IMG/VR virus record: IMGVR_UViG_3300050120_000126
Span: 1-64,000 of that record
Reading direction: 5' to 3' (one strand)
Source of the DNA: a virus
Length of the DNA stretch: 64,000 nucleotides
The first letter of the stretch is position 1. Every line of letters starts with the position of its first letter. Made by a program: the position numbers and the translations under genes. The notes below the pieces were generated by a model that worked only from the letters and a program-made list of their open reading frames with translations, did not search any database and was not told where the DNA came from. This document shows, in pieces, positions 1 through 64,000 of the stretch.

Positions 1-901
1 TGATTACGGCAAGGTCTATACGGCATTCTGGACAAGCGAAGATGTCCGCGCCTTGAGTGAGGATGGTCGCACTCTGGCTTTGTATTTATTGACATGCCCG
101 CATGGAAACATGATCGGGTGTTTCCGTCTCACTGATGCATACGCTGCTGATGACCTTTCATGGAATCTCGAAAGGGTATCGAAAGGGTTCGAAGACCTAG
201 TATTAAAGGGTTATGCATACCGTTGCAATAGGACGTTTTGGGTAGTGATTAACCGATATCTGAAATGGAATCAGTTTGAAAACCCGAACGTCGGCAAGGC
301 GGCTGGCAAGTTGTTCGAAACAATCACACCGCCGAACGAAGTAAAAGCGTTGCTGGTCAAGGCTTTGCGAGAATATTCGCCAACTTTTCCAGAGTCAATT
401 CTGCATAAATTTGAAACCCTTCACATACCCTTCGACAACCCTTCGATACTCAGTCCCGAAACAGTAGTAGGAGCAGTAGCAGTAACAGTAGCCGGAACCA
501 AGCCAACCCCGCTTGTCGAGCAAAAGCCGCTCGACACAATTTCTGAAATTTTTGCTTACTGGCAAAAAGTAATGTCTTCACCAAAGTCGGTACTCGATAC
601 CAACCGCAAGGGACTTATCACGAAGGCATTGAAAAACTATTCGGCCGCAGACATCTGTCGGGCCATTCGAGGATGCAGCAAGTCCCCGCACAACATGGGG
701 CAGAACGATCAAAAGACGAAATACAACGGCCTGGGCTTGATTCTGCGCAATGCGGAAAAAATAGATCGATTCATACAACTCGACAGCGCGCAGGCTGTGG
801 CTGAGACGGAAACGCTTGAGCAACGTAATGCTCGGATCATTGCAGAAGTCATGCACGATGTTCGCGACAGCGATGCGAACACTGTTGAGATGGAGTCGTG
901 A
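1..901 (+). CDS. Phage replication protein, O-like (5' end outside window)
   Basis: The frame is open from base 2 with no start codon in a convincing place, so the gene begins upstream of the window. The visible N-terminal part (GKVYTAFWTSEDVRALS, then a stretch ending GNMIGCFRL) is the winged-helix type found in phage O/DnaT-like replication proteins. The C-terminal third (WQKVM...KALKNYSAADICRAIRG) resembles the tail of the same class. Such proteins bind the phage origin and recruit the helicase loader. The next gene overlaps its stop codon (TGATG), consistent with an origin-binder/loader pair. A TTG at 53 could be an internal start but would cut the domain. Confidence 0.65.
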   Translation, partial: DYGKVYTAFWTSEDVRALSEDGRTLALYLLTCPHGNMIGCFRLTDAYAADDLSWNLERVSKGFEDLVLKGYAYRCNRTFWVVINRYLKWNQFENPNVGKAAGKLFETITPPNEVKALLVKALREYSPTFPESILHKFETLHIPFDNPSILSPETVVGAVAVTVAGTKPTPLVEQKPLDTISEIFAYWQKVMSSPKSVLDTNRKGLITKALKNYSAADICRAIRGCSKSPHNMGQNDQKTKYNGLGLILRNAEKIDRFIQLDSAQAVAETETLEQRNARIIAEVMHDVRDSDANTVEMES

Positions 902-1641
902 TGGAAGACCAGGATAAAAGCACATTCTTGGGCCTGCTGAGTCGCACGATGGGCGCTTATGGGAAGGGTCTTCCTGAAGGAGGGATCATCGCAGCCTGGC
1001 TGACTGAGATGCGGCCGTTCCCAATCGAAGTAATCGATACCGCTATGGCTGTCTATCGCAATGAAAATGGGCAGTTCGCACCCGTTCCAGCAGGGATCGC
1101 AAAAATTTGCCGCGTGATGGACGGTCGACCCTCTGGCGAAGAAGCTTGGGCGATCGCATTGACCAGCCTGGATGAATCGGACACGGTTGTTTGGACTAAC
1201 GAGACCGCAGCGGCATTTGCTATTTGCAGATCTGTTTTTGACCTTGGGGATGAAGTCGGCGCACGTATGGCGTTCAAGGAATCGTATGCACGTTTGATCT
1301 CTGATGCTCGATCTGCCGGCATTCCTGCGCAGTGGTCTGCCTCGCTTGGTTGGGACGGTCGCAAGCGCGAATCTGCGATTGGTCGGGCTCATGTCGCTGG
1401 CCTCTTGACGGGACCGGTCGTCGCTGGGCTATTGCCGAATTTCAGCGTAGACGGCGAACAAGCATCCGAATCGCCGGAAGGGCTGAAAAAGATCAAGGAA
1501 TTGATGGCTGAGTTAAACCAAAAACGTATCGCTGATGCTGCAAATTTGGAACAGAAAAAGGCGTTTGAGCGTGAGGCAGTTCAGGCTCGAAAAGACGAAA
1601 TATATGCGCAAGTGAAACAGCGCACCGGGAGTATCCATTGA
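901..1641 (+). CDS. Replication-associated protein, possible helicase loader
   Basis: The ATG at 901 shares its A with the stop of the upstream replication gene, so it is preferred to the GTG at 898. About 246 residues. The N-terminal half (AAWLTEMRPFPIEVIDTA, then a FAPVPAGIAKI segment) resembles phage replication proteins that follow an O-like protein and act as P/DnaC-type loaders. No Walker motif is visible, so an ATPase loader is not supported. The C-terminus is a charged helix rich in Lys, Glu and Ala. The role rests mainly on position. Confidence 0.5.
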   Translation: MEDQDKSTFLGLLSRTMGAYGKGLPEGGIIAAWLTEMRPFPIEVIDTAMAVYRNENGQFAPVPAGIAKICRVMDGRPSGEEAWAIALTSLDESDTVVWTNETAAAFAICRSVFDLGDEVGARMAFKESYARLISDARSAGIPAQWSASLGWDGRKRESAIGRAHVAGLLTGPVVAGLLPNFSVDGEQASESPEGLKKIKELMAELNQKRIADAANLEQKKAFEREAVQARKDEIYAQVKQRTGSIH

Positions 1642-2288
1642 GCGATTTCAATAAATTCCTCGCGATTCGAAAAGCATATGCAGAATGCATGCCCGAATGG
1701 ATAGAAGAGTATCAGCGTACCGGAGATATGCGGCAAGACCCATATTTTATGAACTGGGAATTTACGCCCATCGAAAATTCTGTATGGGCCGACATTCGCG
1801 GCATGGGGCTTCCCTTCTTTCCGCAAGTGCCGGCACTGAACTATTTTCTCGATTTTGCGTGCCCGTTTCTAAAAATCGCAATTGAGTGCGATGGAAAAGC
1901 ATGGCATGACCACGATCTGGATAAGGCGCGCGATGCACGTCTAGCTGCAAATGGCTGGATGATTTTTCGCATTGAGGGCCATGAATGCTACCGGGTCATT
2001 ACTCCGTGGGATGAAAACGAGGAAGAAGAAAATCATGAGGCAGTTGAGCAATATTTTCTAACTACTTCCGAAGGAATTGTTAGCGCGATTCAGAGGCGTT
2101 ATTTCAATGATTCGTCTACAGAAAAATATAACCATTGGATTGAATCGACGCTTTTCAACCATCGATCGACGCCAGAAACATTTCCAAATCGTGTTATTCC
2201 GCAGAAACCAAGCGGCCCGGTGCTATTCAGCGCTGCACTGGTCCCATGGCTGGAAACCTTTATGCAGCGACTTGAGCGGAGCGCGTGA
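1638..2288 (+). CDS. DUF559/Vsr-like PD-(D/E)XK endonuclease
   Basis: 216 residues starting at TTG 1638, which overlaps the preceding stop and has a GGGAG eight bases upstream. Residues ~45-125 carry the restriction-endonuclease-like core: E47 near ENSVW, LDFACP, then IAIECDGKAWH with the acidic pair, followed by RDARLAANGWMIFRI. This is the arrangement of DUF559 and very-short-patch-repair nucleases. It probably cuts DNA during replication or recombination, or against competitors. It sits inside the replication operon, overlapping both neighbours. Substrate is unknown. Confidence 0.65.
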   Translation: MSDFNKFLAIRKAYAECMPEWIEEYQRTGDMRQDPYFMNWEFTPIENSVWADIRGMGLPFFPQVPALNYFLDFACPFLKIAIECDGKAWHDHDLDKARDARLAANGWMIFRIEGHECYRVITPWDENEEEENHEAVEQYFLTTSEGIVSAIQRRYFNDSSTEKYNHWIESTLFNHRSTPETFPNRVIPQKPSGPVLFSAALVPWLETFMQRLERSA

Positions 2289-2512
2289 TGACCTGCATCG
2301 AATGCGCCAATGCAGACGCCAAATCCAATCCGGTCTATGCCCGGATCGGCTTGGCCAAGTGCATCCAGTTCCCGACACCCACCGGTCATTTTCTCAGCAT
2401 GACATTTAAGCGCGAGTGCAAAGCGTTCGCGCCAGCAGATCCGGAAGAAGTATTAAAACGTCGCACCTGGTTAGAAAAACAACGCAGTTTAAATTCAAAA
2501 AAGGAGAAATAA
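2288..2512 (+). CDS. Small cysteine-containing phage protein
   Basis: 74 residues from the ATG at 2288, which overlaps the previous stop (TGATG). Begins MTCIECANA and has Cys residues at 3, 6, 25 and 44, a pattern suggesting a small metal site. Similar short ECxxC proteins are common next to phage replication genes. It ends two bases before DGR target 1. No function is recognised. Confidence 0.6.
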   Translation: MTCIECANADAKSNPVYARIGLAKCIQFPTPTGHFLSMTFKRECKAFAPADPEEVLKRRTWLEKQRSLNSKKEK

Positions 2513-2513
2513 C

Positions 2514-3308
2514 ATGACTCAAACGATTGAAGAATTACGGCAAGACATCTCATCTAAGCAAGCAGAGCTTTCGGCCGCACTCGCCAAGTTGGATGCATCG
2601 GTAACTGACGAGAATTTCGTACCGGTACCGGAAATGCAGTTTGAACTCGAAGACGGCACGATCCATACCGAGCCGGCATTCCTCATTGGCGCGTATCTGA
2701 ACAGCAAAGGCGACGCCGGCCAGATTGTGATCGATCCGAAGCGCATGCCATGGACCGGCATCAATTATTACGAGGCCGATGAAATTTGTGAAGCCAATGG
2801 CTTGCCGCAAGTCACTGAAACGCAATGGCTCGCGATGGCGCTCAACGCATACCACGTCGCTGAAAATTGGACCGGCGGCGCAGTTGGCGAAGGTTCGATG
2901 TTCCAGGGCATCCGCAACGGCGGCGGCGCGCGGCCGGGCGAATACGTCCCGACCGATAAAACCGAACAGCGCTGGTTGCGGCTGTCGAACGGCTCCCGGA
3001 TCTGCGATATCAACGGCAACGTCCTTCAATGGGTGAAAGACAACCTGCACGGTGACAAAAAAGGATTGATCGCCAAGAAGATCACATTGGCCTCGCCATC
3101 GATCGCACTGGCGCCGCATCCATCGCTGACTAAGGGCATGGGCTGGCGGCCAAGCCAGGGTGTGGATTGGTCCAGCCGTGCGCTCCTCCGAGGCGGCTAC
3201 TGGGGCTCGGGCGACTATGCCGGCGCCTTCCGTCTCGGCGTCTGGAATCCCGTCACCCGCGGCGACAGTCTCGGCTTCCGCAGCACCAAGCCTAGCTCGG
3301 GTCTCTGA
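2514..3308 (+). CDS. DGR target protein 1, C-type-lectin/FGE-like fold
   Basis: 264 residues; the start is preceded by AAGGAG. The N-terminus (residues 1-30) is a short helix. The rest resembles the formylglycine-generating-enzyme/C-type-lectin fold used by DGR variable proteins: an ENWTGGAVGEGSM motif near 115, ICDINGNVLQW near 165, and a C-terminal RALLRGGYW...LGFR block. Residues ~219-256 are encoded by variable repeat 1. Compared with the other two targets, the stop after the shared STK end is lost and five residues (PSSGL) are added. It lies on the + strand, about 46 kb from the template within the window, in an early operon between a DUF559-like nuclease operon and small regulators. It is expected to bind a variable ligand; no tail-attachment or export signal is visible. 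Confidence 0.85.
   Translation: MTQTIEELRQDISSKQAELSAALAKLDASVTDENFVPVPEMQFELEDGTIHTEPAFLIGAYLNSKGDAGQIVIDPKRMPWTGINYYEADEICEANGLPQVTETQWLAMALNAYHVAENWTGGAVGEGSMFQGIRNGGGARPGEYVPTDKTEQRWLRLSNGSRICDINGNVLQWVKDNLHGDKKGLIAKKITLASPSIALAPHPSLTKGMGWRPSQGVDWSSRALLRGGYWGSGDYAGAFRLGVWNPVTRGDSLGFRSTKPSSGL
3170..3283 (+). repeat. DGR variable repeat 1 (VR1)
   Basis: 114 bp aligned without gaps to the template repeat at 49132-49245. I count about 21 differences. About 19 are at template adenines; the other two (T to C, G to C) are silent. The conserved 3' end GGCTTCCGCAG matches the template end and would be the initiation-of-mutagenic-homing site. Confidence 0.9.
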
Positions 3309-3320
3309 TCCCTGGCTTCG

Positions 3321-3342
3321 GGCGGCTGCGCAAGCAGTTGCC
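3321..3342 (+). other. Hairpin downstream of VR1
   Basis: GGCGGCTGC-gcaa-GCAGTTGCC forms a 9-bp stem with two G-T pairs and a GNRA-type loop, about 37 bases after the end of VR1. Hairpins just downstream of the VR stimulate homing in the BPP-1 DGR, so this is a candidate equivalent. Confidence 0.5.
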
Positions 3343-3394
3343 CTGTAAAGAACAGATATGAAAACCAATGAATTGAATTAGCGGGGAGATAAGG

Positions 3395-3637
3395 ATGAAA
3401 AAGGATTTCAGAATTGAAGCGGCCCACAAAGCCACCGGCGCCCATCTCGCGCGCGAGGGTCAATTTCAGCGCGGCGAACCGCTAATCCAATCGGATGAGC
3501 ATGAATACTGGCATCGAATGGAGGATGAATTAGACGCCAAGCGAAAAGACGACGGCGCCGGCGCGATCGTCGGAATGCTGGGCGCGGTGTTCATTATGGG
3601 ATTAGCCCTCGCTGGTTTGTATTGGGCATTCAAATGA
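3395..3637 (+). CDS. Small single-pass membrane protein
   Basis: 80 residues; strong GGGGAG/AAGG signal before the ATG. Residues 1-55 are charged and cytoplasmic-looking. Residues ~56-78 (AIVGMLGAVFIMGLALAGLYWAF) form one membrane helix at the C-terminus, a tail-anchored layout. It directly follows DGR target 1 and overlaps the next gene (ATGA). Function unknown. Confidence 0.6.
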   Translation: MKKDFRIEAAHKATGAHLAREGQFQRGEPLIQSDEHEYWHRMEDELDAKRKDDGAGAIVGMLGAVFIMGLALAGLYWAFK

Positions 3638-3969
3638 ATGGCCGGGACAAAAAGACCGCACCGCGGCAAAGCCAGGTCATCAGCGTCATGGACATCGGCG
3701 TGCGCTACAAGGCATCCACGCTCGCCGCCAAGTTCGATATTGCTACGACGACCATGACAACACTCCTACGCACCATGGCGGAACTAGGTTCCATCCAGTC
3801 GATGGTCGAAGGCACGCAGCGCAAATACCTGATTCCGGTCGATCAGCCGCCGGCGGCGCCGGACGCGGTGGCGCGTAACCCGCACGTTTTCACGCCGCCG
3901 CTCGACGGCTCAATGTCAAAAGCGCGCGATAACTTCGTGGCTGGATGTATGGCGGTGCGCCGTGTTTAG
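3634..3969 (+). CDS. Small winged-helix-like DNA-binding protein
   Basis: 111 residues from ATG 3634, overlapping the previous stop. Residues ~20-70 (YKASTLAAKFDIATTTMTTLL then a GTQRKYLI turn) look like a winged helix. The C-terminus is proline-rich. Its place in the run leading to the Q-like gene suggests a regulatory role, but this is inference. Confidence 0.5.
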   Translation: MNGRDKKTAPRQSQVISVMDIGVRYKASTLAAKFDIATTTMTTLLRTMAELGSIQSMVEGTQRKYLIPVDQPPAAPDAVARNPHVFTPPLDGSMSKARDNFVAGCMAVRRV

Positions 3970-4267
3970 CGACAAATCCATGGAGCGGGCCGAGCAACTC
4001 CCATGCGAAAAGGCTCAAGAGGCCGTAGCGCTGCGCCCGCGCACATCCGGCTTCTTCGATCTGCCCATGCAAACCATGTGCAACGACCCCGAGCATAACG
4101 TCCCATCGCATCTGTACGTGCCGGCCGGTCAAGGCTATCGCCATATCTGCCCGCGCTGCGGCTACATGCAAACCATCGTCAATGCACCGGTAACGATGGC
4201 CGACCAGGCGCGCCGGAATGATTTGCTGCTGGCTGATGCGATCAGCGCTGGGAGGATCGCCAAATGA
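3962..4267 (+). CDS. Small zinc-ribbon-like phage protein
   Basis: 101 residues from a GTG overlapping the upstream gene; ATG 3980 is an alternative start. MCNDPEH near residue 39 and HICPRCG near residue 61 supply Cys/His ligands for a zinc ribbon. Overlaps the next gene by ATGA. Function unknown. Confidence 0.55.
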   Translation: MFSDKSMERAEQLPCEKAQEAVALRPRTSGFFDLPMQTMCNDPEHNVPSHLYVPAGQGYRHICPRCGYMQTIVNAPVTMADQARRNDLLLADAISAGRIAK

Positions 4268-4506
4268 AAGCTTCTGAAACTGGTTCGTGGGCATTCACCG
4301 CCGCGCCAACCGACGACTCCGATATTCGGTGCCGTGAGTGTAGCGTATTCAGCCCCTTGTCCGAATGGGAGATAGGCAGCGTTGATTGCGAGTGCTGTGG
4401 CGATCACGATGCAATGGTATGCCCTGCTTGCGGTGAGTGTGAGGATCACGTTTATTCAGACCACCATCCGATGGAAGTGCGGCTCAACTTAGGAGGAAAG
4501 ATATGA
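4264..4506 (+). CDS. Cysteine-rich small zinc-binding protein
   Basis: 80 residues with CRECS, CECCG and CPACGEC clusters, enough for one or two zinc sites. It overlaps both neighbours by four bases, so translation is coupled. Function unknown. Confidence 0.55.
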   Translation: MKASETGSWAFTAAPTDDSDIRCRECSVFSPLSEWEIGSVDCECCGDHDAMVCPACGECEDHVYSDHHPMEVRLNLGGKI

Positions 4507-4985
4507 CCGGAGCAATGGAGGGGATAGACATGCTATCGCTGATGCTGGCGCGGGATGGGAAGGAAAAGAGCAGGGCAATGCCTGCGAACCGGTATGACGA
4601 TCCGGCTAAACATGTTGAATTCGGGAAAGCTATGGAATATAAAGAGATTGCGGATCAACTGCTGCAGGAGTGGCACGAATGGTCTGCGACGTACCGGCCG
4701 GCACTAGGCGTTCCGGGTTGCGCGCCATCGTGCCGCGAAGCCACGACAAGCAAGCAGTGGGATAGTACAACCGATATCGGCGATGCCAGCATCCGCGCCA
4801 AGGAAATGGAAAACGTCGAATGGTGCGTCGACGCGATTCCACTGCCATGCCGCCAAGCGATCGGGATCGAAATGAAGAATCGCGCTGTCAAGGCGAAGGT
4901 CTGGCGTTGCGCCGGCGCCGCGACGTATGACGAGGCGATCGAGGCGATTCTACCGATCATGCGCAAGCGCGGCTTATTTGATTGA
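4503..4985 (+). CDS. Putative late-gene antiterminator/regulator (Q-like position)
   Basis: 160 residues; start preceded by AGGAGGAAAG and coupled to the previous gene. LLQEWHEWSATYRPALG near residue 53, a central acidic segment, then IPLPCRQAIGIEMKNRA and a VWR motif resemble the phage family found at the end of the right early operon and often annotated as antitermination or DUF1133-like. Immediately downstream are a promoter, a short leader and an intrinsic terminator, the same layout as lambda Q, pR' and tR'. The role as a late activator is inferred from family resemblance and position. Confidence 0.5.
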   Translation: MTGAMEGIDMLSLMLARDGKEKSRAMPANRYDDPAKHVEFGKAMEYKEIADQLLQEWHEWSATYRPALGVPGCAPSCREATTSKQWDSTTDIGDASIRAKEMENVEWCVDAIPLPCRQAIGIEMKNRAVKAKVWRCAGAATYDEAIEAILPIMRKRGLFD

Positions 4986-5070
4986 GTACGTTCGACTATG
5001 CTTACTGCTTCCGCTTTAGGCATAGTCCAGCGATCCCAATTACATTTTTGCGACAAATATTAAAAAATGC

Positions 5071-5099
5071 TTGTGCTGTTTGTAAATACAGTATATTCT
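5071..5099 (+). promoter_or_regulatory. Putative late promoter overlapped by a LexA (SOS) box
   Basis: TTGTGC, a 17-base spacer and TATTCT form a sigma70-type promoter. Inside it, 5074-5093 reads TGCTGTTTGTAAATACAGTA, a CTG-N10-CAG LexA box. The transcript would start near 5105 and meet the terminator at 5166. A near-identical arrangement recurs at 37356-37384. Confidence 0.7.
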
Positions 5100-5165
5100 C
5101 CTTTTTGTGGAGCGAAGTCGCGCCCGAAGATTTATAGCAATCAGATAGTTTGTGTGAATCGCAAG

Positions 5166-5200
5166 CCCCGAACCTTAACTGGCCGGGGATTTTTGTTTTT
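5166..5200 (+). terminator. Leader terminator (tR'-like)
   Basis: CCCCG...CGGGG stem followed by TTTTTGTTTTT, about 60 bases after the expected start of the 5071 promoter. Late transcription would need antitermination to pass it. Confidence 0.7.
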
Positions 5201-5209
5201 CAGATCAAT

Positions 5210-5286
5210 AGCGGAGTGGAGCAGTGGGCAGCTCGTCGGCCTCATAAGCCGAAGGTCGGTGATTCGAATTCACCCTCTCGCTACCA
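5210..5286 (+). tRNA. tRNA-Met(CAT), initiator-like, with encoded CCA
   Basis: Complete cloverleaf of 77 nt. D stem GAGC/GCTC with loop AGTGGGCA; anticodon stem TCGGC/GCCGA with loop CTCATAA; variable loop AGGTC; T stem GGTGA/TCACC with loop TTCGAAT; 3' CCA encoded. The acceptor pairs AGCGGAG with CTC-T-CGCT, leaving one bulged U. The A11-U24 pair, three G-C pairs at the base of the anticodon stem and a weak A1-U72 end are initiator-type features. The third G-C pair is reversed relative to fMet tRNA. Located between the Q-like gene and the late genes, as tRNAs are in some lambdoid phages. Confidence 0.85.
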
Positions 5287-5403
5287 AACGCGGGAGCGTC
5301 ACGCGCAAGACCTGGGTAAAGCCAGTGAGCGCCGATTTAATCAGCGGGTGCGGCATAGTGTGCCTCATGCTTACCGCACCGGACGCTGTACCCGGTAACC
5401 TAT
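5287..5403 (+). other. Structured non-coding stretch after the tRNA
   Basis: No ORF is supported. A long imperfect stem-loop spans roughly 5338-5386: CAGC...GCTG outside, GGTGCGG/CCGCACC inside, then GCAT/ATGC. There is no T-run, so it is not a simple terminator. It may be a processed RNA, a tRNA-derived fragment or an mRNA leader element. Confidence 0.3.
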
Positions 5404-5823
5404 TTAGACTGCGACAAGTTCGACGTTCTTGCCGAGTGCGCCAAGCGCCTCTTCAATACGATCGATCTTAGTCGTATGGTGTAGATCGATAAGGCGATTA
5501 ACTTCTTGCTTTGTTGTTTCAAGGCGAGCGGCAAGATCAACCGGCCGCATCTGTTGGGCCAGCATCTCATTAAGCAGCATCACTTTTGCGGCGATGCTAA
5601 GAGGAAGAGCGATAAGACGCTCGCCTTTTTTAGCTTTAGATGGTGGAGGCACAGGGCGTTTATCCTCGAAATAGAAGTCCATCGAGGTTAAGAGTGCATC
5701 AGCAGCCATATCGAGTGCCTCCTCTTCGGTATCGCCCTGGGTAATTGCCTCTGGGATATCGCGGAAAGTAACGACAAAGCCACCGGCTTCGTGATCTGGT
5801 TCAAAGTGAGCTGGATATTTCAT
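5404..5823 (-). CDS. hicB: HicB-type antitoxin
   Basis: 139 residues. The N-terminal half is the HicB domain (YPAHFEPDHEAGGFVVTFRD with IPEAITQGDTEEEALDMA). The C-terminal half holds a helix-turn-helix (MRPVDLAARLETTKQEVNRL) that would bind the operator. HicB neutralises HicA and represses the pair. It lies downstream of hicA on the same strand, separated by a hairpin. The module is transcribed against the phage late direction. Confidence 0.9.
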   Translation of the reverse strand: MKYPAHFEPDHEAGGFVVTFRDIPEAITQGDTEEEALDMAADALLTSMDFYFEDKRPVPPPSKAKKGERLIALPLSIAAKVMLLNEMLAQQMRPVDLAARLETTKQEVNRLIDLHHTTKIDRIEEALGALGKNVELVAV

Positions 5824-5900
5824 TCTATGCTTTCTATATTAGAGATTCCGGGTACTTATTTCTGCTTGTAACTGGTAATGCGGTGTATCTAGCGATCGTG

Positions 5901-5919
5901 AGAAAACCCCTTTCGGGGT
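5901..5919 (-). terminator. Hairpin between hicA and hicB
   Basis: On the minus strand ACCCC-gaaa-GGGGT is followed by TTTTCT, with further GTGAG/CTCAC pairing outside. It starts within a few bases of the hicA stop, so it may lower hicB expression from the hicA promoter or act as a partial terminator. Confidence 0.55.
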
Positions 5920-5923
5920 AGTC

Positions 5924-6100
5924 TCACTTTAGTCCAAGTTGTTTTTTTATCCCCTCCACAGTTCCTTTTTTCATATCTTGGGAACCGTGTCGGCCTATGA
6001 TGGTTTGCTTGCCGTTCAGTGTGACTTTCATGTGTTTCGCACCATCCTCGAAAGTCGCACCTTGCTGCTTTAACCATCTGACAAGCTCGCTTTGTTTCAC
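5924..6100 (-). CDS. hicA: HicA-type mRNA interferase toxin
   Basis: 58 residues from the GTG at 6100, which follows an AAAGGAGG ribosome-binding site. The longer frame up to 6163 runs into the promoter and is not used. SELVRWLKQQGA, a GAKHMKVTL segment with the catalytic His, and GRHGSQDMKKGTVEGIKKQ are the HicA double-stranded-RNA-binding-like fold. It degrades mRNA when free of HicB. Confidence 0.9.
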   Translation of the reverse strand: MKQSELVRWLKQQGATFEDGAKHMKVTLNGKQTIIGRHGSQDMKKGTVEGIKKQLGLK

Positions 6101-6132
6101 CGCACCTCCTTTGTTTGTTTCGATGTATGTAT

Positions 6133-6187
6133 AGTAATCAAATATGATTACTGACGCAAGCACTTTCGGTAACTATATTTGATTACT
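6133..6187 (-). promoter_or_regulatory. hicAB operator/promoter region
   Basis: 6133-6152 is a perfect 20-bp palindrome, AGTAATCA-AATA-TGATTACT. A second copy of the half-site (AGTAATCAAATATAGTT on the minus strand) lies at 6171-6187. Two sites upstream of hicA fit cooperative HicB autorepression. Confidence 0.6.
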
Positions 6188-6203
6188 TTGTAACGAGTCT
6201 CCA

Positions 6204-6259
6204 TCCAATCCGAAAGATTGGACTTGCCCGCACCGCTTGCCCGGCTGCGGGCTTTTTTA
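6204..6259 (+). terminator. Tandem hairpins ending in an intrinsic terminator; little else to 6481
   Basis: TCCAATC-cgaaa-GATTGGA is followed by GCCCGCA...TGCGGGC with TTTTTT. This would separate the tRNA/HicAB interval from the late structural operon unless antiterminated. From 6260 to 6481 I see no gene or clear signal apart from a weak ribosome-binding site before 6482. Confidence 0.65.
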
Positions 6260-6481
6260 TATGGCTTCGGCCACATTGATTGTTCCGAGAGACTGCTGAC
6301 TAGGTTGGGTGAACGCGCACACGCTGCGACGGGTTGCTCGGGATATTCGTTTTTGAATAGTTGTCGCTCAACCGCTAGCTGGTAACACGGGATATATGCC
6401 CAGCGCCGCCGACGTAGACGATCCGACCTTTCGAGTAGTGGATGTACCCAGGAGCGGGCGGCGGCAATTTAAGGATTTGAG

Positions 6482-6838
6482 ATGGCATACCCAACCGATC
6501 AAGGAAATCCGGCCGCTGCGATTCCGGCCTATGAGGTGGGTCAACCAGGCGCAGGGCCATATCCTAATCGTCAAAGTTTGGCTGGTGGCGCAATTCCCGT
6601 GTATGTGGTGTCCGGCCCCGGCACAGCGCCTTATCCTGCCGACCAATCGAAAGCGCGCGGTGCAATTCCAATACGGATTGTTTCGGCGCCAGTGGGCAAC
6701 GGACCATTTTCGAGTGACCAGAAGCAAAACACCGGCGGCATTCCAATTTGGGTAGTGACAAATCCAACAGGGAAGTTATCAGCCTACCCGAACGCGCAAA
6801 ACAACCCGCTCGGCGCGATACCCGTTTATTTGGTGTAA
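6482..6838 (+). CDS. Repeat protein with YP-DQ...GAIPV units
   Basis: 118 residues made almost entirely of four imperfect repeats of ~28 residues. Each repeat has YP(x)DQ or an equivalent, a short spacer, then GAIPV or GGIPI and a hydrophobic pair, with Gly/Pro linkers. No signal peptide or membrane segment. It opens the late operon just before the metallopeptidase and terminase genes. A structural or decoration role is possible, but I do not recognise the family. Confidence 0.6.
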   Translation: MAYPTDQGNPAAAIPAYEVGQPGAGPYPNRQSLAGGAIPVYVVSGPGTAPYPADQSKARGAIPIRIVSAPVGNGPFSSDQKQNTGGIPIWVVTNPTGKLSAYPNAQNNPLGAIPVYLV

Positions 6839-6842
6839 CCCG

Positions 6843-7490
6843 ATGGCGAAGAATAAAGTATCGGCGATTCGCGATGCTATGCGAACAAGGCCGATGCCGC
6901 CCAAAGAGATATTTGACCCGGTAGGCAAGTTATTTCATGCGGCGCCGGACGTTCTAGCGTGGGCGCAGGAGCAAATCCTGAAAGACGGCGCCCCGCTCTA
7001 TAACGAAGACCACAAGCACTTAGAGTTCGCCGACATCGCGTTTATGTGGGCTGAATCCGGTTTCGTGAAAGCAGGGCGCACGGTGCTCGGCCAGTGCGAG
7101 GAGATTACCTTTCGCTGTGGCCTGTGGCAAAAGGGGCGCCAGCAACAGCAGATGGTCGAATGGTTCGGGCATGTGCCTGATTATCTAATTACGCTAGACG
7201 CCAAGTTCTGCATTGAGTGTTCGGACGCTGACTTCTGCGCATTGGTAGAACACGAGCTTTATCACATAGGACATCTACTGGATGAGTACGGTCAGCCAGC
7301 CTATGGTAAGTGGGGCGATCCGAAGCTTGGAATTCGCGGTCATGACGTGGAAGAGTTCACTGGAGTGGTCCGGCGCTACGGGGCATCTGCCGATGTCGCC
7401 AAGATGGTAGAGGCTGCCAACAAGATGCCTGAAGTATCAAAACTTAACATTGCAAGGGCGTGCGGCACATGCCTTTTAAAGTCGGCATGA
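6843..7490 (+). CDS. Putative phage zinc metallopeptidase
   Basis: 215 residues. The HExxH motif is HELYH near residue 140 (LVEHELYHIGH), with a downstream GIRGHDVEEF segment that can supply a third ligand. It matches the phage metallopeptidase family often found near terminase genes. Cys residues occur near the centre (CIEC). Function in phage growth is unknown; head processing or host protein cleavage are guesses. Confidence 0.75.
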   Translation: MAKNKVSAIRDAMRTRPMPPKEIFDPVGKLFHAAPDVLAWAQEQILKDGAPLYNEDHKHLEFADIAFMWAESGFVKAGRTVLGQCEEITFRCGLWQKGRQQQQMVEWFGHVPDYLITLDAKFCIECSDADFCALVEHELYHIGHLLDEYGQPAYGKWGDPKLGIRGHDVEEFTGVVRRYGASADVAKMVEAANKMPEVSKLNIARACGTCLLKSA

Positions 7491-7520
7491 CTTGGAATGT
7501 GCTTGGAAGAAAGTAAGTAA

Positions 7521-7991
7521 ATGGCGGCTCTCACCGAAAAGGTAAAACTCCATATCGTGCAGGCATTGGCTTGTTTCGATACGCCGACGCAAGCCTCTAA
7601 GAGCGTCCAAGCAGAATTTGGGCTGGCTGTTTCGCCGCAGCAATGCGAGGCATACGATCCTCATAAACGGACGGGAAATCGTCTTAGCGAGAAATATAAA
7701 AAGATTTTCGAAGCTACCCGAAAAGCTTTTCTTGAAGATACGAGTTTAATTGGTGTGTCACACCGCGCGGTGCGCTTGCGCACGTTGCAGCGCCTTATTG
7801 ATCGCTGCGAGAGTTCAGGCAACGTCCCATTGACGGCGCAATTGCTTGAGCAGGTTGCCAAAGAGACTGGCGATTCTTTTACCAATAGACAAAAAGTCCA
7901 ACTTAATGCCGCGGTTACGAACAGGGAGCCACGCGAATTGACGGACGAAGAGCTGAAAGAAGAGCTTGCTAAATATGGGATCGAACCATGA
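7521..7991 (+). CDS. Terminase small subunit (DUF2280-like)
   Basis: 156 residues. VKLHIVQALACFDTPTQASK, then AYDPHKRTG and FEATRKAFLEDTSLIGVSHRAVRLRTL, match the DUF2280 family encoded just upstream of phage large terminases. It binds packaging-site DNA and feeds it to the large subunit, whose gene it overlaps by 17 bases. Confidence 0.75.
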   Translation: MAALTEKVKLHIVQALACFDTPTQASKSVQAEFGLAVSPQQCEAYDPHKRTGNRLSEKYKKIFEATRKAFLEDTSLIGVSHRAVRLRTLQRLIDRCESSGNVPLTAQLLEQVAKETGDSFTNRQKVQLNAAVTNREPRELTDEELKEELAKYGIEP

Positions 7992-9468
7992 AAAGCTTGC
8001 TCTTTTAAAGGAAGCTAGATTACGGAAATGCCGAACGGATTTTCTGACCTATCGCAAGACCATCAACCCGACGGCTAAATGGGGCTGGTGGCAGATAGAA
8101 ATAGCGCGCGAGTTGCAGACGTTCTTTGATGACCTGGTGGCAGGTAAGCGCCCGAAGCTAGTTATTCAGGCACCTCCGCAGCATGGTAAGTCGGTGCAAG
8201 TCATCGATTTTATTTCTTGGATTGCCGGCAAGAACCCATCCTGTCGGACTATCTACACGTCGTTTTCAGAACGATTAGGTATTAGGGCTAATCTTCGGCT
8301 ACAGCGGTTATACGATTCGCCAATTTACGCCGAGATATTCCCAGGGACAACGATCAACCGATCGAATGCCGTGACGCTGGCCGGACAGTATTTACGGAAT
8401 CGGGAGATTCTTGAGTATGTCGGAACAGAAGGTTATTTTCGGAATACAACGGTTCGCGGATCGATTACCGGCGAGTCTTTGGATTTGGGTGTTATCGATG
8501 ACCCGATTCGTGGTAGGTCCGACGCGAATAGTCCGACGATCCGTGATGCGGCGTGGGATTGGTTCACGGATGATTTCTTCACCCGATTTAGTGAAGAGGC
8601 CGGATTACTGGCGATTCTGACTCGTTGGCATGTAGACGACCCTATCGGACGTTTGATAGATCGATATCCAGAAGTAAAAGTATTGAGTTACCCGGCAATC
8701 GCGGAGGTGAACGATGCTAATCGAAAGGTTGGCGAAGCACTTTTCCCAGAACACAAGTCGGTTGAATTCTTGCGTGAGCGCGAGTCGATCATGGATCGGC
8801 CGAATTGGCTTGCTCTGTATCAGCAACGTCCTACGGCGTCAATGGACGGAACACTTTTCAGCGCTGAAAACATGCTTGTTGACGGGCAACCTGTGCCGAT
8901 TCCAGTTGGCTGCGATTTTGTTTATGCAGTCATCGATTCAGCATTCAAAGCAGGCGACAAGAACGACGGCACGGCTGTCGCATATTGGGCCAGGTCTCGT
9001 TTCACTGGTATCCCGCTGGTTCTCTTGGATTGGGACATCGTTCAGATCGAAGGCGACTTGATCATTGAATGGTTTCCATCGATTACATCTAGGCTTGAAG
9101 AATTATCGACAGCGACTAAGGCGAGGATGGGCAGCGCTGGCACGTTTATTGAAGATAAGGCCAGCGGAATTATATTGCTGCAGCATGCCGCTAGAAATGG
9201 GCTTCAAGCCCATGCGATCGATAGCAAGCTGACAGCGGTTGGCAAAGATGCGCGCGGCATAGCGGTCTCTGGGTACGTATATGAAGGGCGCGTCAAGATG
9301 AGCGCGCCGGCATACAACAAGGTAACTAAATATAAGGGAAGAACGCAGAACCATTTCATGACGCAATTCTTCGGATATCAACTTGGGGTACCAAATCAGG
9401 CTGATGATCTTTACGACGTAGGCGTTTACGGCATTTCGATTGGTTTGGGCGATTCAGAGGGCATTTAA
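7975..9468 (+). CDS. Terminase large subunit
   Basis: About 497 residues from ATG 7975; an upstream TTG at 7966 is less likely because GAAGAG fits the ATG. Walker A is APPQHGKS at ~66-73 and Walker B is LGVIDDP at ~171-177. An ILTRWH coupling motif follows at ~220. The C-terminal nuclease half contains AVIDSAFKAGDKND and FIEDKASG, both expected acidic sites. It powers DNA packaging and cuts the concatemer. Confidence 0.9.
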   Translation: MGSNHEKLALLKEARLRKCRTDFLTYRKTINPTAKWGWWQIEIARELQTFFDDLVAGKRPKLVIQAPPQHGKSVQVIDFISWIAGKNPSCRTIYTSFSERLGIRANLRLQRLYDSPIYAEIFPGTTINRSNAVTLAGQYLRNREILEYVGTEGYFRNTTVRGSITGESLDLGVIDDPIRGRSDANSPTIRDAAWDWFTDDFFTRFSEEAGLLAILTRWHVDDPIGRLIDRYPEVKVLSYPAIAEVNDANRKVGEALFPEHKSVEFLRERESIMDRPNWLALYQQRPTASMDGTLFSAENMLVDGQPVPIPVGCDFVYAVIDSAFKAGDKNDGTAVAYWARSRFTGIPLVLLDWDIVQIEGDLIIEWFPSITSRLEELSTATKARMGSAGTFIEDKASGIILLQHAARNGLQAHAIDSKLTAVGKDARGIAVSGYVYEGRVKMSAPAYNKVTKYKGRTQNHFMTQFFGYQLGVPNQADDLYDVGVYGISIGLGDSEGI

Positions 9469-10893
9469 ATGAGCGAACACAGCACGATTGGCATTTCAGG
9501 ATCGTCGCTAGGCTCCGCTCTATCCGACCTCCTCATGTGTGATGAGATGGTGCCAGGCGCTGAAATAAGCTACCAGCTGGCCAAGACGATTTATCTATAT
9601 CACCCGCTCGGCGGGAAGATGGTCGACAAGCCAATCAAGATGGCGATGAGCCAGGATCGGATTATCGCCATACCGGGCAGTCCAGAAGATATGGTCAAAA
9701 AGGCATTTCTCGCTGAATGGGATGCCTTGCAGTGCGATAAGCTCATTGCCAATACAAAACGGATTTCACGCATCTATGGTGTTTCCTCAATCGTATATGG
9801 CGCTGTCGGAGTCGATACTGATAAAGCGATCGATCCGAAGGATTTATCGAAATTGGAGTTGTATTTCAATATCCTTGACCCGCTGAATACGGCCGGCAGC
9901 TTGGTATTGAACCAAGATCCGAATGCGCCGGACTTTCTGAAGCACGCATCGATCACTGTGTCTGGACAACCTTACCACCGGTCCCGCGCATGCGTGATTA
10001 TGAATGGCGAACCGATTTACATCGGTTACACCAATTCGGCATTCGGCTATGTCGGGCGGTCGACGTATCAGCGTGCGTTGTTCCCGATGAAGTCATTTGT
10101 TCAGTCGATGATTACCGACGATATGGTGACGCGTAAGGCTGGGTTGCTGATCGCTAAGATGAAGGGCGCCGGTAGCATCGCTGACAACCTGATGCAGAAA
10201 CTTGCCGGCTTCAAGCGCCAACTGCTCAAGGAAGCGAAGACCGGCAACGTGTTGAATGTCGATATTACCGAGGATATCGAAACGCTGAATATGCAGAATG
10301 CCGATACGGCAATGTTGACTGCACGCAAAAATATCATCGAAAATATTGCATCGGCCGATGACATGCCGGCGAAGATTTTACTATCAGAATCTTTTGCTGA
10401 GGGCTTCGGCGAGGGTTCTGAGGATGCCAAAGACGTCGTGCGTTATTTGGTTGGCTTGCGTGACGAGTTGCAGCCGCTATACGACTTCTTTGATCCAATC
10501 GTCATGCGGCGCGCGTGGAGTCCTGAGTTCTATGAGACTGTCCAGGCTCAGTTTCCAGAATTCAAAAAAATCAGTTACAACGCGGCGTTCTACTCTTGGT
10601 CGAATGCCTTCAGCGCCACCTGGCCGAATCTAATCGAAGAGCCTGAAAGCGAAAAGACCAAGACCGACGACGTTAAGTTAAAAGGCATCGTTGCGATGTT
10701 GGAAGTCCTACTGCCGAATATGGACCCTGAAAACAAAGCGATCCTGATTGACTGGGCGGCTTCGAACTTCAACGAATGTAAGTCACTGCTGCAACATCCT
10801 CTTGTTTTGGATATGGAAGCTTTACGCGACTACGTTCCTCCAGAACCGCCAGCAGCGGTCGACGCGCCGAAACCCTTCGCTGCAGCCGCATGA
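9469..10893 (+). CDS. Portal protein (DUF1073-type)
   Basis: 474 residues starting one base after the terminase stop. VDKPIKMAMSQDR, the FNILDPLNTAG region, and FGEGSEDAKDVVRYLVGLRDELQPLYDF are typical of the DUF1073 portal family. The C-terminus is proline-rich. The portal forms the dodecameric channel at one capsid vertex and initiates head assembly. Confidence 0.85.
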   Translation: MSEHSTIGISGSSLGSALSDLLMCDEMVPGAEISYQLAKTIYLYHPLGGKMVDKPIKMAMSQDRIIAIPGSPEDMVKKAFLAEWDALQCDKLIANTKRISRIYGVSSIVYGAVGVDTDKAIDPKDLSKLELYFNILDPLNTAGSLVLNQDPNAPDFLKHASITVSGQPYHRSRACVIMNGEPIYIGYTNSAFGYVGRSTYQRALFPMKSFVQSMITDDMVTRKAGLLIAKMKGAGSIADNLMQKLAGFKRQLLKEAKTGNVLNVDITEDIETLNMQNADTAMLTARKNIIENIASADDMPAKILLSESFAEGFGEGSEDAKDVVRYLVGLRDELQPLYDFFDPIVMRRAWSPEFYETVQAQFPEFKKISYNAAFYSWSNAFSATWPNLIEEPESEKTKTDDVKLKGIVAMLEVLLPNMDPENKAILIDWAASNFNECKSLLQHPLVLDMEALRDYVPPEPPAAVDAPKPFAAAA

Positions 10894-11702
10894 TGTCACC
10901 ATTTTACAGAGTGATCGAAGCCGCGATCGCCGATATTGAAGCGAATGGCTACGACAGCCAGGAACGCATCGATTACTGGGTCACCAAGATCGAGGCGGCC
11001 GCCCGCGCTACGGCAACACCAGAGCATGTGCTGCAAGAGGCGCTGAATCAGCAGATGCAATCTATTTATCGCCGCATGATAGAGCGCGGCGATATATTGA
11101 AGGTGCATCAAGGCATACAGCGGTTCACGCTTGAAAAGTTGCGACCGTCCCTGCGCAACGAGTTGGACCGCCGCATCATGGCCAGCGCCAATCTGATCAA
11201 GATGAACCGGGCGAGCGCGATCGCAGATACAAGGCAGAGATTCGTAGGCTGGGCGACGTCAATACCGAAAGGCGGTACGCGCGCGGTCGATAAGATGGAA
11301 GTCAAAACGGATCTGCGCAAGGCGCTGACGCAGTTGCCATTTGAGGAGCGCCGGGTAGCGATCGACCAGGGGCATAAATTTGTCGGCGCGTTGAATAACA
11401 TCCTGGCCACGAACGGCGGAGCGATTGCTCTTATCTGGAAGTCGCACTGGCGCCGGCCTGGTTATCACTACCGCAAAGACCACAAAGAACGCGATGGCCA
11501 TGTGTACACGATTCGTAATAATTGGGCGCAAGAGCGTGGCTTGATGAAGAAAGGCCTGAATGGCTATTACGATGAAGTAACTGCGGTCGGCGAGGAAATA
11601 TTCTGTTCTTGTGGCGCGCAATATCTATACGCCCTACGCGATCTACCGCCTGAGATGTTGACCATTAAGGGCGAACAGGCACTTGATTCGATCCGAACTT
11701 GA
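10890..11702 (+). CDS. Minor head/head morphogenesis protein (Mu gpF-like)
   Basis: 270 residues; ATG overlaps the portal stop. The C-terminal part has YHYRKDHKERDGHVYTI, NNWAQERGL and a FCSCGAQY segment, the Cys/His-containing end typical of Mu gpF-related head proteins. Gene order (terminase, portal, this gene, scaffold/protease-like gene) agrees. Confidence 0.7.
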   Translation: MMSPFYRVIEAAIADIEANGYDSQERIDYWVTKIEAAARATATPEHVLQEALNQQMQSIYRRMIERGDILKVHQGIQRFTLEKLRPSLRNELDRRIMASANLIKMNRASAIADTRQRFVGWATSIPKGGTRAVDKMEVKTDLRKALTQLPFEERRVAIDQGHKFVGALNNILATNGGAIALIWKSHWRRPGYHYRKDHKERDGHVYTIRNNWAQERGLMKKGLNGYYDEVTAVGEEIFCSCGAQYLYALRDLPPEMLTIKGEQALDSIRT

Positions 11703-11820
11703 TTTCGGGCAGTTGCTATTTTTACCGCGTAATAATGATTTAGGAGTGTGGCGTTTCTAGAGGGCTATCTGAATTAACAGGGCGCAGGCCGCAATTGAGG
11801 GGCTTGTATTGCATTGTCGT

Positions 11821-11904
11821 ATGAATGCATTGAGCGATGTCCAGAAAGCACGTAAATCCGGTTTAGACCCGGATACTCCATTTATTTTTGAATCCGGCTA
11901 TTAG
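11821..11904 (+). CDS. Possible very small ORF in the head-gene gap
   Basis: 27 codons from ATG 11821 (MNALSDVQKARKSGLDPDTP, then seven more residues). Its composition is protein-like and its end is soluble, but no ribosome-binding site is clear. The remainder of 11703-11984 holds only an intrinsic terminator. Confidence 0.3.
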   Translation: MNALSDVQKARKSGLDPDTPFIFESGY

Positions 11905-11940
11905 CCTAGTTTTTATTTCTTAAATATTTTTCAAACGACA

Positions 11941-11970
11941 AGCCACTCTAGAGGTGGCTTTTTGCTTTTC
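11941..11970 (+). terminator. Intrinsic terminator
   Basis: AGCCAC...GTGGCT stem followed by TTTTTGCTTTT, 15 bases before the scaffold/protease-like gene. Confidence 0.65.
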
Positions 11971-11984
11971 ATAGACAAAAATAT

Positions 11985-13781
11985 ATGACCCCAACGATTC
12001 CGACACAGAAAACAATCGTTGGTGCGGTGTCGGGCGCGCTCAATGCTTGGGAAGTGGCATCTACTCAGGCAGCCGGCATTGCTCTGGTTGCTACTGGCAA
12101 GGTCTTGCTATTGAAGCGCGGACCGGGCGGTGACTATCCTGAACATTGGTCATTCCCGGGTGGTAAGGTTGAACTTGCTGAATTGCCTGGTCAAGCCGCG
12201 ATTCGTGAGGTGTTTGAAGAAACCGGATTTTTGGTATCCGGGGCAATGCGCCAACTGTCATACACCGACAGCGGGAAGGTTGCCTATACGACGTTCGGCA
12301 GAGCTGTATCGCAATTCGCTCCAACGTTATGCGAAGAAAATACAGAGTTTGTTTGGGCCGAGGAAGGAAAGTATCCAGAGCCGCTTCACCCAGGTACTAA
12401 GTTGACTTTGGAGTCTGGTGTTCTGGATTTCGTCAATCCGTTAAAAATGAATGAACTCGAACTGGCACGCGCCATGGCTGCCGGCGAGCTACCTTCTCCC
12501 CAGCGGTACATGAATGTTTGGCTTTTCGCCATGCGCATTACCGGCACTGGCGTTGCATATCGGACCGCAAATAACGAATTTGTGTTCCGCAATCCAGAAC
12601 TTTATTTAAACGATGACTTCCTTGCGCGATGTAATGGATTGACAGTCATCGCCGAACATCCTGATAAGAAAACGATGGATTCGAAAGAATTCGTTGAGCG
12701 CAATATCGGATCAATTTTCTTGCCCTACATCGTCGGCGACGAAGTGTGGGGCATCTCCAAAATCTACGATGCGGCCGCCGCGCACATGATGGAAAAGCAT
12801 CAGCTTTCCACTTCTCCGACGGTCGTGTTTAGTGACCCTGCAGCAAATAGCACCATCAAGTTGGAAGATGGGGCGACCCTCTTAATCGAGGGAAAACCGA
12901 GCCTGCTCGACCATGTAGCGATCTGCATACAAGGCGTGTGGGATAAGGGCGGCCCGCCATCCGGCGTATCCACCAACAACGTTCAGGAAAATCAAATGAC
13001 AGACGAAGAACTGAAGGCCAAGGCGGACGCCGAGGCGAAAGAGAAAGCCGACGCCGATGCCAAAGCAAAGGCTGACAGTGATGCAAAGGCTCGCGCCGAT
13101 GCTGATGACGATTTCAAGGCGTCCATGAAGAAATTCTGCGATTCCATGGAAAAACGTATGGATTCCTACGAAGCCGACAAGAAGAAGGCAGATTCGAATA
13201 TGCCTGCTCCGACGCAAACTGCTGCGGATGCTGAAGCCGAGGAAAAAGAGACCAAGGCTAAGGCTGATGCCGAAGAGGAAGAAAAGCGTGGCGCGGAAGA
13301 AAAGGAAAAGGCCAAAGCCGACGCCGACGAAACCCGCAAGAAGATCGCCGATCTGGAATCGCGTATGCCGAAAGAAATATCCGATGCCGACTTTGCAGAA
13401 ATGGCCGACGCGCAAGCCAAAGCCGATAGCGTGTTTGCTGCATTTGGCGACTCCGCACCGCGGCCGTGGGCAAGCGAAACATTGCTAGCTTACCGCAAGC
13501 GCCTGATGGTCCAGTTGCAGAAGCATAGCCCCGACTGGAAAGGCGTTGATCTTGGTGCTCTGGATTCGGCTGTTGTCAGCATCGCCGAACCGCGCATCTA
13601 TGCCGATGCCGTCAAAGCTGCTGCGCATCCGGTTGATCTGCCTGCTGGCACTCTCCGCACCATCGAGAAGAAGGATAGCAACGGCCAGGTCATCCGTACC
13701 TTCATTGGTGATCCGAATGTCTGGATGGGAGATTTCAAGAGCACTGCGATGCGCCAAGTCTCCGTCTATAAAGGGAATTAA
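11985..13781 (+). CDS. Nudix hydrolase fused to a DUF2213-like prohead/scaffold protein
   Basis: 598 residues in three parts. Residues ~28-150 are a Nudix domain with an intact box: G60, E66, R74-E75, E78-E79, G81. Residues ~155-330 resemble DUF2213 phage prohead proteins (LNDDFLARCNGLTVIAEHP; GSIFLPYIVGDEVWG). Residues ~340-470 are a Lys/Ala/Asp/Glu coiled coil of scaffold type, followed by a globular C-terminus. The gene sits between the minor head gene and the capsid genes, where a protease/scaffold is expected. A Nudix domain here is unusual; it could hydrolyse a nucleotide or ADP-ribose compound or serve as a fold. Confidence 0.8.
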   Translation: MTPTIPTQKTIVGAVSGALNAWEVASTQAAGIALVATGKVLLLKRGPGGDYPEHWSFPGGKVELAELPGQAAIREVFEETGFLVSGAMRQLSYTDSGKVAYTTFGRAVSQFAPTLCEENTEFVWAEEGKYPEPLHPGTKLTLESGVLDFVNPLKMNELELARAMAAGELPSPQRYMNVWLFAMRITGTGVAYRTANNEFVFRNPELYLNDDFLARCNGLTVIAEHPDKKTMDSKEFVERNIGSIFLPYIVGDEVWGISKIYDAAAAHMMEKHQLSTSPTVVFSDPAANSTIKLEDGATLLIEGKPSLLDHVAICIQGVWDKGGPPSGVSTNNVQENQMTDEELKAKADAEAKEKADADAKAKADSDAKARADADDDFKASMKKFCDSMEKRMDSYEADKKKADSNMPAPTQTAADAEAEEKETKAKADAEEEEKRGAEEKEKAKADADETRKKIADLESRMPKEISDADFAEMADAQAKADSVFAAFGDSAPRPWASETLLAYRKRLMVQLQKHSPDWKGVDLGALDSAVVSIAEPRIYADAVKAAAHPVDLPAGTLRTIEKKDSNGQVIRTFIGDPNVWMGDFKSTAMRQVSVYKGN

Positions 13782-13783
13782 TA

Positions 13784-14665
13784 ATGTCAAACCTCGTATC
13801 GTTTAACCCGATGCTGACCACGAACGCTGCTGGTTCGTTTTCAGTCCAGTCGGAAGGCTATGTCCAGGGTACCGCGCTCGATGATCCTGCGATTCGCTAT
13901 CAACTGGTCAATGGCGTGCTTGCTCTGACTGAATCACTCCCGATGTGGGGCGGCTGTGCATTGACCGAAAATATCCCTAACCCGGGCTTCGGTAATATGG
14001 TCGGCGGCAACGTCGGCCGCGCGCTCAACAATGCGGCCATCAGTGGTTTTAGCGTGTTCAATCAGGGCAGCGCGATGATCAACTGGCCGCAAAACAAGGT
14101 GCCTATTACCGGCCAGGGCGGCACAGTGCCATTCTATCGCTTGGGTTCCAATGCGCGCATTCCAGTGCAATGCGATCCGTCGCTAGCTTCACTGCAAGGT
14201 GGTGCGATCACACAGCAAGTGTCGTGGGATTTTAATAACCAGATCTTGCAGCCATACGACGCGTCGACCGCGACAATCACCATCTCGTCGATGACCGCGA
14301 CTTTCGCAAATGGCGTGTACACGATTGCGGTCGTTACCGCGGCTGCATCGGTTGTTGGTGCGGTTGGCGATTCGATCAATATTTCGGGTGCCACGAACAG
14401 CGGCACCGGTGGCGCGGCTTTAGTCAATGGCAACTTCGTTGTCACGGCGTTCACCGATAGCCAGCATTTCAGCTTCCAAGTGACTGCTGTTACCGGTGCG
14501 ATCGGCACCATCGCCGGCACCCCGGTCCTGAATCAAGGTACTGGCGCTCTGCCAGTCAAGGTTCTGGAAATCAATTCCGGTAATAGCAAGGTCGTTACCT
14601 GGAGTCCAACTCTGTTGACAGCGAACTGGAATCTCAGCGGTTCCGTTGCTCTCATCCAAATCTAA
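13784..14665 (+). CDS. Capsid-associated structural protein with inserted beta domain
   Basis: 293 residues, immediately before the major capsid gene, the place of a cement or decoration protein. Residues ~165-250 form a separate beta-rich, Ala/Thr/Gly segment (SSMTATFANGVYTIAVV; VGDSINISG; NFVVTAFTDSQHFSF). It resembles the FCCH-like barrels inserted in many phage virion proteins, two others of which occur in this window. Confidence 0.65.
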   Translation: MSNLVSFNPMLTTNAAGSFSVQSEGYVQGTALDDPAIRYQLVNGVLALTESLPMWGGCALTENIPNPGFGNMVGGNVGRALNNAAISGFSVFNQGSAMINWPQNKVPITGQGGTVPFYRLGSNARIPVQCDPSLASLQGGAITQQVSWDFNNQILQPYDASTATITISSMTATFANGVYTIAVVTAAASVVGAVGDSINISGATNSGTGGAALVNGNFVVTAFTDSQHFSFQVTAVTGAIGTIAGTPVLNQGTGALPVKVLEINSGNSKVVTWSPTLLTANWNLSGSVALIQI

Positions 14666-14674
14666 GGGGCGATA

Positions 14675-15691
14675 ATGGCTAATATCTCACCAAGCTATAT
14701 CATTCAGCATCCGTCGTATGTTGTTCCAGAAATCCTGACGCAGTATCAACAGGCTTCCGGCGCATTCTCAGTTCTGGCGGGTAATGATCCAATGGTTCGT
14801 CTAAGCGACGGCGATTTGCAGGTATACATCAAGCATCTGGATATCCGTACCAAGGTCAATGCCGGCCAATCGGCAGGTAACTTGCTGCCGGGCGTTTCGG
14901 TTACTACCGACATGATCAGCACGCCGACCTACCTCATGCGCGTGCGCGCCGAATACGATCACCACGATACCCAGGCAATGGGTAACTGGGGCATCTCGAT
15001 CGTTGAAGCGCAGCGTCTGGGCATGCGTCAGGGTATCTTCCAGCAATTGCGCACCGGTCTGCTGCAGGGCTTCAATCCTGCGAATGGCGAAGGGCTGCTG
15101 AATACCCAGGGCGCAACAACTCTGGCACTGCCGGCTGACTCCAACGGTAATACGACTGTAAGCACGTACGACAGCGGTCAGCTAGGCTTGTTCTTGCTGA
15201 ACCAGATCGCCTCCGCAAAGGTTCGCACGATGCAAGTCGGCATGCCATTGCGCGTTACGATCTTGACTACACAGCGGATCATGACGCAGTTTGCCTATCA
15301 GGTCGTGCAATTGGTGCAATTCCAACGCCCCGGCGCCGGTAGTGCATCGCCGACTGGTTTGGTAAATGGCGTAGCTGGCGACAACGGTGATGAAATCGTA
15401 TGGGTTACGGATGATACCTTGATCGGCAAGGGTGCCGGTGGCACTGACGTCATCATCATCACTATTCCTGAAGTGTCGAAGCCGATCGCGAACAAGATCA
15501 ATACCAACGAGTTTTCGAAGATCACTCCTGGTTTGGCTGCTTGCAACCTGCAATACATGGATATGGCCGCTCCGCGCGAACTGCCGTGCCCATTGCCAGG
15601 TGGCGCAATCGACATCACGTCGGAGTTGCGTGCAACATCCGGTTGGGGTGTGCGTCCCGAAGCGACCTCGATCATCTCGGCCGCGTACTAA
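14675..15691 (+). CDS. Major capsid protein (DUF2184-like)
   Basis: 338 residues with GGxxATAA ribosome-binding context. The sequence (YDHHDTQAMGNWGISIVEAQ; RQGIFQQLRTGLLQGFNP; a C-terminal DITSELRATSGWGVRPEA) fits the HK97-fold capsid family called DUF2184 in related myophages. Two strong hairpins follow the stop, as often seen after highly expressed capsid genes. Confidence 0.8.
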   Translation: MANISPSYIIQHPSYVVPEILTQYQQASGAFSVLAGNDPMVRLSDGDLQVYIKHLDIRTKVNAGQSAGNLLPGVSVTTDMISTPTYLMRVRAEYDHHDTQAMGNWGISIVEAQRLGMRQGIFQQLRTGLLQGFNPANGEGLLNTQGATTLALPADSNGNTTVSTYDSGQLGLFLLNQIASAKVRTMQVGMPLRVTILTTQRIMTQFAYQVVQLVQFQRPGAGSASPTGLVNGVAGDNGDEIVWVTDDTLIGKGAGGTDVIIITIPEVSKPIANKINTNEFSKITPGLAACNLQYMDMAAPRELPCPLPGGAIDITSELRATSGWGVRPEATSIISAAY

Positions 15692-15728
15692 TGTAATTGC
15701 AGTAAATCGCTTCACCTAGTAGATATCG

Positions 15729-15800
15729 GCCGCCAATAGGCGGTTTTTTATTGGGTGTTTATAAATGCCCGGCGTCTAAATGACCCGGGCATTTTCATTT
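15729..15800 (+). terminator. Two tandem intrinsic terminators after the capsid gene
   Basis: 15729-15749: GCCGCC-aata-GGCGGT with TTTTTT. 15763-15800: a 10-bp stem AAATGCCCGG/CCGGGCATTT with a T-rich tail. They probably limit read-through from capsid mRNA. Confidence 0.75.
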
Positions 15801-15814
15801 AAAAGGAGATATGT

Positions 15815-16321
15815 ATGGCAAAGCTATTTGTTGCAAACTGCACACGTCAGCGTCACGAGTTTATTTTTCGCGCTCCCGAACAAAAAAATCCACAAGTTAA
15901 AGTCATCGAAATCGGTGGCCAGTCTCAAATCTGGAATGACTCGCCAATCGACCAACTCCGCAATATCGTTGAACAGCATGAAATGTACGGTTTGATCCCT
16001 GTTAGCGAGATTGACCGCACACGGCGCTTTGTCGGCTATTGCTACAGTTTCGATAAACCGATCGACGTCGATAAGATCATGTACACCGTCGAAAACAATG
16101 ATGTGGTCTTGACAGCCGATGCGCTGGAATCTCGCAAGCAATCGGCCCAAATTATCAACCAATCTTTATCGCAGGTAGCTGCTGAGGCTGGAAATGGGCT
16201 AAAAAATCTGGATGTCGAAATCAAGGAAATTGCCACCCCCGGTAAAGATGTGGCGTTCGATGAAACGATCACTGTCGAGAACCGCGGTAATGGCCGAGGC
16301 CGACCACGTCGCAATACCTAA
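15815..16321 (+). CDS. Virion-associated protein of unknown role
   Basis: 168 residues with an AAGGAGAT ribosome-binding site. The N-terminus contains FVANCTRQRHEFIFRAPE; the C-terminus is low-complexity and basic (GNGRGRPRRNT). Its place between capsid and connector genes suggests a head-completion or internal role. No family identified with confidence. Confidence 0.6.
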   Translation: MAKLFVANCTRQRHEFIFRAPEQKNPQVKVIEIGGQSQIWNDSPIDQLRNIVEQHEMYGLIPVSEIDRTRRFVGYCYSFDKPIDVDKIMYTVENNDVVLTADALESRKQSAQIINQSLSQVAAEAGNGLKNLDVEIKEIATPGKDVAFDETITVENRGNGRGRPRRNT

Positions 16322-16323
16322 TC

Positions 16324-16776
16324 GTGCATACACCCCCAAAGCCAACGCTTGCGGGGTTCCTCGTATTTCTTCGGGATACGGCTGGAATCACAACTGCGGA
16401 ATTGCCAGATGACGATATACAGATTCAGTATTCCTATGGCGTTTCTGTAGCTACAGTCCTATGTGCGATTCACGTTGTGAGTCCACTTATTTATATGCTG
16501 GCAGTTTATAACCTGGGCACCGATCTTTTGATCAACTGGGCGAACGATCAGCCGGGTCAGACTTATTTCACTGATTTGCGTTCGCAGTTTGGCGTAAATG
16601 ATTTCGTGGCAGGAGTGGTCGCTTCCACTGCTGATGAGTCTACATCCGAATCACTAACTGTTCCTGATGCTTTCTCTGGATTGACAATCGGCCAATTGCA
16701 GAATCTGAAAACGCCATATGGCCGGCAATATTTAGCGTGGGCGCAAATGTACGGGACGAACTGGGGATTATCGTGA
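16324..16776 (+). CDS. Putative head-tail connector/adaptor
   Basis: 150 residues from a GTG. The helical N-terminus and central AVYNLGTDLLINWANDQPG segment are like connector proteins that follow capsid genes in this phage group. Overlaps the next gene by GTGA. Confidence 0.55.
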   Translation: MHTPPKPTLAGFLVFLRDTAGITTAELPDDDIQIQYSYGVSVATVLCAIHVVSPLIYMLAVYNLGTDLLINWANDQPGQTYFTDLRSQFGVNDFVAGVVASTADESTSESLTVPDAFSGLTIGQLQNLKTPYGRQYLAWAQMYGTNWGLS

Positions 16777-17345
16777 ATCTTGGGAAGGACGTTAATTCGT
16801 CATTCGATACCAACGGATCATCGTCTTATACGTCAACTGCAGCGCCGATGCCTTCTGGTCGAATGGTGTTACATCTCGGCGTTATCGATGTTCCTTATGT
16901 GCAAGCTTTGGTTGGGAAAATAGCCAAGGCAAAAAAGGGCAAAGCAAATAAGCCAGTTAAGACCGTAGCCGGTACCCAAACAACAGGCGACGTCGCCCAA
17001 TGGCTAGAAAATAAATACTGTGTGATGGAAGGCTTCGCACAACTGCATAGCGAGGATATTTCGCAAGCTATCTCTAATTCAGTGGCTGGAGCAATCGAAA
17101 CTGTGATGATGGGCGGCCCGGCATCCATCGATGCTTTTGGTTCGGCAACTAGCGAAATTGAGACGCTATTTAAATTTACGTATTTGGATAACGAAGAGAT
17201 TACGCAAACTGGCGCTGATGGAGTGCCGACGCAGGCAGCAAAAGATGGTATCAATCCGCGCCTAAAGTCTGGAAAAGGTGATCCGCGCCCGTCATTCATC
17301 GCTACCGGACAATATCAAAACAGTTTTAAAGCGTGGGTTGAATAA
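16773..17345 (+). CDS. Putative neck/tail completion protein
   Basis: 190 residues from GTG 16773, which overlaps the preceding stop; the longer frame from 16737 lies within the previous gene. The C-terminus (PSFIATGQYQNSFKAWVE) is typical of neck or completion proteins. One-base overlap with the next gene. Confidence 0.55.
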   Translation: MNLGKDVNSSFDTNGSSSYTSTAAPMPSGRMVLHLGVIDVPYVQALVGKIAKAKKGKANKPVKTVAGTQTTGDVAQWLENKYCVMEGFAQLHSEDISQAISNSVAGAIETVMMGGPASIDAFGSATSEIETLFKFTYLDNEEITQTGADGVPTQAAKDGINPRLKSGKGDPRPSFIATGQYQNSFKAWVE

Positions 17346-18334
17346 TGCCATCGGCAAAAGAATTAGCCGGGGCCAAGTCGCAGTTGGCGGCCGGTCTTGC
17401 GGCAGGCGTAAAAACACTATCCGGCAACCAGTCCGTCACCTTTACGAAATATGTGCAATTGATTTTGCCATTTGATGGATACGTATTCTGGGTTAGATCG
17501 GATCTGATTAGCAATTCGGCTTTGCTCGCCGCCTGCCAGCCGGTCGGGGATTCAAATATTCCACAAACTGCGACGGTCAAGGCGATGGGTTCTTTCCATT
17601 ACGCCTCAGACTCAAAGCAATTAGAGGATGAAAGCCCGACGATTAATCGGGTGATATTCACGGCGCTTGAGCCTATTCAGGATTTTAATCAAATTGCGCC
17701 GAATGTCATTTTCATTGGTGAATTTGAAGGTGTACGGTTTGCTTTCAACCAACGCAAGTCGTACTACAAGCAAACCGATCTGCACCATTACACCGGTGAG
17801 GCAATTTATCCAGCGATGGAATCGCAGATCATCGATGACAGCAGTGGATTCGATAGTCAGAACATCATTGTTTCGAACAGTCTCCCAGTATGGTTGAGTC
17901 TGTGCAAATTAATGCCGGTGTATCCGTCATTTCTCGTATCTGAGAATTTGCAGCCTCCATACGCATCAGCTCATGTGTATCCAGACCAAACGAAAGCATT
18001 GCAGGCTGTCCCGTCATTTAATTCGACCGGATCGCATTACCAACTCGTTTCCGACAAAGTAAAGATCACCGTCTACGGCCTGAATAACGCCGACGCGCTG
18101 GACTACCAAGATTATGTTTATCGCTATATGAGTGATGACGGCAACCTGTTCGGCCTGATGAATATGCCCGTCATCAAAGATGAAAAGCGCACGCAGTCAG
18201 AGCTAAAAATCATCGCAATGAAAAAGAGTATCGAGTTCGAAGTTTCGTATTACCAGACCCGCGTGAACGACGTAGCCCGACAATTTATTAAGACCGTAAT
18301 ACCAACATACCAGGTAGTCCCGGCCCCTTTCTAA
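17345..18334 (+). CDS. Virion structural protein, neck/tail-terminator region
   Basis: 329 residues. Contains VTFTKYVQLILPFDGYVFWV, VKAMGSFHYASDSKQLED and KKSIEFEVSYYQTRVNDVAR. It lies between neck and sheath genes, where sheath terminator or dito-like proteins are found. I do not recognise a named family. Confidence 0.55.
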   Translation: MPSAKELAGAKSQLAAGLAAGVKTLSGNQSVTFTKYVQLILPFDGYVFWVRSDLISNSALLAACQPVGDSNIPQTATVKAMGSFHYASDSKQLEDESPTINRVIFTALEPIQDFNQIAPNVIFIGEFEGVRFAFNQRKSYYKQTDLHHYTGEAIYPAMESQIIDDSSGFDSQNIIVSNSLPVWLSLCKLMPVYPSFLVSENLQPPYASAHVYPDQTKALQAVPSFNSTGSHYQLVSDKVKITVYGLNNADALDYQDYVYRYMSDDGNLFGLMNMPVIKDEKRTQSELKIIAMKKSIEFEVSYYQTRVNDVARQFIKTVIPTYQVVPAPF

Positions 18335-18353
18335 ATAAAACACGCACTCAACC

Positions 18354-18377
18354 AAGCCCGCTCATGCGGGCTTTTTT
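18354..18377 (+). terminator. Intrinsic terminator
   Basis: AAGCCCGC-tcat-GCGGGCTT followed by TTTTC, between the head/neck block and the tail block. Confidence 0.8.
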
Positions 18378-18394
18378 CATTTTAGGAAATAAAA

Positions 18395-18769
18395 ATGTCA
18401 CAAAACCCATTGGGCGCGTACGTCGCTAAAAATCCATCTAACATTCTTGTCCCGTTGACCACCGATGCAAATGGCAATTTATTCATCGGTACCGGCTCGA
18501 TCGGAAAATCCAATATCACGACGCCTATCGTCATCAAGGCCTCGTCCGGCCGCCTCGTAAAAATCGTCGTCAACACGGTCGCTACTGGTGGCGTGCTTTC
18601 GGCGCATGACTGCGCAACAACCGGTGCCGCTGCCGCGGCAAATCAAATCATTGGCATCGGTGCAGCTTGGCCCGCCGCCGGCACCGTTATTCCACTGGAC
18701 TGGCCTTGCGCTGCCGGCATCGTCGTTGATCCCGGCACCGGCGGCAACGTTTCCGTTTCGTTCGACTAA
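18395..18769 (+). CDS. Small beta-rich virion protein
   Basis: 124 residues with Gly/Ala/Val-rich beta sequence (PLTTDANGNLFIGTGS; GRLVKIVVNTVATGGVLSAHD). It directly precedes the sheath gene. The closely spaced start suggests coexpression. A later protein at 31003-31362 has a similar general character. Confidence 0.5.
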   Translation: MSQNPLGAYVAKNPSNILVPLTTDANGNLFIGTGSIGKSNITTPIVIKASSGRLVKIVVNTVATGGVLSAHDCATTGAAAAANQIIGIGAAWPAAGTVIPLDWPCAAGIVVDPGTGGNVSVSFD

Positions 18770-18778
18770 GGATAAGCG

Positions 18779-20158
18779 ATGACAAACAATATCGTCGTAG
18801 TCAACGTCACGCAGACGATTTCTGCGGCGCCGAGTATGTTGCAGCGTACTGGCGCATTCATTTCGCAAGGCGGCACCACACTGACCCCGGGAACGAAATC
18901 GCTGCTGACGGAATTGTCGGACTTGACGCCTCTGCTGGCTGGGTCTCAGGCAATTACTTCGATGGTATTGGCTTCCGGAGTGGTCACGGTTACAACGGCG
19001 GCGCCGCACGGTTTTCCAGCGAGCGAAACGCTTGGAGTCGTGATCGCCGGTGTTACGCCGGCAGCATACAACGGCCCCGTTCAAGCGACGATTACCGGAA
19101 CCTCTACGTTCACATATCCACTGTCCGGTGCGCCAGGTGCTGTGACGGTGCAGGGAACAGTAACAGATGCCGATGTTGGTGAGTTGCTTGCAATGGCCAC
19201 TACACACTTTGCGCAAGGCAGTAGCGTTTCGGTGTATGTACTGGAATTGGGTGATGGGACGCCGGCCAATGGCGTGACCTCGCTGACGGCTTTCCTGACA
19301 GGCAATCCGCTGACGTTTTATTCCTATCTGGTACCGCGCGAGTGGGCCGGCGAGCCGACATTCCTCTCGTTGATCGCTAGTTACGAATCCACCACTGCCA
19401 AGCAGTATTTCTTCGTTACCGCAACCCAGGCCAATTACACCAATTTCACTCCTTTGATGAAATGCGTGTACATGGCGATCGAAGCGCCTGGCATTCCATC
19501 TTTGGAATTCAGCCTAGCCGCTACGTTCTACGTCACGCTGAAATACAACCCGAGTTCGACAAACAAAGTAGCACCGCTGTGCTTCTCGTTTGTGGTCGGC
19601 GTCACCCCATATCCGACCATCGGCAATAACGCTCTGCTGGCAACGTTCAAAACAGCAAATCTGAACTATGTGGCGACCGGCGCAGAAGGTGGCATCAGCA
19701 ACACCATTATTAAATGGGGAACGATGGCCGACGGCAATCCGTTCAATTATTGGTATTCGGTTGACTGGATGCAGATCAACATCGATCTGAATATCGCCAA
19801 TGAAGTCATCAACGGTTCGAACAATTCACTCGCGCCGCTCTATTACGACCAGCAAGGCATCAACCGCCTCCAGATCCGCTCGCAAAGCACCGCCGCGCAA
19901 GCCGTTGGTAATGGCCTGGCGCTCGGTCCGGTCAATGCATACGCCTTGGCGCCGGATCAATTTATCGACTTGCTGACGAGCGGCAATGCACCCATCGGCG
20001 TCATCGTCAATGCGGTTCCGTTCGCACCTTACGTTACCGAAAACCCTCAGGACTATCCAGGCGGGATATACGGCGGCCTATCGATCGCGTACACGCCTGC
20101 GCGCGGCTTCACGACGATCATTTTCAACATCAACGTCAGCAACTTCGTGCCGGTCTAA
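18779..20158 (+). CDS. Tail sheath protein (DUF3383-like)
   Basis: 459 residues. The N-terminus (IVVVNVTQTISAAPSML) and the end (RGFTTIIFNINVSNFVPV) match DUF3383 sheath proteins of myophages. Residues ~55-125 are an inserted beta domain (VVTVTTAAPHGF; VVIAGVTPAAYNGPVQATI; TFTYPL) of the FCCH-like type. It forms the contractile outer tail cylinder. Confidence 0.85.
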   Translation: MTNNIVVVNVTQTISAAPSMLQRTGAFISQGGTTLTPGTKSLLTELSDLTPLLAGSQAITSMVLASGVVTVTTAAPHGFPASETLGVVIAGVTPAAYNGPVQATITGTSTFTYPLSGAPGAVTVQGTVTDADVGELLAMATTHFAQGSSVSVYVLELGDGTPANGVTSLTAFLTGNPLTFYSYLVPREWAGEPTFLSLIASYESTTAKQYFFVTATQANYTNFTPLMKCVYMAIEAPGIPSLEFSLAATFYVTLKYNPSSTNKVAPLCFSFVVGVTPYPTIGNNALLATFKTANLNYVATGAEGGISNTIIKWGTMADGNPFNYWYSVDWMQINIDLNIANEVINGSNNSLAPLYYDQQGINRLQIRSQSTAAQAVGNGLALGPVNAYALAPDQFIDLLTSGNAPIGVIVNAVPFAPYVTENPQDYPGGIYGGLSIAYTPARGFTTIIFNINVSNFVPV

Positions 20159-20168
20159 AGGATAAAAC

Positions 20169-20618
20169 ATGGCAACTTCAAATCCAATGATCCCGCAAGG
20201 GACATTAAATCGGCTACGTGGCAGCGTCAATTTCGCCAACCTTCCAGCGCTCAACGTAACGGCGCCGTATCTTGTAAAAGACGGCATCGCTATTTCGCTG
20301 GACGGCGATGCGACAACGGTGCTGCCGACGATGACTGGCGTCGTCACCAGTCCGGAGCCGTACATGCTGGCCACGGTGACAATCAACGTCCTGAAAACAA
20401 ACGGCCTGGCCGCTTCGTTTAAAGCGCAGATGGAAGATACGACGATTGTCGGCGATATGGTGGTTACGCCAGATACCTCGTCACTACCTACCTATTCGAT
20501 CACGAATTCATCGATCGAGAGCGTCCGCGAAATGAAATTCAACGGCGAAGACGCCGGCTGGACGATCACGCTCAAGGGTGCATATCTCATCAACAATTCG
20601 CTCTGGTCTCTGCTGTAA
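20169..20618 (+). CDS. Tail tube protein
   Basis: 149 residues immediately after the sheath gene, as usual in myophages. LNRLRGSVNFANLPALNVT at the N-terminus and the MKFNGEDAGWTITLKGAY end fit tube proteins of this group. It polymerises into the inner tail tube. Confidence 0.8.
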   Translation: MATSNPMIPQGTLNRLRGSVNFANLPALNVTAPYLVKDGIAISLDGDATTVLPTMTGVVTSPEPYMLATVTINVLKTNGLAASFKAQMEDTTIVGDMVVTPDTSSLPTYSITNSSIESVREMKFNGEDAGWTITLKGAYLINNSLWSLL

Positions 20619-20650
20619 GCACTGATCGATAAGATAACCCTGAAGGAGTG

Positions 20651-21232
20651 ATGTCTGTGCGCTTGGACAAAAAATTGAATCTGGTCGTTCCGGTTGAAAC
20701 CGATACTGGGACGATCTACACGCATTCGATGCCGATTTCCCGCGATGTCTTCGAAAAGTACGTTTTCATCATTTCGAAGACATTGAGCGTTCTATACGAC
20801 GAAGGCCTGACCGTCTTCGCCGGCCCGCGCGTAGCCGCAACAATGCTGAAAAACATTGCGATCGACCGCGGCATCTGGGAAGGCCCTGAAGGCGTGGAAA
20901 ACGGCTTTATGAATGAGATTCGGCGACTGACGAATGTCGTTGCTCCAAGCGCGCAGGGCGGCTGGGCCACCACACCATTCTATGACGCTGTCCGCTCTGG
21001 CGTCATCGATGCTGAATCGGCTGCCGAGGTAGAGGGCTACATCGTTTTTTTTACATGCGTATCGCTCATGCACAAGCGAGCGGAGATTCCGGGTCTTCTG
21101 CAAGGCATGAACGACGTTTGGAATACGCAAACTATCTCGTTGAATTCTACGGACTGGGCGAATTCTTTGCCGACATCGATGCCGGCCGCCAGTATTGGCG
21201 AGACGGCGACAGTATCGTCCATTCCGTCCTAG
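20651..21232 (+). CDS. Tail assembly chaperone, short form
   Basis: 193 residues from ATG 20651, chosen over GTG 20648 because AAGGAG lies just upstream. It sits between tube and tape-measure genes, the place of gpG/gpE-type chaperones. A run of eight T at 21045-21052 allows a -1 shift into the frame ending at 21357, giving a longer form. Confidence 0.65.
   Translation: MSVRLDKKLNLVVPVETDTGTIYTHSMPISRDVFEKYVFIISKTLSVLYDEGLTVFAGPRVAATMLKNIAIDRGIWEGPEGVENGFMNEIRRLTNVVAPSAQGGWATTPFYDAVRSGVIDAESAAEVEGYIVFFTCVSLMHKRAEIPGLLQGMNDVWNTQTISLNSTDWANSLPTSMPAASIGETATVSSIPS
21045..21054 (+). other. Probable programmed -1 frameshift site
   Basis: GTT TTT TTT ACA in the zero frame; slipping back one base gives TTT TTT TAC and enters the frame of the extension. 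T-TTT-TTT is a valid X-XXY-YYZ slippery heptamer. Confidence 0.6.
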
Positions 21233-21357
21233 ATTGGGCGTCAGGGGCTGGGTTCGAGATGTTTCTCTCGCAGCATGATTTGCCATATTCGTCAGCTCAC
21301 GAATTTAGGCAGCGACATATCGTTCAGGCGATAAAGCAAACCAGGGGTAATTTCTAA
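21052..21357 (+). CDS. Frameshift extension of the tail assembly chaperone
   Basis: 101 codons in the -1 frame, reached from the slippery run. The first ATG (21055) has no ribosome-binding site. The distal part (RRLEYANYLVEFYGLGEFF; DWASGAGFEMFLSQHDLP) is well formed and coding-like. It ends on the tape-measure start. The gpG-GT type product binds tape measure and tube subunits. Confidence 0.6.
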   Translation, partial: YMRIAHAQASGDSGSSARHERRLEYANYLVEFYGLGEFFADIDAGRQYWRDGDSIVHSVLDWASGAGFEMFLSQHDLPYSSAHEFRQRHIVQAIKQTRGNF

Positions 21358-23222
21358 TGGCAACGAAATCAATTCACACGATTGAAATCGATGATGTTGC
21401 GTTTAAGGAATTTCAAGGCCGTTTTGCTAAGTATCAACAAGCCCTGCAAAAGACATCGCCAGCATGGAAAAAGGTCGATGAGGCAATTAAGGCCGCCAAA
21501 GGAACGAACGATAAATTGCGTTTGACGATGGCCGGTACTGCTTTCCAAATCAAGCAGGCCGAGACTGCGCAGAAGAAATTCACCATCGCTGCGCAAGGTA
21601 CCGGCCGCGCAATGGGTATCGTTGCGAAGAGTACCGGCACTATCGCCAAGAACGTCGCTAAAACGACTCTTTCTCTATTGAAATGGGTCAGCCTTGGCAG
21701 CCTGTTTTCGGGCCTGCTAGGAACGGGTAGCTTATTCGGTATCGATCGCTTGGCCAGGTCGGCATCTGATTCACGGCGTCAATCTCAGGGCTTGGGCATT
21801 GGTGCTGCTGAACTGAAATCTGCGCAATTGAATTTCTCGAAATTCACCGACGTTGATTCAGCATTGGGCAACGTCGCCGGCGCGCGCGGCGATCTAAGCA
21901 AGCGCTGGATATTCTCGGCGCTTGGCATCGATCCAGAAAAAGGCAGCAATGTCGATATTCTCGGCACTTCGTTGAAAGCTGCGAAGCATTCATTTGAATC
22001 GAACGGCATGACGCAGCAGGGTGCGGACGCCCATGGTCTGACCCAACTATACAGCATGGATGATCTACGTCGGCTGCACGCAATGACGGACCAGGAAATC
22101 GATGATGCGGTTACTAAACAGAAATCCGATCGAGATGCGCTTGCGATCACCGACAAGACGCAACGGTCATGGCAGGATCTGAATATTCAGTTATCGCGCG
22201 CCGGCGCATCGTTGGAAAACCAGCTCATTAATAAATTGGCGACTCTGACCGGCCCGCTCGGTCGGCTTTCGGATTCAGTTTCGAAGGCATTCGAAGCATT
22301 TTTGAATACGCCGAAAATTGGTGGGTGGATAGATGGGTTAGGTGATGGCATCCAGCGATTCTCAAAGTATTTGGCATCCGATGAATTCAAGAGTGACATA
22401 GATGATTTCGTTGACGATTTAAAAACGTTGCGCGAGGCAATTTCCAGTCTAGCAGAATGGATTAAGAAATTATTTCCTGCTGCTCTTCCAGGCGCTAAGG
22501 ATGACAAAGGAAATACACCAAAAAGCGCGCCTGGCACATATGACCATCACGCGCCGCATACCATCTCGCAAGGCGCAGCCGAGACTTTACATCGCATTGC
22601 GAACGCCGCAAATAGTTCTCCCGATGCGGCGCCGGGTCAGCGCGAAAAATATGGGAAAGCTGCTTGGTATAACGGGTGGAATTTATTCGCGCCAGATCAG
22701 CCGCCTGGAGCACGATCTGTAGTCGGAAAAATAACATACGGCGCCAGTTCCCAAGCCAAATATCTTGAAAGCCTGGAGAAAAAATACGGCAATCCCGATG
22801 GAATATTGGACAGAGTCTGGTGGGCTGAATCCAATCGCGGGAAAAGGATGCTTTCTTCAAAAGGCGCCGCTGGCCATTTTGGGTTTATGCCTGCGACCGC
22901 CAAGGAATATGGCCTTGATGATCCGAATGATTTCAATTCATCGGCCGCATCCGCAGCAAGGAAAATAAAGAATTTGCAGGCCGAGTTTCACGGAGACATT
23001 GAGAAATCTATGGCTGCGTATAACTGGGGAGATGGCAATCTTAAAAAAGACATCGCAAAGTATGGCGACAATTGGAAAGACCATTTACCTAGTGAAACTG
23101 AGGCATATATCAAGAAAACGACGGATGGGTTAGTTTCGCCTGGAATGTCCCATACCAACATCGAAATCCGCAATAACACTGGCGGCAGCGCCGTCGTAAC
23201 GACAAATGCATTGGCTTATTAA
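21357..23222 (+). CDS. Tape measure protein with lytic transglycosylase domain
   Basis: 621 residues, one base overlap with the chaperone. Residues 1-100 are helical and Lys/Ala rich; ~100-130 include a hydrophobic stretch (LLKWVSLGSLFSGLLGTGSL). Residues ~475-590 form an SLT-type muramidase: RVWWAESNRGK with the catalytic Glu, KGAAGHFGFMPATAKEYG, and a MAAYNWGDGNL end. It sets tail length and locally opens peptidoglycan during DNA entry. It is short for a tape measure, implying a short tail. Confidence 0.85.
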   Translation: MATKSIHTIEIDDVAFKEFQGRFAKYQQALQKTSPAWKKVDEAIKAAKGTNDKLRLTMAGTAFQIKQAETAQKKFTIAAQGTGRAMGIVAKSTGTIAKNVAKTTLSLLKWVSLGSLFSGLLGTGSLFGIDRLARSASDSRRQSQGLGIGAAELKSAQLNFSKFTDVDSALGNVAGARGDLSKRWIFSALGIDPEKGSNVDILGTSLKAAKHSFESNGMTQQGADAHGLTQLYSMDDLRRLHAMTDQEIDDAVTKQKSDRDALAITDKTQRSWQDLNIQLSRAGASLENQLINKLATLTGPLGRLSDSVSKAFEAFLNTPKIGGWIDGLGDGIQRFSKYLASDEFKSDIDDFVDDLKTLREAISSLAEWIKKLFPAALPGAKDDKGNTPKSAPGTYDHHAPHTISQGAAETLHRIANAANSSPDAAPGQREKYGKAAWYNGWNLFAPDQPPGARSVVGKITYGASSQAKYLESLEKKYGNPDGILDRVWWAESNRGKRMLSSKGAAGHFGFMPATAKEYGLDDPNDFNSSAASAARKIKNLQAEFHGDIEKSMAAYNWGDGNLKKDIAKYGDNWKDHLPSETEAYIKKTTDGLVSPGMSHTNIEIRNNTGGSAVVTTNALAY

Positions 23223-23941
23223 TGTCTTCGATTGAACGCACAGTCTTTAAACTCGGCTATGAGATATCGCCGATTATATTGACGGGTGGCATCGCAGCGT
23301 TAATTCCAGGTGGGATGCTGCCTATCGTAGCCATTACGGAAGCGGCGAACTTCACGCTTGGCTTGTTGCACGGCAGTCTCGATATCAACCTTGATAACTA
23401 CTTTGCGCATTTCAAGCCGGCGCCGGGCAGCATGCTGGCGAATAACCAAATTGGTTCATATCCGTTCGCCAATCAAGTGATCGCGGCGAACTCGATCATT
23501 GCGCAGCCGCTGCCGGTGTCGCTGCTTATGTCGTGTCCTGCTAATACAGCAGGCGGCTATGTTTCGAAGTTGCTCACGATGAGCGCTTTGAAGACCGTCC
23601 TGGCTTCTCATAGTTTCAGCGGTGGAACCTATACGGTTGCGACGCCATCGTACATTTATACCGGCTGCATTTTGACCGGATTGCGTGATGTATCTAGCAG
23701 TGGCAGTAAGCAATCTCAGACGGAATGGCAATGGGATTTTTCGCAGCCTTTGATATCGCAGGCTGGGGCCGCGCAGGCGTTGAATGGTCTGCTGAGTAAG
23801 ATCGGCGGCGGCCTGCCACAAACTGGCATTCCGTCATGGTCAGGTATCGCGTCTACCGTTGGATCGACGGCAAGTGGCGCCGTCTCCAGCGTTGTGACAG
23901 GTGCTCAGAATCTTGTCGGAACCCGGATCAGCATGCCATGA
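23222..23941 (+). CDS. Baseplate/tail protein
   Basis: 239 residues directly after the tape measure. Hydrophobic N-terminal third (ILTGGIAALIPGGMLPIVAI) and a Gly/Ser/Ala-rich C-terminus. Position matches a distal tail or hub-associated protein. Its stop overlaps the next start (ATGA). Confidence 0.6.
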   Translation: MSSIERTVFKLGYEISPIILTGGIAALIPGGMLPIVAITEAANFTLGLLHGSLDINLDNYFAHFKPAPGSMLANNQIGSYPFANQVIAANSIIAQPLPVSLLMSCPANTAGGYVSKLLTMSALKTVLASHSFSGGTYTVATPSYIYTGCILTGLRDVSSSGSKQSQTEWQWDFSQPLISQAGAAQALNGLLSKIGGGLPQTGIPSWSGIASTVGSTASGAVSSVVTGAQNLVGTRISMP

Positions 23942-24204
23942 CAATTTTCGATTTTATACCGTCACAGACATCAAATTTTCAGTTTCAACCGACGCTTGAT
24001 GGTCAGCAATATACGGCGATCATTAATTGGAATTTGTTCGGTGAACGCTACTACTTTAATTTATACACGCTGCAGGGCGATTTGATTCTTTGTCTCGCTT
24101 TGATCGGATCACCGCCAGGCTATGACATTTCTTTAGTCGCTGGATATTTCACGTCTACATTGGTATTTCGCGCTGCAAGTTCGCAATTCGAAGTATCCCC
24201 TTAG
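23938..24204 (+). CDS. Baseplate plug-like protein
   Basis: 88 residues from ATG 23938. TIFDFIPSQ, FQPTLDGQQYTAIINWN and YYFNLYTLQGDLIL match the short 'baseplate plug' family of contractile cyanophage-like tails. It would cap or fill the hub. A longer frame starting at 23836 overlaps the previous gene and is rejected. Confidence 0.65.
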   Translation: MTIFDFIPSQTSNFQFQPTLDGQQYTAIINWNLFGERYYFNLYTLQGDLILCLALIGSPPGYDISLVAGYFTSTLVFRAASSQFEVSP

Positions 24205-24215
24205 CCTGGTCACTG

Positions 24216-25172
24216 ATGCGATATTACTCAATCGTCGTCATTAATGACGACGGGTCGATCTATCGGAGATACACATCGTACGACGCGGCAAGTGGATCGA
24301 CGTTGCCGGGCGCTTTAACTGTTGAGCTAGATATTCCGGTTTATACGTTTGAAACACCGGCCGGTGCAGCGTATGTGAGAGTTTGGGGCATTGGTCTAGC
24401 GGAAATTGGGCAGTCGTCTAATTTCAACGGAAAAGAGATTCAGGTGTTCGGCGGCATGGCAAAGGGGTTGCCGCTTGCAAATCCTGCGCAGGCCGGGCTA
24501 CTGGCCCGCGGGCAGATATTCCAGGCTTTCGGTAATTGGCAGGGTGTCAACCAGTCGTTGGATTTTGTTTTCTACGCGTCGACCGGAAGCGCTTCGGCGC
24601 CGATGAATTTAGTCATCAACTGGATGGCCGGCATGCAATTATCGGCCGCCATCAATGACACGTTGCAAACGGCTTTTCCGACCTACAAGCGGACGATCAA
24701 TATCAGCCCAAATCTGATTCTGTCGCATGATGAGCCGGGTTTGCACCAAAGCCTCACGCAGTTCGCGAGTTATATCAATTCCGTCAGCAAATCGATTATT
24801 GGCGGAGCGTATAGCGGCGTGCGAATGGTCATCAGGAATGGTGAGATATTTGTATTTGATGGCACGACGCCGACGACGCCAAAGAAGATCGTATTTACGG
24901 ATTTAATTGGTCAGCCGACTTGGATCGATTTTGGGACGATCCAGATTCAATGCGTGATGCGTGCCGATATTCAAGTGGGAGACTATATCTCCCTACCTCA
25001 GAGTCAGGTAACGACCACTGTGCAGTCGAATTCCCAGTTCCGCAATAGTTTGGTCTTTCAGGGTTCATTTCTTGTGAATAGAGTGCGTCACGTGGGTAAT
25101 TTCCGCCAACCTGATGCTGCCTCATGGGTAACAGTTATTGATGCCGCAACGGCAATTGTGGCGGCGCAATGA
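24216..25172 (+). CDS. Baseplate hub protein
   Basis: 318 residues. IVVINDDGSIYRRYTS at the start and the segment around GKEIQVFGGMAKGLPLANP are characteristic of hub proteins between plug and spike. The C-terminus (NRVRHVGNFRQPDAASWVT) fits too. Overlaps the spike gene by ATGA. Confidence 0.7.
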   Translation: MRYYSIVVINDDGSIYRRYTSYDAASGSTLPGALTVELDIPVYTFETPAGAAYVRVWGIGLAEIGQSSNFNGKEIQVFGGMAKGLPLANPAQAGLLARGQIFQAFGNWQGVNQSLDFVFYASTGSASAPMNLVINWMAGMQLSAAINDTLQTAFPTYKRTINISPNLILSHDEPGLHQSLTQFASYINSVSKSIIGGAYSGVRMVIRNGEIFVFDGTTPTTPKKIVFTDLIGQPTWIDFGTIQIQCVMRADIQVGDYISLPQSQVTTTVQSNSQFRNSLVFQGSFLVNRVRHVGNFRQPDAASWVTVIDAATAIVAAQ

Positions 25173-25888
25173 GCGATCACTTAAAGACCCCGTTGGCGAA
25201 CTCGCTTAATGCGTTTGCGAGCAAAGCAGTCAATGATACGAACCAACTGATCGGTAAAGCATTGCCTTGTTCCGTGGTGTCAGTGACCGGCAGCATCGTC
25301 AAAGTGAAGTTTGAGATAAATAGCGATTTCACGCTACCGCAAGTAACAATGCCGTTGTTTGGACCTATTTATATCCGGTATCCGATTCAACCTGGTGATA
25401 AAGGTCTGGCTATACCAGGCGATGCGTATTTAGGCGGCATGAGCGGCTTGGGTGGTGGCGTGGCCGATCTGACGCAGCGCGCAAACTTGTCGACGCTGAC
25501 ATTCCTCCCGATCGGCAATACAGACTGGAGTGAGGTCGATCCGAACGCAGTGACGATCTACGGGCCGAACGGCGTTGTTCTACGCGATACGGGATCTGGG
25601 TCGATATTCACTCTGACACCGACAAGCATCGCCATTTCGACGCAGGATAGTTTCAAGGTGACATGCGGCAGCACGGTATTTGAAATGACGCCGGCAGGAT
25701 GGTCATTGACTGGCGCCGCCGGCAATCTACAGGATGGCGCGGCGCACACGTCCCCCGAAATAATGAATTTGGCTTGGTCGGCATTGACGACATGGATTAA
25801 TAGCCATACCCATACATCGGAAACGCCAGGCACTCCGACAAGCACTCCAATAACGCCATTCACTGGCACTTCAATAGCTCCTACCTAA
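25169..25888 (+). CDS. Baseplate spike protein (gpV/gp138-like)
   Basis: 239 residues. An N-terminal OB-like region (CSVVSVTGSIVKVKFEIN; IQPGDKGLAIPGD) is followed by a beta-helical stem and a tip with HTHTSETPGTPTS, the metal-binding spike end. It pierces the outer membrane. Confidence 0.8.
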   Translation: MSDHLKTPLANSLNAFASKAVNDTNQLIGKALPCSVVSVTGSIVKVKFEINSDFTLPQVTMPLFGPIYIRYPIQPGDKGLAIPGDAYLGGMSGLGGGVADLTQRANLSTLTFLPIGNTDWSEVDPNAVTIYGPNGVVLRDTGSGSIFTLTPTSIAISTQDSFKVTCGSTVFEMTPAGWSLTGAAGNLQDGAAHTSPEIMNLAWSALTTWINSHTHTSETPGTPTSTPITPFTGTSIAPT

Positions 25889-25889
25889 T

Positions 25890-26237
25890 ATGCGCACGTA
25901 CGGAAGAGTCTATAACCAACTGGATGGCACCTATAAATGGGTTGAAGTGTCGACCGATGTAAATGGCCATAACGACTATGTTTGGCTGACGACGTTGGTG
26001 CAGTGTTTGAAATTGAATCTGAATGAATCGCCGTTTTACGCTAATTATGGGATTCCTGCGCAGCCATCGGTAATCACGCAGATTTTCCCCGATTTTTATG
26101 TCAATCAAACGCAGACGCAATTTGCAAAATATTTCGCCAGTTTGATTGTTTCGAAAATTAGCTCGCCGACACCAACGTATCGAATCAACGCTATTACCAA
26201 CCAGGGAACGACCGTAGCAGCCGATATCCCAGTTTAA
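25890..26237 (+). CDS. Baseplate wedge protein, gp25-like position
   Basis: 115 residues between spike and gpJ, the place of the gp25/gpW-type wedge. DYVWLTTLVQCLKLNLNESPF and the RINAITNQGTTVAADIPV end are compatible with that fold. Followed by a terminator. Confidence 0.6.
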   Translation: MRTYGRVYNQLDGTYKWVEVSTDVNGHNDYVWLTTLVQCLKLNLNESPFYANYGIPAQPSVITQIFPDFYVNQTQTQFAKYFASLIVSKISSPTPTYRINAITNQGTTVAADIPV

Positions 26238-26256
26238 TTTCTCAAACATTTAATAA

Positions 26257-26289
26257 GGCCGCGAACAGCAATGTTCAGCGGCCTTTTTT
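26257..26289 (+). terminator. Intrinsic terminator
   Basis: GGCCGC-GAACA-gcaa-TGTTC-a-GCGGCC with TTTTTT. Confidence 0.8.
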
Positions 26290-26310
26290 ATTCCCAATTC
26301 ACTGGTAGAT

Positions 26311-27747
26311 ATGCCGACTCCATTAGCCTTAAATATGACGGCCACTGGGCCGCAGCCGCAGTCACCGCAGGATTTGAACGCGCAGTTGATCGCACTGGCG
26401 ACAGAATTGGCACCGGGCCTGACTGCTAATTTGCCCGGCTCATTGGTGGAGGACATCTCCAGTACTGATGTGGGCGCGTTGCTGGTATGCGATTCTGCCG
26501 CGGTTGATTTAGTCGACTCGATTACACCGCGCGCAGCGAATCTTTTCATTCTGAACCAACTTGGCCAGATATACCTTGGCGCCGTCAATGGTGTGCAAGG
26601 GGCGGCCACGAACAATAGCGTCAACGTCGTGTTTTCAGGGCCGCCAGGCTTTGTAATCGCCGTCGGGTTCACGGTATCGGATGGCAGTCATCAATACACC
26701 GTTGAGGATGGCGGCATTATTGGCAGCGGCGGTACGAGTCAGCCTTTATTCTGTCTGGCATCATTAAGCGGCTCATGGGTTATTTCGCCGGGATCTGTAA
26801 CGCAGGTTATTACCTCCGTTCCTTCCGGCATCGCAATTAGCGTAACCAATCCGCTAGCCGGCACGATAGGACTGGGAGCGGAAGCCGAGGAAGCATATCG
26901 CGTTCGGATATTGATGGCCGGCATAGCTTCCGCGCAGGGCATGGCGACATTCCTGAAGACGCTGCTCATCGCAATACCGGGCGTTCAGCCAAGGCTCGTA
27001 TCGGTTCGGCAGATTACTGGCGGTGGATGGGAAGTGATTTGCGGTGGCGGCGATCCCTATTTCGTTGCCTACGCAATATATTCGGGTTTATTCGACATTT
27101 CAACCTTGATTGGCTCGGTGCTGCATGTGACCGGTATTACGGTTGCCAATCCGGGCGTCGTGACGACAGATTTAAATCATGGGTTCACGACTGGGCAGGT
27201 AATTAATATCACCGGTGTAGTCGGCATGACAGCGGTGAATAATACGCCTTTGACTGTAACGGTCATTTCTCAAAAATCGTTCAGCATCGGCAGTACAGTC
27301 GGGTTTGCGGCCTATGTTAGCGGCGGTGTGATTACCCCGAATCTGCGTAATCAAGAAGTGACCATTAACGACTATCCAGACAAGTATTTAATTCCGTTTG
27401 TTTTGCCGCCGCAGCAGATCGTGACGATTTCTCTTACATGGAATACCTCGGCGACAAATTTCATATCTGCTGCGGCGGTCGCCCAGCTCGGCGTGCCGGC
27501 GCTGGTGAATTACGTGAACAACGTTCCGGCCGGCGTCCCGATGAATTTATTTGAATTGCAAAATGCTTTTCAGTTGGCAGTCGTGTCGATCATTCCGACC
27601 GAACTCTTAACGCGCATGATCTTTGCAGTCTCAATCAATGGCATCGGTGTTTCTCCAGATGCAGGAACCGGCATTATCCCTGGCGATCCCGAATCCTATT
27701 TCTTCACAAATACTTCCGGTACGGGTATTTCGATTGTTCAAGGCTAA
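26311..27747 (+). CDS. Baseplate J-like protein
   Basis: 478 residues. ITPRAANLFILNQLGQIYLG at ~70, the AEEAYRVRILMAGIASAQGMA segment at ~195 and a YPDKYLIPFVLPPQQIV motif are gpJ hallmarks. Residues ~270-345 are another inserted FCCH-like barrel (GVVTTDLNHGFTTGQVINI; MTAVNNTPLTVTVI; SFSIGS). gpJ forms the baseplate wedge with the next protein. Confidence 0.85.
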   Translation: MPTPLALNMTATGPQPQSPQDLNAQLIALATELAPGLTANLPGSLVEDISSTDVGALLVCDSAAVDLVDSITPRAANLFILNQLGQIYLGAVNGVQGAATNNSVNVVFSGPPGFVIAVGFTVSDGSHQYTVEDGGIIGSGGTSQPLFCLASLSGSWVISPGSVTQVITSVPSGIAISVTNPLAGTIGLGAEAEEAYRVRILMAGIASAQGMATFLKTLLIAIPGVQPRLVSVRQITGGGWEVICGGGDPYFVAYAIYSGLFDISTLIGSVLHVTGITVANPGVVTTDLNHGFTTGQVINITGVVGMTAVNNTPLTVTVISQKSFSIGSTVGFAAYVSGGVITPNLRNQEVTINDYPDKYLIPFVLPPQQIVTISLTWNTSATNFISAAAVAQLGVPALVNYVNNVPAGVPMNLFELQNAFQLAVVSIIPTELLTRMIFAVSINGIGVSPDAGTGIIPGDPESYFFTNTSGTGISIVQG

Positions 27748-27750
27748 GGC

Positions 27751-28449
27751 ATGCTGGCCAACATAATTCCGTCGTATTTGTATGTCGAATACAACGATGA
27801 CGACGACTTGCAAGCGCTTGTCACGGCATTTAATACCTCTGCCCAGGAATATGTCACTTGGTTCAATCAAGTCGGCCTGCCGATCTATACCGGCCCGCTG
27901 ATTGTCGGAGACTTGCTCGATTGGGTAGCGGAGGGCTTATACGGAATCAAGCGCACGCCGCTGCCTGGTGGTAATGACCAAAAAATTGGGATGTACGGGA
28001 CGATTCCATATGGCACGCGTCCCTTTGCGACTTTCAAGGTACTCGATCCAAAAGTCTATTACCTGACGAACGACGATATTTTCAAACGGATCATCACCTG
28101 GGCCTTTTTTAAAGGCGACGGCAAGGTATTCAATATTCGATGGTTGAAGCGCCGAATAATGCGCTTCCTCAATGGAGTGAACGGCGTTGATTTCAATATC
28201 GACCAGACGTATCAAATCAGCGTTTCGTTTGGTACGGGCAATCAAGTCAATATCGGAGTTCTTTCGAAGACAGCGACATTTGTTGGCGGCTCGTTTGGCG
28301 CGACGCCATATGGTGTGCTTCCCTATGGGGCGTCAAAGTTAAAAATCACACCGTTTCCTGCATTTCAATTTGCTCCAATTTTGAAAGCCGCTATTGAATC
28401 TGGCGCGCTAGAACTACCGTTTCAATACACATACGTTGTAGATATTTGA
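27751..28449 (+). CDS. Baseplate protein, gpI-like position
   Basis: 232 residues. The acidic start (SYLYVEYNDDDDLQALVTAFN) and GDLLDWVAEGLYGIKR match proteins that follow gpJ and link wedge to fibre. The terminator after it ends the baseplate block. Confidence 0.7.
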   Translation: MLANIIPSYLYVEYNDDDDLQALVTAFNTSAQEYVTWFNQVGLPIYTGPLIVGDLLDWVAEGLYGIKRTPLPGGNDQKIGMYGTIPYGTRPFATFKVLDPKVYYLTNDDIFKRIITWAFFKGDGKVFNIRWLKRRIMRFLNGVNGVDFNIDQTYQISVSFGTGNQVNIGVLSKTATFVGGSFGATPYGVLPYGASKLKITPFPAFQFAPILKAAIESGALELPFQYTYVVDI

Positions 28450-28468
28450 TTTAAAAATCACCCCTGAG

Positions 28469-28503
28469 AACCCGCCAACAGAAATGTTCGACGGGTTTTT
28501 TAT
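28469..28503 (+). terminator. Intrinsic terminator
   Basis: AACCCG/CGGGTT outer stem with AACA/TGTT inside, then TTTTT. Confidence 0.75.
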
Positions 28504-28534
28504 TGCAAAAAAATAAGTCTTCATTCGAGGAAAT

Positions 28535-29782
28535 ATGGCGCTCACGCAAATATTTGCCAACCAGGCGAACACCACATTGGCCGGTGCGATCACCAATACG
28601 GCACTGACCGCCAACCTTGCGCCGGGATCTGGCGTTTTATTTCCATCCCCAGGTGTCGGTCAATACTTCACGATGATCTTCAATGACGTCGCTACCAATC
28701 TTTCTTACGAGGAAGTCTGGGTAACAAACGTCACCGGTGATACGATCACGATGATTCGGGCGCAGGAAGGGTCTACGGCAAAAGCCTGGGATGCTGGTGA
28801 CATTGCTTTTAATGGCATGACGGCCGGCACCGCGAATTCATTTAGTCAAATTGCCTCGTCTCAAAGCAATGCCTTCAATTACGGCATAGATATTGGATCG
28901 GCTAATGCTTACATTGTTTCGTTCACGCCGGCTGTTACCACTGCAACAGATGGGATGCCGATCTGGTTTAAAGTCAAAACGAGCAATACAGGTGCTTCAA
29001 CGCTGACATTGAATGGACTTTCCGCGATACCGCTGATCGGTCTGTCGGATGCGCCACTACAAGGTGGCGAACTTATTGCCAATGGAACTGCCTTGGCAGT
29101 CTATAACGCTGCGACATCGTCAGCCGTATTGATTGCCTGCACTGGAGGCGCCAGCCAGGTAGCAAATGCGACGAAATCATTGCATGCCATCAATATGGCG
29201 ACTGCCGATGCGCGATACGCTCCAATCAATCAGGCAAAAATACCAGGCACGTATGTTTTTCCGGCGGGATCGACAGCGCCAACCGGCTCCCTAGTTTGTC
29301 CAATCGCTCCGACTAATATTTCACGTACAACGTACGCCAATTTATTTGCTGCAATAGGAACGATCTGGGGTGCTGGTGACGGCAGCACCACATTCGGCAT
29401 GCCGTGGTTCGCAGCAGATACGCCGCTTGTGCAGGCCAATGGAAACGTCGGAACAACTACGGCCGGCGCCGCTAATGCCCACTTACATGCGGTAAGCATT
29501 ACATCTGGAACTGAAAACGCTTTCCATACCCATCCGGTCACTGATCCAGAGCATGAGCACGTGCTGGAACTGGCGAATAACAATAATTCGAACCCTGGCG
29601 CTGGCGCTCCAGGGTTCCCGCTTGCTGGTGGCGATTCAACGAGTCCTGCTCCTACCGGAATATCTTTGGGTGCTGAATCCACCACCCATGGTCACTTGGT
29701 ATCGGGGAATACAGCGAACTCCGCTGGTAGCGCAAACAACATGCCGGCCGGTACTCGCAGCCTGATTTGTGTCTGGTACTAA
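28535..29782 (+). CDS. Tail fibre protein with collar domain
   Basis: 415 residues. The N-terminal third is a baseplate-attachment region rich in Ala/Thr; YAPINQAKIPGTYVFPAGS marks the middle. The end holds a tail-collar domain: GDGSTTFGMPW, several His pairs (HLHAVSI; HTHPV; HEHVLEL) and a RSLICVWY terminus. It is the likely receptor-contacting fibre. It has no DGR variable repeat. Confidence 0.8.
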   Translation: MALTQIFANQANTTLAGAITNTALTANLAPGSGVLFPSPGVGQYFTMIFNDVATNLSYEEVWVTNVTGDTITMIRAQEGSTAKAWDAGDIAFNGMTAGTANSFSQIASSQSNAFNYGIDIGSANAYIVSFTPAVTTATDGMPIWFKVKTSNTGASTLTLNGLSAIPLIGLSDAPLQGGELIANGTALAVYNAATSSAVLIACTGGASQVANATKSLHAINMATADARYAPINQAKIPGTYVFPAGSTAPTGSLVCPIAPTNISRTTYANLFAAIGTIWGAGDGSTTFGMPWFAADTPLVQANGNVGTTTAGAANAHLHAVSITSGTENAFHTHPVTDPEHEHVLELANNNNSNPGAGAPGFPLAGGDSTSPAPTGISLGAESTTHGHLVSGNTANSAGSANNMPAGTRSLICVWY

Positions 29783-29790
29783 GGAAAATT

Positions 29791-30378
29791 ATGAATACTA
29801 AAACCGTTTATTTGTTCGATCCGATTTCATTTCAATATATCGGACCATATGCAGCGCAAGAGTCACCAGAAGAACCGGGGAAATTTATTGAGCCAGTTTC
29901 CTCAACTGGAATAGTTGTTCCTGAATTTGATCCGACAGCATCGATCTGCACATTTCATCCTGCAACGCAAACATGGGTTATTGCAGCGATTCCGGCGGCG
30001 CCAGTCGAACCAGACCCACCAGTCGTGCCGCCGACACCGGCCGAAGTAATCGCATTAGCCGTGCGCTCGGCTTTCGCTGCCGGACTGACTGTGCGAAGCA
30101 CTGCAACGCCCGCTATCAATGGCACATATCCGCTGGACGAAGCGACGCAAAACAAGATCATGGCGCTCGTTCTGTTCACGCAGATGAATAATGATTTCCC
30201 TGGCGGCGCTTCCGTTTATCCAATGCCCGATATCTCCGGAGCAATGCATATCTTTCCAAGTATCGCGGTATTCGATGTCTGGTCGACAGCGATTGCAAAT
30301 CATGTCGCCGCGATTGATCTGTACGGCGCATCTTTGCCTGGCGCCGTTCTACCCGCACCGAATATCACTATCGCATAA
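29791..30378 (+). CDS. Tail fibre assembly protein
   Basis: 195 residues from ATG 29791 (AGGAAAA upstream); the longer frame from 29767 overlaps the fibre gene. N-terminal FDPISFQYIGPYAAQESP, a proline-rich linker (PAAPVEPDPPVVPPTPAE) and a helical end fit the DUF4376-type chaperones that follow fibre genes. Confidence 0.7.
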   Translation: MNTKTVYLFDPISFQYIGPYAAQESPEEPGKFIEPVSSTGIVVPEFDPTASICTFHPATQTWVIAAIPAAPVEPDPPVVPPTPAEVIALAVRSAFAAGLTVRSTATPAINGTYPLDEATQNKIMALVLFTQMNNDFPGGASVYPMPDISGAMHIFPSIAVFDVWSTAIANHVAAIDLYGASLPGAVLPAPNITIA

Positions 30379-30398
30379 CAAAAAACCAATTCCAGCAG

Positions 30399-30458
30399 AG
30401 CGACCTTCGGGTCGCTTTTTTATTCCCCGCAATGGCCGCCTCTTTGGCGGCTTTTTTA
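30399..30458 (+). terminator. Two tandem intrinsic terminators
   Basis: 30399-30422: AGCGACC-ttcg-GGTCGCT with TTTTT. 30435-30458: GCCGCC...GGCGGC with TTTTTT. Confidence 0.85.
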
Positions 30459-30483
30459 TTTCAAAACCAAATAGGAATACATC

Positions 30484-30942
30484 ATGGCCAAAGGCGACGT
30501 ACATTTTTTTGCATCGTTTGTTCAAAAATCCCAAGCGGGCGTTTCGTTTAATTTGACGTCCGATGCATTGAAGCTCGGCATCGTCAACAATACCATCGTG
30601 CCGACTGCATCGACTGCCGACCCTCGCTGGGGTACGGGCGGCACTACCAACTTTCTTGCCAATCAGGTCGCGCTGGCCACTGGCTATTCCGGCCCGATCG
30701 CACTGACATCGCAAGCATTCACGCAGACCGGTGCGGTAGTCACATTAACCGCGGCGAATGTCGTAGTTGCACAAGATGCATCCGGCTTCACCAACGGCTA
30801 CTACGGCATTTTGTACGACTCGACCACGGTCGGAAATTATGCCATTGGCTTCGTCGATCTGGGCGGTCCTGTTTCCATCGTATCCGGCCCACTGAATATC
30901 AACTGGAACGTCGCCGGTATCGGCACGGAAACAGCCTCGTAA
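30484..30942 (+). CDS. Virion-associated protein upstream of the spike module
   Basis: 152 residues. Starts MAKGDVHFFASFVQKSQAGV and is beta-rich with Thr/Val/Gly repeats, ending INWNVAGIGTETAS. Similar proteins lie next to fibre/adaptor genes in related phages. Function unknown. Confidence 0.55.
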   Translation: MAKGDVHFFASFVQKSQAGVSFNLTSDALKLGIVNNTIVPTASTADPRWGTGGTTNFLANQVALATGYSGPIALTSQAFTQTGAVVTLTAANVVVAQDASGFTNGYYGILYDSTTVGNYAIGFVDLGGPVSIVSGPLNINWNVAGIGTETAS

Positions 30943-30953
30943 TACCTCCATTG

Positions 30954-30980
30954 GCGGGCGCTTAGGTGCTCGCTTTTTTT
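30954..30980 (+). terminator. Intrinsic terminator
   Basis: An 8-bp stem including two G-T pairs (GCGGGCGC with GGTGCTCGC) followed by TTTTTTT. Confidence 0.6.
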
Positions 30981-31002
30981 CGTCAAATCATTTGGAGGCG
31001 TC

Positions 31003-31362
31003 ATGGCCGCAACAAAATCACAAACAACTTGTATCGCCACAGGAACATCGAATGCCGCTGGCGCTACGACTACCGGTACAGTCGTCAATCTCACCACTAC
31101 GTATAGTGCGACGGTGACGGTAAAGTTGACCAACGGCGCAACTGCGCCGACGGTGCCAGGCAAGGCGCTCGTCTATATTTCTGGTGATAACGTCGATTTC
31201 AACCTGTTCCAAACGCTCACTGGCGATACGGTTAATAGCAGTTTTTATAACTGGGATGTAACTTTGCCACCGGCAGCGGCATATTGTCGTGTTGACCTGA
31301 CCGGCAACACGGGTCAAGCCATTACTGGCGAAGCATTGGTTTTAGCCATAACCGGCATCTAG
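31003..31362 (+). CDS. Small beta-rich virion-like protein
   Basis: 119 residues, GGAGG before the ATG. Thr/Ala/Val-rich beta strands (TTYSATVTVKLTNGATAP; GKALVYISGDNVDFNLFQ) suggest a discoidin-like or fibre-attached sandwich. The next gene starts two bases later. Function unknown. Confidence 0.5.
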   Translation: MAATKSQTTCIATGTSNAAGATTTGTVVNLTTTYSATVTVKLTNGATAPTVPGKALVYISGDNVDFNLFQTLTGDTVNSSFYNWDVTLPPAAAYCRVDLTGNTGQAITGEALVLAITGI

Positions 31363-31363
31363 C

Positions 31364-33913
31364 ATGGGCGCAATTTCCCCGCGGATTCAGCCGCAGGGAC
31401 TTCAACAGATTGATTATCTCAATCCGCTTGCGGCTATGTTCTGGCTGCCGAGTGGAAATCAATTCTACGAAGTCCATACCAAAAAGCCATGTTTCCGTGC
31501 GGCCGGCTCAAAAGCGATCGGCCCAGCGCCAGCCGGTGTAGGGCAAGCGTTCGTTGCTGATGGCGCGACCTCGTTTGCCGTCGCCACACCGGTAACACTC
31601 ACTGGATCTTTCACGATATCGATTCTCGCAGCGTCGTCTGCGAGTACCGCATCGATGGCGCTTGGCGATACCACATCGTCAAACAATTTTCTATGGATTG
31701 ATGATGGTAGTTCCGAGGGGCGCTGGCGCATAAGCGGAGGCGATTTCCCGTTTACAAATAGCAATTTCACTGCCATGGCGGTTTATACCGTGTCAGTGTT
31801 GCCGCCTGCGAATGGTGGCAGCTATCAGATCATCATGTACAAAAATGGTGTTCAGGTCGGAGTAGGCAGTTCCGGTACCGTTCCAAGTTTTGTATTTAAT
31901 ACCATCGGAGACGGCTTCACGGCTGGATCATTCCGAATGGCGACCGGCGGTTTTATCGCTGGTGTTTATGCGCATCCAACGCATGGCATGACAGCGACCG
32001 AAGTTGCGGATCATGCGGCTAATTTCTTCGGTACGCTACAGGAAGATTCTTATAGCCTATCGAGCTTTTTGAAATCGCCTGCAAGTACCATTTCGGCTTC
32101 GCTCGGAATCGAAACCAGTGCTGGCCTCCCAGCATCGATCGGCTCTGCAACAACGATTGCCGCATCGGTTGCCACGGTATTCGACGCAGGTCTGAGTGCG
32201 TCTATCACGGCCGCGACGATCACGATCACGTCGCCTACGCAATATCAGTGTTTTCAACAGAACGTTGCGACACATACTGCCAACTTTACGATATCCGGTA
32301 CATATACCGGCACGCCGACCAGCATTCAGGCAAGTTTCAATGGCAGCGCATGGCAGACCATCAGCGCATCACCGACCGGAGGTAATTATTCCGGGACATT
32401 CACCGGTGCAGCGCGGGGGCAAGGTACGCTTTCCGTACGATTTTCGAATGATACAAGCACCAATTCAGCGGTAACGTTAATCACCGTTGGCGACGGTATT
32501 TTGGTCTACGGCCAAAGTAATAATGTTGGGCATGCCGTCCAGTACGTCCCGCCATCGAACGCCGTTTTTCAGGCAATGGAATACAACGTACTTGGCAATT
32601 TCACGCCGCTTTTTGAATCGGCATCGACGGGATTGCAATTCAGCGATCGGTTCACGACTAGCGGCGCCGGGCCGAGTGCTCAATGTTCAGCTATGAATCA
32701 AAGTACGGTCGATGGTCAGGGTTCATACTTTGGCGCACTGGCCACGCTGATTATGGCAACCGGAACACCGGTGTTTTTCATTCCTTGCGCCGTGGGAAGT
32801 ACACTAGTGTCTGACTGGCAGCCAGGTACGGTCCATAACAATCCAGCAACCCTTTATGGCGCCGCTGTTACTCGCGCACTACTGCACCCCTGTCGATATG
32901 CTGTTTGGTGGCAAGGTGAAAGTGATGCTACTGCCGGCACGTCGACAGCCACATACATTTCGCTGTTGAACAACGTAGTTAATAATTTCTTTGCAGACAC
33001 CGGCCTTAAAACTGTCGTCTATCAAATTAACTATGCTGGTGGCGCGTATTGCACATTGGCTCAATACAACACAATCGTTGCTGGGCAGCAGAATGTTCAA
33101 CTGACAAATGCAAACGCATGTGTCGGCCCGAATATGAATGGCCTTTGGACAGGAAATGTCCATTACCAAACATCAGCCGATATCGCTGCAGTTTCACAGA
33201 CAGCTTTCAATGTATTGGGGGCGCTGTTCTATGGCGGAACCGAATTCATTACGAATTCGCCAGGACAGGTAACTGATGTCGGGCAGGGCGCATCAATCAA
33301 TGTCATACCAACGACGGTATCAGCATCTACCGGCATTGAAATTGCTGCCGGCCTACCGGCAATGGTTAGTTTTACCAATACGATTAACTCCGCATTGGGC
33401 TTGGTTTTAGACGCTGGGCTAGGGGCATCTATCGTCTTGCCGACCGTAGTCGCATCAGCAATCGGCCAAATAGTCGATGCAGGACTTGAAGCAACGATAG
33501 TTGATACGCCATTTGCCGGCACTGTTGTTAATGCATCCGTAGGTTCGGTTACGTTCCTCGGCCTGCCATTTACTCAGCAACCCTATACAGCTCCGCCATC
33601 AAACCGCACCTATGTCGTTGATAGTCGATCGAGAATCCCGATTTTCGACAAATCGCCATTGGCGGACTTAGATTATGCGTTTGACTGGACGGCGTATTTG
33701 GCCGAAGTGTCAGATTCATTCTCTGGCACGCCGACCATTGCGGTTTCGGATGGACTGACGCTGCAAGCCGGGCCTGCTGTTCACGGTGGAAAAGTCGTTT
33801 TCTGGCTAGAGGGAGGTACAGCGGGCGTCTATTATTTTGTCACTTGCACTATTTCTACCCAGGGAGGGCGAATAGATAGTCGCGTAATAAAAGTATGGTG
33901 CCACGTTATTTAA
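31364..33913 (+). CDS. Tail spike/fibre with SASA-type carbohydrate esterase domain
   Basis: 849 residues. Residues ~60-220 look like a LamG-type sandwich. Residues ~380-640 form an SGNH/SASA esterase: GQSNNVGH near 383 (nucleophile Ser), WWQGESD near 515, GNVHY near 596. The esterase is flanked on both sides by short repeats of the form ASxGIExxAGLPA and DAGLxASI. The C-terminal ~100 residues (RSRIPIFDKSPLADLDY; WLEGGTAGVYYFVTC) are a fibre end or adaptor. It probably deacetylates surface polysaccharide during adsorption. Confidence 0.75.
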   Translation: MGAISPRIQPQGLQQIDYLNPLAAMFWLPSGNQFYEVHTKKPCFRAAGSKAIGPAPAGVGQAFVADGATSFAVATPVTLTGSFTISILAASSASTASMALGDTTSSNNFLWIDDGSSEGRWRISGGDFPFTNSNFTAMAVYTVSVLPPANGGSYQIIMYKNGVQVGVGSSGTVPSFVFNTIGDGFTAGSFRMATGGFIAGVYAHPTHGMTATEVADHAANFFGTLQEDSYSLSSFLKSPASTISASLGIETSAGLPASIGSATTIAASVATVFDAGLSASITAATITITSPTQYQCFQQNVATHTANFTISGTYTGTPTSIQASFNGSAWQTISASPTGGNYSGTFTGAARGQGTLSVRFSNDTSTNSAVTLITVGDGILVYGQSNNVGHAVQYVPPSNAVFQAMEYNVLGNFTPLFESASTGLQFSDRFTTSGAGPSAQCSAMNQSTVDGQGSYFGALATLIMATGTPVFFIPCAVGSTLVSDWQPGTVHNNPATLYGAAVTRALLHPCRYAVWWQGESDATAGTSTATYISLLNNVVNNFFADTGLKTVVYQINYAGGAYCTLAQYNTIVAGQQNVQLTNANACVGPNMNGLWTGNVHYQTSADIAAVSQTAFNVLGALFYGGTEFITNSPGQVTDVGQGASINVIPTTVSASTGIEIAAGLPAMVSFTNTINSALGLVLDAGLGASIVLPTVVASAIGQIVDAGLEATIVDTPFAGTVVNASVGSVTFLGLPFTQQPYTAPPSNRTYVVDSRSRIPIFDKSPLADLDYAFDWTAYLAEVSDSFSGTPTIAVSDGLTLQAGPAVHGGKVVFWLEGGTAGVYYFVTCTISTQGGRIDSRVIKVWCHVI

Positions 33914-33926
33914 TTGAAATCGGTCA

Positions 33927-33950
33927 AGCCACCTTCGGGTGGCTTTTTTA
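33927..33950 (+). terminator. Intrinsic terminator
   Basis: AGCCACC-ttcg-GGTGGCT with TTTTTT. Confidence 0.85.
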
Positions 33951-33964
33951 CGTCTGAGGAATTT

Positions 33965-34546
33965 ATGCAAGACACACCGAAAAACGAACATGAATTGAAG
34001 GCAACCTATACCGTCGATCTGTTTTATATCGACGAACCAGAGCCACGGAAGCCGACAGTCGTTTTCGAGCGAATGAAGCGGGCGGCTGATAAGGATGGCG
34101 CCGTATGCGCCATATCCGGCCAGCCGCACCCTCAATACCACCATATCTTTTGCGAGTATGCCGCGCGCGATCAGATCAAATGGGATGTCGTCAAAGGCGT
34201 CGCACTTGGCGTGATCACGCAATTGCCGGTACTTGACCTGGTGACGGATCAACCGATCCCCGGTCAATTCTTCGATGCAAAGAAGAGTTTGCTGTGGAAG
34301 CTCTGCAAGTGGTGTGAAGTCAGTTTTGATATGGATTGGTCGACGTTCGACCCAACCGATCCGACCAGTTTCGTCGATAGCATTCACAACATGCTGCCGC
34401 TGAACGTGAAATTTCACATCCTCAAGGATCACGGTATCCATCTGGTGCCATTCCCTGAGTTTCTGCTGCAGGCGCTGCCACGGAAGGACGGCTTCATTTT
34501 GACGCCAGATGAAGTGGCTGCCGTCGAAAGCGCGGTGGCCGCATGA
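33965..34546 (+). CDS. Hypothetical protein with HH/Cys motif
   Basis: 193 residues from ATG 33965 (TGAGGAATTT upstream). VCAISGQPHPQYHHIF near residue 49 recalls HNH or zinc motifs, but the full HNH pattern is not clear. Overlaps the holin-like gene by ATGA, so it belongs to the lysis transcript. Function unknown. Confidence 0.5.
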   Translation: MQDTPKNEHELKATYTVDLFYIDEPEPRKPTVVFERMKRAADKDGAVCAISGQPHPQYHHIFCEYAARDQIKWDVVKGVALGVITQLPVLDLVTDQPIPGQFFDAKKSLLWKLCKWCEVSFDMDWSTFDPTDPTSFVDSIHNMLPLNVKFHILKDHGIHLVPFPEFLLQALPRKDGFILTPDEVAAVESAVAA

Positions 34547-34824
34547 ATGATTTCGAGCAAATCCGTTTAGTTATCGAATTGGTTGTTGGGTTGTTCGTAA
34601 CGCCGCTGGCGCTGATTTTGTGGTGGATGTATCGACGCCTGGTAGCAGATGTTCGTGAGATTGTGAAGGAATTGTCCGATTTCAAATTGCATGCTTCCGA
34701 AACGTACAGCACGAAAAACGATTTGGGAAAGGCCATCGATCAATTCAGCCGGTCGATCGATGCTGTCTTCGCAAAGCTGGACAAGATCGATGACAAGCTT
34801 TATCAGGGGGCGGCGCGGACATGA
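34543..34824 (+). CDS. Holin-like or i-spanin-like membrane protein
   Basis: 93 residues. One membrane helix at ~8-29 (LVIELVVGLFVTPLALILWW) followed by a charged coiled coil. It overlaps the endolysin start by four bases. Position favours a lysis role; a single helix with a coiled coil is also compatible with an i-spanin. Confidence 0.5.
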   Translation: MNDFEQIRLVIELVVGLFVTPLALILWWMYRRLVADVREIVKELSDFKLHASETYSTKNDLGKAIDQFSRSIDAVFAKLDKIDDKLYQGAART

Positions 34825-35288
34825 GCACCAATCGTACTGCCTTCCTCGATATGATCGCTCACAGCGAGATTGGCGCGGCCCTGCTGGCTGTTTCCGACAA
34901 TGGCTATAACGTCGTTGTCGGTAGCACCGCCAGAAATCCGATCCTGTTTTCATCGTACTCGGATCACCCGCGCCGGCTGGTGCGTTTGAATGCGCATTTA
35001 TCGTCGACGGCTGCCGGCCGGTACCAAGTTCTTGAGCGGTATTTCGACGCTTATAAAAAGCAACTCGATCTGACTGACTTCTCGCCGGCCAATCAGGACA
35101 TTATCGCCATTCAGCAACTACGAGAAAAGGGCGCATTGCCTTTAATTGATGCTGGCCAGTTCGCGGGCGCAGTCACAAAGGCGTCGGCGATCTGGGCATC
35201 GCTGCCTGGAGCGCTATACGGGCAGCACACGAACGACTTAACCGATCTGCAGGCAGTTTATGTGGGTGCTGGCGGCAAGCTCTCGTAA
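34821..35288 (+). CDS. Endolysin, lambda R-like lytic transglycosylase
   Basis: 155 residues that follow lambda R closely: AFLDMIAHSE with catalytic Glu16, YSDHPRRLV, STAAGRYQVLERYFDAY, DFSPANQDIIAIQQLREKGA and WASLPGALYGQ. It cleaves the MurNAc-GlcNAc bond leaving an anhydro end. No signal peptide, so it needs a holin. Confidence 0.92.
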   Translation: MSTNRTAFLDMIAHSEIGAALLAVSDNGYNVVVGSTARNPILFSSYSDHPRRLVRLNAHLSSTAAGRYQVLERYFDAYKKQLDLTDFSPANQDIIAIQQLREKGALPLIDAGQFAGAVTKASAIWASLPGALYGQHTNDLTDLQAVYVGAGGKLS

Positions 35289-35327
35289 CACCAAAACGCA
35301 CCACAAATTATTCCAAAAATTATTCCG

Positions 35328-35357
35328 GCCGCCCATTGAGGCGGCTTTTGCTTTTGT
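35328..35357 (+). terminator. Intrinsic terminator
   Basis: GCCGCC-cattga-GGCGGC followed by TTTTGCTTTTG. Confidence 0.75.
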
Positions 35358-35444
35358 GCTGCGGGTAGGAGGCATCCGATAAGCACGCGTCCTGGGCGTG
35401 TTTCCGCAGCAATTTATTCCAGGGTATTTGCAGGGAGTATCCAA

Positions 35445-35951
35445 ATGCATAATCTTCCATTTCCTCTTGTAGTGGCGATTGATGGTGAGTTGCGCGCCTC
35501 ATCCGATGCGCTTTCGGCTGGAATCGGCCAAGCACATGCCAGCGTCATCAAGTTGGTCCGGCGTCACAGCGAAAGCCTTGAGCGGTTTGGAAGGGTCAGA
35601 TTTAAAATCCGACCCTTTGCAACTCGTGGCGGCAATCAGTCGCGCGAGGTCGCACTTCTAAACGAGCATCAAGCAACGCTACTTATTGCAATGATGCGCA
35701 ACTCGCCCCGTGTGATTGATTTCAAAGTACGCCTAGTTGAAGAATTCTTCCGTATGCGCGACGAATTGCAAGTCCGGACGAATGATCTTTGGAAACAAAT
35801 GCAAGCGCTGATCGCCAAAGAGGTCGAATCGAAGGTGCGCGCCTCATTCGGTTCGCACCTGATGAATATCCGAAAGAAAGAAATCCCTCCGCTTCGAGAT
35901 AAGCGGTACCTACTGGAGCAAGAAATCCAGCCACCCTTATTTCTCAATTAA
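35445..35951 (+). CDS. Rha-family phage regulatory protein
   Basis: 168 residues. HASVIKLVRRHSESLERFG, then EVALLNEHQATLLIAMMRN and VIDFKVRLVEEFFRMRDEL are the pRha domain. Rha proteins interfere with growth of some phages in hosts lacking IHF and probably bind DNA. Here it is a separate transcription unit inside the lysis region, flanked by terminators. Confidence 0.85.
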   Translation: MHNLPFPLVVAIDGELRASSDALSAGIGQAHASVIKLVRRHSESLERFGRVRFKIRPFATRGGNQSREVALLNEHQATLLIAMMRNSPRVIDFKVRLVEEFFRMRDELQVRTNDLWKQMQALIAKEVESKVRASFGSHLMNIRKKEIPPLRDKRYLLEQEIQPPLFLN

Positions 35952-35974
35952 CCCGGCCACGAGCCGGTTTTTTT
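35952..35974 (+). terminator. Intrinsic terminator
   Basis: CCGGC-cacga-GCCGG with TTTTTTT, just after the Rha gene. Confidence 0.8.
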
Positions 35975-35996
35975 ACGCCTATCAAAAAGGACTGCC

Positions 35997-36227
35997 ATGA
36001 ATCAGAAATTTACCTATGTCGTGTTGGGACTGTATTCCGCTGCCTACCTGCTGCTGTTCGGTACCTGGGCTGCTCTCGTCCTGACATCCAATACCCAAGC
36101 AACCGAATTCGTCCTCTATATCAAAGACGCACTTATCGGCTTGACTGCTCACGTCATGACGCTGATCAATTTTGGCGGCGGCAATCCGCCACCTCCCGCC
36201 GTAGTTACCAATCCTGTCACCCAATAA
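35997..36227 (+). CDS. Putative holin (two membrane helices)
   Basis: 76 residues. Hydrophobic segments at ~7-29 (YVVLGLYSAAYLLLFGTWAALV) and ~38-60 with a short loop, then a proline-rich tail. Size and topology fit a class II holin or antiholin. Followed at ten bases by a lipoprotein gene. Confidence 0.55.
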   Translation: MNQKFTYVVLGLYSAAYLLLFGTWAALVLTSNTQATEFVLYIKDALIGLTAHVMTLINFGGGNPPPPAVVTNPVTQ

Positions 36228-36236
36228 GGAATTTCC

Positions 36237-36722
36237 ATGAAAAAGCTATTTCTCGCCGTTCTCGCTGTCTCGCTGGCTTTGGCAGGCTGCGCAACCACGC
36301 AAGCACCAATTGTGATTGCGCCCATCACGCCAGCGCAACTGTTGACGCAAATCAATACTGTAGTCTGCCCGGTCTATGACGCGACCGCGACCGCGATTGA
36401 AACCACGCCTGGCGTCGATCCTGCTGTTGCCACATCGTTGCAAGCCCAATCGGCAAAGGTCGATAAGGTATGCGCTCTCAGTGCCACGCTGGACGCAACA
36501 AATCTGCAAACGCTGGCCGATTCTTCGGTACCGGTAATCCTAGCCATTGCCGAATCGTTGCCGCCAAGCCCGCAACGTGACGCCGCGATTGCTGCGATTA
36601 CCATCGCGAAGACCATGCTACCGGTTCTGATTGCGCAAGTGAAGGCGATTGCTGCTGCCCAACCGATCCCATCAGCCGGCACGCCGTCTGCCGTCACCCC
36701 AGCGCCGAGCGTAGTGGCATAA
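36237..36722 (+). CDS. Lipoprotein of the lysis region
   Basis: 161 residues. Signal sequence MKKLFLAVLAVSLALAGC with lipobox LAGC (Cys18). The mature part is Ala/Thr/Pro-rich and helical. Its place after a holin candidate suggests an o-spanin-like role or a lysogenic surface protein. It is longer than a typical Rz1. Confidence 0.65.
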   Translation: MKKLFLAVLAVSLALAGCATTQAPIVIAPITPAQLLTQINTVVCPVYDATATAIETTPGVDPAVATSLQAQSAKVDKVCALSATLDATNLQTLADSSVPVILAIAESLPPSPQRDAAIAAITIAKTMLPVLIAQVKAIAAAQPIPSAGTPSAVTPAPSVVA

Positions 36723-37349
36723 ATGATCAGCGATCTTGATCTGGCGCTGGTGTGCGAATATTCGTATTCCAGCGCCAAGCAGACGTGGGGAACTGATACC
36801 GTTCACGTCTATTGCATCTTGAAGCCCGGCCGCTGCATCATCGCATTCGAAGGTACAACCGACTTTGACGAGTGGCAAGTCAACTTCGAGGCAATCCCGG
36901 TCGACGTACGCGGGATCGATCATAAAGACCTCGGGTTCGTGCATCTCGGCTGGTGGCAGGATGTGCAGTCCGTGCAGCAGCCGATCATCGATTTCTTGAA
37001 GACGCTGCCAGCCGGTACCGAGTTGGGCTGCACCGGTCACTCAAAAGGCGCGAGTGAAGCATTGATCTTTGCGGCGCAGGCCAAAGCGGCCGGCATTGTC
37101 TGGACTCGCGTATCGACGTTCGGTACACCGCATCCAGGCGGCTTGGCCGGTCTGATTACCAGCGAACTCGGCAACGACTATCGGAACGGATCTGATCCAG
37201 TCGCCGATGTGCCTTTCTACTTACCGCGACCCCGGCCTATCACATTGATAGATGCGCCGGTACCGCAGTTCAATACTCCGGACTGGGGGCCGGCGATCTG
37301 CCACCATATCCAAAACTACACGGCAGCGATGCGAGCAATGCACGTCTAG
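36723..37349 (+). CDS. Lipase class 3-like alpha/beta hydrolase
   Basis: 208 residues starting at the base after the lipoprotein stop. GHSKG at ~105-109 is the nucleophile elbow (Ser107). The candidate acid is Asp158 in NGSDPVADVP and the His lies in the C-terminal CHH (~194). IIAFEGTTDFDEW gives the oxyanion-side strand. The layout is that of fungal-type lipase_3. It has no signal peptide. It may hydrolyse phospholipid during lysis or entry. Confidence 0.75.
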   Translation: MISDLDLALVCEYSYSSAKQTWGTDTVHVYCILKPGRCIIAFEGTTDFDEWQVNFEAIPVDVRGIDHKDLGFVHLGWWQDVQSVQQPIIDFLKTLPAGTELGCTGHSKGASEALIFAAQAKAAGIVWTRVSTFGTPHPGGLAGLITSELGNDYRNGSDPVADVPFYLPRPRPITLIDAPVPQFNTPDWGPAICHHIQNYTAAMRAMHV

Positions 37350-37355
37350 TTTACG

Positions 37356-37384
37356 TTATGCTGTATACCCATACAGTATATTGA
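37356..37384 (+). promoter_or_regulatory. SOS promoter with LexA box
   Basis: TTATGC, 17 bases, TATTGA, with TGCTGTATACCCATACAGTA (LexA box, CTG-N10-CAG) at 37359-37378. The layout and flanks match the 5071-5099 promoter almost base for base outside the box centre. Confidence 0.7.
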
Positions 37385-37406
37385 GGCTGGAAGTTACCAG
37401 TAGGAC

Positions 37407-37799
37407 ATGGACGATAATATGTATTCGCTCGGCATGGGGCATCTAGCGAGCGCGCCGCCGAATGAGCATGTACCCATCGTGGGCGCTTCGGTATCGGTGC
37501 GCCTGCTTCGAAAAAATGGCGTCAAATTATCCAAGGCAGAACGTGAGGCGCAAGAGCCGCTTGTTGGCGAAATGACGATTGCGCCATTTATGAAAGATGC
37601 CAGCGCATCGATCGGGTTGGAGGCGATGCTATTTAATTCCACGGGAAACTTGCGGTACAACTTGCATAAATGCCTTTTCGATCCTCGGGTAATTAGCATG
37701 GATGTACGCGGGACGGTTTATCGCGGATTCGAGCGGGAAGTCATTGATGGGAAAATGATCGAATTCGTGCAGGTATGGCTAGTTATGCCTAGGGTATAA
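37407..37799 (+). CDS. SOS-controlled protein of unknown function
   Basis: 130 residues; ATG 37407, or ATG 37419 as an alternative. No recognised family: VSVRLLRKNGVKLSKAERE in the middle and FVQVWLVMPRV at the end. It is the only gene between the LexA-box promoter and attP, so it would be induced by DNA damage. A role in lysogeny exit (antirepressor-like) is a hypothesis from position only. Confidence 0.6.
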   Translation: MDDNMYSLGMGHLASAPPNEHVPIVGASVSVRLLRKNGVKLSKAEREAQEPLVGEMTIAPFMKDASASIGLEAMLFNSTGNLRYNLHKCLFDPRVISMDVRGTVYRGFEREVIDGKMIEFVQVWLVMPRV

Positions 37800-37980
37800 G
37801 TAACGCCGTTAATTCATCCAGGCGGGCGAGATATGCAGCAGCCATTATCTTGCCATGCTCATCATTTCCAAGCCCCTCGGCCTTTATCTCATCGCGCATG
37901 CTTGATATGGCGACACGTAGTGTTGCTGATTGAGCATGCGTCAATTTTGCGCCATTAATAAAAATCTCTGCTTCGCTCAT
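37789..37980 (-). CDS. Small helical protein downstream of attP
   Basis: 63 residues, convergent with the SOS-controlled gene and overlapping its end by 11 bases. AKLTHAQSATLRVAISSMRDEI and AAAYLARLDELTALL form two amphipathic helices. Function unknown. Confidence 0.5.
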   Translation of the reverse strand: MSEAEIFINGAKLTHAQSATLRVAISSMRDEIKAEGLGNDEHGKIMAAAYLARLDELTALLIP

Positions 37981-37994
37981 ATCGTTGCTTTCAA

Positions 37995-38211
37995 TCGTGG
38001 GAAATACAGTTGTAAGTCATTGTTTTTCACTGGTTTATACAGTGGTTTGTTGTGGTCGCGGTATAATGCCGGATTCGCTTTCAACCAATTGATTTAAATC
38101 AGAAAAGACATTTTTACGCATGTTATCTACAGCGTATCTCACGAAATTATGAAAGCCTTTACCAGCCTCAAAAAACTATAAATCGTGGAAAATAAATTAA
38201 TATTCGTGGAA
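37995..38211. other. Candidate attP region
   Basis: About 230 bp without a gene, next to the integrase 3' end. Three direct repeats of TCGTGG(G)AA at 37995, 38183 and 38204 could be integrase arm sites. Palindromes CACTG-gtttata-CAGTG (38028-38044) and TGATTTAAATCA (38090-38101) lie between them. A TATAAT at 38062 lacks a good -35. The core cannot be fixed without host junctions. Confidence 0.5.
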
Positions 38212-39315
38212 TTACTTGATCGAAATCAATTTATATCCCTTGCCGCGCATATCATCATATTTGTCCGTCATTGATGCATTGGCATGACCTAGAATCGCTT
38301 GAGCGAATTCCGCACCATATTGCTCCCGGTACAGCCGCTCAGACAGACTCCGTATTTCATGGAACGTCGGCGGCGTCCGGCCTTCCTCGGCTGTTATTTT
38401 TGCTTTGGTCAAGGCCAGTGTAAATGCCGTCGATAATGCGTTAGAGTTTGCCTTTGAGCCAGGCGTCGCCATGCCGACCCGCCTGCTATGGTGCACCATA
38501 TACTGGCTGAGTACGCGGTTACGGCAGCCATTGACAGCATCCTCGATAGTCATTTTTACCTTATCCAGCCCTACCTTCCCATCCAGTTGTAATTTGACTC
38601 GACCTTGCCCTTTCCCTTGTTCGACGTACAAAAATCCCTTTTTATAGTCCGCGAATTTCATTGACGTAATATCGTCGCGCCGCTGTGCCGTCAGCAATGC
38701 CAAGTTCATCGCGCACTGCACCCAGTCAGGCGCTTGCGCATATATCAAATGGAATTGCTCCAGCGTAAGTCGTTCGCGCGCCACCTTGCGACTCGGCGTG
38801 TACGTTGCTGTCACCGGATTTGTTCCTGCATCGATGAAACCCCGCGTCTCTGCCATACGGAACATATCGTGCAGTCGCGCTCGGAGCATAAGCGCGGTGC
38901 TGGAGCCGACCCTCTTTTCTGTCTCTTCTACCAACTTGGCTATGTGGTGCACGCCGACCTCTTTTAAGCGCATCCAGGCGAATTCGCACGCCAGAATACG
39001 ATTCAGATACACGCCTGCTTGGCGCAGTGTTGATGCGGCCGGCTTGGTCGCTTCTATCCATAATTCCTTATAGAGCGGAACCCATTGTTCGACGGTATGC
39101 CCGATCTTTCCCGTAACCCAGTCTGCCAGCGTCGATTTATCCATTGCCGCCAACGCAGCGTTTGCCGCGCGCGCCTCGGTGAAGGCTTTGATCTTGTCTT
39201 GGCCAATACCGCGGCGTTCGCCGTTTAACGGGTTTCTGTAATAGAAATAGCCATTTGGATTCCGGTACAAATTGGCCGGAAACTGGCGATTGACTGCGAG
39301 GCGTTTCCGTCCCAT
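38212..39315 (-). CDS. int: Tyrosine integrase, lambda Int family
   Basis: 367 residues. The N-terminal arm-binding domain (LYRNPNGYFYYRNPLNGERR) is followed by a core-binding region and the catalytic domain: Arg in TAQRRDD (~212), HEIR with His319 and Arg322, His344 in ILGHANASM, and nucleophile Tyr353. It integrates and excises the genome at attP, whose candidate adjoins the 3' end. Confidence 0.92.
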   Translation of the reverse strand: MGRKRLAVNRQFPANLYRNPNGYFYYRNPLNGERRGIGQDKIKAFTEARAANAALAAMDKSTLADWVTGKIGHTVEQWVPLYKELWIEATKPAASTLRQAGVYLNRILACEFAWMRLKEVGVHHIAKLVEETEKRVGSSTALMLRARLHDMFRMAETRGFIDAGTNPVTATYTPSRKVARERLTLEQFHLIYAQAPDWVQCAMNLALLTAQRRDDITSMKFADYKKGFLYVEQGKGQGRVKLQLDGKVGLDKVKMTIEDAVNGCRNRVLSQYMVHHSRRVGMATPGSKANSNALSTAFTLALTKAKITAEEGRTPPTFHEIRSLSERLYREQYGAEFAQAILGHANASMTDKYDDMRGKGYKLISIK

Positions 39316-39316
39316 A

Positions 39317-39502
39317 TCAATCGCCGCTGTATTCTGCGGTTGGCTTCACGTACCAGAGTCGGCCCATCTTCTTCGGCGCCGGCTGGATGCGCCCGGCATG
39401 AACCCAGTTAAGCAAGGTGTTAGGGTGGGGAGGTTTGGTGCCGAAGACGATCGACGCCCATTCTCGCAGTGTGACGAATTTTGGTTGCGCAATGCTATTC
39501 AT
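39317..39502 (-). CDS. xis: Excisionase (Xis-like)
   Basis: 61 residues from ATG 39502, which has GGGAG upstream; the longer frame is less likely. KFVTLREWASIVFG, then HPNTLLNWVHAGRI and a wing, match lambda Xis-type winged helices. It ends two bases before the integrase start, so both are coexpressed. Confidence 0.8.
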   Translation of the reverse strand: MNSIAQPKFVTLREWASIVFGTKPPHPNTLLNWVHAGRIQPAPKKMGRLWYVKPTAEYSGD

Positions 39503-39506
39503 GATT

Positions 39507-39737
39507 TCAATGCTCCCTAACAATTTTCAAATTGATTTCAGCGTATGGAATAAACGCCTCCAATTGTTCCCGCGCCAGCGTCGCGACGTCCAGGCCATAG
39601 CAGGTTGCGTGATCAGTCAGAAAGCGCCATAACAAGACCATGGCCACGCCTTCGCCGTCCGAGATAGTTTCAGTGCGATCCTGAATCTGTTTGCAGCGGT
39701 CGTTTGCGATCGCCGTGTTTTTATCGGTGATTCTCAT
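39507..39737 (-). CDS. Small early phage protein
   Basis: 76 residues from ATG 39737 with GGGGAGC upstream. MVLLWRFLTDHATCYGLDVATLAREQL suggests a helical fold. First of a chain of genes overlapping by a few bases up to 44333. Function unknown. Confidence 0.55.
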   Translation of the reverse strand: MRITDKNTAIANDRCKQIQDRTETISDGEGVAMVLLWRFLTDHATCYGLDVATLAREQLEAFIPYAEINLKIVREH

Positions 39738-40126
39738 GCTTGCTCCCCTGTATTGGTGAGTGGTAAATTCGCCCAATGCGTGGCGCCGATGATTCGATCT
39801 TCCCAATCGATAATTCCTGCTTTGCAGTCGGGATACATGTCGCCCTGAAAGTTTGATACCTGTACGGCCAGTGCATCACCGTTATCAGCATCAGGTATGC
39901 GCACCAGAAATGAAACACTTTCGCTTGTCGGTTTTGATTCGATTGGAAGCCACTCTGCCGGCGATTGCCTGTCTTGCTTGACCATTGCAGCAACAGCATC
40001 AACAATCGCTCGATACCCTCTATGCGTGTCTTCGACGGAATCAAACTCCACTTTTATGCACGGTCTTTTCGTGGGAGCTATTTCAATCATCCAATTGGCC
40101 GCACGAAGAATTTTCATGTCGCTCAT
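39734..40126 (-). CDS. DUF551-like phage protein
   Basis: 130 residues from ATG 40126. The C-terminal half (WLPIESKPTSESVSFLVRI ... ATHWANLPL) is the DUF551 pattern frequent in phage accessory operons. Function unknown. Overlaps both neighbours by ATGA. Confidence 0.65.
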   Translation of the reverse strand: MSDMKILRAANWMIEIAPTKRPCIKVEFDSVEDTHRGYRAIVDAVAAMVKQDRQSPAEWLPIESKPTSESVSFLVRIPDADNGDALAVQVSNFQGDMYPDCKAGIIDWEDRIIGATHWANLPLTNTGEQA

Positions 40127-40377
40127 TTCACGCTTTCTGTTGTATCTGGTTGACCGCTGCGCCATGTTTCGATGAAGCCTAAATTGCGCCCGCAGTTGCA
40201 GCAGATGGCATCACATGCTTGTGTTTCATTGACGCGTTCGTGTTTGCAGTTCCGATATTTGAAGCGATGCATGCAAAGCCGGAACACCGCGAATAAGAAA
40301 ATAAGCAGCACAATGCAGATGATCAGCAATAAATCGGTGGCCGCTTTTGCCATCCAAAATCCGATATAGGCCATCAT
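40123..40377 (-). CDS. Small membrane protein with zinc-ribbon-like end
   Basis: 84 residues. A strong membrane helix at ~15-35 (LLLIICIVLLIFLFAVF), then CKHERVNETQACDAICCNCG, a cytoplasmic Cys cluster. Function unknown. Confidence 0.55.
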   Translation of the reverse strand: MMAYIGFWMAKAATDLLLIICIVLLIFLFAVFRLCMHRFKYRNCKHERVNETQACDAICCNCGRNLGFIETWRSGQPDTTESVK

Positions 40378-40559
40378 TTCTCTTTCTCCTGGCTATCTGA
40401 TTGAAAGGCAGGAGCGCATTGATAGTCGCAAGTTGGCGGCAATTCATAAGTACCGCGCTTACGTGGCTGATGTATTCCCATGTGCTGCGCCCAACCGCAT
40501 TTTATGCACGGATTGACCGTATCTCGCTTTGCGCGAATTTCAGTAGTTGGCGCGCTCAT
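40374..40559 (-). CDS. Small cysteine-containing protein
   Basis: 61 residues with NPCIKCGWAQHMGIHQP, a CxxC...H pattern, and a later Cys pair. Overlaps both neighbours. Function unknown. Confidence 0.5.
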   Translation of the reverse strand: MSAPTTEIRAKRDTVNPCIKCGWAQHMGIHQPRKRGTYELPPTCDYQCAPAFQSDSQEKEK

Positions 40560-41020
40560 AGCTCCGGCTCCATGATGTCAATTCCCGCATCAAACTCGGC
40601 AACTATCGCTGCCATATCTGGCGCATTGCTCAAGACAACGGCACGGAGCAGTTCTGCGTTCTCTTCGTTTGCTATTGCTAGTCGCCAGCGGGATGCGTCC
40701 TTGGCGTCTGTTGATGGCGGTGCATCAGCATAAAGTGGCTGAACCCATGCATCTTTCCAGCCGTTAAAGTCGATCTGCTCTTGCCGCCAGTTATCGGCAC
40801 TTTCCTTTTTAAAGAATCCCATTGGAACGGCATAGTCTGGACAGATAGGCTTGCCCTTGGCAACACGATGCACAACCCAATGCACCGGCTCCGATCTTCC
40901 CGTATTGGTACACTTGGCGGCAAGCCAGCCATTGAAGGCTAGATCGGCGATCTGCTTATCTGACATGACAAGCACGCGCGCCTCAAATTGTTCGCGCTCT
41001 TTTTCGATATCAAGCGTCAT
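40556..41020 (-). CDS. Phage accessory protein
   Basis: 154 residues from ATG 41020. KQIADLAFNGWLAAK and QIDFNGWKDAWVQPLY are motifs seen in accessory phage proteins of unknown role. Reading further upstream would overlap the neighbour strongly. Confidence 0.5.
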   Translation of the reverse strand: MTLDIEKEREQFEARVLVMSDKQIADLAFNGWLAAKCTNTGRSEPVHWVVHRVAKGKPICPDYAVPMGFFKKESADNWRQEQIDFNGWKDAWVQPLYADAPPSTDAKDASRWRLAIANEENAELLRAVVLSNAPDMAAIVAEFDAGIDIMEPEL

Positions 41021-41363
41021 TCTTTTCCCCTTGTTCCGATGGCAGATCAACGATCCCTGATTGTTTGTCATGCTCACGAATAGCTTTGGTCAGCATCTTC
41101 ACCGCCTGCCGAACGTATGCAGGAACCTGATTGATTTGATCCGCCTTTTGCTGAACGATTTCGCTTGCCCTGCCTGCAAGGCTAGAATCCAAACGGACGC
41201 ACTCAGACGCGCTAGATAGAAAGCCGCGCTGCATATCTTCATCCAGCATGTATTCACAGCGAAACCATGCAAGCATGCGACGCAAGTGATTTACGTTCGA
41301 GTTAGAAACGGGCATCGCTGGAATATTGCCGTCTCCGGATAAAATCATCTCGCGCTTACTCAT
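41010..41363 (-). CDS. Phage accessory protein
   Basis: 117 residues from ATG 41363. NVNHLRRMLAWFRCEYMLDEDMQRGF, then a helical C-terminus ending VKMLTKAIREHDKQ. Function unknown; overlaps both neighbours. Confidence 0.5.
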   Translation of the reverse strand: MSKREMILSGDGNIPAMPVSNSNVNHLRRMLAWFRCEYMLDEDMQRGFLSSASECVRLDSSLAGRASEIVQQKADQINQVPAYVRQAVKMLTKAIREHDKQSGIVDLPSEQGEKNDA

Positions 41364-41685
41364 TCTTTTCTCCCTGAATGGCGGCACGCAGATCGCCGGA
41401 GAACTTGCCACCGACATCAAGTATCTTGCCATCATCGAAGTAGATGGTATCGATAGGATTATTTTCATCGATCAGCGATCGGAGTAGTTCTGCATCCTTC
41501 TTAGCAGCATCCAATTGGGCGAGAAGGTCGGCTACTACGGCAGGCGGGACTGCATCAATATAATCGGTGAAGCACGGCAGTATTCCGCTTCGCTCTAAGC
41601 AAGGTTTCAACGTGGACCAGCGGTCACCCGCACGATCCGCCGTTGCCGCACACAGCCTTTTCAGTTCTTCTAGTTGAGCATCCAT
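41356..41685 (-). CDS. Phage accessory protein
   Basis: 109 residues. MDAQLEELKRLCAATADRAG and DLLAQLDAAKKDAELLRSLI are helical. The DAAKKDAELLRSLI motif recurs in many phage accessory proteins. Function unknown. Confidence 0.5.
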   Translation of the reverse strand: MDAQLEELKRLCAATADRAGDRWSTLKPCLERSGILPCFTDYIDAVPPAVVADLLAQLDAAKKDAELLRSLIDENNPIDTIYFDDGKILDVGGKFSGDLRAAIQGEKNE

Positions 41686-41927
41686 TACGCATTCCCCTGG
41701 ACGTGACTTGCTCGGGCCTGACGCCAGAATTCAACCAGCGCATCTAGCATGATACGAGCGCAGAAATTCTCACCATCCTTGAAAATGCCGATCGATCCGT
41801 CATTCTCAGGAAATAAAACGACATGGAATAACTCGTCCCCAAGGTCGAAGCCGACGAGCGGTTTTGCGTCATCGAGAGAACTCGGCGCAAGCAGCGTTTT
41901 GCTGACTGGAATATTCAGGCCACTCAT
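41685..41927 (-). CDS. Small phage accessory protein
   Basis: 80 residues, compact alpha/beta (VGFDLGDELFHVVLFPENDG; ARIMLDALVEFWRQA). It shares its last base with the start of the next gene. Function unknown. Confidence 0.5.
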   Translation of the reverse strand: MSGLNIPVSKTLLAPSSLDDAKPLVGFDLGDELFHVVLFPENDGSIGIFKDGENFCARIMLDALVEFWRQARASHVQGNA

Positions 41928-42904
41928 ACACCACCCCCAACAGGGGATTGCATTGCTTTACGAATAGCAGAATCGAGGTCTGCACCCGTCAACCGCATCG
42001 AAGTCGGCCATGGGGCCAATTCGCAGCGGACAACCCAAGGAAATGTTGGGTAGGAAATCGGTTCGTTGACCAAACGATCTTCGCGCAACCAGCGATATAA
42101 CTCAGCATAATCGCTGTCTGCTGCTTCTGGCAGAGCCGGAGCAATAGGGGCAGCGGCAAGCATCGCGCGATACACCTTCTCCATCGGAGTGGCGCCAGAA
42201 GACAACGCGGCCCTCCCGGCGTCATGCACCTCCTGCGTAGGAATTTTTGGAACAACTTGCCAGCCAGGTGCTACCGCCTTCGCCTCTCCCAAACTAGCAG
42301 GGGCGGCACGGAATGCTTCGATCACCGTTACCAAGTCAAGGATTTGGATATTGCCGCATACAAAACCATGCGATGGGTCACGTCGCATAGCTCCGTAGTA
42401 AGTTCGGTCGAGTCGTGCCAACGCTTCAAGCGCGGCGGCATTCTTCGCCTCTCCCGCTTGTGGCGAGACTGCGGCAGGAAACGGCGAACGGTCATATGCC
42501 AGCACATAGGAAAGGCTTCGCAGATAGTCGGCATACCGAGACTCCAAACCGCTTTCTTCGGAGATTTTGCGGAGCATTCTTGCCTGGTTATCCGTGCCGC
42601 CAACAAACTGCCGTGCCAGTCTAAGCGTTTCGCTTTCAACGTATTCTGTCGGCCCCTCTTGTAGTGGGAGGGGTGGGGAAGCCAGTTCCAGCGCAATGTC
42701 GATTGCCTTACCAGCTAGAGAGCCAAGAAGGTTGAACATGGCATCAGGTCCGCCAATACCGTTGCAACCCCTGATGTCATCCAACGCCTTATTCAGATGG
42801 CCATCGATGCATACGCGGTTGCGAGCCTCTCTGGCGATGCCAGTTGGTTGCGGATATTTTGCTTGCAGTGCCGCAGCCCATTGTTTCATGTCTTGATCGC
42901 TCAC
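41924..42904 (-). CDS. Ea-like phage accessory protein
   Basis: 326 residues of modular look. An AALEALARLDRTYYGAM unit and a WQVVPKIPT...MEKVYRAMLAAAP unit are typical of mosaic accessory proteins in temperate phages. Not recognised as an enzyme. Confidence 0.5.
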   Translation of the reverse strand: MSDQDMKQWAAALQAKYPQPTGIAREARNRVCIDGHLNKALDDIRGCNGIGGPDAMFNLLGSLAGKAIDIALELASPPLPLQEGPTEYVESETLRLARQFVGGTDNQARMLRKISEESGLESRYADYLRSLSYVLAYDRSPFPAAVSPQAGEAKNAAALEALARLDRTYYGAMRRDPSHGFVCGNIQILDLVTVIEAFRAAPASLGEAKAVAPGWQVVPKIPTQEVHDAGRAALSSGATPMEKVYRAMLAAAPIAPALPEAADSDYAELYRWLREDRLVNEPISYPTFPWVVRCELAPWPTSMRLTGADLDSAIRKAMQSPVGGGV

Positions 42905-43965
42905 AATTGCTCTCCTGTCGGCGCAACCATTTCAACGGCGTCATTAATATGGTCTGCCTTAATGGTGGATGGGGTGGCAGCAGCAAGCAACACTGCGCGC
43001 GCTTTCGTCATCAGGTTGAACACGTTCTCGCCAACATTATTTTCAAAGTATGCGAAAACAAGTTTGTTCAGCATTTCGCCGGTATCCGCCTTACTGGTAG
43101 CCTGCAATAATTCGATGGCTTCCAAAATTGGGTCAGCGCCGCCGTCATCAGGATCGAGGCCAAGCGCTTCGTTAATCAGACCAATATCAGAGCATGCAGC
43201 CTGAAACATGCGTGTCATGCTAGCAAGTTCTTCTGTCGCCTTACTGGCTGTAGGGGTGGCGGCAAGCAAGGCGCGGGCTTCCCAGCCTATAAATTGATGC
43301 GAACCTGCCAACGGGTCATAGAAACGTAAAAATCCTTGATCGTCGCGATATGCAACTTTTGCTTCCTGCGCCCACTTTGTGAACGATGCACGCTCATCCG
43401 TCAGCGGTTCTACTGTCGCTTGTGGCGATACCTGACTGGCAAGATAAAATGGTGTTGTTTGCCCCATGAATTCGCGAGTGTTCCAACGTTTTTCAAGCCT
43501 AGGGTTATCTACTGCACTCAAATCTATATAGCCGAATGGTTTTTGTGAAGCATGACCAAGAATTGTCGAATCAAGATCACGTTGCAGATTTATACGCGCA
43601 AGGCGCTCATGCTCTGCTGCCTCCTGCCATGTAGCAAAGCCATTCGGTCCTTTAATTGCTTCACGCAAGCGATATAACTCGGCCCAATTTTCAGCATCCA
43701 TTGGCTTGTCTGTGACCGCTACCAATGGCGCAGAAGAAGCAAGTTGTTCGGTGGTTGCAAGCCAAACATCGTCACGCCGAATCTGTTCGCCATTGATGGT
43801 GTCTGTGTATAAGACCGGCATCGGCGCGATCGAGAGGACTTCGTGCCACGGCTTGTAACTGAGCGTCATCTCAGTTCTTTTGACTGGCGCGGCAGCCGAG
43901 GCAAACGGGACGTATGGCCTGGCATCATCTTCGCTGGTTTCCAGCGGGATATCATTTGTATTCAT
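42901..43965 (-). CDS. Ea-like phage accessory protein
   Basis: 354 residues in several modules, including PFGYIDLSAVDNPRLEK and FTKWAQEAKVAYRDDQGFLR. Coupled to both neighbours by ATGA overlaps. No catalytic motif seen. Confidence 0.5.
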   Translation of the reverse strand: MNTNDIPLETSEDDARPYVPFASAAAPVKRTEMTLSYKPWHEVLSIAPMPVLYTDTINGEQIRRDDVWLATTEQLASSAPLVAVTDKPMDAENWAELYRLREAIKGPNGFATWQEAAEHERLARINLQRDLDSTILGHASQKPFGYIDLSAVDNPRLEKRWNTREFMGQTTPFYLASQVSPQATVEPLTDERASFTKWAQEAKVAYRDDQGFLRFYDPLAGSHQFIGWEARALLAATPTASKATEELASMTRMFQAACSDIGLINEALGLDPDDGGADPILEAIELLQATSKADTGEMLNKLVFAYFENNVGENVFNLMTKARAVLLAAATPSTIKADHINDAVEMVAPTGEQL

Positions 43966-44333
43966 GCTGCCTCTTTAAAGGTAAGTGAATTAGCCGCAGC
44001 GTCATGGCGTGCGACAAGGGATCGAGAAGTGACAACCGGCATGTCGAGGCTCTTGGCCAAGCGGATTTCAACCTTGGCGCCGCGCGATCGGGAACAGCCT
44101 GGCAAGGTTGCTACAAAGTCGCAGGTAACGAGCTTGGCAATGTCCTTGCGCATCGCTGCATGCCAACTCTTGGCGCCGCCCATGTTGATTTCAGCTGGGC
44201 TGATGACGATGTACCCGAGAGCGCGCAGCCGCGCAGCTTCGGCATGGAACGCGGGAAAGTTGAGTTTGGGCAGTCCGGTCATGGGGCCGGCCAAGTAACA
44301 CTTCAGGCGCTTTCTTTTACTATTGGCGATCAT
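43962..44333 (-). CDS. DUF4406-like (nucleoside deoxyribosyltransferase-fold) protein
   Basis: 123 residues. KCYLAGPMTGLPKLNFPAFH, then SPAEINMGG and a GCSRSRGAKVEIRLAKSL segment match DUF4406, related to nucleoside 2-deoxyribosyltransferases. It may act on nucleotides. It heads the accessory gene chain. Confidence 0.7.
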   Translation of the reverse strand: MIANSKRKRLKCYLAGPMTGLPKLNFPAFHAEAARLRALGYIVISPAEINMGGAKSWHAAMRKDIAKLVTCDFVATLPGCSRSRGAKVEIRLAKSLDMPVVTSRSLVARHDAAANSLTFKEAA

Positions 44334-44365
44334 GGTAGGATTGCCTTCCCTTTAAGGAGACAAAG

Positions 44366-44572
44366 ATGGCCGAAGCAAATCAATACGAAAAAGCCCGCAT
44401 GACCAGAGCGATTAGGGCTACGAACGAACAGATTCTGCAAGCCAAGCAACTGGTGGCTGAGCACTTCAACGGCGTTTCGAACCCAAATGGAGTTATTACC
44501 CTGGGAATACTTCAAGCTCTCGCCAGCAACTACAGCGCGCTTGAAATCTCGCAATCGATCGACGCAAAATAG
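44366..44572 (+). CDS. Small helical protein
   Basis: 68 residues with AAGGAGAC upstream. Helical and divergent from the accessory chain. ILQALASNYSALEISQSID is a possible DNA-binding or dimer helix. Function unknown. Confidence 0.5.
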   Translation: MAEANQYEKARMTRAIRATNEQILQAKQLVAEHFNGVSNPNGVITLGILQALASNYSALEISQSIDAK

Positions 44573-44674
44573 GGGAATATTTGTGAGGGCTGCGGGCGCA
44601 ACTCGACATGTCGTCCTGCCGCCCCGACAACTTCCTGCTCGTGATACGCTCCCCTCAAAATAATGGGGGAAGCG

Positions 44675-45268
44675 ATGCACAAAAAATTCCTGAAAGCGGC
44701 CGCTTTTTACGGCGTTGCCGGCGGGCTTGTCTTGCTCGGCATGGTGCTGGATTCGCTTTATCGCTTGCCTTTTGACAAGTTGGGGGACGTTGCAACTTGG
44801 CTCGGGGCGGTCGGTGCGTTTGCTGCTTTTGGCGGAGCAATCTATCTCGCAATGCAGCAGAACTTGCGTAGCGACAGAGAGAGAATTGCCCGAGCTAGAG
44901 TTTTTGCTCCTGCTGTGGCGCTGCAGCTCACTCTTATTCGCCCAATGCTGGATAGTGCCATCGCTAGCCTCAGCACCGAGGGGTACGTACCGCTCGAAAT
45001 GAAGTTTCAAAATTGGGGTGAGCATTTCAAAGAAATTCCGATTTGGAGTGTCAGCGAAATGGAGGCATTTATTTGCCTGCCTAACGACTGCGCGGTCAGC
45101 CTCGCTTTGGTGAAGGAAATCATGCGCGCCACTTCCGAATCGATGCTTAATGCCAATCGATCGAAAACGGTAGAAGAAACTGTTAGCTTGCTCAAGGGCG
45201 CGGCCGACCACGCCGAGGTGGCAGCTAGGGAACTGCAGGCCGTCGTGGAACAATTGATTAAGAGGTAG
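44675..45268 (+). CDS. Inner-membrane protein, possible moron
   Basis: 197 residues from ATG 44675 (GGGGAAG upstream). Two membrane helices at ~8-27 (FYGVAGGLVLLGMVLDSLY) and ~42-60, then a cytoplasmic helical domain. It is transcribed against the flanking early operon, which points to a separately expressed cargo gene, for example for superinfection exclusion. Confidence 0.55.
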   Translation: MHKKFLKAAAFYGVAGGLVLLGMVLDSLYRLPFDKLGDVATWLGAVGAFAAFGGAIYLAMQQNLRSDRERIARARVFAPAVALQLTLIRPMLDSAIASLSTEGYVPLEMKFQNWGEHFKEIPIWSVSEMEAFICLPNDCAVSLALVKEIMRATSESMLNANRSKTVEETVSLLKGAADHAEVAARELQAVVEQLIKR

Positions 45269-45279
45269 ACAAATACAGA

Positions 45280-47289
45280 TCATGCCGCCCTCACAATCTC
45301 GCGCTCATGCGCGAAATTTGCCTGGATCAGCGCGCGCGCCATCGGCGGGCATACTGAATTCCCGCACATACGAACTTGGGCGCTTTTGGTGAGGGTCAGC
45401 CCTTGCTCTGGCTTGTCGCCGATGATGTAGGTATCTGGGAAGCCTTGCGCCCGGTACAGTTCGCGCGGCGCCAGCATGCGCAGGCCGATATCCACTATCT
45501 GATAATCTTGGCCGTGAATGGTCACCAAACCGAACCGGTCCTTGCTGGTCACGGTCCTTAACGGATCAGTGAGGTTATCCGCTTCCTTTTCATTCCCGTA
45601 GTAGCTAAGCAGGAATGCGCGCACCTCGGCGTGATGAAGACCGCCCGCGCTAATCGTGCCCAGAGGTTCGTCTGTTGCAGCCGCATTGCTCGTACCGCGC
45701 AACTTAATCAGATTGCTGGTGACCAACGCTGACTTACCACCGCCCCCGGCCGTAACCGTACCAAGTGGTGCGTCAGCGGCATGGCCGACGCTCTGAGTCA
45801 TGTCACGCTGGATGTGCGCTGTTACGATTCCGAGCGCGTGCGGCGCGCCGGCGGGATTTTCTTTCGGGCCGGCCGTGATGGTCGGCAGTGGGCTGGCCAT
45901 GTCGCTGCCGGTCGCGCCGGTACGGAATTTGGTAATGTGCGCAGAGACCATGCTGAAATGGCCACCCTTGACCTGGGCGCAGATCGTGCGCAGCGGTTCA
46001 TCGACCGGCATATTCCGTTGATTGCTGGCATTGGCATGTTCAGTCAGGAACGCGGTAACTACGGCGCCATCGGCTTTCGAGGTAATCGTCGCCAATGGTT
46101 CATCTGCGCCACGCGGGCGACTCTGGCCAGCGCGGCCGCCGACGCCAGCGAGCAGCGCAGAAACCAGCGCATGCCTGTTTTCGGTCGGAATGGTATTGAT
46201 CGGCTCGTCCGGATTTTGGCCCCGGACATCCGAAGCCCGTTTGTCGCTGTAGTACGGGCTGATATAAGCCGTCGCGATTGCTTTCTCGCCGCGATTGGCG
46301 CCCGTTATCGTGCGGAACGGCTCGTCGATCGATTCGGACCGATCACCGCCTTGGTGGGTGACCGGCACTATCGATGGCAGCACTATCGCACGGTGATTCT
46401 CGGCGGTCAGCGTGCCGAACGGTTGCGTCGTCGGTACCGGCTTGCCGGAATAGATCGGACCTCCTTGACCGATAATGAACGGATTGGCCGCTATGACGAC
46501 ATACCGCATGATTCCCTTGGCGATGCGTCGGAGCGTAGCCGGCGCCAATGGCCGGGAGCGTTCAAATATGGATGGACAGGGGATAGACCAGTCGATACAT
46601 TCGGCGGCAGTGCGATAAGGCAGCAACTTACCGGCTTTGACACCAATGCTGTCCGGCGCACCATGCGTCGGCGCCGGGAAGGTAATCGCAATCCCGTCAC
46701 GCCGCGCGACGAGGAAGAATCGCTTCCGGATGGTAGGGGTGTCATAGTCGCAGCCGCGCATCTCGCGATAATCGACTTCATAGCCGTGGTCGCGCAGTTG
46801 ACGCACGAAACTTTCGAACGTCTTGCCCTTTTTTGCAGGATCTGGCTTCGCGTTCCCATCGGCATCAATGAGTAGTGGCCCCCAAGTTTTGAACTCTTCG
46901 ACGTTTTCGAGCATGATGACGCGCGGCTTGCACTTTGCAGCCCAGCGTAGCGTTACCCACGCGAGGCCACGAATCTTCTTCTCTACAGGCTTACCGCCCT
47001 TAGCCTTACTGAAATGCTTGCAATCTGGCGACAGCCAGACAAGGCCGACCGGCTGATTGCCCGTGACTTTGATCGGGTCAACATCCCAGACAGACTCGCA
47101 AAGATGCTTCGTATGCGGATGGTTAGCGGCATGCATGGCCAGTGCTTCCGGATCATGATTGATCGCGATATCGACCGGACGGCCGAATGCCCATTCCAGC
47201 CCAGTGCTGGTGCCGCCACCGCCGGCGAAGTTGTCTATGATTAATTCATTGCCCAGGTCAAGCGGCAAACTCATCAGATCGCGCTTCAT
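45280..47289 (-). CDS. DNA (cytosine-5) methyltransferase with repeated central domain
   Basis: 669 residues. Motif I FAGGGG at 21-26, catalytic SPDC at 87-90 (Cys90), ENV at 128-130, and C-terminal ELYRAQGFPD and MCGNSVCPP motifs. Between ~280 and ~610 lie nine imperfect repeats of ~35-40 residues with the pattern DEPLxTIT...HALV, in the region expected to recognise the target. It would protect phage DNA from host restriction or mark it. Its ATG overlaps the stop of the clamp-like gene. Confidence 0.9.
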   Translation of the reverse strand: MKRDLMSLPLDLGNELIIDNFAGGGGTSTGLEWAFGRPVDIAINHDPEALAMHAANHPHTKHLCESVWDVDPIKVTGNQPVGLVWLSPDCKHFSKAKGGKPVEKKIRGLAWVTLRWAAKCKPRVIMLENVEEFKTWGPLLIDADGNAKPDPAKKGKTFESFVRQLRDHGYEVDYREMRGCDYDTPTIRKRFFLVARRDGIAITFPAPTHGAPDSIGVKAGKLLPYRTAAECIDWSIPCPSIFERSRPLAPATLRRIAKGIMRYVVIAANPFIIGQGGPIYSGKPVPTTQPFGTLTAENHRAIVLPSIVPVTHQGGDRSESIDEPFRTITGANRGEKAIATAYISPYYSDKRASDVRGQNPDEPINTIPTENRHALVSALLAGVGGRAGQSRPRGADEPLATITSKADGAVVTAFLTEHANASNQRNMPVDEPLRTICAQVKGGHFSMVSAHITKFRTGATGSDMASPLPTITAGPKENPAGAPHALGIVTAHIQRDMTQSVGHAADAPLGTVTAGGGGKSALVTSNLIKLRGTSNAAATDEPLGTISAGGLHHAEVRAFLLSYYGNEKEADNLTDPLRTVTSKDRFGLVTIHGQDYQIVDIGLRMLAPRELYRAQGFPDTYIIGDKPEQGLTLTKSAQVRMCGNSVCPPMARALIQANFAHEREIVRAA

Positions 47290-47978
47290 CAGATATCGTC
47301 CAGCGTTTCAACGGCGCCAGGCAGCGGGAACCACGTCGGCAAGGCGTCGAAACTCTCGCGCAACTTCATAATTCCGCCGAAGCATTCCAGTTCGCCGATG
47401 CCGCCGAGAACGAATGTCAGCGGGCTATCGGCATCGCGGGTGAAAAACCTGATGGATTCGCCGAAGTTCTTGCCGATCGATAAGGCATCATTTAAATAGC
47501 GCGGATTCACGGCGCCGGAAATTCCTTCCTTGTAGCCGATGGTGCTGGCGACGCGCTCGATGCGCGGGAAGACGCCTTCGATCAATGAATTGCCAGGCTG
47601 AATAAACAAAGGCTCGGCAACCGGGCCGGAAATCATTGCGTTGCCATTCGACATCACGTCCAGCGTGTGCTTGGCGTTGGCAGAATGTTTCAGCGCATCC
47701 TTGCTGATCGCGACGATAATTTCCTTTTCCACGAAACCGTGCGGATCGCGGACCACGATGTAACGATGACCATTGGTGGCAACGATCATTGCGGAATCGT
47801 CATCAAGCGGCCGGATGTTGATGCCGCACAGGTAATACCGGATATCCTGCTGAGCCATAAACGGATATACCAATTTCATTGCGACGGCATTGATGCGAGC
47901 GATCAGATGCGCGCCATCAGTCGATTCGACTTCTGTTCCTTCGATTGCAGATTGTTCCGGCTTGGTATTGGCGTTCAT
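47289..47978 (-). CDS. Beta-sliding-clamp-like protein
   Basis: 229 residues. IRYYLCG at 46-52, ATNGHRY at 67-73 and LIEGVFPRI at 132-140 match DnaN domains 2-3. The length allows only two clamp domains, so a full ring would need more subunits, or the protein may act as a clamp decoy or partial clamp. It is coupled by ATGA to the RT and by TGATG to the methyltransferase. Whether it helps replication or retrohoming is unknown. Confidence 0.7.
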   Translation of the reverse strand: MNANTKPEQSAIEGTEVESTDGAHLIARINAVAMKLVYPFMAQQDIRYYLCGINIRPLDDDSAMIVATNGHRYIVVRDPHGFVEKEIIVAISKDALKHSANAKHTLDVMSNGNAMISGPVAEPLFIQPGNSLIEGVFPRIERVASTIGYKEGISGAVNPRYLNDALSIGKNFGESIRFFTRDADSPLTFVLGGIGELECFGGIMKLRESFDALPTWFPLPGAVETLDDI

Positions 47979-49009
47979 TGGATGCCTTTATAGATGGTTG
48001 ATCCGGTGTGTGAAAACATGGCTTGATACGAAGCGAGGGATTCAGTGTTGTCGTAACCTCGCTGTTCGTGCTGGCGCAGGCGATAGTGGAAGCGGCCGCG
48101 CACATAGGCACCGGCCGAGATGTGGTTCGGCCAAACTGTGTAACCGAGGAATGGCACGCCGGCAGCCGTCGGCGCCAGGCGGATCTTGAAAGGGTGAATC
48201 GTCAGGCCCATGGCTGCGAGGTATTCAACGATCAGATCCTGCAGCGCCAGCAGCTCGGCGCGGGAGGATGCGAAAATGGAAATGTCATCGACGTAGCGCA
48301 GATAGAAGCGCACCAGCAAGACTTCCTTGACCCAGTGATCGAAGGCATTCAGGAAAATGTTTGCGAACAGTTGTGACGGCAGGTTCCCGATTGGCATGCC
48401 CTTGGCCAAGGTCGTGCGATACATGCTATCCGCCGCGAATAGGTCATCGAATGAACTATCAGTCTGAAATGAATCGATAAGGTCGATGATCAGGCGCCGA
48501 ACGTCGTTGTCGCCGATATGGCGCAGCACAGCTTGTTTTAAAAGCGCATGATTGACCGAATAGAAGTATTTCGAGATGTCGAGTTGCAATACCCATTTCG
48601 CTTCCGGCGACCGGGCGAACTGGGCCATGCGCTGGACTGCCGCATGCGTGCCACGGCCGGGCAGGTTGCCGTAGGTGTCATGAATGAAACGCTTCTGCCA
48701 GATCGGCAGCATGTACCGATACAGCAGCCAATGCACGATCCGGTCTTTCGTCGGCGCGCAGACCACCAGGCGATGTTTTTTTTCGCGGACGATGAATGTC
48801 TTGTAAGGGCCAAATGCGTACTGCCGGGCGCGCAGCCGGTTTTGTATCGTAACCAGGTGACGCAGCGGGTCCGCACCGAAGCGCAGCACGCGCAGGTTAT
48901 TGGACTTGTTTTTACGCGCCTTGCCCCAGCACTGAAACAGGTTAGGCAGGCTTGTCAGGCGGTAGAACTCAGAATTAGTGCCGCATCCCGCCGCAGCACA
49001 CGTGCACAC
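47975..49009 (-). CDS. DGR reverse transcriptase
   Basis: About 344 residues if it starts at GTG 49009; the frame is open to 49273, but that part is the template repeat read out of its target frame. Conserved blocks are LQLDISKYFYSVNH (first catalytic Asp), GMPIGNLPSQLFANIFLN (the SQ form of motif 4 typical of DGR RTs) and LRYVDDISIFA (YVDD at 48284-48295). The end (GVPFLGYTVWPNHI) fits too. It copies template RNA with errors at adenines. No good ribosome-binding site is visible at the GTG. The stop overlaps the clamp-like start. Confidence 0.92.
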   Translation of the reverse strand: MCTCAAAGCGTNSEFYRLTSLPNLFQCWGKARKNKSNNLRVLRFGADPLRHLVTIQNRLRARQYAFGPYKTFIVREKKHRLVVCAPTKDRIVHWLLYRYMLPIWQKRFIHDTYGNLPGRGTHAAVQRMAQFARSPEAKWVLQLDISKYFYSVNHALLKQAVLRHIGDNDVRRLIIDLIDSFQTDSSFDDLFAADSMYRTTLAKGMPIGNLPSQLFANIFLNAFDHWVKEVLLVRFYLRYVDDISIFASSRAELLALQDLIVEYLAAMGLTIHPFKIRLAPTAAGVPFLGYTVWPNHISAGAYVRGRFHYRLRQHEQRGYDNTESLASYQAMFSHTGSTIYKGIQ

Positions 49010-49091
49010 CGCGGCGGTTTCCGGTTTGGCGCAAGGCCGTGCTTTCGGGAGCGAGCCCCCAGGAGATTTTCGACCAAGAATGAATAGCTCT

Positions 49092-49109
49092 TTGTGAGCA
49101 AGCTCACAA
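49092..49109 (-). other. 8-bp inverted repeat downstream of the template
   Basis: TTGTGAGC-AA-GCTCACAA is a perfect inverted repeat 23 bases after the template end and before the RT start, so it would form a hairpin in the template RNA. Confidence 0.6.
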
Positions 49110-49131
49110 TCTGAACGTGATATTTTTGGGT

Positions 49132-49245
49132 CTGCGGAAGCCGATATTGTCGTTCCGGTTGTCGGGATTCCAGTTGTTGAGATTGAAAGCGCCGGCATTG
49201 TCGTCCGAGTTCCAGTAGCCGCCTCGGATGAGCGCATTGCTGGAC
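49132..49245 (-). repeat. DGR template repeat (TR)
   Basis: 114 bp in the gap between accessory and RT genes. In the target reading frame it has ten AAC/AAT codons, the usual adenine-rich design. All three variable repeats align without gaps. The 3' flank differs from the VR flanks right after CCGCAG (ACCCAAAA versus CACCAAG), as expected for IMH* versus IMH. Confidence 0.93.
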
Positions 49246-49269
49246 TTTTTAGAAAATCCCCCTTGGTAC

Positions 49270-50142
49270 TCATGCTGGCTCCGCAGTCAGGGTTGGACTT
49301 ACGGTAGCCTTGAGCGCGCGAATCACGCCGCCCAATAAATTTCCGATTTCAACCGCCAACGAAACGCGATGCTCGAAGGCGATCTTCAGTTTCTTTAATG
49401 TCGGTACCAGGCTCAGATAGTGTTTTAGCTGATCGACATCGGCCGACAGGCTGTTGAGCAACGCCTGTTTGTTGTCTTCCAGGCCATACGCGAAAATATG
49501 GTGCATTAGGCTGTACATCACGGTCCGGACGTTCTCGCCCCAGATAGCGCGGGCGTCGCGTGGCAACCGCATCAGATCCAGTGTCAGTTGCTTATCGAGT
49601 TCTTCGGCCTTGGCCTTCAAAACAAATTCGGATGTGTTTGTTGACCGTAAAATCTTGTTTTCGCCGGCCCGGTTCAGTTTTTTGAACTGGCGCAGCTCAT
49701 TGATTATTTTTCCGACGATATCGTCCGGAACCGAAGATAAGAGCGAGTCTTTCACGTCGCCTTGGGGCGATACGTAGACGTTCCGATCCGTTTCATGTGT
49801 GCCGAGCGAAACAACGTAGGGCGTGTTGTAGTCGTTGATCATCGACCAGAGGCGGCGTTTGTAACCGGCCAATGGAAAACCGACCACGATATGCGGATTA
49901 TTTGCCGGGCCCTTCAATTGCATCTTGTAATGCTTGAGATTGTGCAGGACGTGCGCGGTCCGGTTATAACCTTGCAACCACCCGCCCGACTGAACAAAGA
50001 TTAAATGCATGGGATATTTCTCTTCAAGTTTTGCCGCGATTTCCGCGACCTTATCGGCTTGCCCTAGGCCGACGTCGATACCTTTAAAAGAAGTGATGCC
50101 GAACTTGGCCGCTTCCTCGGGTGTTGGGAGTTCGATTTGCAT
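49270..50142 (-). CDS. DGR accessory protein: MutS-I-like domain plus Avd-like helices
   Basis: 290 residues between target 2 and the template. Residues ~31-115 follow MutS domain I in order: AKLEEKYPMHLIFVQSGGW (like the KxxYPDxLLFFRMGDFY strand), a helix, then IVVGFPLAGYKRRL and NTPYVVS (like PMAGVPYHA and VAIC). Residues ~185-278 are helical and end EIGNLLGGVIRAL, close to the (I/L)GxLLGGW end of Avd four-helix bundles. Avd binds the RT and template RNA, and MutS-like accessory proteins have been described for some DGRs (from memory). The combination is inferred, not proven. Confidence 0.65.
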   Translation of the reverse strand: MQIELPTPEEAAKFGITSFKGIDVGLGQADKVAEIAAKLEEKYPMHLIFVQSGGWLQGYNRTAHVLHNLKHYKMQLKGPANNPHIVVGFPLAGYKRRLWSMINDYNTPYVVSLGTHETDRNVYVSPQGDVKDSLLSSVPDDIVGKIINELRQFKKLNRAGENKILRSTNTSEFVLKAKAEELDKQLTLDLMRLPRDARAIWGENVRTVMYSLMHHIFAYGLEDNKQALLNSLSADVDQLKHYLSLVPTLKKLKIAFEHRVSLAVEIGNLLGGVIRALKATVSPTLTAEPA

Positions 50143-50176
50143 ATCGCCTACTTTTTATTGTTATTAAGAACGGACC

Positions 50177-50192
50177 GCCGCTTCGCAGCGAC
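50177..50192 (-). other. Hairpin downstream of VR2
   Basis: GTCGCT-gcga-AGCGGC on the minus strand, a 6-bp stem (one G-T) with a GNRA loop, about 40 bases after VR2; positionally equivalent to the hairpins after VR1 and VR3. Confidence 0.45.
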
Positions 50193-50221
50193 CCGTGACC
50201 AGAAACCAGAAGCCTGAATTT

Positions 50222-51154
50222 TTACTTGGTGCTGCGGAAGCCGATACCGTCGTGCCGGCCGTCGGGATACCAGAGGTAGAGACGGAAAGCGCCGGCATAG
50301 TCGCCCGAGCCCCAGCAGCCGCCCCGGACGAGCGCACGGCCGGACCAATCTGAACCAGCATCCGGATACCATCCGACACCTTTGGTATAAGACGGCGCCG
50401 GCGCGCTGGTGATGGATGGTGAAGCGGCGGCGAATGCCGATTTGACGATGCCGCTTTCATCGCCTTGGATATCGTCACGAACCCACGAATACGCGTTGCC
50501 CGCAAAGTGATATATGCGATCGCCAGTTGACAGGACCAGCCAGGTACGTTCATCTGCATCTTCGGGCTCGTACGTGCCGGATTGCGCTTCGTCGACGTTA
50601 TCTTTACGAACGCCCTGGTACATCTTGCCTTCGCCGACTACGCCGGAAATCCAGTTCGCTGCCTGCTCGGATAAATCCAGCGCCACGGATAGCCATTGCG
50701 ATTCTGTAATCAGGTTGTAGCCAGCCGATTTACATGCGGCGATAGATTCGGCGTAGTTGATATCGACCCATGGCGTACCGTCAGCGGTCGACTGCACGGT
50801 GCCGGCGACGCTACGCGACGATGGGTATTGCGCGATCTTGAACGACGGGACAAAGAGGCCATTTGACAGCGTGCGATCCGGCACCGTAATGAAAAGGCTG
50901 TTCTTTTGCACGTCGTCGGCCAGGATGGCGCGCAGCTCGGCGGCAAGCACCGGCTGAGTGATAGCGCAGGAATCGGCATATGCGGCGATAGCGGGCATCG
51001 CATGCTGGTCGGTCGTGATGTTCAGTGGGAAATACTGATCGTTTTCGTGTTTTCCGCCTGGCGCGCTGCTGCCGTCGGTACGCGTGACGGTGAATTTCTT
51101 AAATAAGCCAACATCGGCTTGGTCGAGCGGTTTTGCTTCGGTGACTGCATTCAT
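50222..51154 (-). CDS. DGR target protein 2
   Basis: 310 residues, AGGAGGG upstream of the start. Residues ~35-80 (NDQYFPLNITTDQHAMPAI, ADSCAITQPVLAAELRAIL) resemble a common small phage protein, so the lectin part appears to be joined to a resident early protein. Residues ~100-308 are FGE/C-type-lectin-like (ANWISGVVGEGKMYQG; IYHFAGNAYSWVRDD). Residues ~270-308 come from VR2. It lies 79 bases upstream of the accessory gene and is the cis target of this DGR. No signal peptide. Confidence 0.88.
   Translation of the reverse strand: MNAVTEAKPLDQADVGLFKKFTVTRTDGSSAPGGKHENDQYFPLNITTDQHAMPAIAAYADSCAITQPVLAAELRAILADDVQKNSLFITVPDRTLSNGLFVPSFKIAQYPSSRSVAGTVQSTADGTPWVDINYAESIAACKSAGYNLITESQWLSVALDLSEQAANWISGVVGEGKMYQGVRKDNVDEAQSGTYEPEDADERTWLVLSTGDRIYHFAGNAYSWVRDDIQGDESGIVKSAFAAASPSITSAPAPSYTKGVGWYPDAGSDWSGRALVRGGCWGSGDYAGAFRLYLWYPDGRHDGIGFRSTK
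50232..50345 (-). repeat. DGR variable repeat 2 (VR2)
   Basis: 114 bp. By hand alignment there are about 21 differences from the template, every one at a template adenine. It is the clearest sign of adenine-specific diversification in the window. Confidence 0.93.
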
Positions 51155-51245
51155 TGCTATCCCTCCTGTGGTTTTAAAAGGTGCTGCGTTATTTGTCCCG
51201 GTAGTCCGCTATCGCAGACAGTGCAGACCGGGGGCTGCGGGAGAT

Positions 51246-51515
51246 TTATTCAATCTTTTCGTACGGGTATTTCTGCTGGTGTGGCTTGATAAAATCTTTA
51301 AAGTAGCCGCCTGGTGATTTCGCTCCTTTGAAATTAGCGAAGTCCTCGGCAGTGAAATTCGCATAGTGATAAAGGCTCCCATTCGGAGCGACCTTGCTAG
51401 GTTTAAAGCGAACTGCAAGCGTGTTGGTTGCAGCGTCATGACCAAGAGAATCAATCTGCGACGAAACAACAGAATCCATAGCAATGACCGGGCGTGGAGC
51501 GATTTCGATATCCAT
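51246..51515 (-). CDS. KTSC-domain protein
   Basis: 89 residues from ATG 51515. LYHYANFTAEDFANFKGA and GGYFKDFIKPHQQKYPYE are the KTSC domain, a short phage-associated domain sometimes fused to lysyl-tRNA-synthetase-like or recombination proteins. It follows SSB directly. Function unknown. Confidence 0.75.
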   Translation of the reverse strand: MDIEIAPRPVIAMDSVVSSQIDSLGHDAATNTLAVRFKPSKVAPNGSLYHYANFTAEDFANFKGAKSPGGYFKDFIKPHQQKYPYEKIE

Positions 51516-51528
51516 TAAAATTTCCTTC

Positions 51529-52005
51529 CTAGAACGGAATGTCGTCATCCATATCGCTGAAATTCGGCGCTGGACGCGATGCTGGTTGTTGACGTTGCTG
51601 ATTGTTATTGCCAGGGTTCTGACGTGCAGGTTGACCTTGCGGCCTGTTATCATTGTCATCAGCAGATTCCGGGCGACCGCCAAGCATCTTCATCACGTCG
51701 GCGATAATTTCCGTGGTATATTTTTCAATGTCGTCTTTGTCTGTCCATTTGCGCGTCTGCAAACGGCCTTCGACGTAGACTTGCGAACCTTTTTTTAGAT
51801 ACTGGCCGGCGATTTCAGCCAGCTTTCGGTAGAAAGTGACACGATGCCATTCGGTCAATTCTTTCTTTTCGCCGGAATTTTTATCTTTCCAACTTTCGGT
51901 TGTCGCGATCGCACAATTGGTCACGGCATCGCCGTTGGGCATATAACGCGTTTCAGGGTCACGCCCCAGATTGCCGACAATGATTACTTTATTAACTGAA
52001 GCCAA
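51529..52005 (-). CDS. ssb: Single-stranded DNA-binding protein
   Basis: 158 residues. OB fold ([50 protein letters not shown]), a Gln/Asn/Pro-rich linker and the acidic tip MDDDIPF for partner binding. It belongs to the ERF/exonuclease recombination block. Confidence 0.95.
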
Positions 52006-52020
52006 TTTGTTCTCCGTCGA

Positions 52021-52746
52021 TTAGTTGTAGCGGTGTTCGATCTTGATTTGTGCCACGGTGTTGAGCAGGTATTCCCGCGCTACGCGGCACTTGGCGATCA
52101 TCTTTTCTTCCAGTTCTTGGTCTCGCTGATATGTAATGCTCGTTAGACGTAAGGCTGGGTCGATGTGGGAAACTTCGTGCAACTCGCGTTGCTCGTAGCG
52201 GATTAAGTCATCTGGAGTGTCCAGCATCACAAAGCAGACTTCGTGTTCTGGAACGTCCCAGAGGCGCATGTAGGCGCGTCCCTGCCATTCATAGAGAGAG
52301 TCGTGGCAGTCTTCGCTCAACGCTGGAAAAGTATCTAAATCCCATGCGCATTTCGTATCTATGGTCTTAATGCCAGGCACATAGATATCGCATTCACCGG
52401 TCAAGAACTCGTCTTCGCGGCGTTCGGTGTTCTTGGTGTAATTTTTGAAGCGAAGGGAATTAATCGTATCGATTGCCTCGTCCTCGCAAGCAAGCCCCTT
52501 GTCCATATATTTGGTTTCAACGACTTTGTTGTAGCCATAGACAAATTGTTTTGCGAGTTTCCCGAGAAATGTCTTTGCGCCGGCAGACAGGGACATTTCC
52601 TTATACGGTGCGAGCAGCAACTTATCTGCGTCGGTCTTTCGCGCCTTATTTAAAATGTCTTGCAGTTCGAGCGGCACCAATTTCTTATCGATCGACTGTG
52701 CATCAGTCATGATTAGGCCAAGCGTGGAGGGATGAAATTTAAGCAT
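52021..52746 (-). CDS. YqaJ/lambda-exonuclease-like nuclease
   Basis: 241 residues. PD-(D/E)XK core: FLTGECDIYVPGIKTIDTKCAW (Glu/Asp, then DTK) and an EWQGRAYMRLW helix with Gln, as in phage recombination exonucleases. It would resect DNA ends for the ERF annealase, whose gene overlaps its start. Confidence 0.8.
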   Translation of the reverse strand: MLKFHPSTLGLIMTDAQSIDKKLVPLELQDILNKARKTDADKLLLAPYKEMSLSAGAKTFLGKLAKQFVYGYNKVVETKYMDKGLACEDEAIDTINSLRFKNYTKNTERREDEFLTGECDIYVPGIKTIDTKCAWDLDTFPALSEDCHDSLYEWQGRAYMRLWDVPEHEVCFVMLDTPDDLIRYEQRELHEVSHIDPALRLTSITYQRDQELEEKMIAKCRVAREYLLNTVAQIKIEHRYN

Positions 52747-53479
52747 TTTTCACCTCGTCATTTACCTGGGTAAGTTGGTCTTCAGTCAGGATGTATTCGG
52801 CTTTCAGGCGAGCGACGGTGAACTCTCCTTTTTTAATCGCTTCGATGGCACTGGCCAGGCCATTGGCGCCGATTTTCATTGGCGTTTTTATTCCGCCTAC
52901 CGGGGCTTTGCCATCTGGCGCGCCGCCGCGGCCATCGTCATCTGGCGTGTCCGATGTAGCCAGCCCGCATGCGCCGAGCAAGGTGTAGCGCTGTAAATAG
53001 GTTACGGTGGAGGCGATCTGCTGGATGGCATTTTTCTTGCCAGAATTGTCAGGCGGTGCTTTCATCGTAGTGCGTTTAGAATGGCCCATCAGATGAGTAA
53101 TGATGCAGGTCACTTCGATCATTCCGCTGTCCGGCTGAACGGTATCCCAATCGTGGCTAAAGCCATGTTCAGCGAGCGACGAAATAACGACTTCGCATAT
53201 GCCGCCTAATGTGGCATGACTGTAGGAAGTGCCAGTGAATGTCACGTTTTTATCCTTCAGGATCGTAGGCGCATTCTTTTTGAATTCCGCCATGGCAACG
53301 ACGAACGCTTTGCGCGCCTCGTTCGCATCGAAGCGATCCTTCAAATCCATGAATTTTTCGATTTGGGCCATGTCTGCGCCACGCTCTACCGCCATACGCA
53401 ACAAGTCGGCAGGTGTTGTTCCGGTGACAGCCACAGCGGTGCTGCGAGGGTGATCCATTTCTACAATATTTGATTCCAT
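52739..53479 (-). CDS. erf: ERF-family single-strand annealing protein
   Basis: 246 residues. FVVAMAEFKKNAPTILKDK, YSHATLGGICEVVISSLAEHG and the NAIQQIASTVTYLQRYTLLGACGL motif are the ERF core. It anneals single strands during phage recombination and may help VR cDNA integration, although this is speculative. Confidence 0.92.
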   Translation of the reverse strand: MESNIVEMDHPRSTAVAVTGTTPADLLRMAVERGADMAQIEKFMDLKDRFDANEARKAFVVAMAEFKKNAPTILKDKNVTFTGTSYSHATLGGICEVVISSLAEHGFSHDWDTVQPDSGMIEVTCIITHLMGHSKRTTMKAPPDNSGKKNAIQQIASTVTYLQRYTLLGACGLATSDTPDDDGRGGAPDGKAPVGGIKTPMKIGANGLASAIEAIKKGEFTVARLKAEYILTEDQLTQVNDEVKNA

Positions 53480-53487
53480 GATTGGCC

Positions 53488-54699
53488 TTAATAAGTAATT
53501 GAGACGTGAGGAACCTTGCCGGCGCGAATCAGTTGAATGATTTCCGGAATAAGGTCGCTATCGACGCCGGCGCCATCGAGCGCTTCGGCGATTTCTTCAT
53601 GGATGTTCAGACGGTGCGTTTCATCGGCCTTGCGGACGCGTTCGGCTTCGTCCGCAGCATCCTGAACACGCTTGGCGGCCGCGATACGATCAGCTTCGAT
53701 TTTCTCTGCGCGGGCCAATTCCTCTTGCTCTGCATTGATGGCATCAATGCGCTGTTGTTCAGCAACGGCAGCAACGCGGTTTCGCTCGTCTATTTCATCC
53801 TGCTGACGTTGCAACTCGGCGCGCTGTGTTGCCAGAGCTTCATCATCTTGCCGGCGCTTTTCTGCGGCTTCGGCATCAGCGATACGGCGCGCTTCGGCGG
53901 CGATATTGTCAGCGGCCAGGCGTTCGGCTGCCGCTTTGCGTTCTGCGGCTTCGATCCGATCGGCATGCTCGGCACGTTCTTTAGCGAGAGCAGCGCGCTC
54001 GGCAATCAAACGGTCATTCTCGATGGCCTGTTCGGCTGCAATGCGCTCACGCTCCGCAATGGCAGCTGCGGCCGCGCGTTCGGTCTCCTGAGTAGCGTGA
54101 TACATCTTGGTGACTGCATCCATCGTTTCGCCGATGGCTTTAGTAGCATCCGGCACAAATTCCTCGTACAGTTCTTCGCTCATGGGCATGGCGTCGATTT
54201 CATCGATCAGATCGAACAACTCCGTAGACGGCTTGCCGGCGGCGGTAATAGCCAAATTGCGGATTTGCTGGATACGCTCTTTAATGGCGTCGGTGCGCGC
54301 ACGCTCGGCGGCGATCTTCGCTTCCTTCTCGGCTTGCTTACGGGTATCCTCTGCCTTAATAGCGGCATCAAATTTGAGTTCGTATTCCTTGGCCTTGGCT
54401 TGAATCTCTTTTGATTTGGAATCGATCAGTTGGCCAACTTCAAGAATTGGGGCTTTGCATTCAACCCGGGCGCTCTCTGCAGCAAGCCGCAGATCGTCGC
54501 GGAACAATGCACGTTGTTTGACGGCGATTGCATAACCGGCTGTATTGCTGCAGTCGATCACGATCTTGTCGGCTGCCGCGATCGCATTTGCCAACTTGAC
54601 GTTCAGTGGCGTGTAAATGACTGCGACGTACTTTTCTGGCTCCATCGTGACGAGTGCTGTGCTGGCGACTTCTGCTGGCTTTTCCATTACTTCGTTCAT
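53488..54699 (-). CDS. Coiled-coil protein of the recombination block (DUF1351-like)
   Basis: 403 residues. An N-terminal ordered part (~1-110) is followed by a long Ala/Glu/Arg coiled coil from ~200 to ~360. Proteins of this build accompany ERF or RecT in phages. Function unknown; a scaffold for recombination proteins is possible. Confidence 0.65.
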   Translation of the reverse strand: MNEVMEKPAEVASTALVTMEPEKYVAVIYTPLNVKLANAIAAADKIVIDCSNTAGYAIAVKQRALFRDDLRLAAESARVECKAPILEVGQLIDSKSKEIQAKAKEYELKFDAAIKAEDTRKQAEKEAKIAAERARTDAIKERIQQIRNLAITAAGKPSTELFDLIDEIDAMPMSEELYEEFVPDATKAIGETMDAVTKMYHATQETERAAAAAIAERERIAAEQAIENDRLIAERAALAKERAEHADRIEAAERKAAAERLAADNIAAEARRIADAEAAEKRRQDDEALATQRAELQRQQDEIDERNRVAAVAEQQRIDAINAEQEELARAEKIEADRIAAAKRVQDAADEAERVRKADETHRLNIHEEIAEALDGAGVDSDLIPEIIQLIRAGKVPHVSITY

Positions 54700-54708
54700 G
54701 TCGATCCC

Positions 54709-54819
54709 TCAGTTAAATTCTTTGTTGAAAGCGCGCAGCGCCAGGCGTACGGATGCGGTGAAAGGCTTCCCGCCGCGGCGATGAAAGCCATACAGACGAA
54801 TGAATACGACGATGTTCAT
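54709..54819 (-). CDS. Very small basic protein
   Basis: 36 residues (starts MNIVVFIRLYGFHRRGG). Its ATG overlaps the stop of the membrane peptide upstream (ATGA), supporting expression. Function unknown. Confidence 0.45.
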   Translation of the reverse strand: MNIVVFIRLYGFHRRGGKPFTASVRLALRAFNKEFN

Positions 54820-54965
54820 ACCGAATACCCGTAGTTCGACGGCTGCAATACGGCCGGCGCTTGCGCAGCATCACCACTGAGATAGACGCCGACGAAGATC
54901 GTGAAAACCGATCCGGACATGAATACGACCAGCGCAGCAGCGACGATTAGAAGAGTGCGTTTCAT
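54816..54965 (-). CDS. Small membrane peptide
   Basis: 49 residues. One hydrophobic helix (TLLIVAAALVVFMSGSVFTI) near the N-terminus. Overlaps both neighbours by ATGA, so it is translated in a coupled chain. Function unknown. Confidence 0.5.
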   Translation of the reverse strand: MKRTLLIVAAALVVFMSGSVFTIFVGVYLSGDAAQAPAVLQPSNYGYSV

Positions 54966-55201
54966 TTTTCACCCTTCAATGGCGCGCGGTTATTCCAACG
55001 GCGCATTGACTCGTTACCCTCAAGCAGTGGCGTGGTGTGACCACAAACGCACGCAACGCGCAGCCGGGTATCGAAGCCATCCGATCCGAGTTCGATCACG
55101 GGTTCGCCGCCGCACTTCTGGCATGGCGAAAGCTCGATATTTTCTGCCGGTGGAAAGCAGAAATTAAAAAATGCTTTCAGTGCGCGGAGGATGCGACTCA
55201 T
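54962..55201 (-). CDS. Lar-like restriction alleviation protein
   Basis: 79 residues. LSPCQKCGGEPVIELGS, then VACVCGH and a RRWNNRA end give the Lar/Com-type zinc-ribbon pattern. Lar proteins reduce type I restriction by favouring modification. Coupled at both ends. Confidence 0.75.
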   Translation of the reverse strand: MSRILRALKAFFNFCFPPAENIELSPCQKCGGEPVIELGSDGFDTRLRVACVCGHTTPLLEGNESMRRWNNRAPLKGEK

Positions 55202-55329
55202 GACAGCACCATCACGGTTACGCCCAGGGCGCCGGCGTTGTACGCTGCATCCATCAGAGCATCACGATCGCCGATCGCGGAATACGAACTGCTGCCGAAC
55301 TCAGTTTTAATTTTTATTAAGTAAGTCAT
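55198..55329 (-). CDS. Small phage protein
   Basis: 43 residues (starts MTYLIKIKTEFGSSSYSAIG). AAGGGT lies seven bases before the ATG and the stop overlaps the Lar-like start. Alpha/beta character; function unknown. Confidence 0.5.
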   Translation of the reverse strand: MTYLIKIKTEFGSSSYSAIGDRDALMDAAYNAGALGVTVMVLS

Positions 55330-55379
55330 TGCATACCCTTCATTTAATTTGAAGTTGGTGACCGGGATACTTTCAACTT

Positions 55380-55607
55380 TTACGAATAGGCCGCACCACG
55401 GAGGGACTGCTCAACCTCAATGCGGAATTCGGGTCCGAATGCTAACTGTCCATATCCAGTCATTCGGTCGCCAACAAGAGAGCCGATTGCCCCGACCTGA
55501 CTCCACGCCTTAACTTGCGTAGATTCTTCATAGCGACTAGGGTGTTGCGTTAATCGACTCTTTTGTTGGCCCCGGTAACTTTCCCGAGTGCCATGCGCAC
55601 TGTGTCT
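55380..55607 (-). pseudogene. Possible 5'-truncated gene downstream of target 3
   Basis: An open frame of 75 codons lacks a start until codon ~52. Its sequence (PSRYEESTQVKAWSQVGAI; GYGQLAFGPEFRIEVEQ) looks like real protein. It begins just beyond the hairpin after VR3, so the lectin cassette may have displaced its 5' end. Apart from this the 55330-55713 gap holds only the VR3 3' flank. Confidence 0.3.
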
Positions 55608-55664
55608 TTACGTCGAACTTTCTGCGCCTTCCCGACGTGCCGCTCTTGCAAACTTCTGAGGTAA

Positions 55665-55685
55665 GGCCACTGCTGCGCAGCCGCC
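55665..55685 (-). other. Hairpins downstream of VR3
   Basis: GGCGGCTGC-gca-GCAGTGGCC on the minus strand pairs at eight of nine positions. Just before it are GGGTC-tctg-GACCC and CCTGG-tt-CCAGG. The block is homologous to the VR1 3' flank. Confidence 0.5.
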
Positions 55686-55713
55686 TGGAACCAGGGTCCA
55701 GAGACCCGAGCTA

Positions 55714-56610
55714 TTACTTGGTGCTGCGGAAGCCGATAAAGTCGTACCGGCCGTCGGGATACCAGCGGTAGAGACAGAAAGCGCCGGCACGGTCGTCCGA
55801 GTACCAGTAGCCGCCCCGGAAGAGCGCACTGCCGGACCAATGCAGCGGGCCGGTATAGATGTAGCCCATGCCTTTTTTCATCGAAGGGAAGGGCGCCAAA
55901 GTCAGGTAAGGTGAGTCGGCAGGAATGGATCCGCTGACGACACCGTTTTCATCGCCATGGATGTCGTCAAACAGGTGTTCGTACAGATGGCCGGACCAGT
56001 CGTAAATGCGATGACCGTTTGTGAGTTCATGCCAGCGGCGTTCAGCCGGATCGGAAGATTCGTAGTCGTTAGCGACTGGGCCAGATACAGTGCCTTTATG
56101 CAGACCACGGATCAATTCACCTTCGCCAACTTTTCCGCCGGTCCAGTTCTTGTCGACGCTGGCGATGTTCAGCGAGATAGCGATTGCTTGTGAGCCGCGA
56201 GTGATCTTGCGACCAGCTTTATTGCAAGCCTCAATCGCCTCTTCCTGGCTGATGTTATTTTTAGGCTTTTCGGTCGTTGTGCAGATCGCGTTGCCGTCCG
56301 AATCGATCGAGCCGAGGTATTGCTCGATATGAAATGCAGGAACGTGGATCGTCTTGTCGCCCCATTTAAAGGACGAGGCCGGAACGGGAATGAAACCGGG
56401 TTCAACCAGATCAAGATTCAAGGCGCTGGAAAACTTTGGCGAACACTTCAGGATTTCGCCATCGTTGTCGGTATCGATAATGATGAAGTCGCCATTGCGG
56501 TCTTCAAAGCACTCAAGGCCATGGCGCAGTGTTTCTTTGAACAGGCCAGACACCGCCAGCGCGCCGACGTTGACTGCAAAATGATCGATCTTGGTTGCTA
56601 TGGCTTTCAT
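55714..56610 (-). CDS. DGR target protein 3
   Basis: 298 residues. The N-terminal ~70 residues (HFAVNVGALAVSGLFKETL; GDFIIIDTDNDGEIL) are unrelated to targets 1 and 2. Residues ~75-296 are FGE/C-type-lectin-like (DKNWTGGKVGEGELIRGL; IYDWSGHLYEHLFDDIHG). Residues ~258-296 come from VR3. It lies near the start of the left early operon. No export signal. Confidence 0.87.
   Translation of the reverse strand: MKAIATKIDHFAVNVGALAVSGLFKETLRHGLECFEDRNGDFIIIDTDNDGEILKCSPKFSSALNLDLVEPGFIPVPASSFKWGDKTIHVPAFHIEQYLGSIDSDGNAICTTTEKPKNNISQEEAIEACNKAGRKITRGSQAIAISLNIASVDKNWTGGKVGEGELIRGLHKGTVSGPVANDYESSDPAERRWHELTNGHRIYDWSGHLYEHLFDDIHGDENGVVSGSIPADSPYLTLAPFPSMKKGMGYIYTGPLHWSGSALFRGGYWYSDDRAGAFCLYRWYPDGRYDFIGFRSTK
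55724..55837 (-). repeat. DGR variable repeat 3 (VR3)
   Basis: 114 bp. By hand alignment there are about 18 differences from the template, all at template adenines. Followed by CACCAAGTAA, the common IMH end plus stop. Confidence 0.93.
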
Positions 56611-56623
56611 GTCATCCCTTCGG

Positions 56624-56965
56624 TTATTGTTTCGTTAGAATTCTTGCCGTTCTCTCTCGGCCGTCACGCCCTTCGATTTGCCATGCCATACCTTTTAAGG
56701 AACCGCCCAGCAGTCGTTTTAATCGCCAATTTGCGCAGAGCGTTTGCACGTCATTACGGGGGCGATCCCCGCTCAGCGCCACCGGACCGTTGGCTGAGAA
56801 AGACCGATTCAAAACATCCGGGTCTGAAATTCTTGCTGGCCTCACAACCAGCTCGGCGGCTTTATACACATCCGGTACAGAGGCTTTGCCCACCCGTCTA
56901 CAAGAGCCGCTAAAACTTGCCGGACGCTGAGAACCGGCTTTGCGCTTCTGCTCAGGCCTGAGCAT
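56624..56965 (-). CDS. Hypothetical early protein
   Basis: 113 residues between the first PL gene and target 3. Basic; the end (NDVQTLCANWRLKRLLGGSL, then KGMAWQIEGRDGR) looks like an ordered domain. No ribosome-binding site is obvious. Overlapping frames on the other strand are not better. Confidence 0.45.
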   Translation of the reverse strand: MLRPEQKRKAGSQRPASFSGSCRRVGKASVPDVYKAAELVVRPARISDPDVLNRSFSANGPVALSGDRPRNDVQTLCANWRLKRLLGGSLKGMAWQIEGRDGRERTARILTKQ

Positions 56966-56986
56966 CTGCCAGCGTTTTGTAATTCG

Positions 56987-57235
56987 TTATGCAGTTGCGG
57001 ATTGGCGCGCGATGAACTTGGCACTTTCCTTGGCGCCGATGTGCGGCACATATTTGCTACGGCCAGCCTTCGACATGAAATTGACGCGAGTGAAGCCAGG
57101 GCCGCGACCCTTGCCACGAGATTGATACGCCCCGATTTTTCCCATCGCATCGCTTTGGGCGCTACCAGTCAAACGCATCGCCTCGGCGATTGCGTGCATC
57201 ATTGCGATTGCGCGGCTAAATGGTGTTGGTTTCAT
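56987..57235 (-). CDS. Small basic first gene of the left operon
   Basis: 82 residues from ATG 57235; first gene after PL, the place of lambda N. It is Arg/Lys/Ala-rich with GAYQSRGKGRGPGFTRV in the middle. An RNA-binding antiterminator role is conceivable from position, but no Arg-rich helix like N is clear. Confidence 0.5.
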   Translation of the reverse strand: MKPTPFSRAIAMMHAIAEAMRLTGSAQSDAMGKIGAYQSRGKGRGPGFTRVNFMSKAGRSKYVPHIGAKESAKFIARQSATA

Positions 57236-57273
57236 TTCACTCTCTGTTTGTGTTTGTTTGTTCGATGTAGGGG

Positions 57274-57311
57274 AGTATAAACACTTGTTTAGAATAGTCA
57301 ACAGGTGTTTA
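57274..57311 (-). promoter_or_regulatory. PL promoter with two repressor operators
   Basis: On the minus strand TTGACT (57296-57301), 16 bases, TATACT (57274-57279). Operators are TAAACACTTGTTTA (57278-57291) over the -10 side and TCAACAGGTGTTTA (57298-57311) over the -35. The same 14-bp motif occurs at PR/PRM. Confidence 0.8.
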
Positions 57312-57449
57312 TGAAATAAATCAACAAAAGTGTAAATAATGCGAATTGCCATAGACGACAGGCGCAAAAAAAACCGCCGAAGCGGTGAGGGGAAGCGTAG
57401 GATTGCGAGAAAATTACGGCAGGCGAAAAGCTGCGACAAAAGGCTAGAT

Positions 57450-58478
57450 GTGACACATTACAAAAACAACTTCGATTTTCTTAGGCTTACGGCAGCCACC
57501 CTGGTTTTAATCAGTCATCAGCGGGCTTTAATGGGTGAGACTGACTTCGGGTTGAATGAGCGTTTTTCGCTCGGAGTGCTTGGTGTTTGTATATTTTTTA
57601 TCGTGAGCGGCTATCTTGTCACGCAAAGTTGGTTGCGCGATCCGAACGTCTTCCGATTTCTGATAAAGCGTTTTCTGCGTATTTGGCCGGGCTTATTCGT
57701 GGTGACTTGTATTGCTGCGTTAGTAGTCGGCCCAATTGTTACGGGTCTTGATATTAAGAGCTATTTCTCATCGCTAGAATTGCTAAAATATTTTTCCAGC
57801 CTTCGACTGACGCACATGGCGTTCTATCTGCCAGATGCATTTGCTCATAATCCGTTTCCGAAGGCGGTAAATGGTTCGTTATGGACGATTCCGCTTGAGG
57901 TGCATTGGTATTTCGTACTTGCGATTGCAGGCATCATAGGGGCGTTGCGCTGGCGTTGGCTGGCTGTCTGCGGTGTTATTGGCGCTGCCATTTACCATTT
58001 TGGTATCTACAACGGCAAAGCAGATGCGCTTCAAAATCTGACGCTAGAGTATGGGCTATTCTTTCTTGCCGGCGTACTGTTGCAACTGTTTCGAGATTGG
58101 TCGGCTGCTCGACAGAACATTTTGGTCGCTGGATCCTTTATTGTCGGCGCCATCATCTTCTTAGCCGGATGGGACGTTCTAGGTGTATTGGCGGCGCTGC
58201 CATGCCTGGTGATATTTACAGGGGATGCGTCCACACCGGTTCTGAGGCGTTTTGGTCGATTTGGCGACCTCTCCTACGGCGTCTATATCTATGCGTTCCT
58301 CGTACAACAAATTCTGGTGTGGAAATTTGGAACATCAGGCCCATTCCTTCTTCATTTGCTTGCTACAGCGATCATAACGTTTGGTTGCGCGTGGCTATCA
58401 TGGCATTTAATAGAAAAGAGGGCGCTTTCATTCAAACCGTTCTCAAAAAATCCACAGACTCGGCTCGCTCAAGCGTAG
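57450..58478 (+). CDS. Acyltransferase 3 family membrane protein (O-acetylase-like)
   Basis: About 342 residues from GTG 57450, which has AAAGG upstream; ATG 57339 would add a basic 37-residue leader. NNFDFLRLTAATLVLISHQ carries the Arg and His of the family, followed by about ten membrane helices and SLWTIPLEVHWYF. OafA/GumF-type enzymes acetylate O-antigen or exopolysaccharide. In a prophage this means serotype conversion and blocking of superinfection. It is divergent from PL and likely expressed in the lysogen. Confidence 0.85.
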   Translation: MTHYKNNFDFLRLTAATLVLISHQRALMGETDFGLNERFSLGVLGVCIFFIVSGYLVTQSWLRDPNVFRFLIKRFLRIWPGLFVVTCIAALVVGPIVTGLDIKSYFSSLELLKYFSSLRLTHMAFYLPDAFAHNPFPKAVNGSLWTIPLEVHWYFVLAIAGIIGALRWRWLAVCGVIGAAIYHFGIYNGKADALQNLTLEYGLFFLAGVLLQLFRDWSAARQNILVAGSFIVGAIIFLAGWDVLGVLAALPCLVIFTGDASTPVLRRFGRFGDLSYGVYIYAFLVQQILVWKFGTSGPFLLHLLATAIITFGCAWLSWHLIEKRALSFKPFSKNPQTRLAQA

Positions 58479-58504
58479 GATCAAAATCTTACTAGGAGGC
58501 AGCC

Positions 58505-58702
58505 ATGAGAGCAGACCAGGTAATCAAGATATTTGAGGATTTGAACGGGGAGGGGCGGCCGACTGCGGATATCGACCTGACGTGCGCCGGCCTGGCGTGC
58601 TGGCTAGGGAATAACTGGAGCGAGCTGAACCCGGACGACATCAGAATCCTGACATCCGTCGGCGCCGTGCTATGGAGAGAGGGATTTAAGAAGAGGGCGT
58701 AA
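58505..58702 (+). CDS. Small phage protein
   Basis: 65 residues with AGGAGG before the start. Contains DLTCAGLACWLGNNWSELNP. It follows the acyltransferase on the same strand. Function unknown. Confidence 0.55.
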   Translation: MRADQVIKIFEDLNGEGRPTADIDLTCAGLACWLGNNWSELNPDDIRILTSVGAVLWREGFKKRA

Positions 58703-58724
58703 AAAATCCGGCTCGGGGCCGGAT
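58701..58724 (-). terminator. Intrinsic terminator of the minus-strand cargo unit
   Basis: On the minus strand ATCCGG...CCGGAT is followed by TTTTTT, four bases past the stop at 58728. Confidence 0.7.
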
Positions 58725-58727
58725 AGT

Positions 58728-59147
58728 TTATTTCGCGGGTGTCACGACAGCGGGAGCCGCCGGTACCTGGGCGACTCCAGGTTGACTATAAATAATGATC
58801 GGCGCTGGCTGTACTGCTGCGGCAGGGGTTGAGTTTTTATAAACGCTACTAATCCCAAAAATTGCGGCGAGCATTGTGCCTATGATCGTTACCATCGTCG
58901 CTAAAGTCCAGCGACTGATATCCGAACTTATTTTGTGAACATCAGAGCGAATATCGGCAATATCTGCCTTTGTCGCCAAATTGGGCAACACAGCATCAAA
59001 TCGAGCTTCGAGGGCGGCTAAACGTTCCATATCTCCATCATGAGGCGGTCGCCCGCTAGTGTCAATAGCAGCGCCAGTAGCTTCATTTGTTGGGTGATCG
59101 GGAATATCGGCGGAATCGACAGTGACGACCTTTAAAAGCGCGCTCAT
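58728..59147 (-). CDS. Coiled-coil protein with one membrane helix
   Basis: 139 residues. A helical segment at ~45-80 (ADIADIRSDVHKISSDIS), a membrane helix at ~82-102 (LATMVTIIGTMLAAIFGIS), then a Pro/Ala-rich end. Shares one base with the upstream gene. Function unknown; superinfection exclusion is possible. Confidence 0.55.
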   Translation of the reverse strand: MSALLKVVTVDSADIPDHPTNEATGAAIDTSGRPPHDGDMERLAALEARFDAVLPNLATKADIADIRSDVHKISSDISRWTLATMVTIIGTMLAAIFGISSVYKNSTPAAAVQPAPIIIYSQPGVAQVPAAPAVVTPAK

Positions 59148-59611
59148 TATTTTTTGGTCTCTAGGGTGATATTGTTTAGCAGGTTTTGCAATGGAGATCG
59201 GTATGCCTCAGGCATTTTATCGATAACATAATTAAGAACTTCAGGGCTACTTGTCCATGCGATTTTTATTTTTGTATCGGGATTAGTGATTGCCTCATTC
59301 AGCTCTGCAACGGATAAGTCCCACCAGGAAATAAGGCTACATTTATTGCAAATATGTGTAAATGCCATGAATTGAAGTTCATTCATGGATGACTGGCCAA
59401 GAGTTCGGACAGACCAGCCGACAGCGTTGTTCATCATAGTCAGCCACGGCAATGTTACGGTCTCGATAGGCATCGAGTAGGCCGATAACTGAAACACTGC
59501 GACGGAGTTGCCGCATGATGGGCATTTTCGCTCATGAAACTCAACGGCAGATACCGGTTGATTTGTCTCGGATTCCAAGGAAAATCCTTTTTTATTTTCC
59601 GATCTGTTCAA
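59147..59611 (-). CDS. Hypothetical zinc-binding cargo protein
   Basis: 154 residues. CPSCGN near 34 and CNKC near 93 can hold one zinc ion. The rest is alpha/beta (AYSMPIETVTLPWLTMM; KIKIAWTSSPEVLNYVID). Function unknown. Confidence 0.5.
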   Translation of the reverse strand: MNRSENKKGFSLESETNQPVSAVEFHERKCPSCGNSVAVFQLSAYSMPIETVTLPWLTMMNNAVGWSVRTLGQSSMNELQFMAFTHICNKCSLISWWDLSVAELNEAITNPDTKIKIAWTSSPEVLNYVIDKMPEAYRSPLQNLLNNITLETKK

Positions 59612-59694
59612 GTCTTTCTTGCGCAGATCAGCTACTTCATTAAATGATATTTTTTTCTATTGCCTAGAGCGGTAGGGCTTTAACTGATCGTTCT

Positions 59695-60477
59695 TTAGAA
59701 CGTTTTTCCGGCCATGCACATCTTTAATGTGAAATCATGGAATTCGCCTGCATTATGACCGTATAGCCCTTCCCCATAGAATGCCGCTCCGACGGTCCGC
59801 AACAATATCGTTTCCGTACCCTCGGAGCCTTTATAGGACTGGCCGTCTGGCCCGTAGGCTTGCGATGAGGCCCAGTCGCTTACATATTGGAAGGATCGGC
59901 CAGTTTCTTTTAAATTAAAAATAATGAAAGCGTTCGACGCATACGAGCTGCATGCCATTGTCCGCAGGCCGACTTCATGATTTTCGTCCTGCTTTGCTTG
60001 GATTTCATTCTGCTTCGCCTCTTCACGTTTTAGCCGATCGCTCGAATACCAGGTGATTTTGAGAGGAATCGTCGGTTCTTTATTATCGAGAAGAACACTT
60101 AAAACATTCTTTTGCCCCGGATCGCGCAGCTCTAAGCGAACTGCACCTACATCATTTTCGCCATTGGCAAAGCTAAATTTTCCGTAGCAATTTAGCGCGG
60201 CGCCGAGACCAGTATCTATGACCTCGCCATCAACGGAAACAGCGTCATAGGCAGCGTTTTTGAAATAGATTTCAGCGGTCGATATAGGAGAAGTAGGGCC
60301 ATTTGGTTCGCCGACCATTGAATTTAAGGTATTGATCAATTTGCCGTTTAATTCTGGCCGAGAACACGCGCTTATCGATTTTGGCGTGAGCGGGTTAGTC
60401 GCATCAAATTGTTGGCTTGGCCCGACGCATCCGCTCAACATAAAAATTGGCAGGGAAAATAGAATCAAGAATCTCAT
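59695..60477 (-). CDS. Phage-encoded lipoprotein
   Basis: 260 residues. Signal MRFLILFSLPIFMLSGC with lipobox LSGC (Cys17). The mature domain is beta-rich (VGAVRLELRDPGQKNVLSVL). It follows an Arc-like gene. It probably sits in the outer membrane of the lysogen and may mask a receptor. Confidence 0.65.
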   Translation of the reverse strand: MRFLILFSLPIFMLSGCVGPSQQFDATNPLTPKSISACSRPELNGKLINTLNSMVGEPNGPTSPISTAEIYFKNAAYDAVSVDGEVIDTGLGAALNCYGKFSFANGENDVGAVRLELRDPGQKNVLSVLLDNKEPTIPLKITWYSSDRLKREEAKQNEIQAKQDENHEVGLRTMACSSYASNAFIIFNLKETGRSFQYVSDWASSQAYGPDGQSYKGSEGTETILLRTVGAAFYGEGLYGHNAGEFHDFTLKMCMAGKTF

Positions 60478-60481
60478 TTAA

Positions 60482-60715
60482 TCATTTATCCAGGATCTGT
60501 TTTACTAGTTGCTTAATTTCTCTGCCGTTCTTGACCAGTTCATCCAATGTTTGATTGACCGGCGTTGCATATAGGCGGTCGATAATCTCTGCATTCATTG
60601 ATCGCCCGTTGCGTTCGGCCGCATCTTTAATTGTTGCATGTAGGTCTGGCGGTAGTCGCACGGCCGTGTGAATGAACTCAGCTTGTATGGTTTTTTTCGA
60701 TGGCGGTTTCTGCAT
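60482..60715 (-). CDS. Arc-like ribbon-helix-helix DNA-binding protein
   Basis: 77 residues. VRLPPDLHATIKDAAERNGR and SMNAEIIDRL are the Arc/Mnt strand-helix-helix pattern. It likely represses its own promoter and the lipoprotein gene five bases downstream. Confidence 0.8.
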   Translation of the reverse strand: MQKPPSKKTIQAEFIHTAVRLPPDLHATIKDAAERNGRSMNAEIIDRLYATPVNQTLDELVKNGREIKQLVKQILDK

Positions 60716-61086
60716 CGCGCGATCTTTTCGCAGATAAACCGCTAGGTGTTGTTTTTACTACTAATATGGGACCACGATATGAAAACATTTTACTCATAAT
60801 TTTGCATCGCAATATTTATTGTCCTACCGAATGAATTGCCATAACAAAACATCTGACAAAATCTTGCATCAGAAGTGATGCCAAAAAGGCATCTTATTTG
60901 CCCTATAGGCACAAGAGGCCGACGCGCATAGTTGAATCAAAGGGAGCACTAAAAATATTAAATGCCCCAACGTTGTGCGCTCCAGTTTGTAGGAATATAC
61001 TGGGGTTATAAACAGTGCTTTTGTTCCCCGCGGCCTTCGTCCAGAACCACAAAAGCGACTATCGCCTATGCTTCGTGGAGTACTGA
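60716..61086. promoter_or_regulatory. Intergenic region: hairpin and a + strand promoter
   Basis: No gene supported. GATGCC-aaaaa-GGCATC at 60877-60893 is a 6-bp hairpin, T-rich on the + side. TTGTGC (60973-60978), 17 bases, TATACT (60996-61001) is a promoter candidate for the gene at 61087. Confidence 0.5.
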
Positions 61087-61287
61087 ATGCTGCTCGTAGA
61101 ACAACAGGAAATAGAGTTAATTCATGCGTTACGCGGTATGCACCCAGAAGATCAGATTCTTCTATTGCTACATGCCAAAACCAGAGCAATTGCTTATTTT
61201 AAGGAACGGCCTAAGTTACAACTCGTCAGCATCACGTCTAATCCATCGCAAGGCTCCACGCTTAGCAGCGCCACGAGCAAAATCTAA
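61087..61287 (+). CDS. Small helical protein convergent with the repressor
   Basis: 66 residues with GGAG six bases before the ATG. The first 45 residues (EQQEIELIHALRGMHPEDQ) are helical and coding-like; the end overlaps the 3' end of the repressor gene. Function unknown. Confidence 0.45.
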   Translation: MLLVEQQEIELIHALRGMHPEDQILLLLHAKTRAIAYFKERPKLQLVSITSNPSQGSTLSSATSKI

Positions 61288-61638
61288 TATGTTGGCGCGT
61301 CCACGCTTGTCCGATTGCTGCATCAGGGCTATTACTTCAATTATTTCATCTGCTGTAACAGCATCGAGGCTTCCCGATTCATTCGAGTCAACGATAGTCA
61401 AATTCAATTCCGCTAACTGGTATTGACTAGGGTCTGTCACGGAAAGGTCAAGAGAAGTTAGCGCAGCCAGGTCGACGCCAAAAAATTTGGCCAACTTCGG
61501 CGCAAATTTCGAGACTTTCGATTTTCTCTTTTCCAGCATAAAAATGTTTTGGCCGTCTGTTCCGACGGCAGTGCCGACCGCGTCATAAGTCAATGACCGT
61601 GCTTCGCGCAAAAATTTAACGTTCTCTCCGAGTCCCAT
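61216..61638 (-). CDS. CI-like repressor without a peptidase domain
   Basis: 140 residues from ATG 61638. Residues ~1-60 are an XRE helix-turn-helix (LREARSLTYDAVGTAVG; GQNIFMLEKRKSKVSKFAP). The remainder is helical (TADEIIEVIALMQQSDKRG) with no Ser/Lys autoproteolysis site, so RecA-stimulated self-cleavage is not expected. The ATG is eight bases from the PRM -10, so the mRNA may be leaderless, as for lambda cI. It divides the switch region with the Cro-like gene. Confidence 0.8.
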   Translation of the reverse strand: MGLGENVKFLREARSLTYDAVGTAVGTDGQNIFMLEKRKSKVSKFAPKLAKFFGVDLAALTSLDLSVTDPSQYQLAELNLTIVDSNESGSLDAVTADEIIEVIALMQQSDKRGRANILDFARGAAKRGALRWIRRDADEL

Positions 61639-61646
61639 TCGCGGAC

Positions 61647-61711
61647 TGTATAAACATCTGTGTATTTTGTCCATAAACAGTAGTTGACTTAAATAAACAG
61701 GTGTTTATAAT
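61647..61711. promoter_or_regulatory. PRM/PR with three operators (OR-like)
   Basis: PR (+): TTGACT 61684-61689, 16 bases, TATAAT 61706-61711. PRM (-): TGGACA 61668-61673, TATACA 61647-61652. Operators are TAAACATCTGTGTA (61651-61664), a half-conserved TAAACAGTAGTTGA (61674-61687) and perfect TAAACAGGTGTTTA (61694-61707), spaced about two helical turns. Confidence 0.82.
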
Positions 61712-61718
61712 CGAGGGC

Positions 61719-61982
61719 ATGAACCCTCTTACTAAAGCAATCGACACCTGCGGCGCAGGGCAAGCTGGCTTCGCCAGGCTGATCAATGAATCCCTTGGGC
61801 TTTCTGGCTCGGACGCCATCACGCCACAGCAAGTCTGGAATTGGCTTAATCGAGGCGACGAAATTCCTGCTCAGTATTGCCCGGCAATCGAAAAACTTTG
61901 CAGTGGGAGCGTTTCTCGAAAAGATTTGCGCCCAGAAGACTGGCAAAAGATTTGGCCTGAACTCGCATCTGCAACGACTTAA
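61719..61982 (+). CDS. Cro/YdaS-like DNA-binding protein
   Basis: 87 residues from ATG 61719 with GAGGG upstream; the frame open from 61701 runs into PR. KAIDTCGAGQAGFARLINE, then TPQQVWNWLNRGDEIPAQY is the YdaS/Cro-type helix-turn-helix. First gene of the right early operon. Confidence 0.85.
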   Translation: MNPLTKAIDTCGAGQAGFARLINESLGLSGSDAITPQQVWNWLNRGDEIPAQYCPAIEKLCSGSVSRKDLRPEDWQKIWPELASATT

Positions 61983-61994
61983 ATTTAATTTCAA

Positions 61995-62021
61995 CGCATG
62001 AGTTTTCATGCGTTTTATTTT
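61995..62021 (+). terminator. tR1-like terminator
   Basis: CGCATGA-gttt-TCATGCG, a perfect 7-bp stem, with TTTTATTTTG after it, between the cro-like and cII-like genes. Confidence 0.85.
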
Positions 62022-62056
62022 GCCCAATAACCGACCTTCAACCATAGTCAATTCAC

Positions 62057-62479
62057 ATGAGTGTCCTTGAATCTACTCTTGATCTGCGCGTAAAGCGCCC
62101 ACTGAAAAGCCATTCTCCGCGCGATTGGGAGCATTGGACAAGTGAGGCAAAAGTCATTGCCGACACGCTCAAGAATAGTGGGCTGCAAGACAAGACTGTT
62201 GCAATCGAGATCGATGTTGATTCGGCGATTCTTTCAAAGGCGCAGTCTGGCACGGCGCGCCTTTCTGAAAAGCATATGGATGCCCTGATGGATGCCTGCG
62301 GCAGCGAAGCATGGCTTCAATACTGGTTACTCAAGCGTGGCTATGACCCTCGATTCCTGCATCGCATTGAAACCGACCTGCAGCGCGAGAACCGCGAATT
62401 GCGGGAGCGCCTGGAAGAAATCGAATCCGAGCGCGAAATCGAATTGCGCCTAATTTCCAAAATCCGGATGACCGCATGA
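62057..62479 (+). CDS. CII-like regulatory protein
   Basis: 140 residues. The N-terminal helix-turn-helix (KTVAIEIDVDSAILSKAQSG, then RLSEKHMDALMDACGSEA) and YWLLKRGYDP match proteins in the cII position of many temperate phages. A Glu/Arg coiled coil ends the protein. It probably controls early genes or repressor establishment. Confidence 0.75.
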   Translation: MSVLESTLDLRVKRPLKSHSPRDWEHWTSEAKVIADTLKNSGLQDKTVAIEIDVDSAILSKAQSGTARLSEKHMDALMDACGSEAWLQYWLLKRGYDPRFLHRIETDLQRENRELRERLEEIESEREIELRLISKIRMTA

Positions 62480-62649
62480 TTACCGCAGATCCATCCAGCA
62501 CCGCAATGTTTCGCCAAGCGACGGCGAATTCAATTCCGTTTGTCCACGTGCGCAAGCTGTGCGGCTGCGGACGGCAGGTGACTGCTCGCCAACTTTCGCA
62601 GCATGGTAAATGCCCGGTCTGCGTGGGCGATGAAAAGGTGGCGGCATGA
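62476..62649 (+). CDS. Small zinc-ribbon protein
   Basis: 57 residues, ATGA-coupled to the cII-like gene. CGCG near residue 29 and CPVC near 46 make a zinc ribbon. Function unknown. Confidence 0.6.
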   Translation: MITADPSSTAMFRQATANSIPFVHVRKLCGCGRQVTARQLSQHGKCPVCVGDEKVAA

Positions 62650-62771
62650 GTACCCGCGAAAAATTACTGATGACCGCGCTTCTGCTGCTGATCTGCGGCG
62701 CCGGCTGGTGCATCTGCGAAGCCATCTATTACACATTCGTCTTTATTTTCAACCACGTGAGGGTGCATTAA
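62646..62771 (+). CDS. Small membrane peptide
   Basis: 41 residues (starts MSTREKLLMTALLLLICGAG); one membrane helix. Overlaps both neighbours, which supports expression. Function unknown. Confidence 0.55.
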   Translation: MSTREKLLMTALLLLICGAGWCICEAIYYTFVFIFNHVRVH

Positions 62772-63094
62772 TGAACGCAATCCAAACAGGTTTTCAATTA
62801 AAAGAGCAGGGCATGTCGCAAGCCTTAGCACACGCCGAGGAAATTGACCCGTCATGGAGCGAGAAGGCATACCGGTTTATTTGTGCTTTTGCGAATGATG
62901 GCAGCGAGTTTCGCGCCGAACAAGTTCGCGCCTATGCTGAAGCACGCGGATTTCCGCCGGCGCCGTCCGCGCGCGCCTGGGGATCGATTATTGCCAAGGC
63001 GGCGTGCGCCGGCATCATAAAACGTGCTGGTTTCACCGCTTGCGACAACGCCAAGGCACATGCATGCAATGTGTCGATTTGGATAGGCGCATGA
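62771..63094 (+). CDS. Early phage protein with winged-helix-like core
   Basis: 107 residues from ATG 62771, overlapping the TAA of the previous gene. SWSEKAYRFICAFANDGSEF, AEQVRAYAEARGF and SARAWGSIIAKAACAGII look like a small helical DNA-binding or adaptor fold found in phage early operons. Confidence 0.6.
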   Translation: MNAIQTGFQLKEQGMSQALAHAEEIDPSWSEKAYRFICAFANDGSEFRAEQVRAYAEARGFPPAPSARAWGSIIAKAACAGIIKRAGFTACDNAKAHACNVSIWIGA

Positions 63095-63552
63095 CTGAGA
63101 TCGTGCTTACCAAAGCCGCAAACGGCGTCTTGCTGCCTGCTGACCAGCAGAGCGCTGAATGTATCGCCAAGATGAAACTTGGTGCCGGCATCAAGATGAA
63201 ATTCACGAAACACAACAACGTGAAGTTTCACCGGAAGATGTTCGCGCTTGCCAATTTGGCTTATGAAGCGTGGGAGCCGTTGGAAACGACATATAAAAAT
63301 GAAATCGTTGCCAAGAACTTCGATCAATTCCGCGAAGACATCACGATCCTCGCTGGCTTCTATGAAAGTCGTGTACGCCTGAACGGTGAAATCCGCATCA
63401 TCGCCAAAAGTTGGGCATTTGAGTCGATGGACGATATCGAGAAGGACAGACTCTACAACTCGATCATTAACGTCGTGCTGTCGCGCATTCTCACAAAGTA
63501 CACCCGCGCCGATCTGGATGCTGTTGTTGAATCCGTGCTGAGGTTTGCATGA
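63091..63552 (+). CDS. DUF1367 phage protein
   Basis: 153 residues from ATG 63091. [20 protein letters not shown], then [21 protein letters not shown] and [20 protein letters not shown] are the DUF1367 pattern. Common in lambdoid early regions near replication and NinB-type genes; function unknown. Confidence 0.85.
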
Positions 63553-64000
63553 CCGACATCAAGCGGCCAGCCATTCGATACCACGGTGGAAAGTGGAAAT
63601 TATCTCCTTGGCTGATCTCTCACTTTCCTCAGCATCGCACCTATGTTGAGCCATTTGGGGGGGGCGCGTCCGTGTTACTCCGTAAACCACGTTCATATGC
63701 CGAGATATATAACGACCTCGATGGCGAAGTCGTAAATCTCTTCCGTGTACTGCGGGATCGCGGCGAGGAGTTGCGAGCTGCTTGCTGGGCGACACCATTT
63801 AGCCGAGAGGAATTCAAGGCTGCATTTTTCGAATCCACGGATCCATTGGAACAAGCTCGGCGCACCGTAGTGCGGTCATTTTTTGGGTTCGGCAGCGCAT
63901 CGGTTACCGAATATAAACACAACACCACGATCGGCCGGCCAACAACTGGATTCCGTGCGAACAGCAACCGATCAGGTACTACGCCAGCACATGATTGGGC
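63549..64000 (+). CDS. DNA adenine methylase (D12 class), 3' end outside window
   Basis: Open from ATG 63549, coupled by ATGA, to the window end. [20 protein letters not shown] and [17 protein letters not shown] are the SAM-binding motifs of Dam/D12 N6-adenine methylases. The catalytic DPPY would lie beyond 64000. It may mimic host methylation or protect DNA. Confidence 0.9.

Follow-up and report, generated by a model that had tools for sequence, protein, structure and literature searches.

The window analysed here, 64,000 nucleotides of a virus record (IMG/VR IMGVR_UViG_3300050120_000126, positions 1 to 64,000), carries a complete diversity-generating retroelement (DGR), with one template repeat (TR) and three paralogous target genes. 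Judged from its sequence and those of its relatives, the most unusual feature of this element is the position of the template within a translated frame: in this clade, the TR and the RNA scaffold that follows it are very probably part of the translated start of the next gene, and not an untranslated gap. The explanation that would best cover the whole, and in which we place high confidence, is a complete DGR whose translated template leader couples the accessory gene to the downstream gene, in an RNA that may serve either as mRNA or as template. A first-pass annotation of this DNA had placed the reverse transcriptase (RT), the accessory gene and the template together, which they are; however, the TR does not simply lie beside the RT, as was then thought, since the RT open reading frame (47975-49273) contains it. 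The features concerned are the following.

47975..49273, minus strand: leader plus reverse transcriptase ORF, 432 aa, with the RT core from about residue 101
48980..49131, minus strand: spacer between TR and RT core, a structured RNA (by alignment fold) also open in the RT frame
49132..49245, minus strand: template repeat (TR), 114 bp with 30 A (gapless repeat comparison)
49271..49273, minus strand: ATG of the leader/RT ORF, overlapping the accessory stop as ATGA (by sequence; also in 67 distinct relatives)
49279..49282, minus strand: SD-like GGAG (by sequence)
49270..50142, minus strand: accessory gene, 290 aa, with an N-terminal part like MutS domain I and a C-terminal bAvd four-helix bundle (domain and fold matches)
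50222..51154, minus strand: target gene 2, 310 aa, FGE-sulfatase/C-type-lectin-like (below the Pfam cut-off), VR at its 3′ end
50232..50345, minus strand: variable repeat VR2 (gapless against TR)
55714..56610, minus strand: target gene 3, 298 aa, a paralogue (homology to target 1, 41% identity, and phrog_9572), VR at its 3′ end
55724..55837, minus strand: VR3 (gapless against TR)
2514..3308, plus strand: target gene 1, 264 aa, FGE-sulfatase-like (above the Pfam cut-off)
3170..3283, plus strand: VR1 (gapless against TR)

The repeats had been compared by hand in the first-pass annotation, and a program alignment agrees with its one 114-bp template and three gapless variable repeats, down to the exact counts (19 adenine changes plus two silent ones in VR1, 21 in VR2, 18 in VR3). 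A repeat search that made no assumption of a DGR returned the identical set of four copies. With respect to the TR, VR1 is changed at 19/30 adenines and 2/84 other bases (Fisher p 4.5e-12), VR2 at 21/30 and 0/84 (p 3.3e-16), and VR3 at 18/30 and 0/84 (p 2.2e-13), and 26 of the 30 template adenines are altered in at least one VR. An even spread of substitutions over all four bases, named beforehand as the sign of a mistaken call, is not what is found: the changes in VR2 and VR3 fall on template adenines alone, and those of VR1 do so except for two. These two differences from the present TR (T58C and G91C, both silent) are the only ones at other bases among the three repeats; rewriting may be less frequent in VR1 than in the other two repeats, or the TR may have changed since. 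The VRs end in CTTCCGCAG-CACCAAG and the TR in CTTCCGCAG-ACCCAAA, so that IMH and IMH* (GCACCAAG versus GACCCAAA) differ for all three VRs, as in known DGRs. A hairpin search 3′ of the VRs gave short stems of 4-5 bp alone, at unequal distances among the three. The TR itself translates as SSNALIRGGYWNSDDNAGAFNLNNWNPDNRNDNIGFR in the frame of the targets and as PAMRSSEAATGTRTTMPALSISTTGIPTTGTTISASA in the frame of the RT.

The RT of the window matches PF00078 (RVT_1, E 4e-25) and the brt of phage BPP-1 (33% identity), and its SQ (motif 4) and YVDD motifs are invariant in 28 relatives. The accessory protein matches bAvd with an E of 2e-4, which is under the Pfam cut-off, and bAvd is found in 26 of 26 relatives; its structural model has fold matches to S23/Avd-like bundles, with a TM to the target of about 0.8. 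Pfam MutS_I is detected in 7/26 of the relatives' accessory proteins (best E 4e-4), the window protein itself being without a match, and a PDB comparison of the window model (pLDDT 70) has MutS-family proteins in all of its first 17 places (prob 0.99-1, best E 1.3e-3). The predicted fold includes the MutS domain I by which the MSL type of accessory is recognized, this being the name given to MutS-like DGR accessories (PF01624) in PMC10053308. MSL and the window protein share MutS domain I, and the latter also has the bAvd bundle. An attractive, if speculative, role for such a protein would be the handling of the mismatched cDNA/VR duplex.

The evidence for translation of the template starts with its frame. 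In the window, the RT ORF runs from 49273 through TR and spacer to a core at about 48979. The same ATGA start at the accessory stop, with a frame open through TR and spacer, is common to all 67 distinct leaders that have a downstream gene (58 fused to the RT and nine to another gene), and their first 93 codons hold no stop. Anti-SD pairing before the leader ATG has a median of -5.3 kcal/mol, versus -1.7 in control windows (p 3e-36, although the 67 leaders are related and not 67 independent events, and p-values overstate independence). All 31 viral loci have this start and open frame, and in their spacers the RT frame contains no stops, versus 38 and 16 for the other two frames. For 39 distinct sequences placed on a tree, the RT frame of the spacer was expected to gain 14.4 stops; a single gain was inferred, at an internal node, and the sequences themselves contain none, their other two frames holding 49 and 14. 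Part of this avoidance could come from the GC content and the structure of the RNA: in the spacer, the third frame too is fairly stop-poor. Nine different lengths occur between ATG and core, which require at least 12 length changes, every one a multiple of three, and the last codon of the accessory gene varies, yet ends in A in 39/39 sequences. Among the RT-fused forms, no conserved start codon was found near the RT core.

The product of this frame looks far less constrained than the frame itself. In the RT frame, pN/pS is 0.85 for the spacer and 1.05 for the TR versus 0.31 for the RT core, while the TR in the target frame reaches 0.50, which places the constraint there instead. AlphaFold predicts leader residues 1-99, rich in Ser, Thr and Arg, as disordered (pLDDT about 25), and the RT core mostly above 80. 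In all likelihood the amino acids of the leader count for little, and what is retained would be the open frame together with the RNA structure. The latter has a consensus of 39 pairs over 31 spacers, 21 of them with two-sided changes; 96.6% of the alignment cells are paired, and two-sided changes number 109 versus 29.7 in shuffles. When the structure was slid along the same alignment as a control, 33-41% were paired. The 3′ end of the TR pairs with the invariant spacer motifs TTGGTCGA and AAAGC. Folded as a single sequence, the window spacer gives a z of -0.7, which is not significant, and its structure is visible from the alignment alone. This covariation and pairing across spacers indicate that the nucleotides matter, unlike the amino acids, and strong covariation and strict frame retention coincide in one 150-nt stretch.

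A second line of evidence comes from nine distinct loci where another gene is fused in frame to the leader, and the RT has a start of its own that overlaps the stop of this cargo gene. The junction lies directly past the last spacer helix. The cargo genes encode an N6/N4 methyltransferase, two D12 methyltransferases, a phage Dam, a PAPS-reductase family protein and a protein with an H-NS C-terminal domain, whereas the remaining three have no Pfam match (one is PAPS-reductase-like by eye). Four of the leaders closely resemble each other (98% among three of them, 91% for the fourth), and their fused genes are different. All nine loci have A-directed VR changes, so an RT that starts without the leader is found with A-changed VRs, which argues that the leader peptide is dispensable for the RT. 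Moreover, in-frame fusion to such varied genes suggests that the leader stays in frame with any gene placed after it, as a portable dual-coded template RNA. These loci had been considered as counterexamples with a distant TR, and were rejected as such once recognized as leader fusions. An exchange slot between spacer and RT, occupied by methyltransferase, PAPS-reductase-like and H-NS-like genes, can be seen at L051:7988-8998, L052:7251-8348 and L180:4831-5610, and likewise at L189:4852-5916, L259:2772-4001, L260:2904-4031 and L050:9001-9540. Such exchangeable junction genes amount to natural swap mutants.

How this element might work can be proposed from BPP-1 together with the anatomy just described. 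The RT and the MutS-I/Avd accessory protein would copy the template RNA to cDNA, placing random bases opposite its adenines, and this cDNA would replace the 3′ ends of the three paralogous C-type-lectin-like genes; if BPP-1 is a guide, cDNA priming would occur in the spacer and homing at the IMH. Ribosomes would start at the ATGA, cross TR and spacer in a frame other than that of the targets, and enter the RT or another gene. The accessory and downstream genes would be translationally coupled across the template, leaving no untranslated gap, and this coupling may be the reason for the arrangement. One and the same RNA would then be an mRNA, or a template once RT and accessory protein bind the spacer. 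A bolder version, which we put forward tentatively and consider possible but doubtful, would make the template RNA portable and obligatorily translated, with translation and template use mutually exclusive, spacer binding repressing the RT and setting the mutation rate, and the junction acting as an exchange slot for DNA-modification genes.

The A-specific exchange, the three targets, the translated-leader anatomy and the conserved RNA fold are all demonstrated by the comparison of sequences, but the reason for it may be a template/mRNA switch or the avoidance of polarity, which both go with the same anatomy. Translation of the leader could serve polarity avoidance alone, with ribosomes blocking Rho-dependent termination before the RT and no template/mRNA switch. 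We regard this as a serious possibility, somewhat short of probable: it accounts for an open frame without amino-acid constraint and for any fused downstream gene, and a search between accessory gene and RT gave no sigma-70-like promoter, which is weak evidence in its favour, whereas most DGRs of the same gene order do without an open frame and have an SD ahead of the RT. Much less probable is an artefact of annotation, in which the frame of the long ORF across the TR would be open by chance in GC-rich DNA and the RT would start at its core as in BPP-1. A leader with scarcely constrained amino acids and predicted disorder would suit it, and in BPP-1 the brt frame is likewise open across the TR with no start near the Avd stop, which we keep as a caveat on openness alone as evidence. 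Nonetheless, chance openness was rejected on the evidence of start, SD, stops and phase, since the ATGA is invariant, the SD site is present, length changes preserve the frame and about 14 expected stop gains are absent; RT-fused forms lack a conserved core start, and the cargo fusions are in frame in 9/9 cases. Among distant DGRs with a TR similarly far upstream, 10 of 11 have 1-8 in-frame stops there, and in the phage DGRs of Vibrio, Pseudomonas (Bise), Chromohalobacter and Bacillus the frames are closed, mostly with an SD before the RT. More improbable still is a role of the leader as a functional N-terminal domain of the RT, such as a tail that binds RNA, which its fusion to the RT in 58 distinct loci and its richness in Ser, Thr and Arg might suggest, given that nine distinct loci with intact TR/VR pairs carry it on unrelated genes and start the RT without it. 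A conserved protein domain was therefore rejected on these cargo fusions, a pN/pS near 1 and a predicted disorder without any fold.

The preferred reading, that of a translated template leader, concerns a DGR that seems to be alive. RT scans recovered 32 viral relatives and 15 cellular ones (59-70% identity), plus a larger viral set, and an accessory search of viral contigs gave matches with an alignment as query and none with a single sequence. For further hosts, genome samples of 369 and 300 yielded just the centre genome each, and such nearly empty samples suggest that the element is rare. In the DNA examined, relatives have from one to three VRs, and one of them carries, like the window, a third, distal target on the opposite strand, in which 17 A and no other bases are changed over 100 nt. 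Three targets, which the first-pass annotation had deemed a rich arrangement, are thus ordinary: besides these relatives, a survey reported 2-4 VRs in 24 of 155 DGRs (PMC3521204), and up to eight per DGR have been cited (PMC10743442). Two loci, L025 and L027, have RT regions 99.7% identical and identical TRs, yet in each of their two target pairs the VRs disagree at 15/24 template adenines and match at every other site. Other close pairs had comparable targets in 4 of the 6 examined, with 13-22 A differences and 0-4 others. A lack of any VR diversity in populations, which had been set out as grounds against the DGR, is contradicted by these pairs, and such diversity at template adenines between near-identical relatives gives good support to the view, drawn from natural variation in close relatives, that the DGRs of this clade diversify in nature. 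Together with the A-directed changes, it upholds the call of a complete DGR with one template and three targets. That the DGR of the window phage is dead or residual, as two fixed silent differences in VR1 might hint, is highly unlikely with no non-A change among 84 positions in either VR2 or VR3, intact RT motifs and relatives that diverge at TR adenines.

Among known systems, BPP-1 (mtd-avd-TR-spacer-brt) shares with the window phage the gene order, the A-specific TR/VR changes, the IMH/IMH* difference, an Avd-type bundle and C-type-lectin targets (PMC12875486). Both have a structured spacer, of 144 nt in BPP-1 and about 150 in the window phage; that of BPP-1 folds and recruits the RT complex (PMC12875486), and the pairing of TR 3′ end and spacer in the window clade recalls it. 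However, BPP-1 has one tail-fibre target and a 128-aa Avd, whereas the window phage has three early-region targets and a 290-aa MutS-I/Avd protein; mtd adjoins tail genes, which the window targets do not. The BPP-1 RT begins after the spacer, with no start near the Avd stop, while in the window phage TR and spacer lie inside the downstream ORF. The multi-VR DGRs of Betaproteobacteria (three VRs in Collimonas, four in Ralstonia solanacearum CMR15 and two in Burkholderia; PMC3521204) share paralogous FGE-fold targets with one TR. The scan of that survey extended over about 11 kb around the RT; distal targets were mentioned for hosts only, and the leader was left out. Group 3 DGRs, where the TR overlaps the RT ORF, likewise place it within the ORF annotated as RT, at the 5′ end. 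This is an annotation-based class, taken as a sign that the arrangement is irrelevant, whereas in the window clade the start overlap, the SD, stop avoidance, phase-preserving lengths, RNA covariation and cargo fusions indicate that the arrangement is maintained. A probable parallel case is offered by the Aeromonas phages phiARM81mr (L293:4731-6017) and phiWae15 (L289:4726-5001), in which an ORF starts 2 nt past the Avd stop and spans TR and spacer, being fused to the RT in the former and ending just before it in the latter; these DGRs differ in having another RT lineage (about 30% identity) and an ordinary Avd.

The literature already includes DGRs with several targets, with FGE-fold targets, with an MSL accessory and with a TR that overlaps an annotated RT ORF (PMC3521204, PMC4891356, PMC10053308, PMC10743442). 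For a TR as a conserved translated leader, and for exchangeable genes fused to it, we found no description, a provisional statement given our incomplete coverage of DGR surveys. Separate transcription of the template has been argued (PMC3521204), and the work on BPP-1 places the template between two genes. How a DGR splits one transcript between mRNA and template is a conflict that could be tested directly here, in culturable lysogens. Candidate strains with the cassette are Duganella sp. BJB476, Solimicrobium silvestre S20-91, Thauera butanivorans NBRC 103042 and, for the H-NS-like fusion, Aromatoleum toluclasticum ATCC 700605. Moreover, a single phage DGR with three paralogues on two arms is well suited to testing the effects of target orientation (PMC12875486).

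The virus record has 66,406 bp, and its ends (1-127 and 66280-66406) are identical over 127 bp; this exact terminal overlap shows that the genome is a 66,279-bp circle, probably complete, though classed as linear. VR1 does lie on the other strand, as first noticed, but the distance of about 46 kb then given between VR1 and TR is an artefact of opening the circle, on which they are about 20 kb apart. Genes for an integrase, large terminase, portal, tail sheath, baseplate J and tail collar point to a temperate contractile-tailed phage, whose host is likely a betaproteobacterium, as the cellular relatives are Burkholderiales, Rhodocyclales and Nitrosomonadales. SSB, exonuclease and Erf genes share the leftward early operon in which the DGR cassette sits; target 1 follows a replication-initiator-like gene in the rightward arm, and none of the three targets is near tail genes. 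GC skew gave no clear replication origin; from the initiator-like gene (53-901), which is absent from 12 relatives, all three targets would point away.

Several other genes of the window deserve mention. The one at 47289-47978 (minus strand), which overlaps the RT stop, resembles a DNA polymerase clamp (processivity factor) as well as a phrog named RusA-like. By eye, 5404-5823 and 5924-6163 (minus strand) look like a HicB antitoxin/HicA toxin pair. An O-acetyltransferase akin to O-antigen acetylases is encoded at 57339-58478 (plus strand) and is likely a lysogenic conversion gene. Finally, the tail protein at 31364-33913 (plus strand) combines a sialic-acid-esterase (SASA) domain with a C-terminal domain named for a podophage fibre adaptor, in a phage that is itself contractile-tailed.
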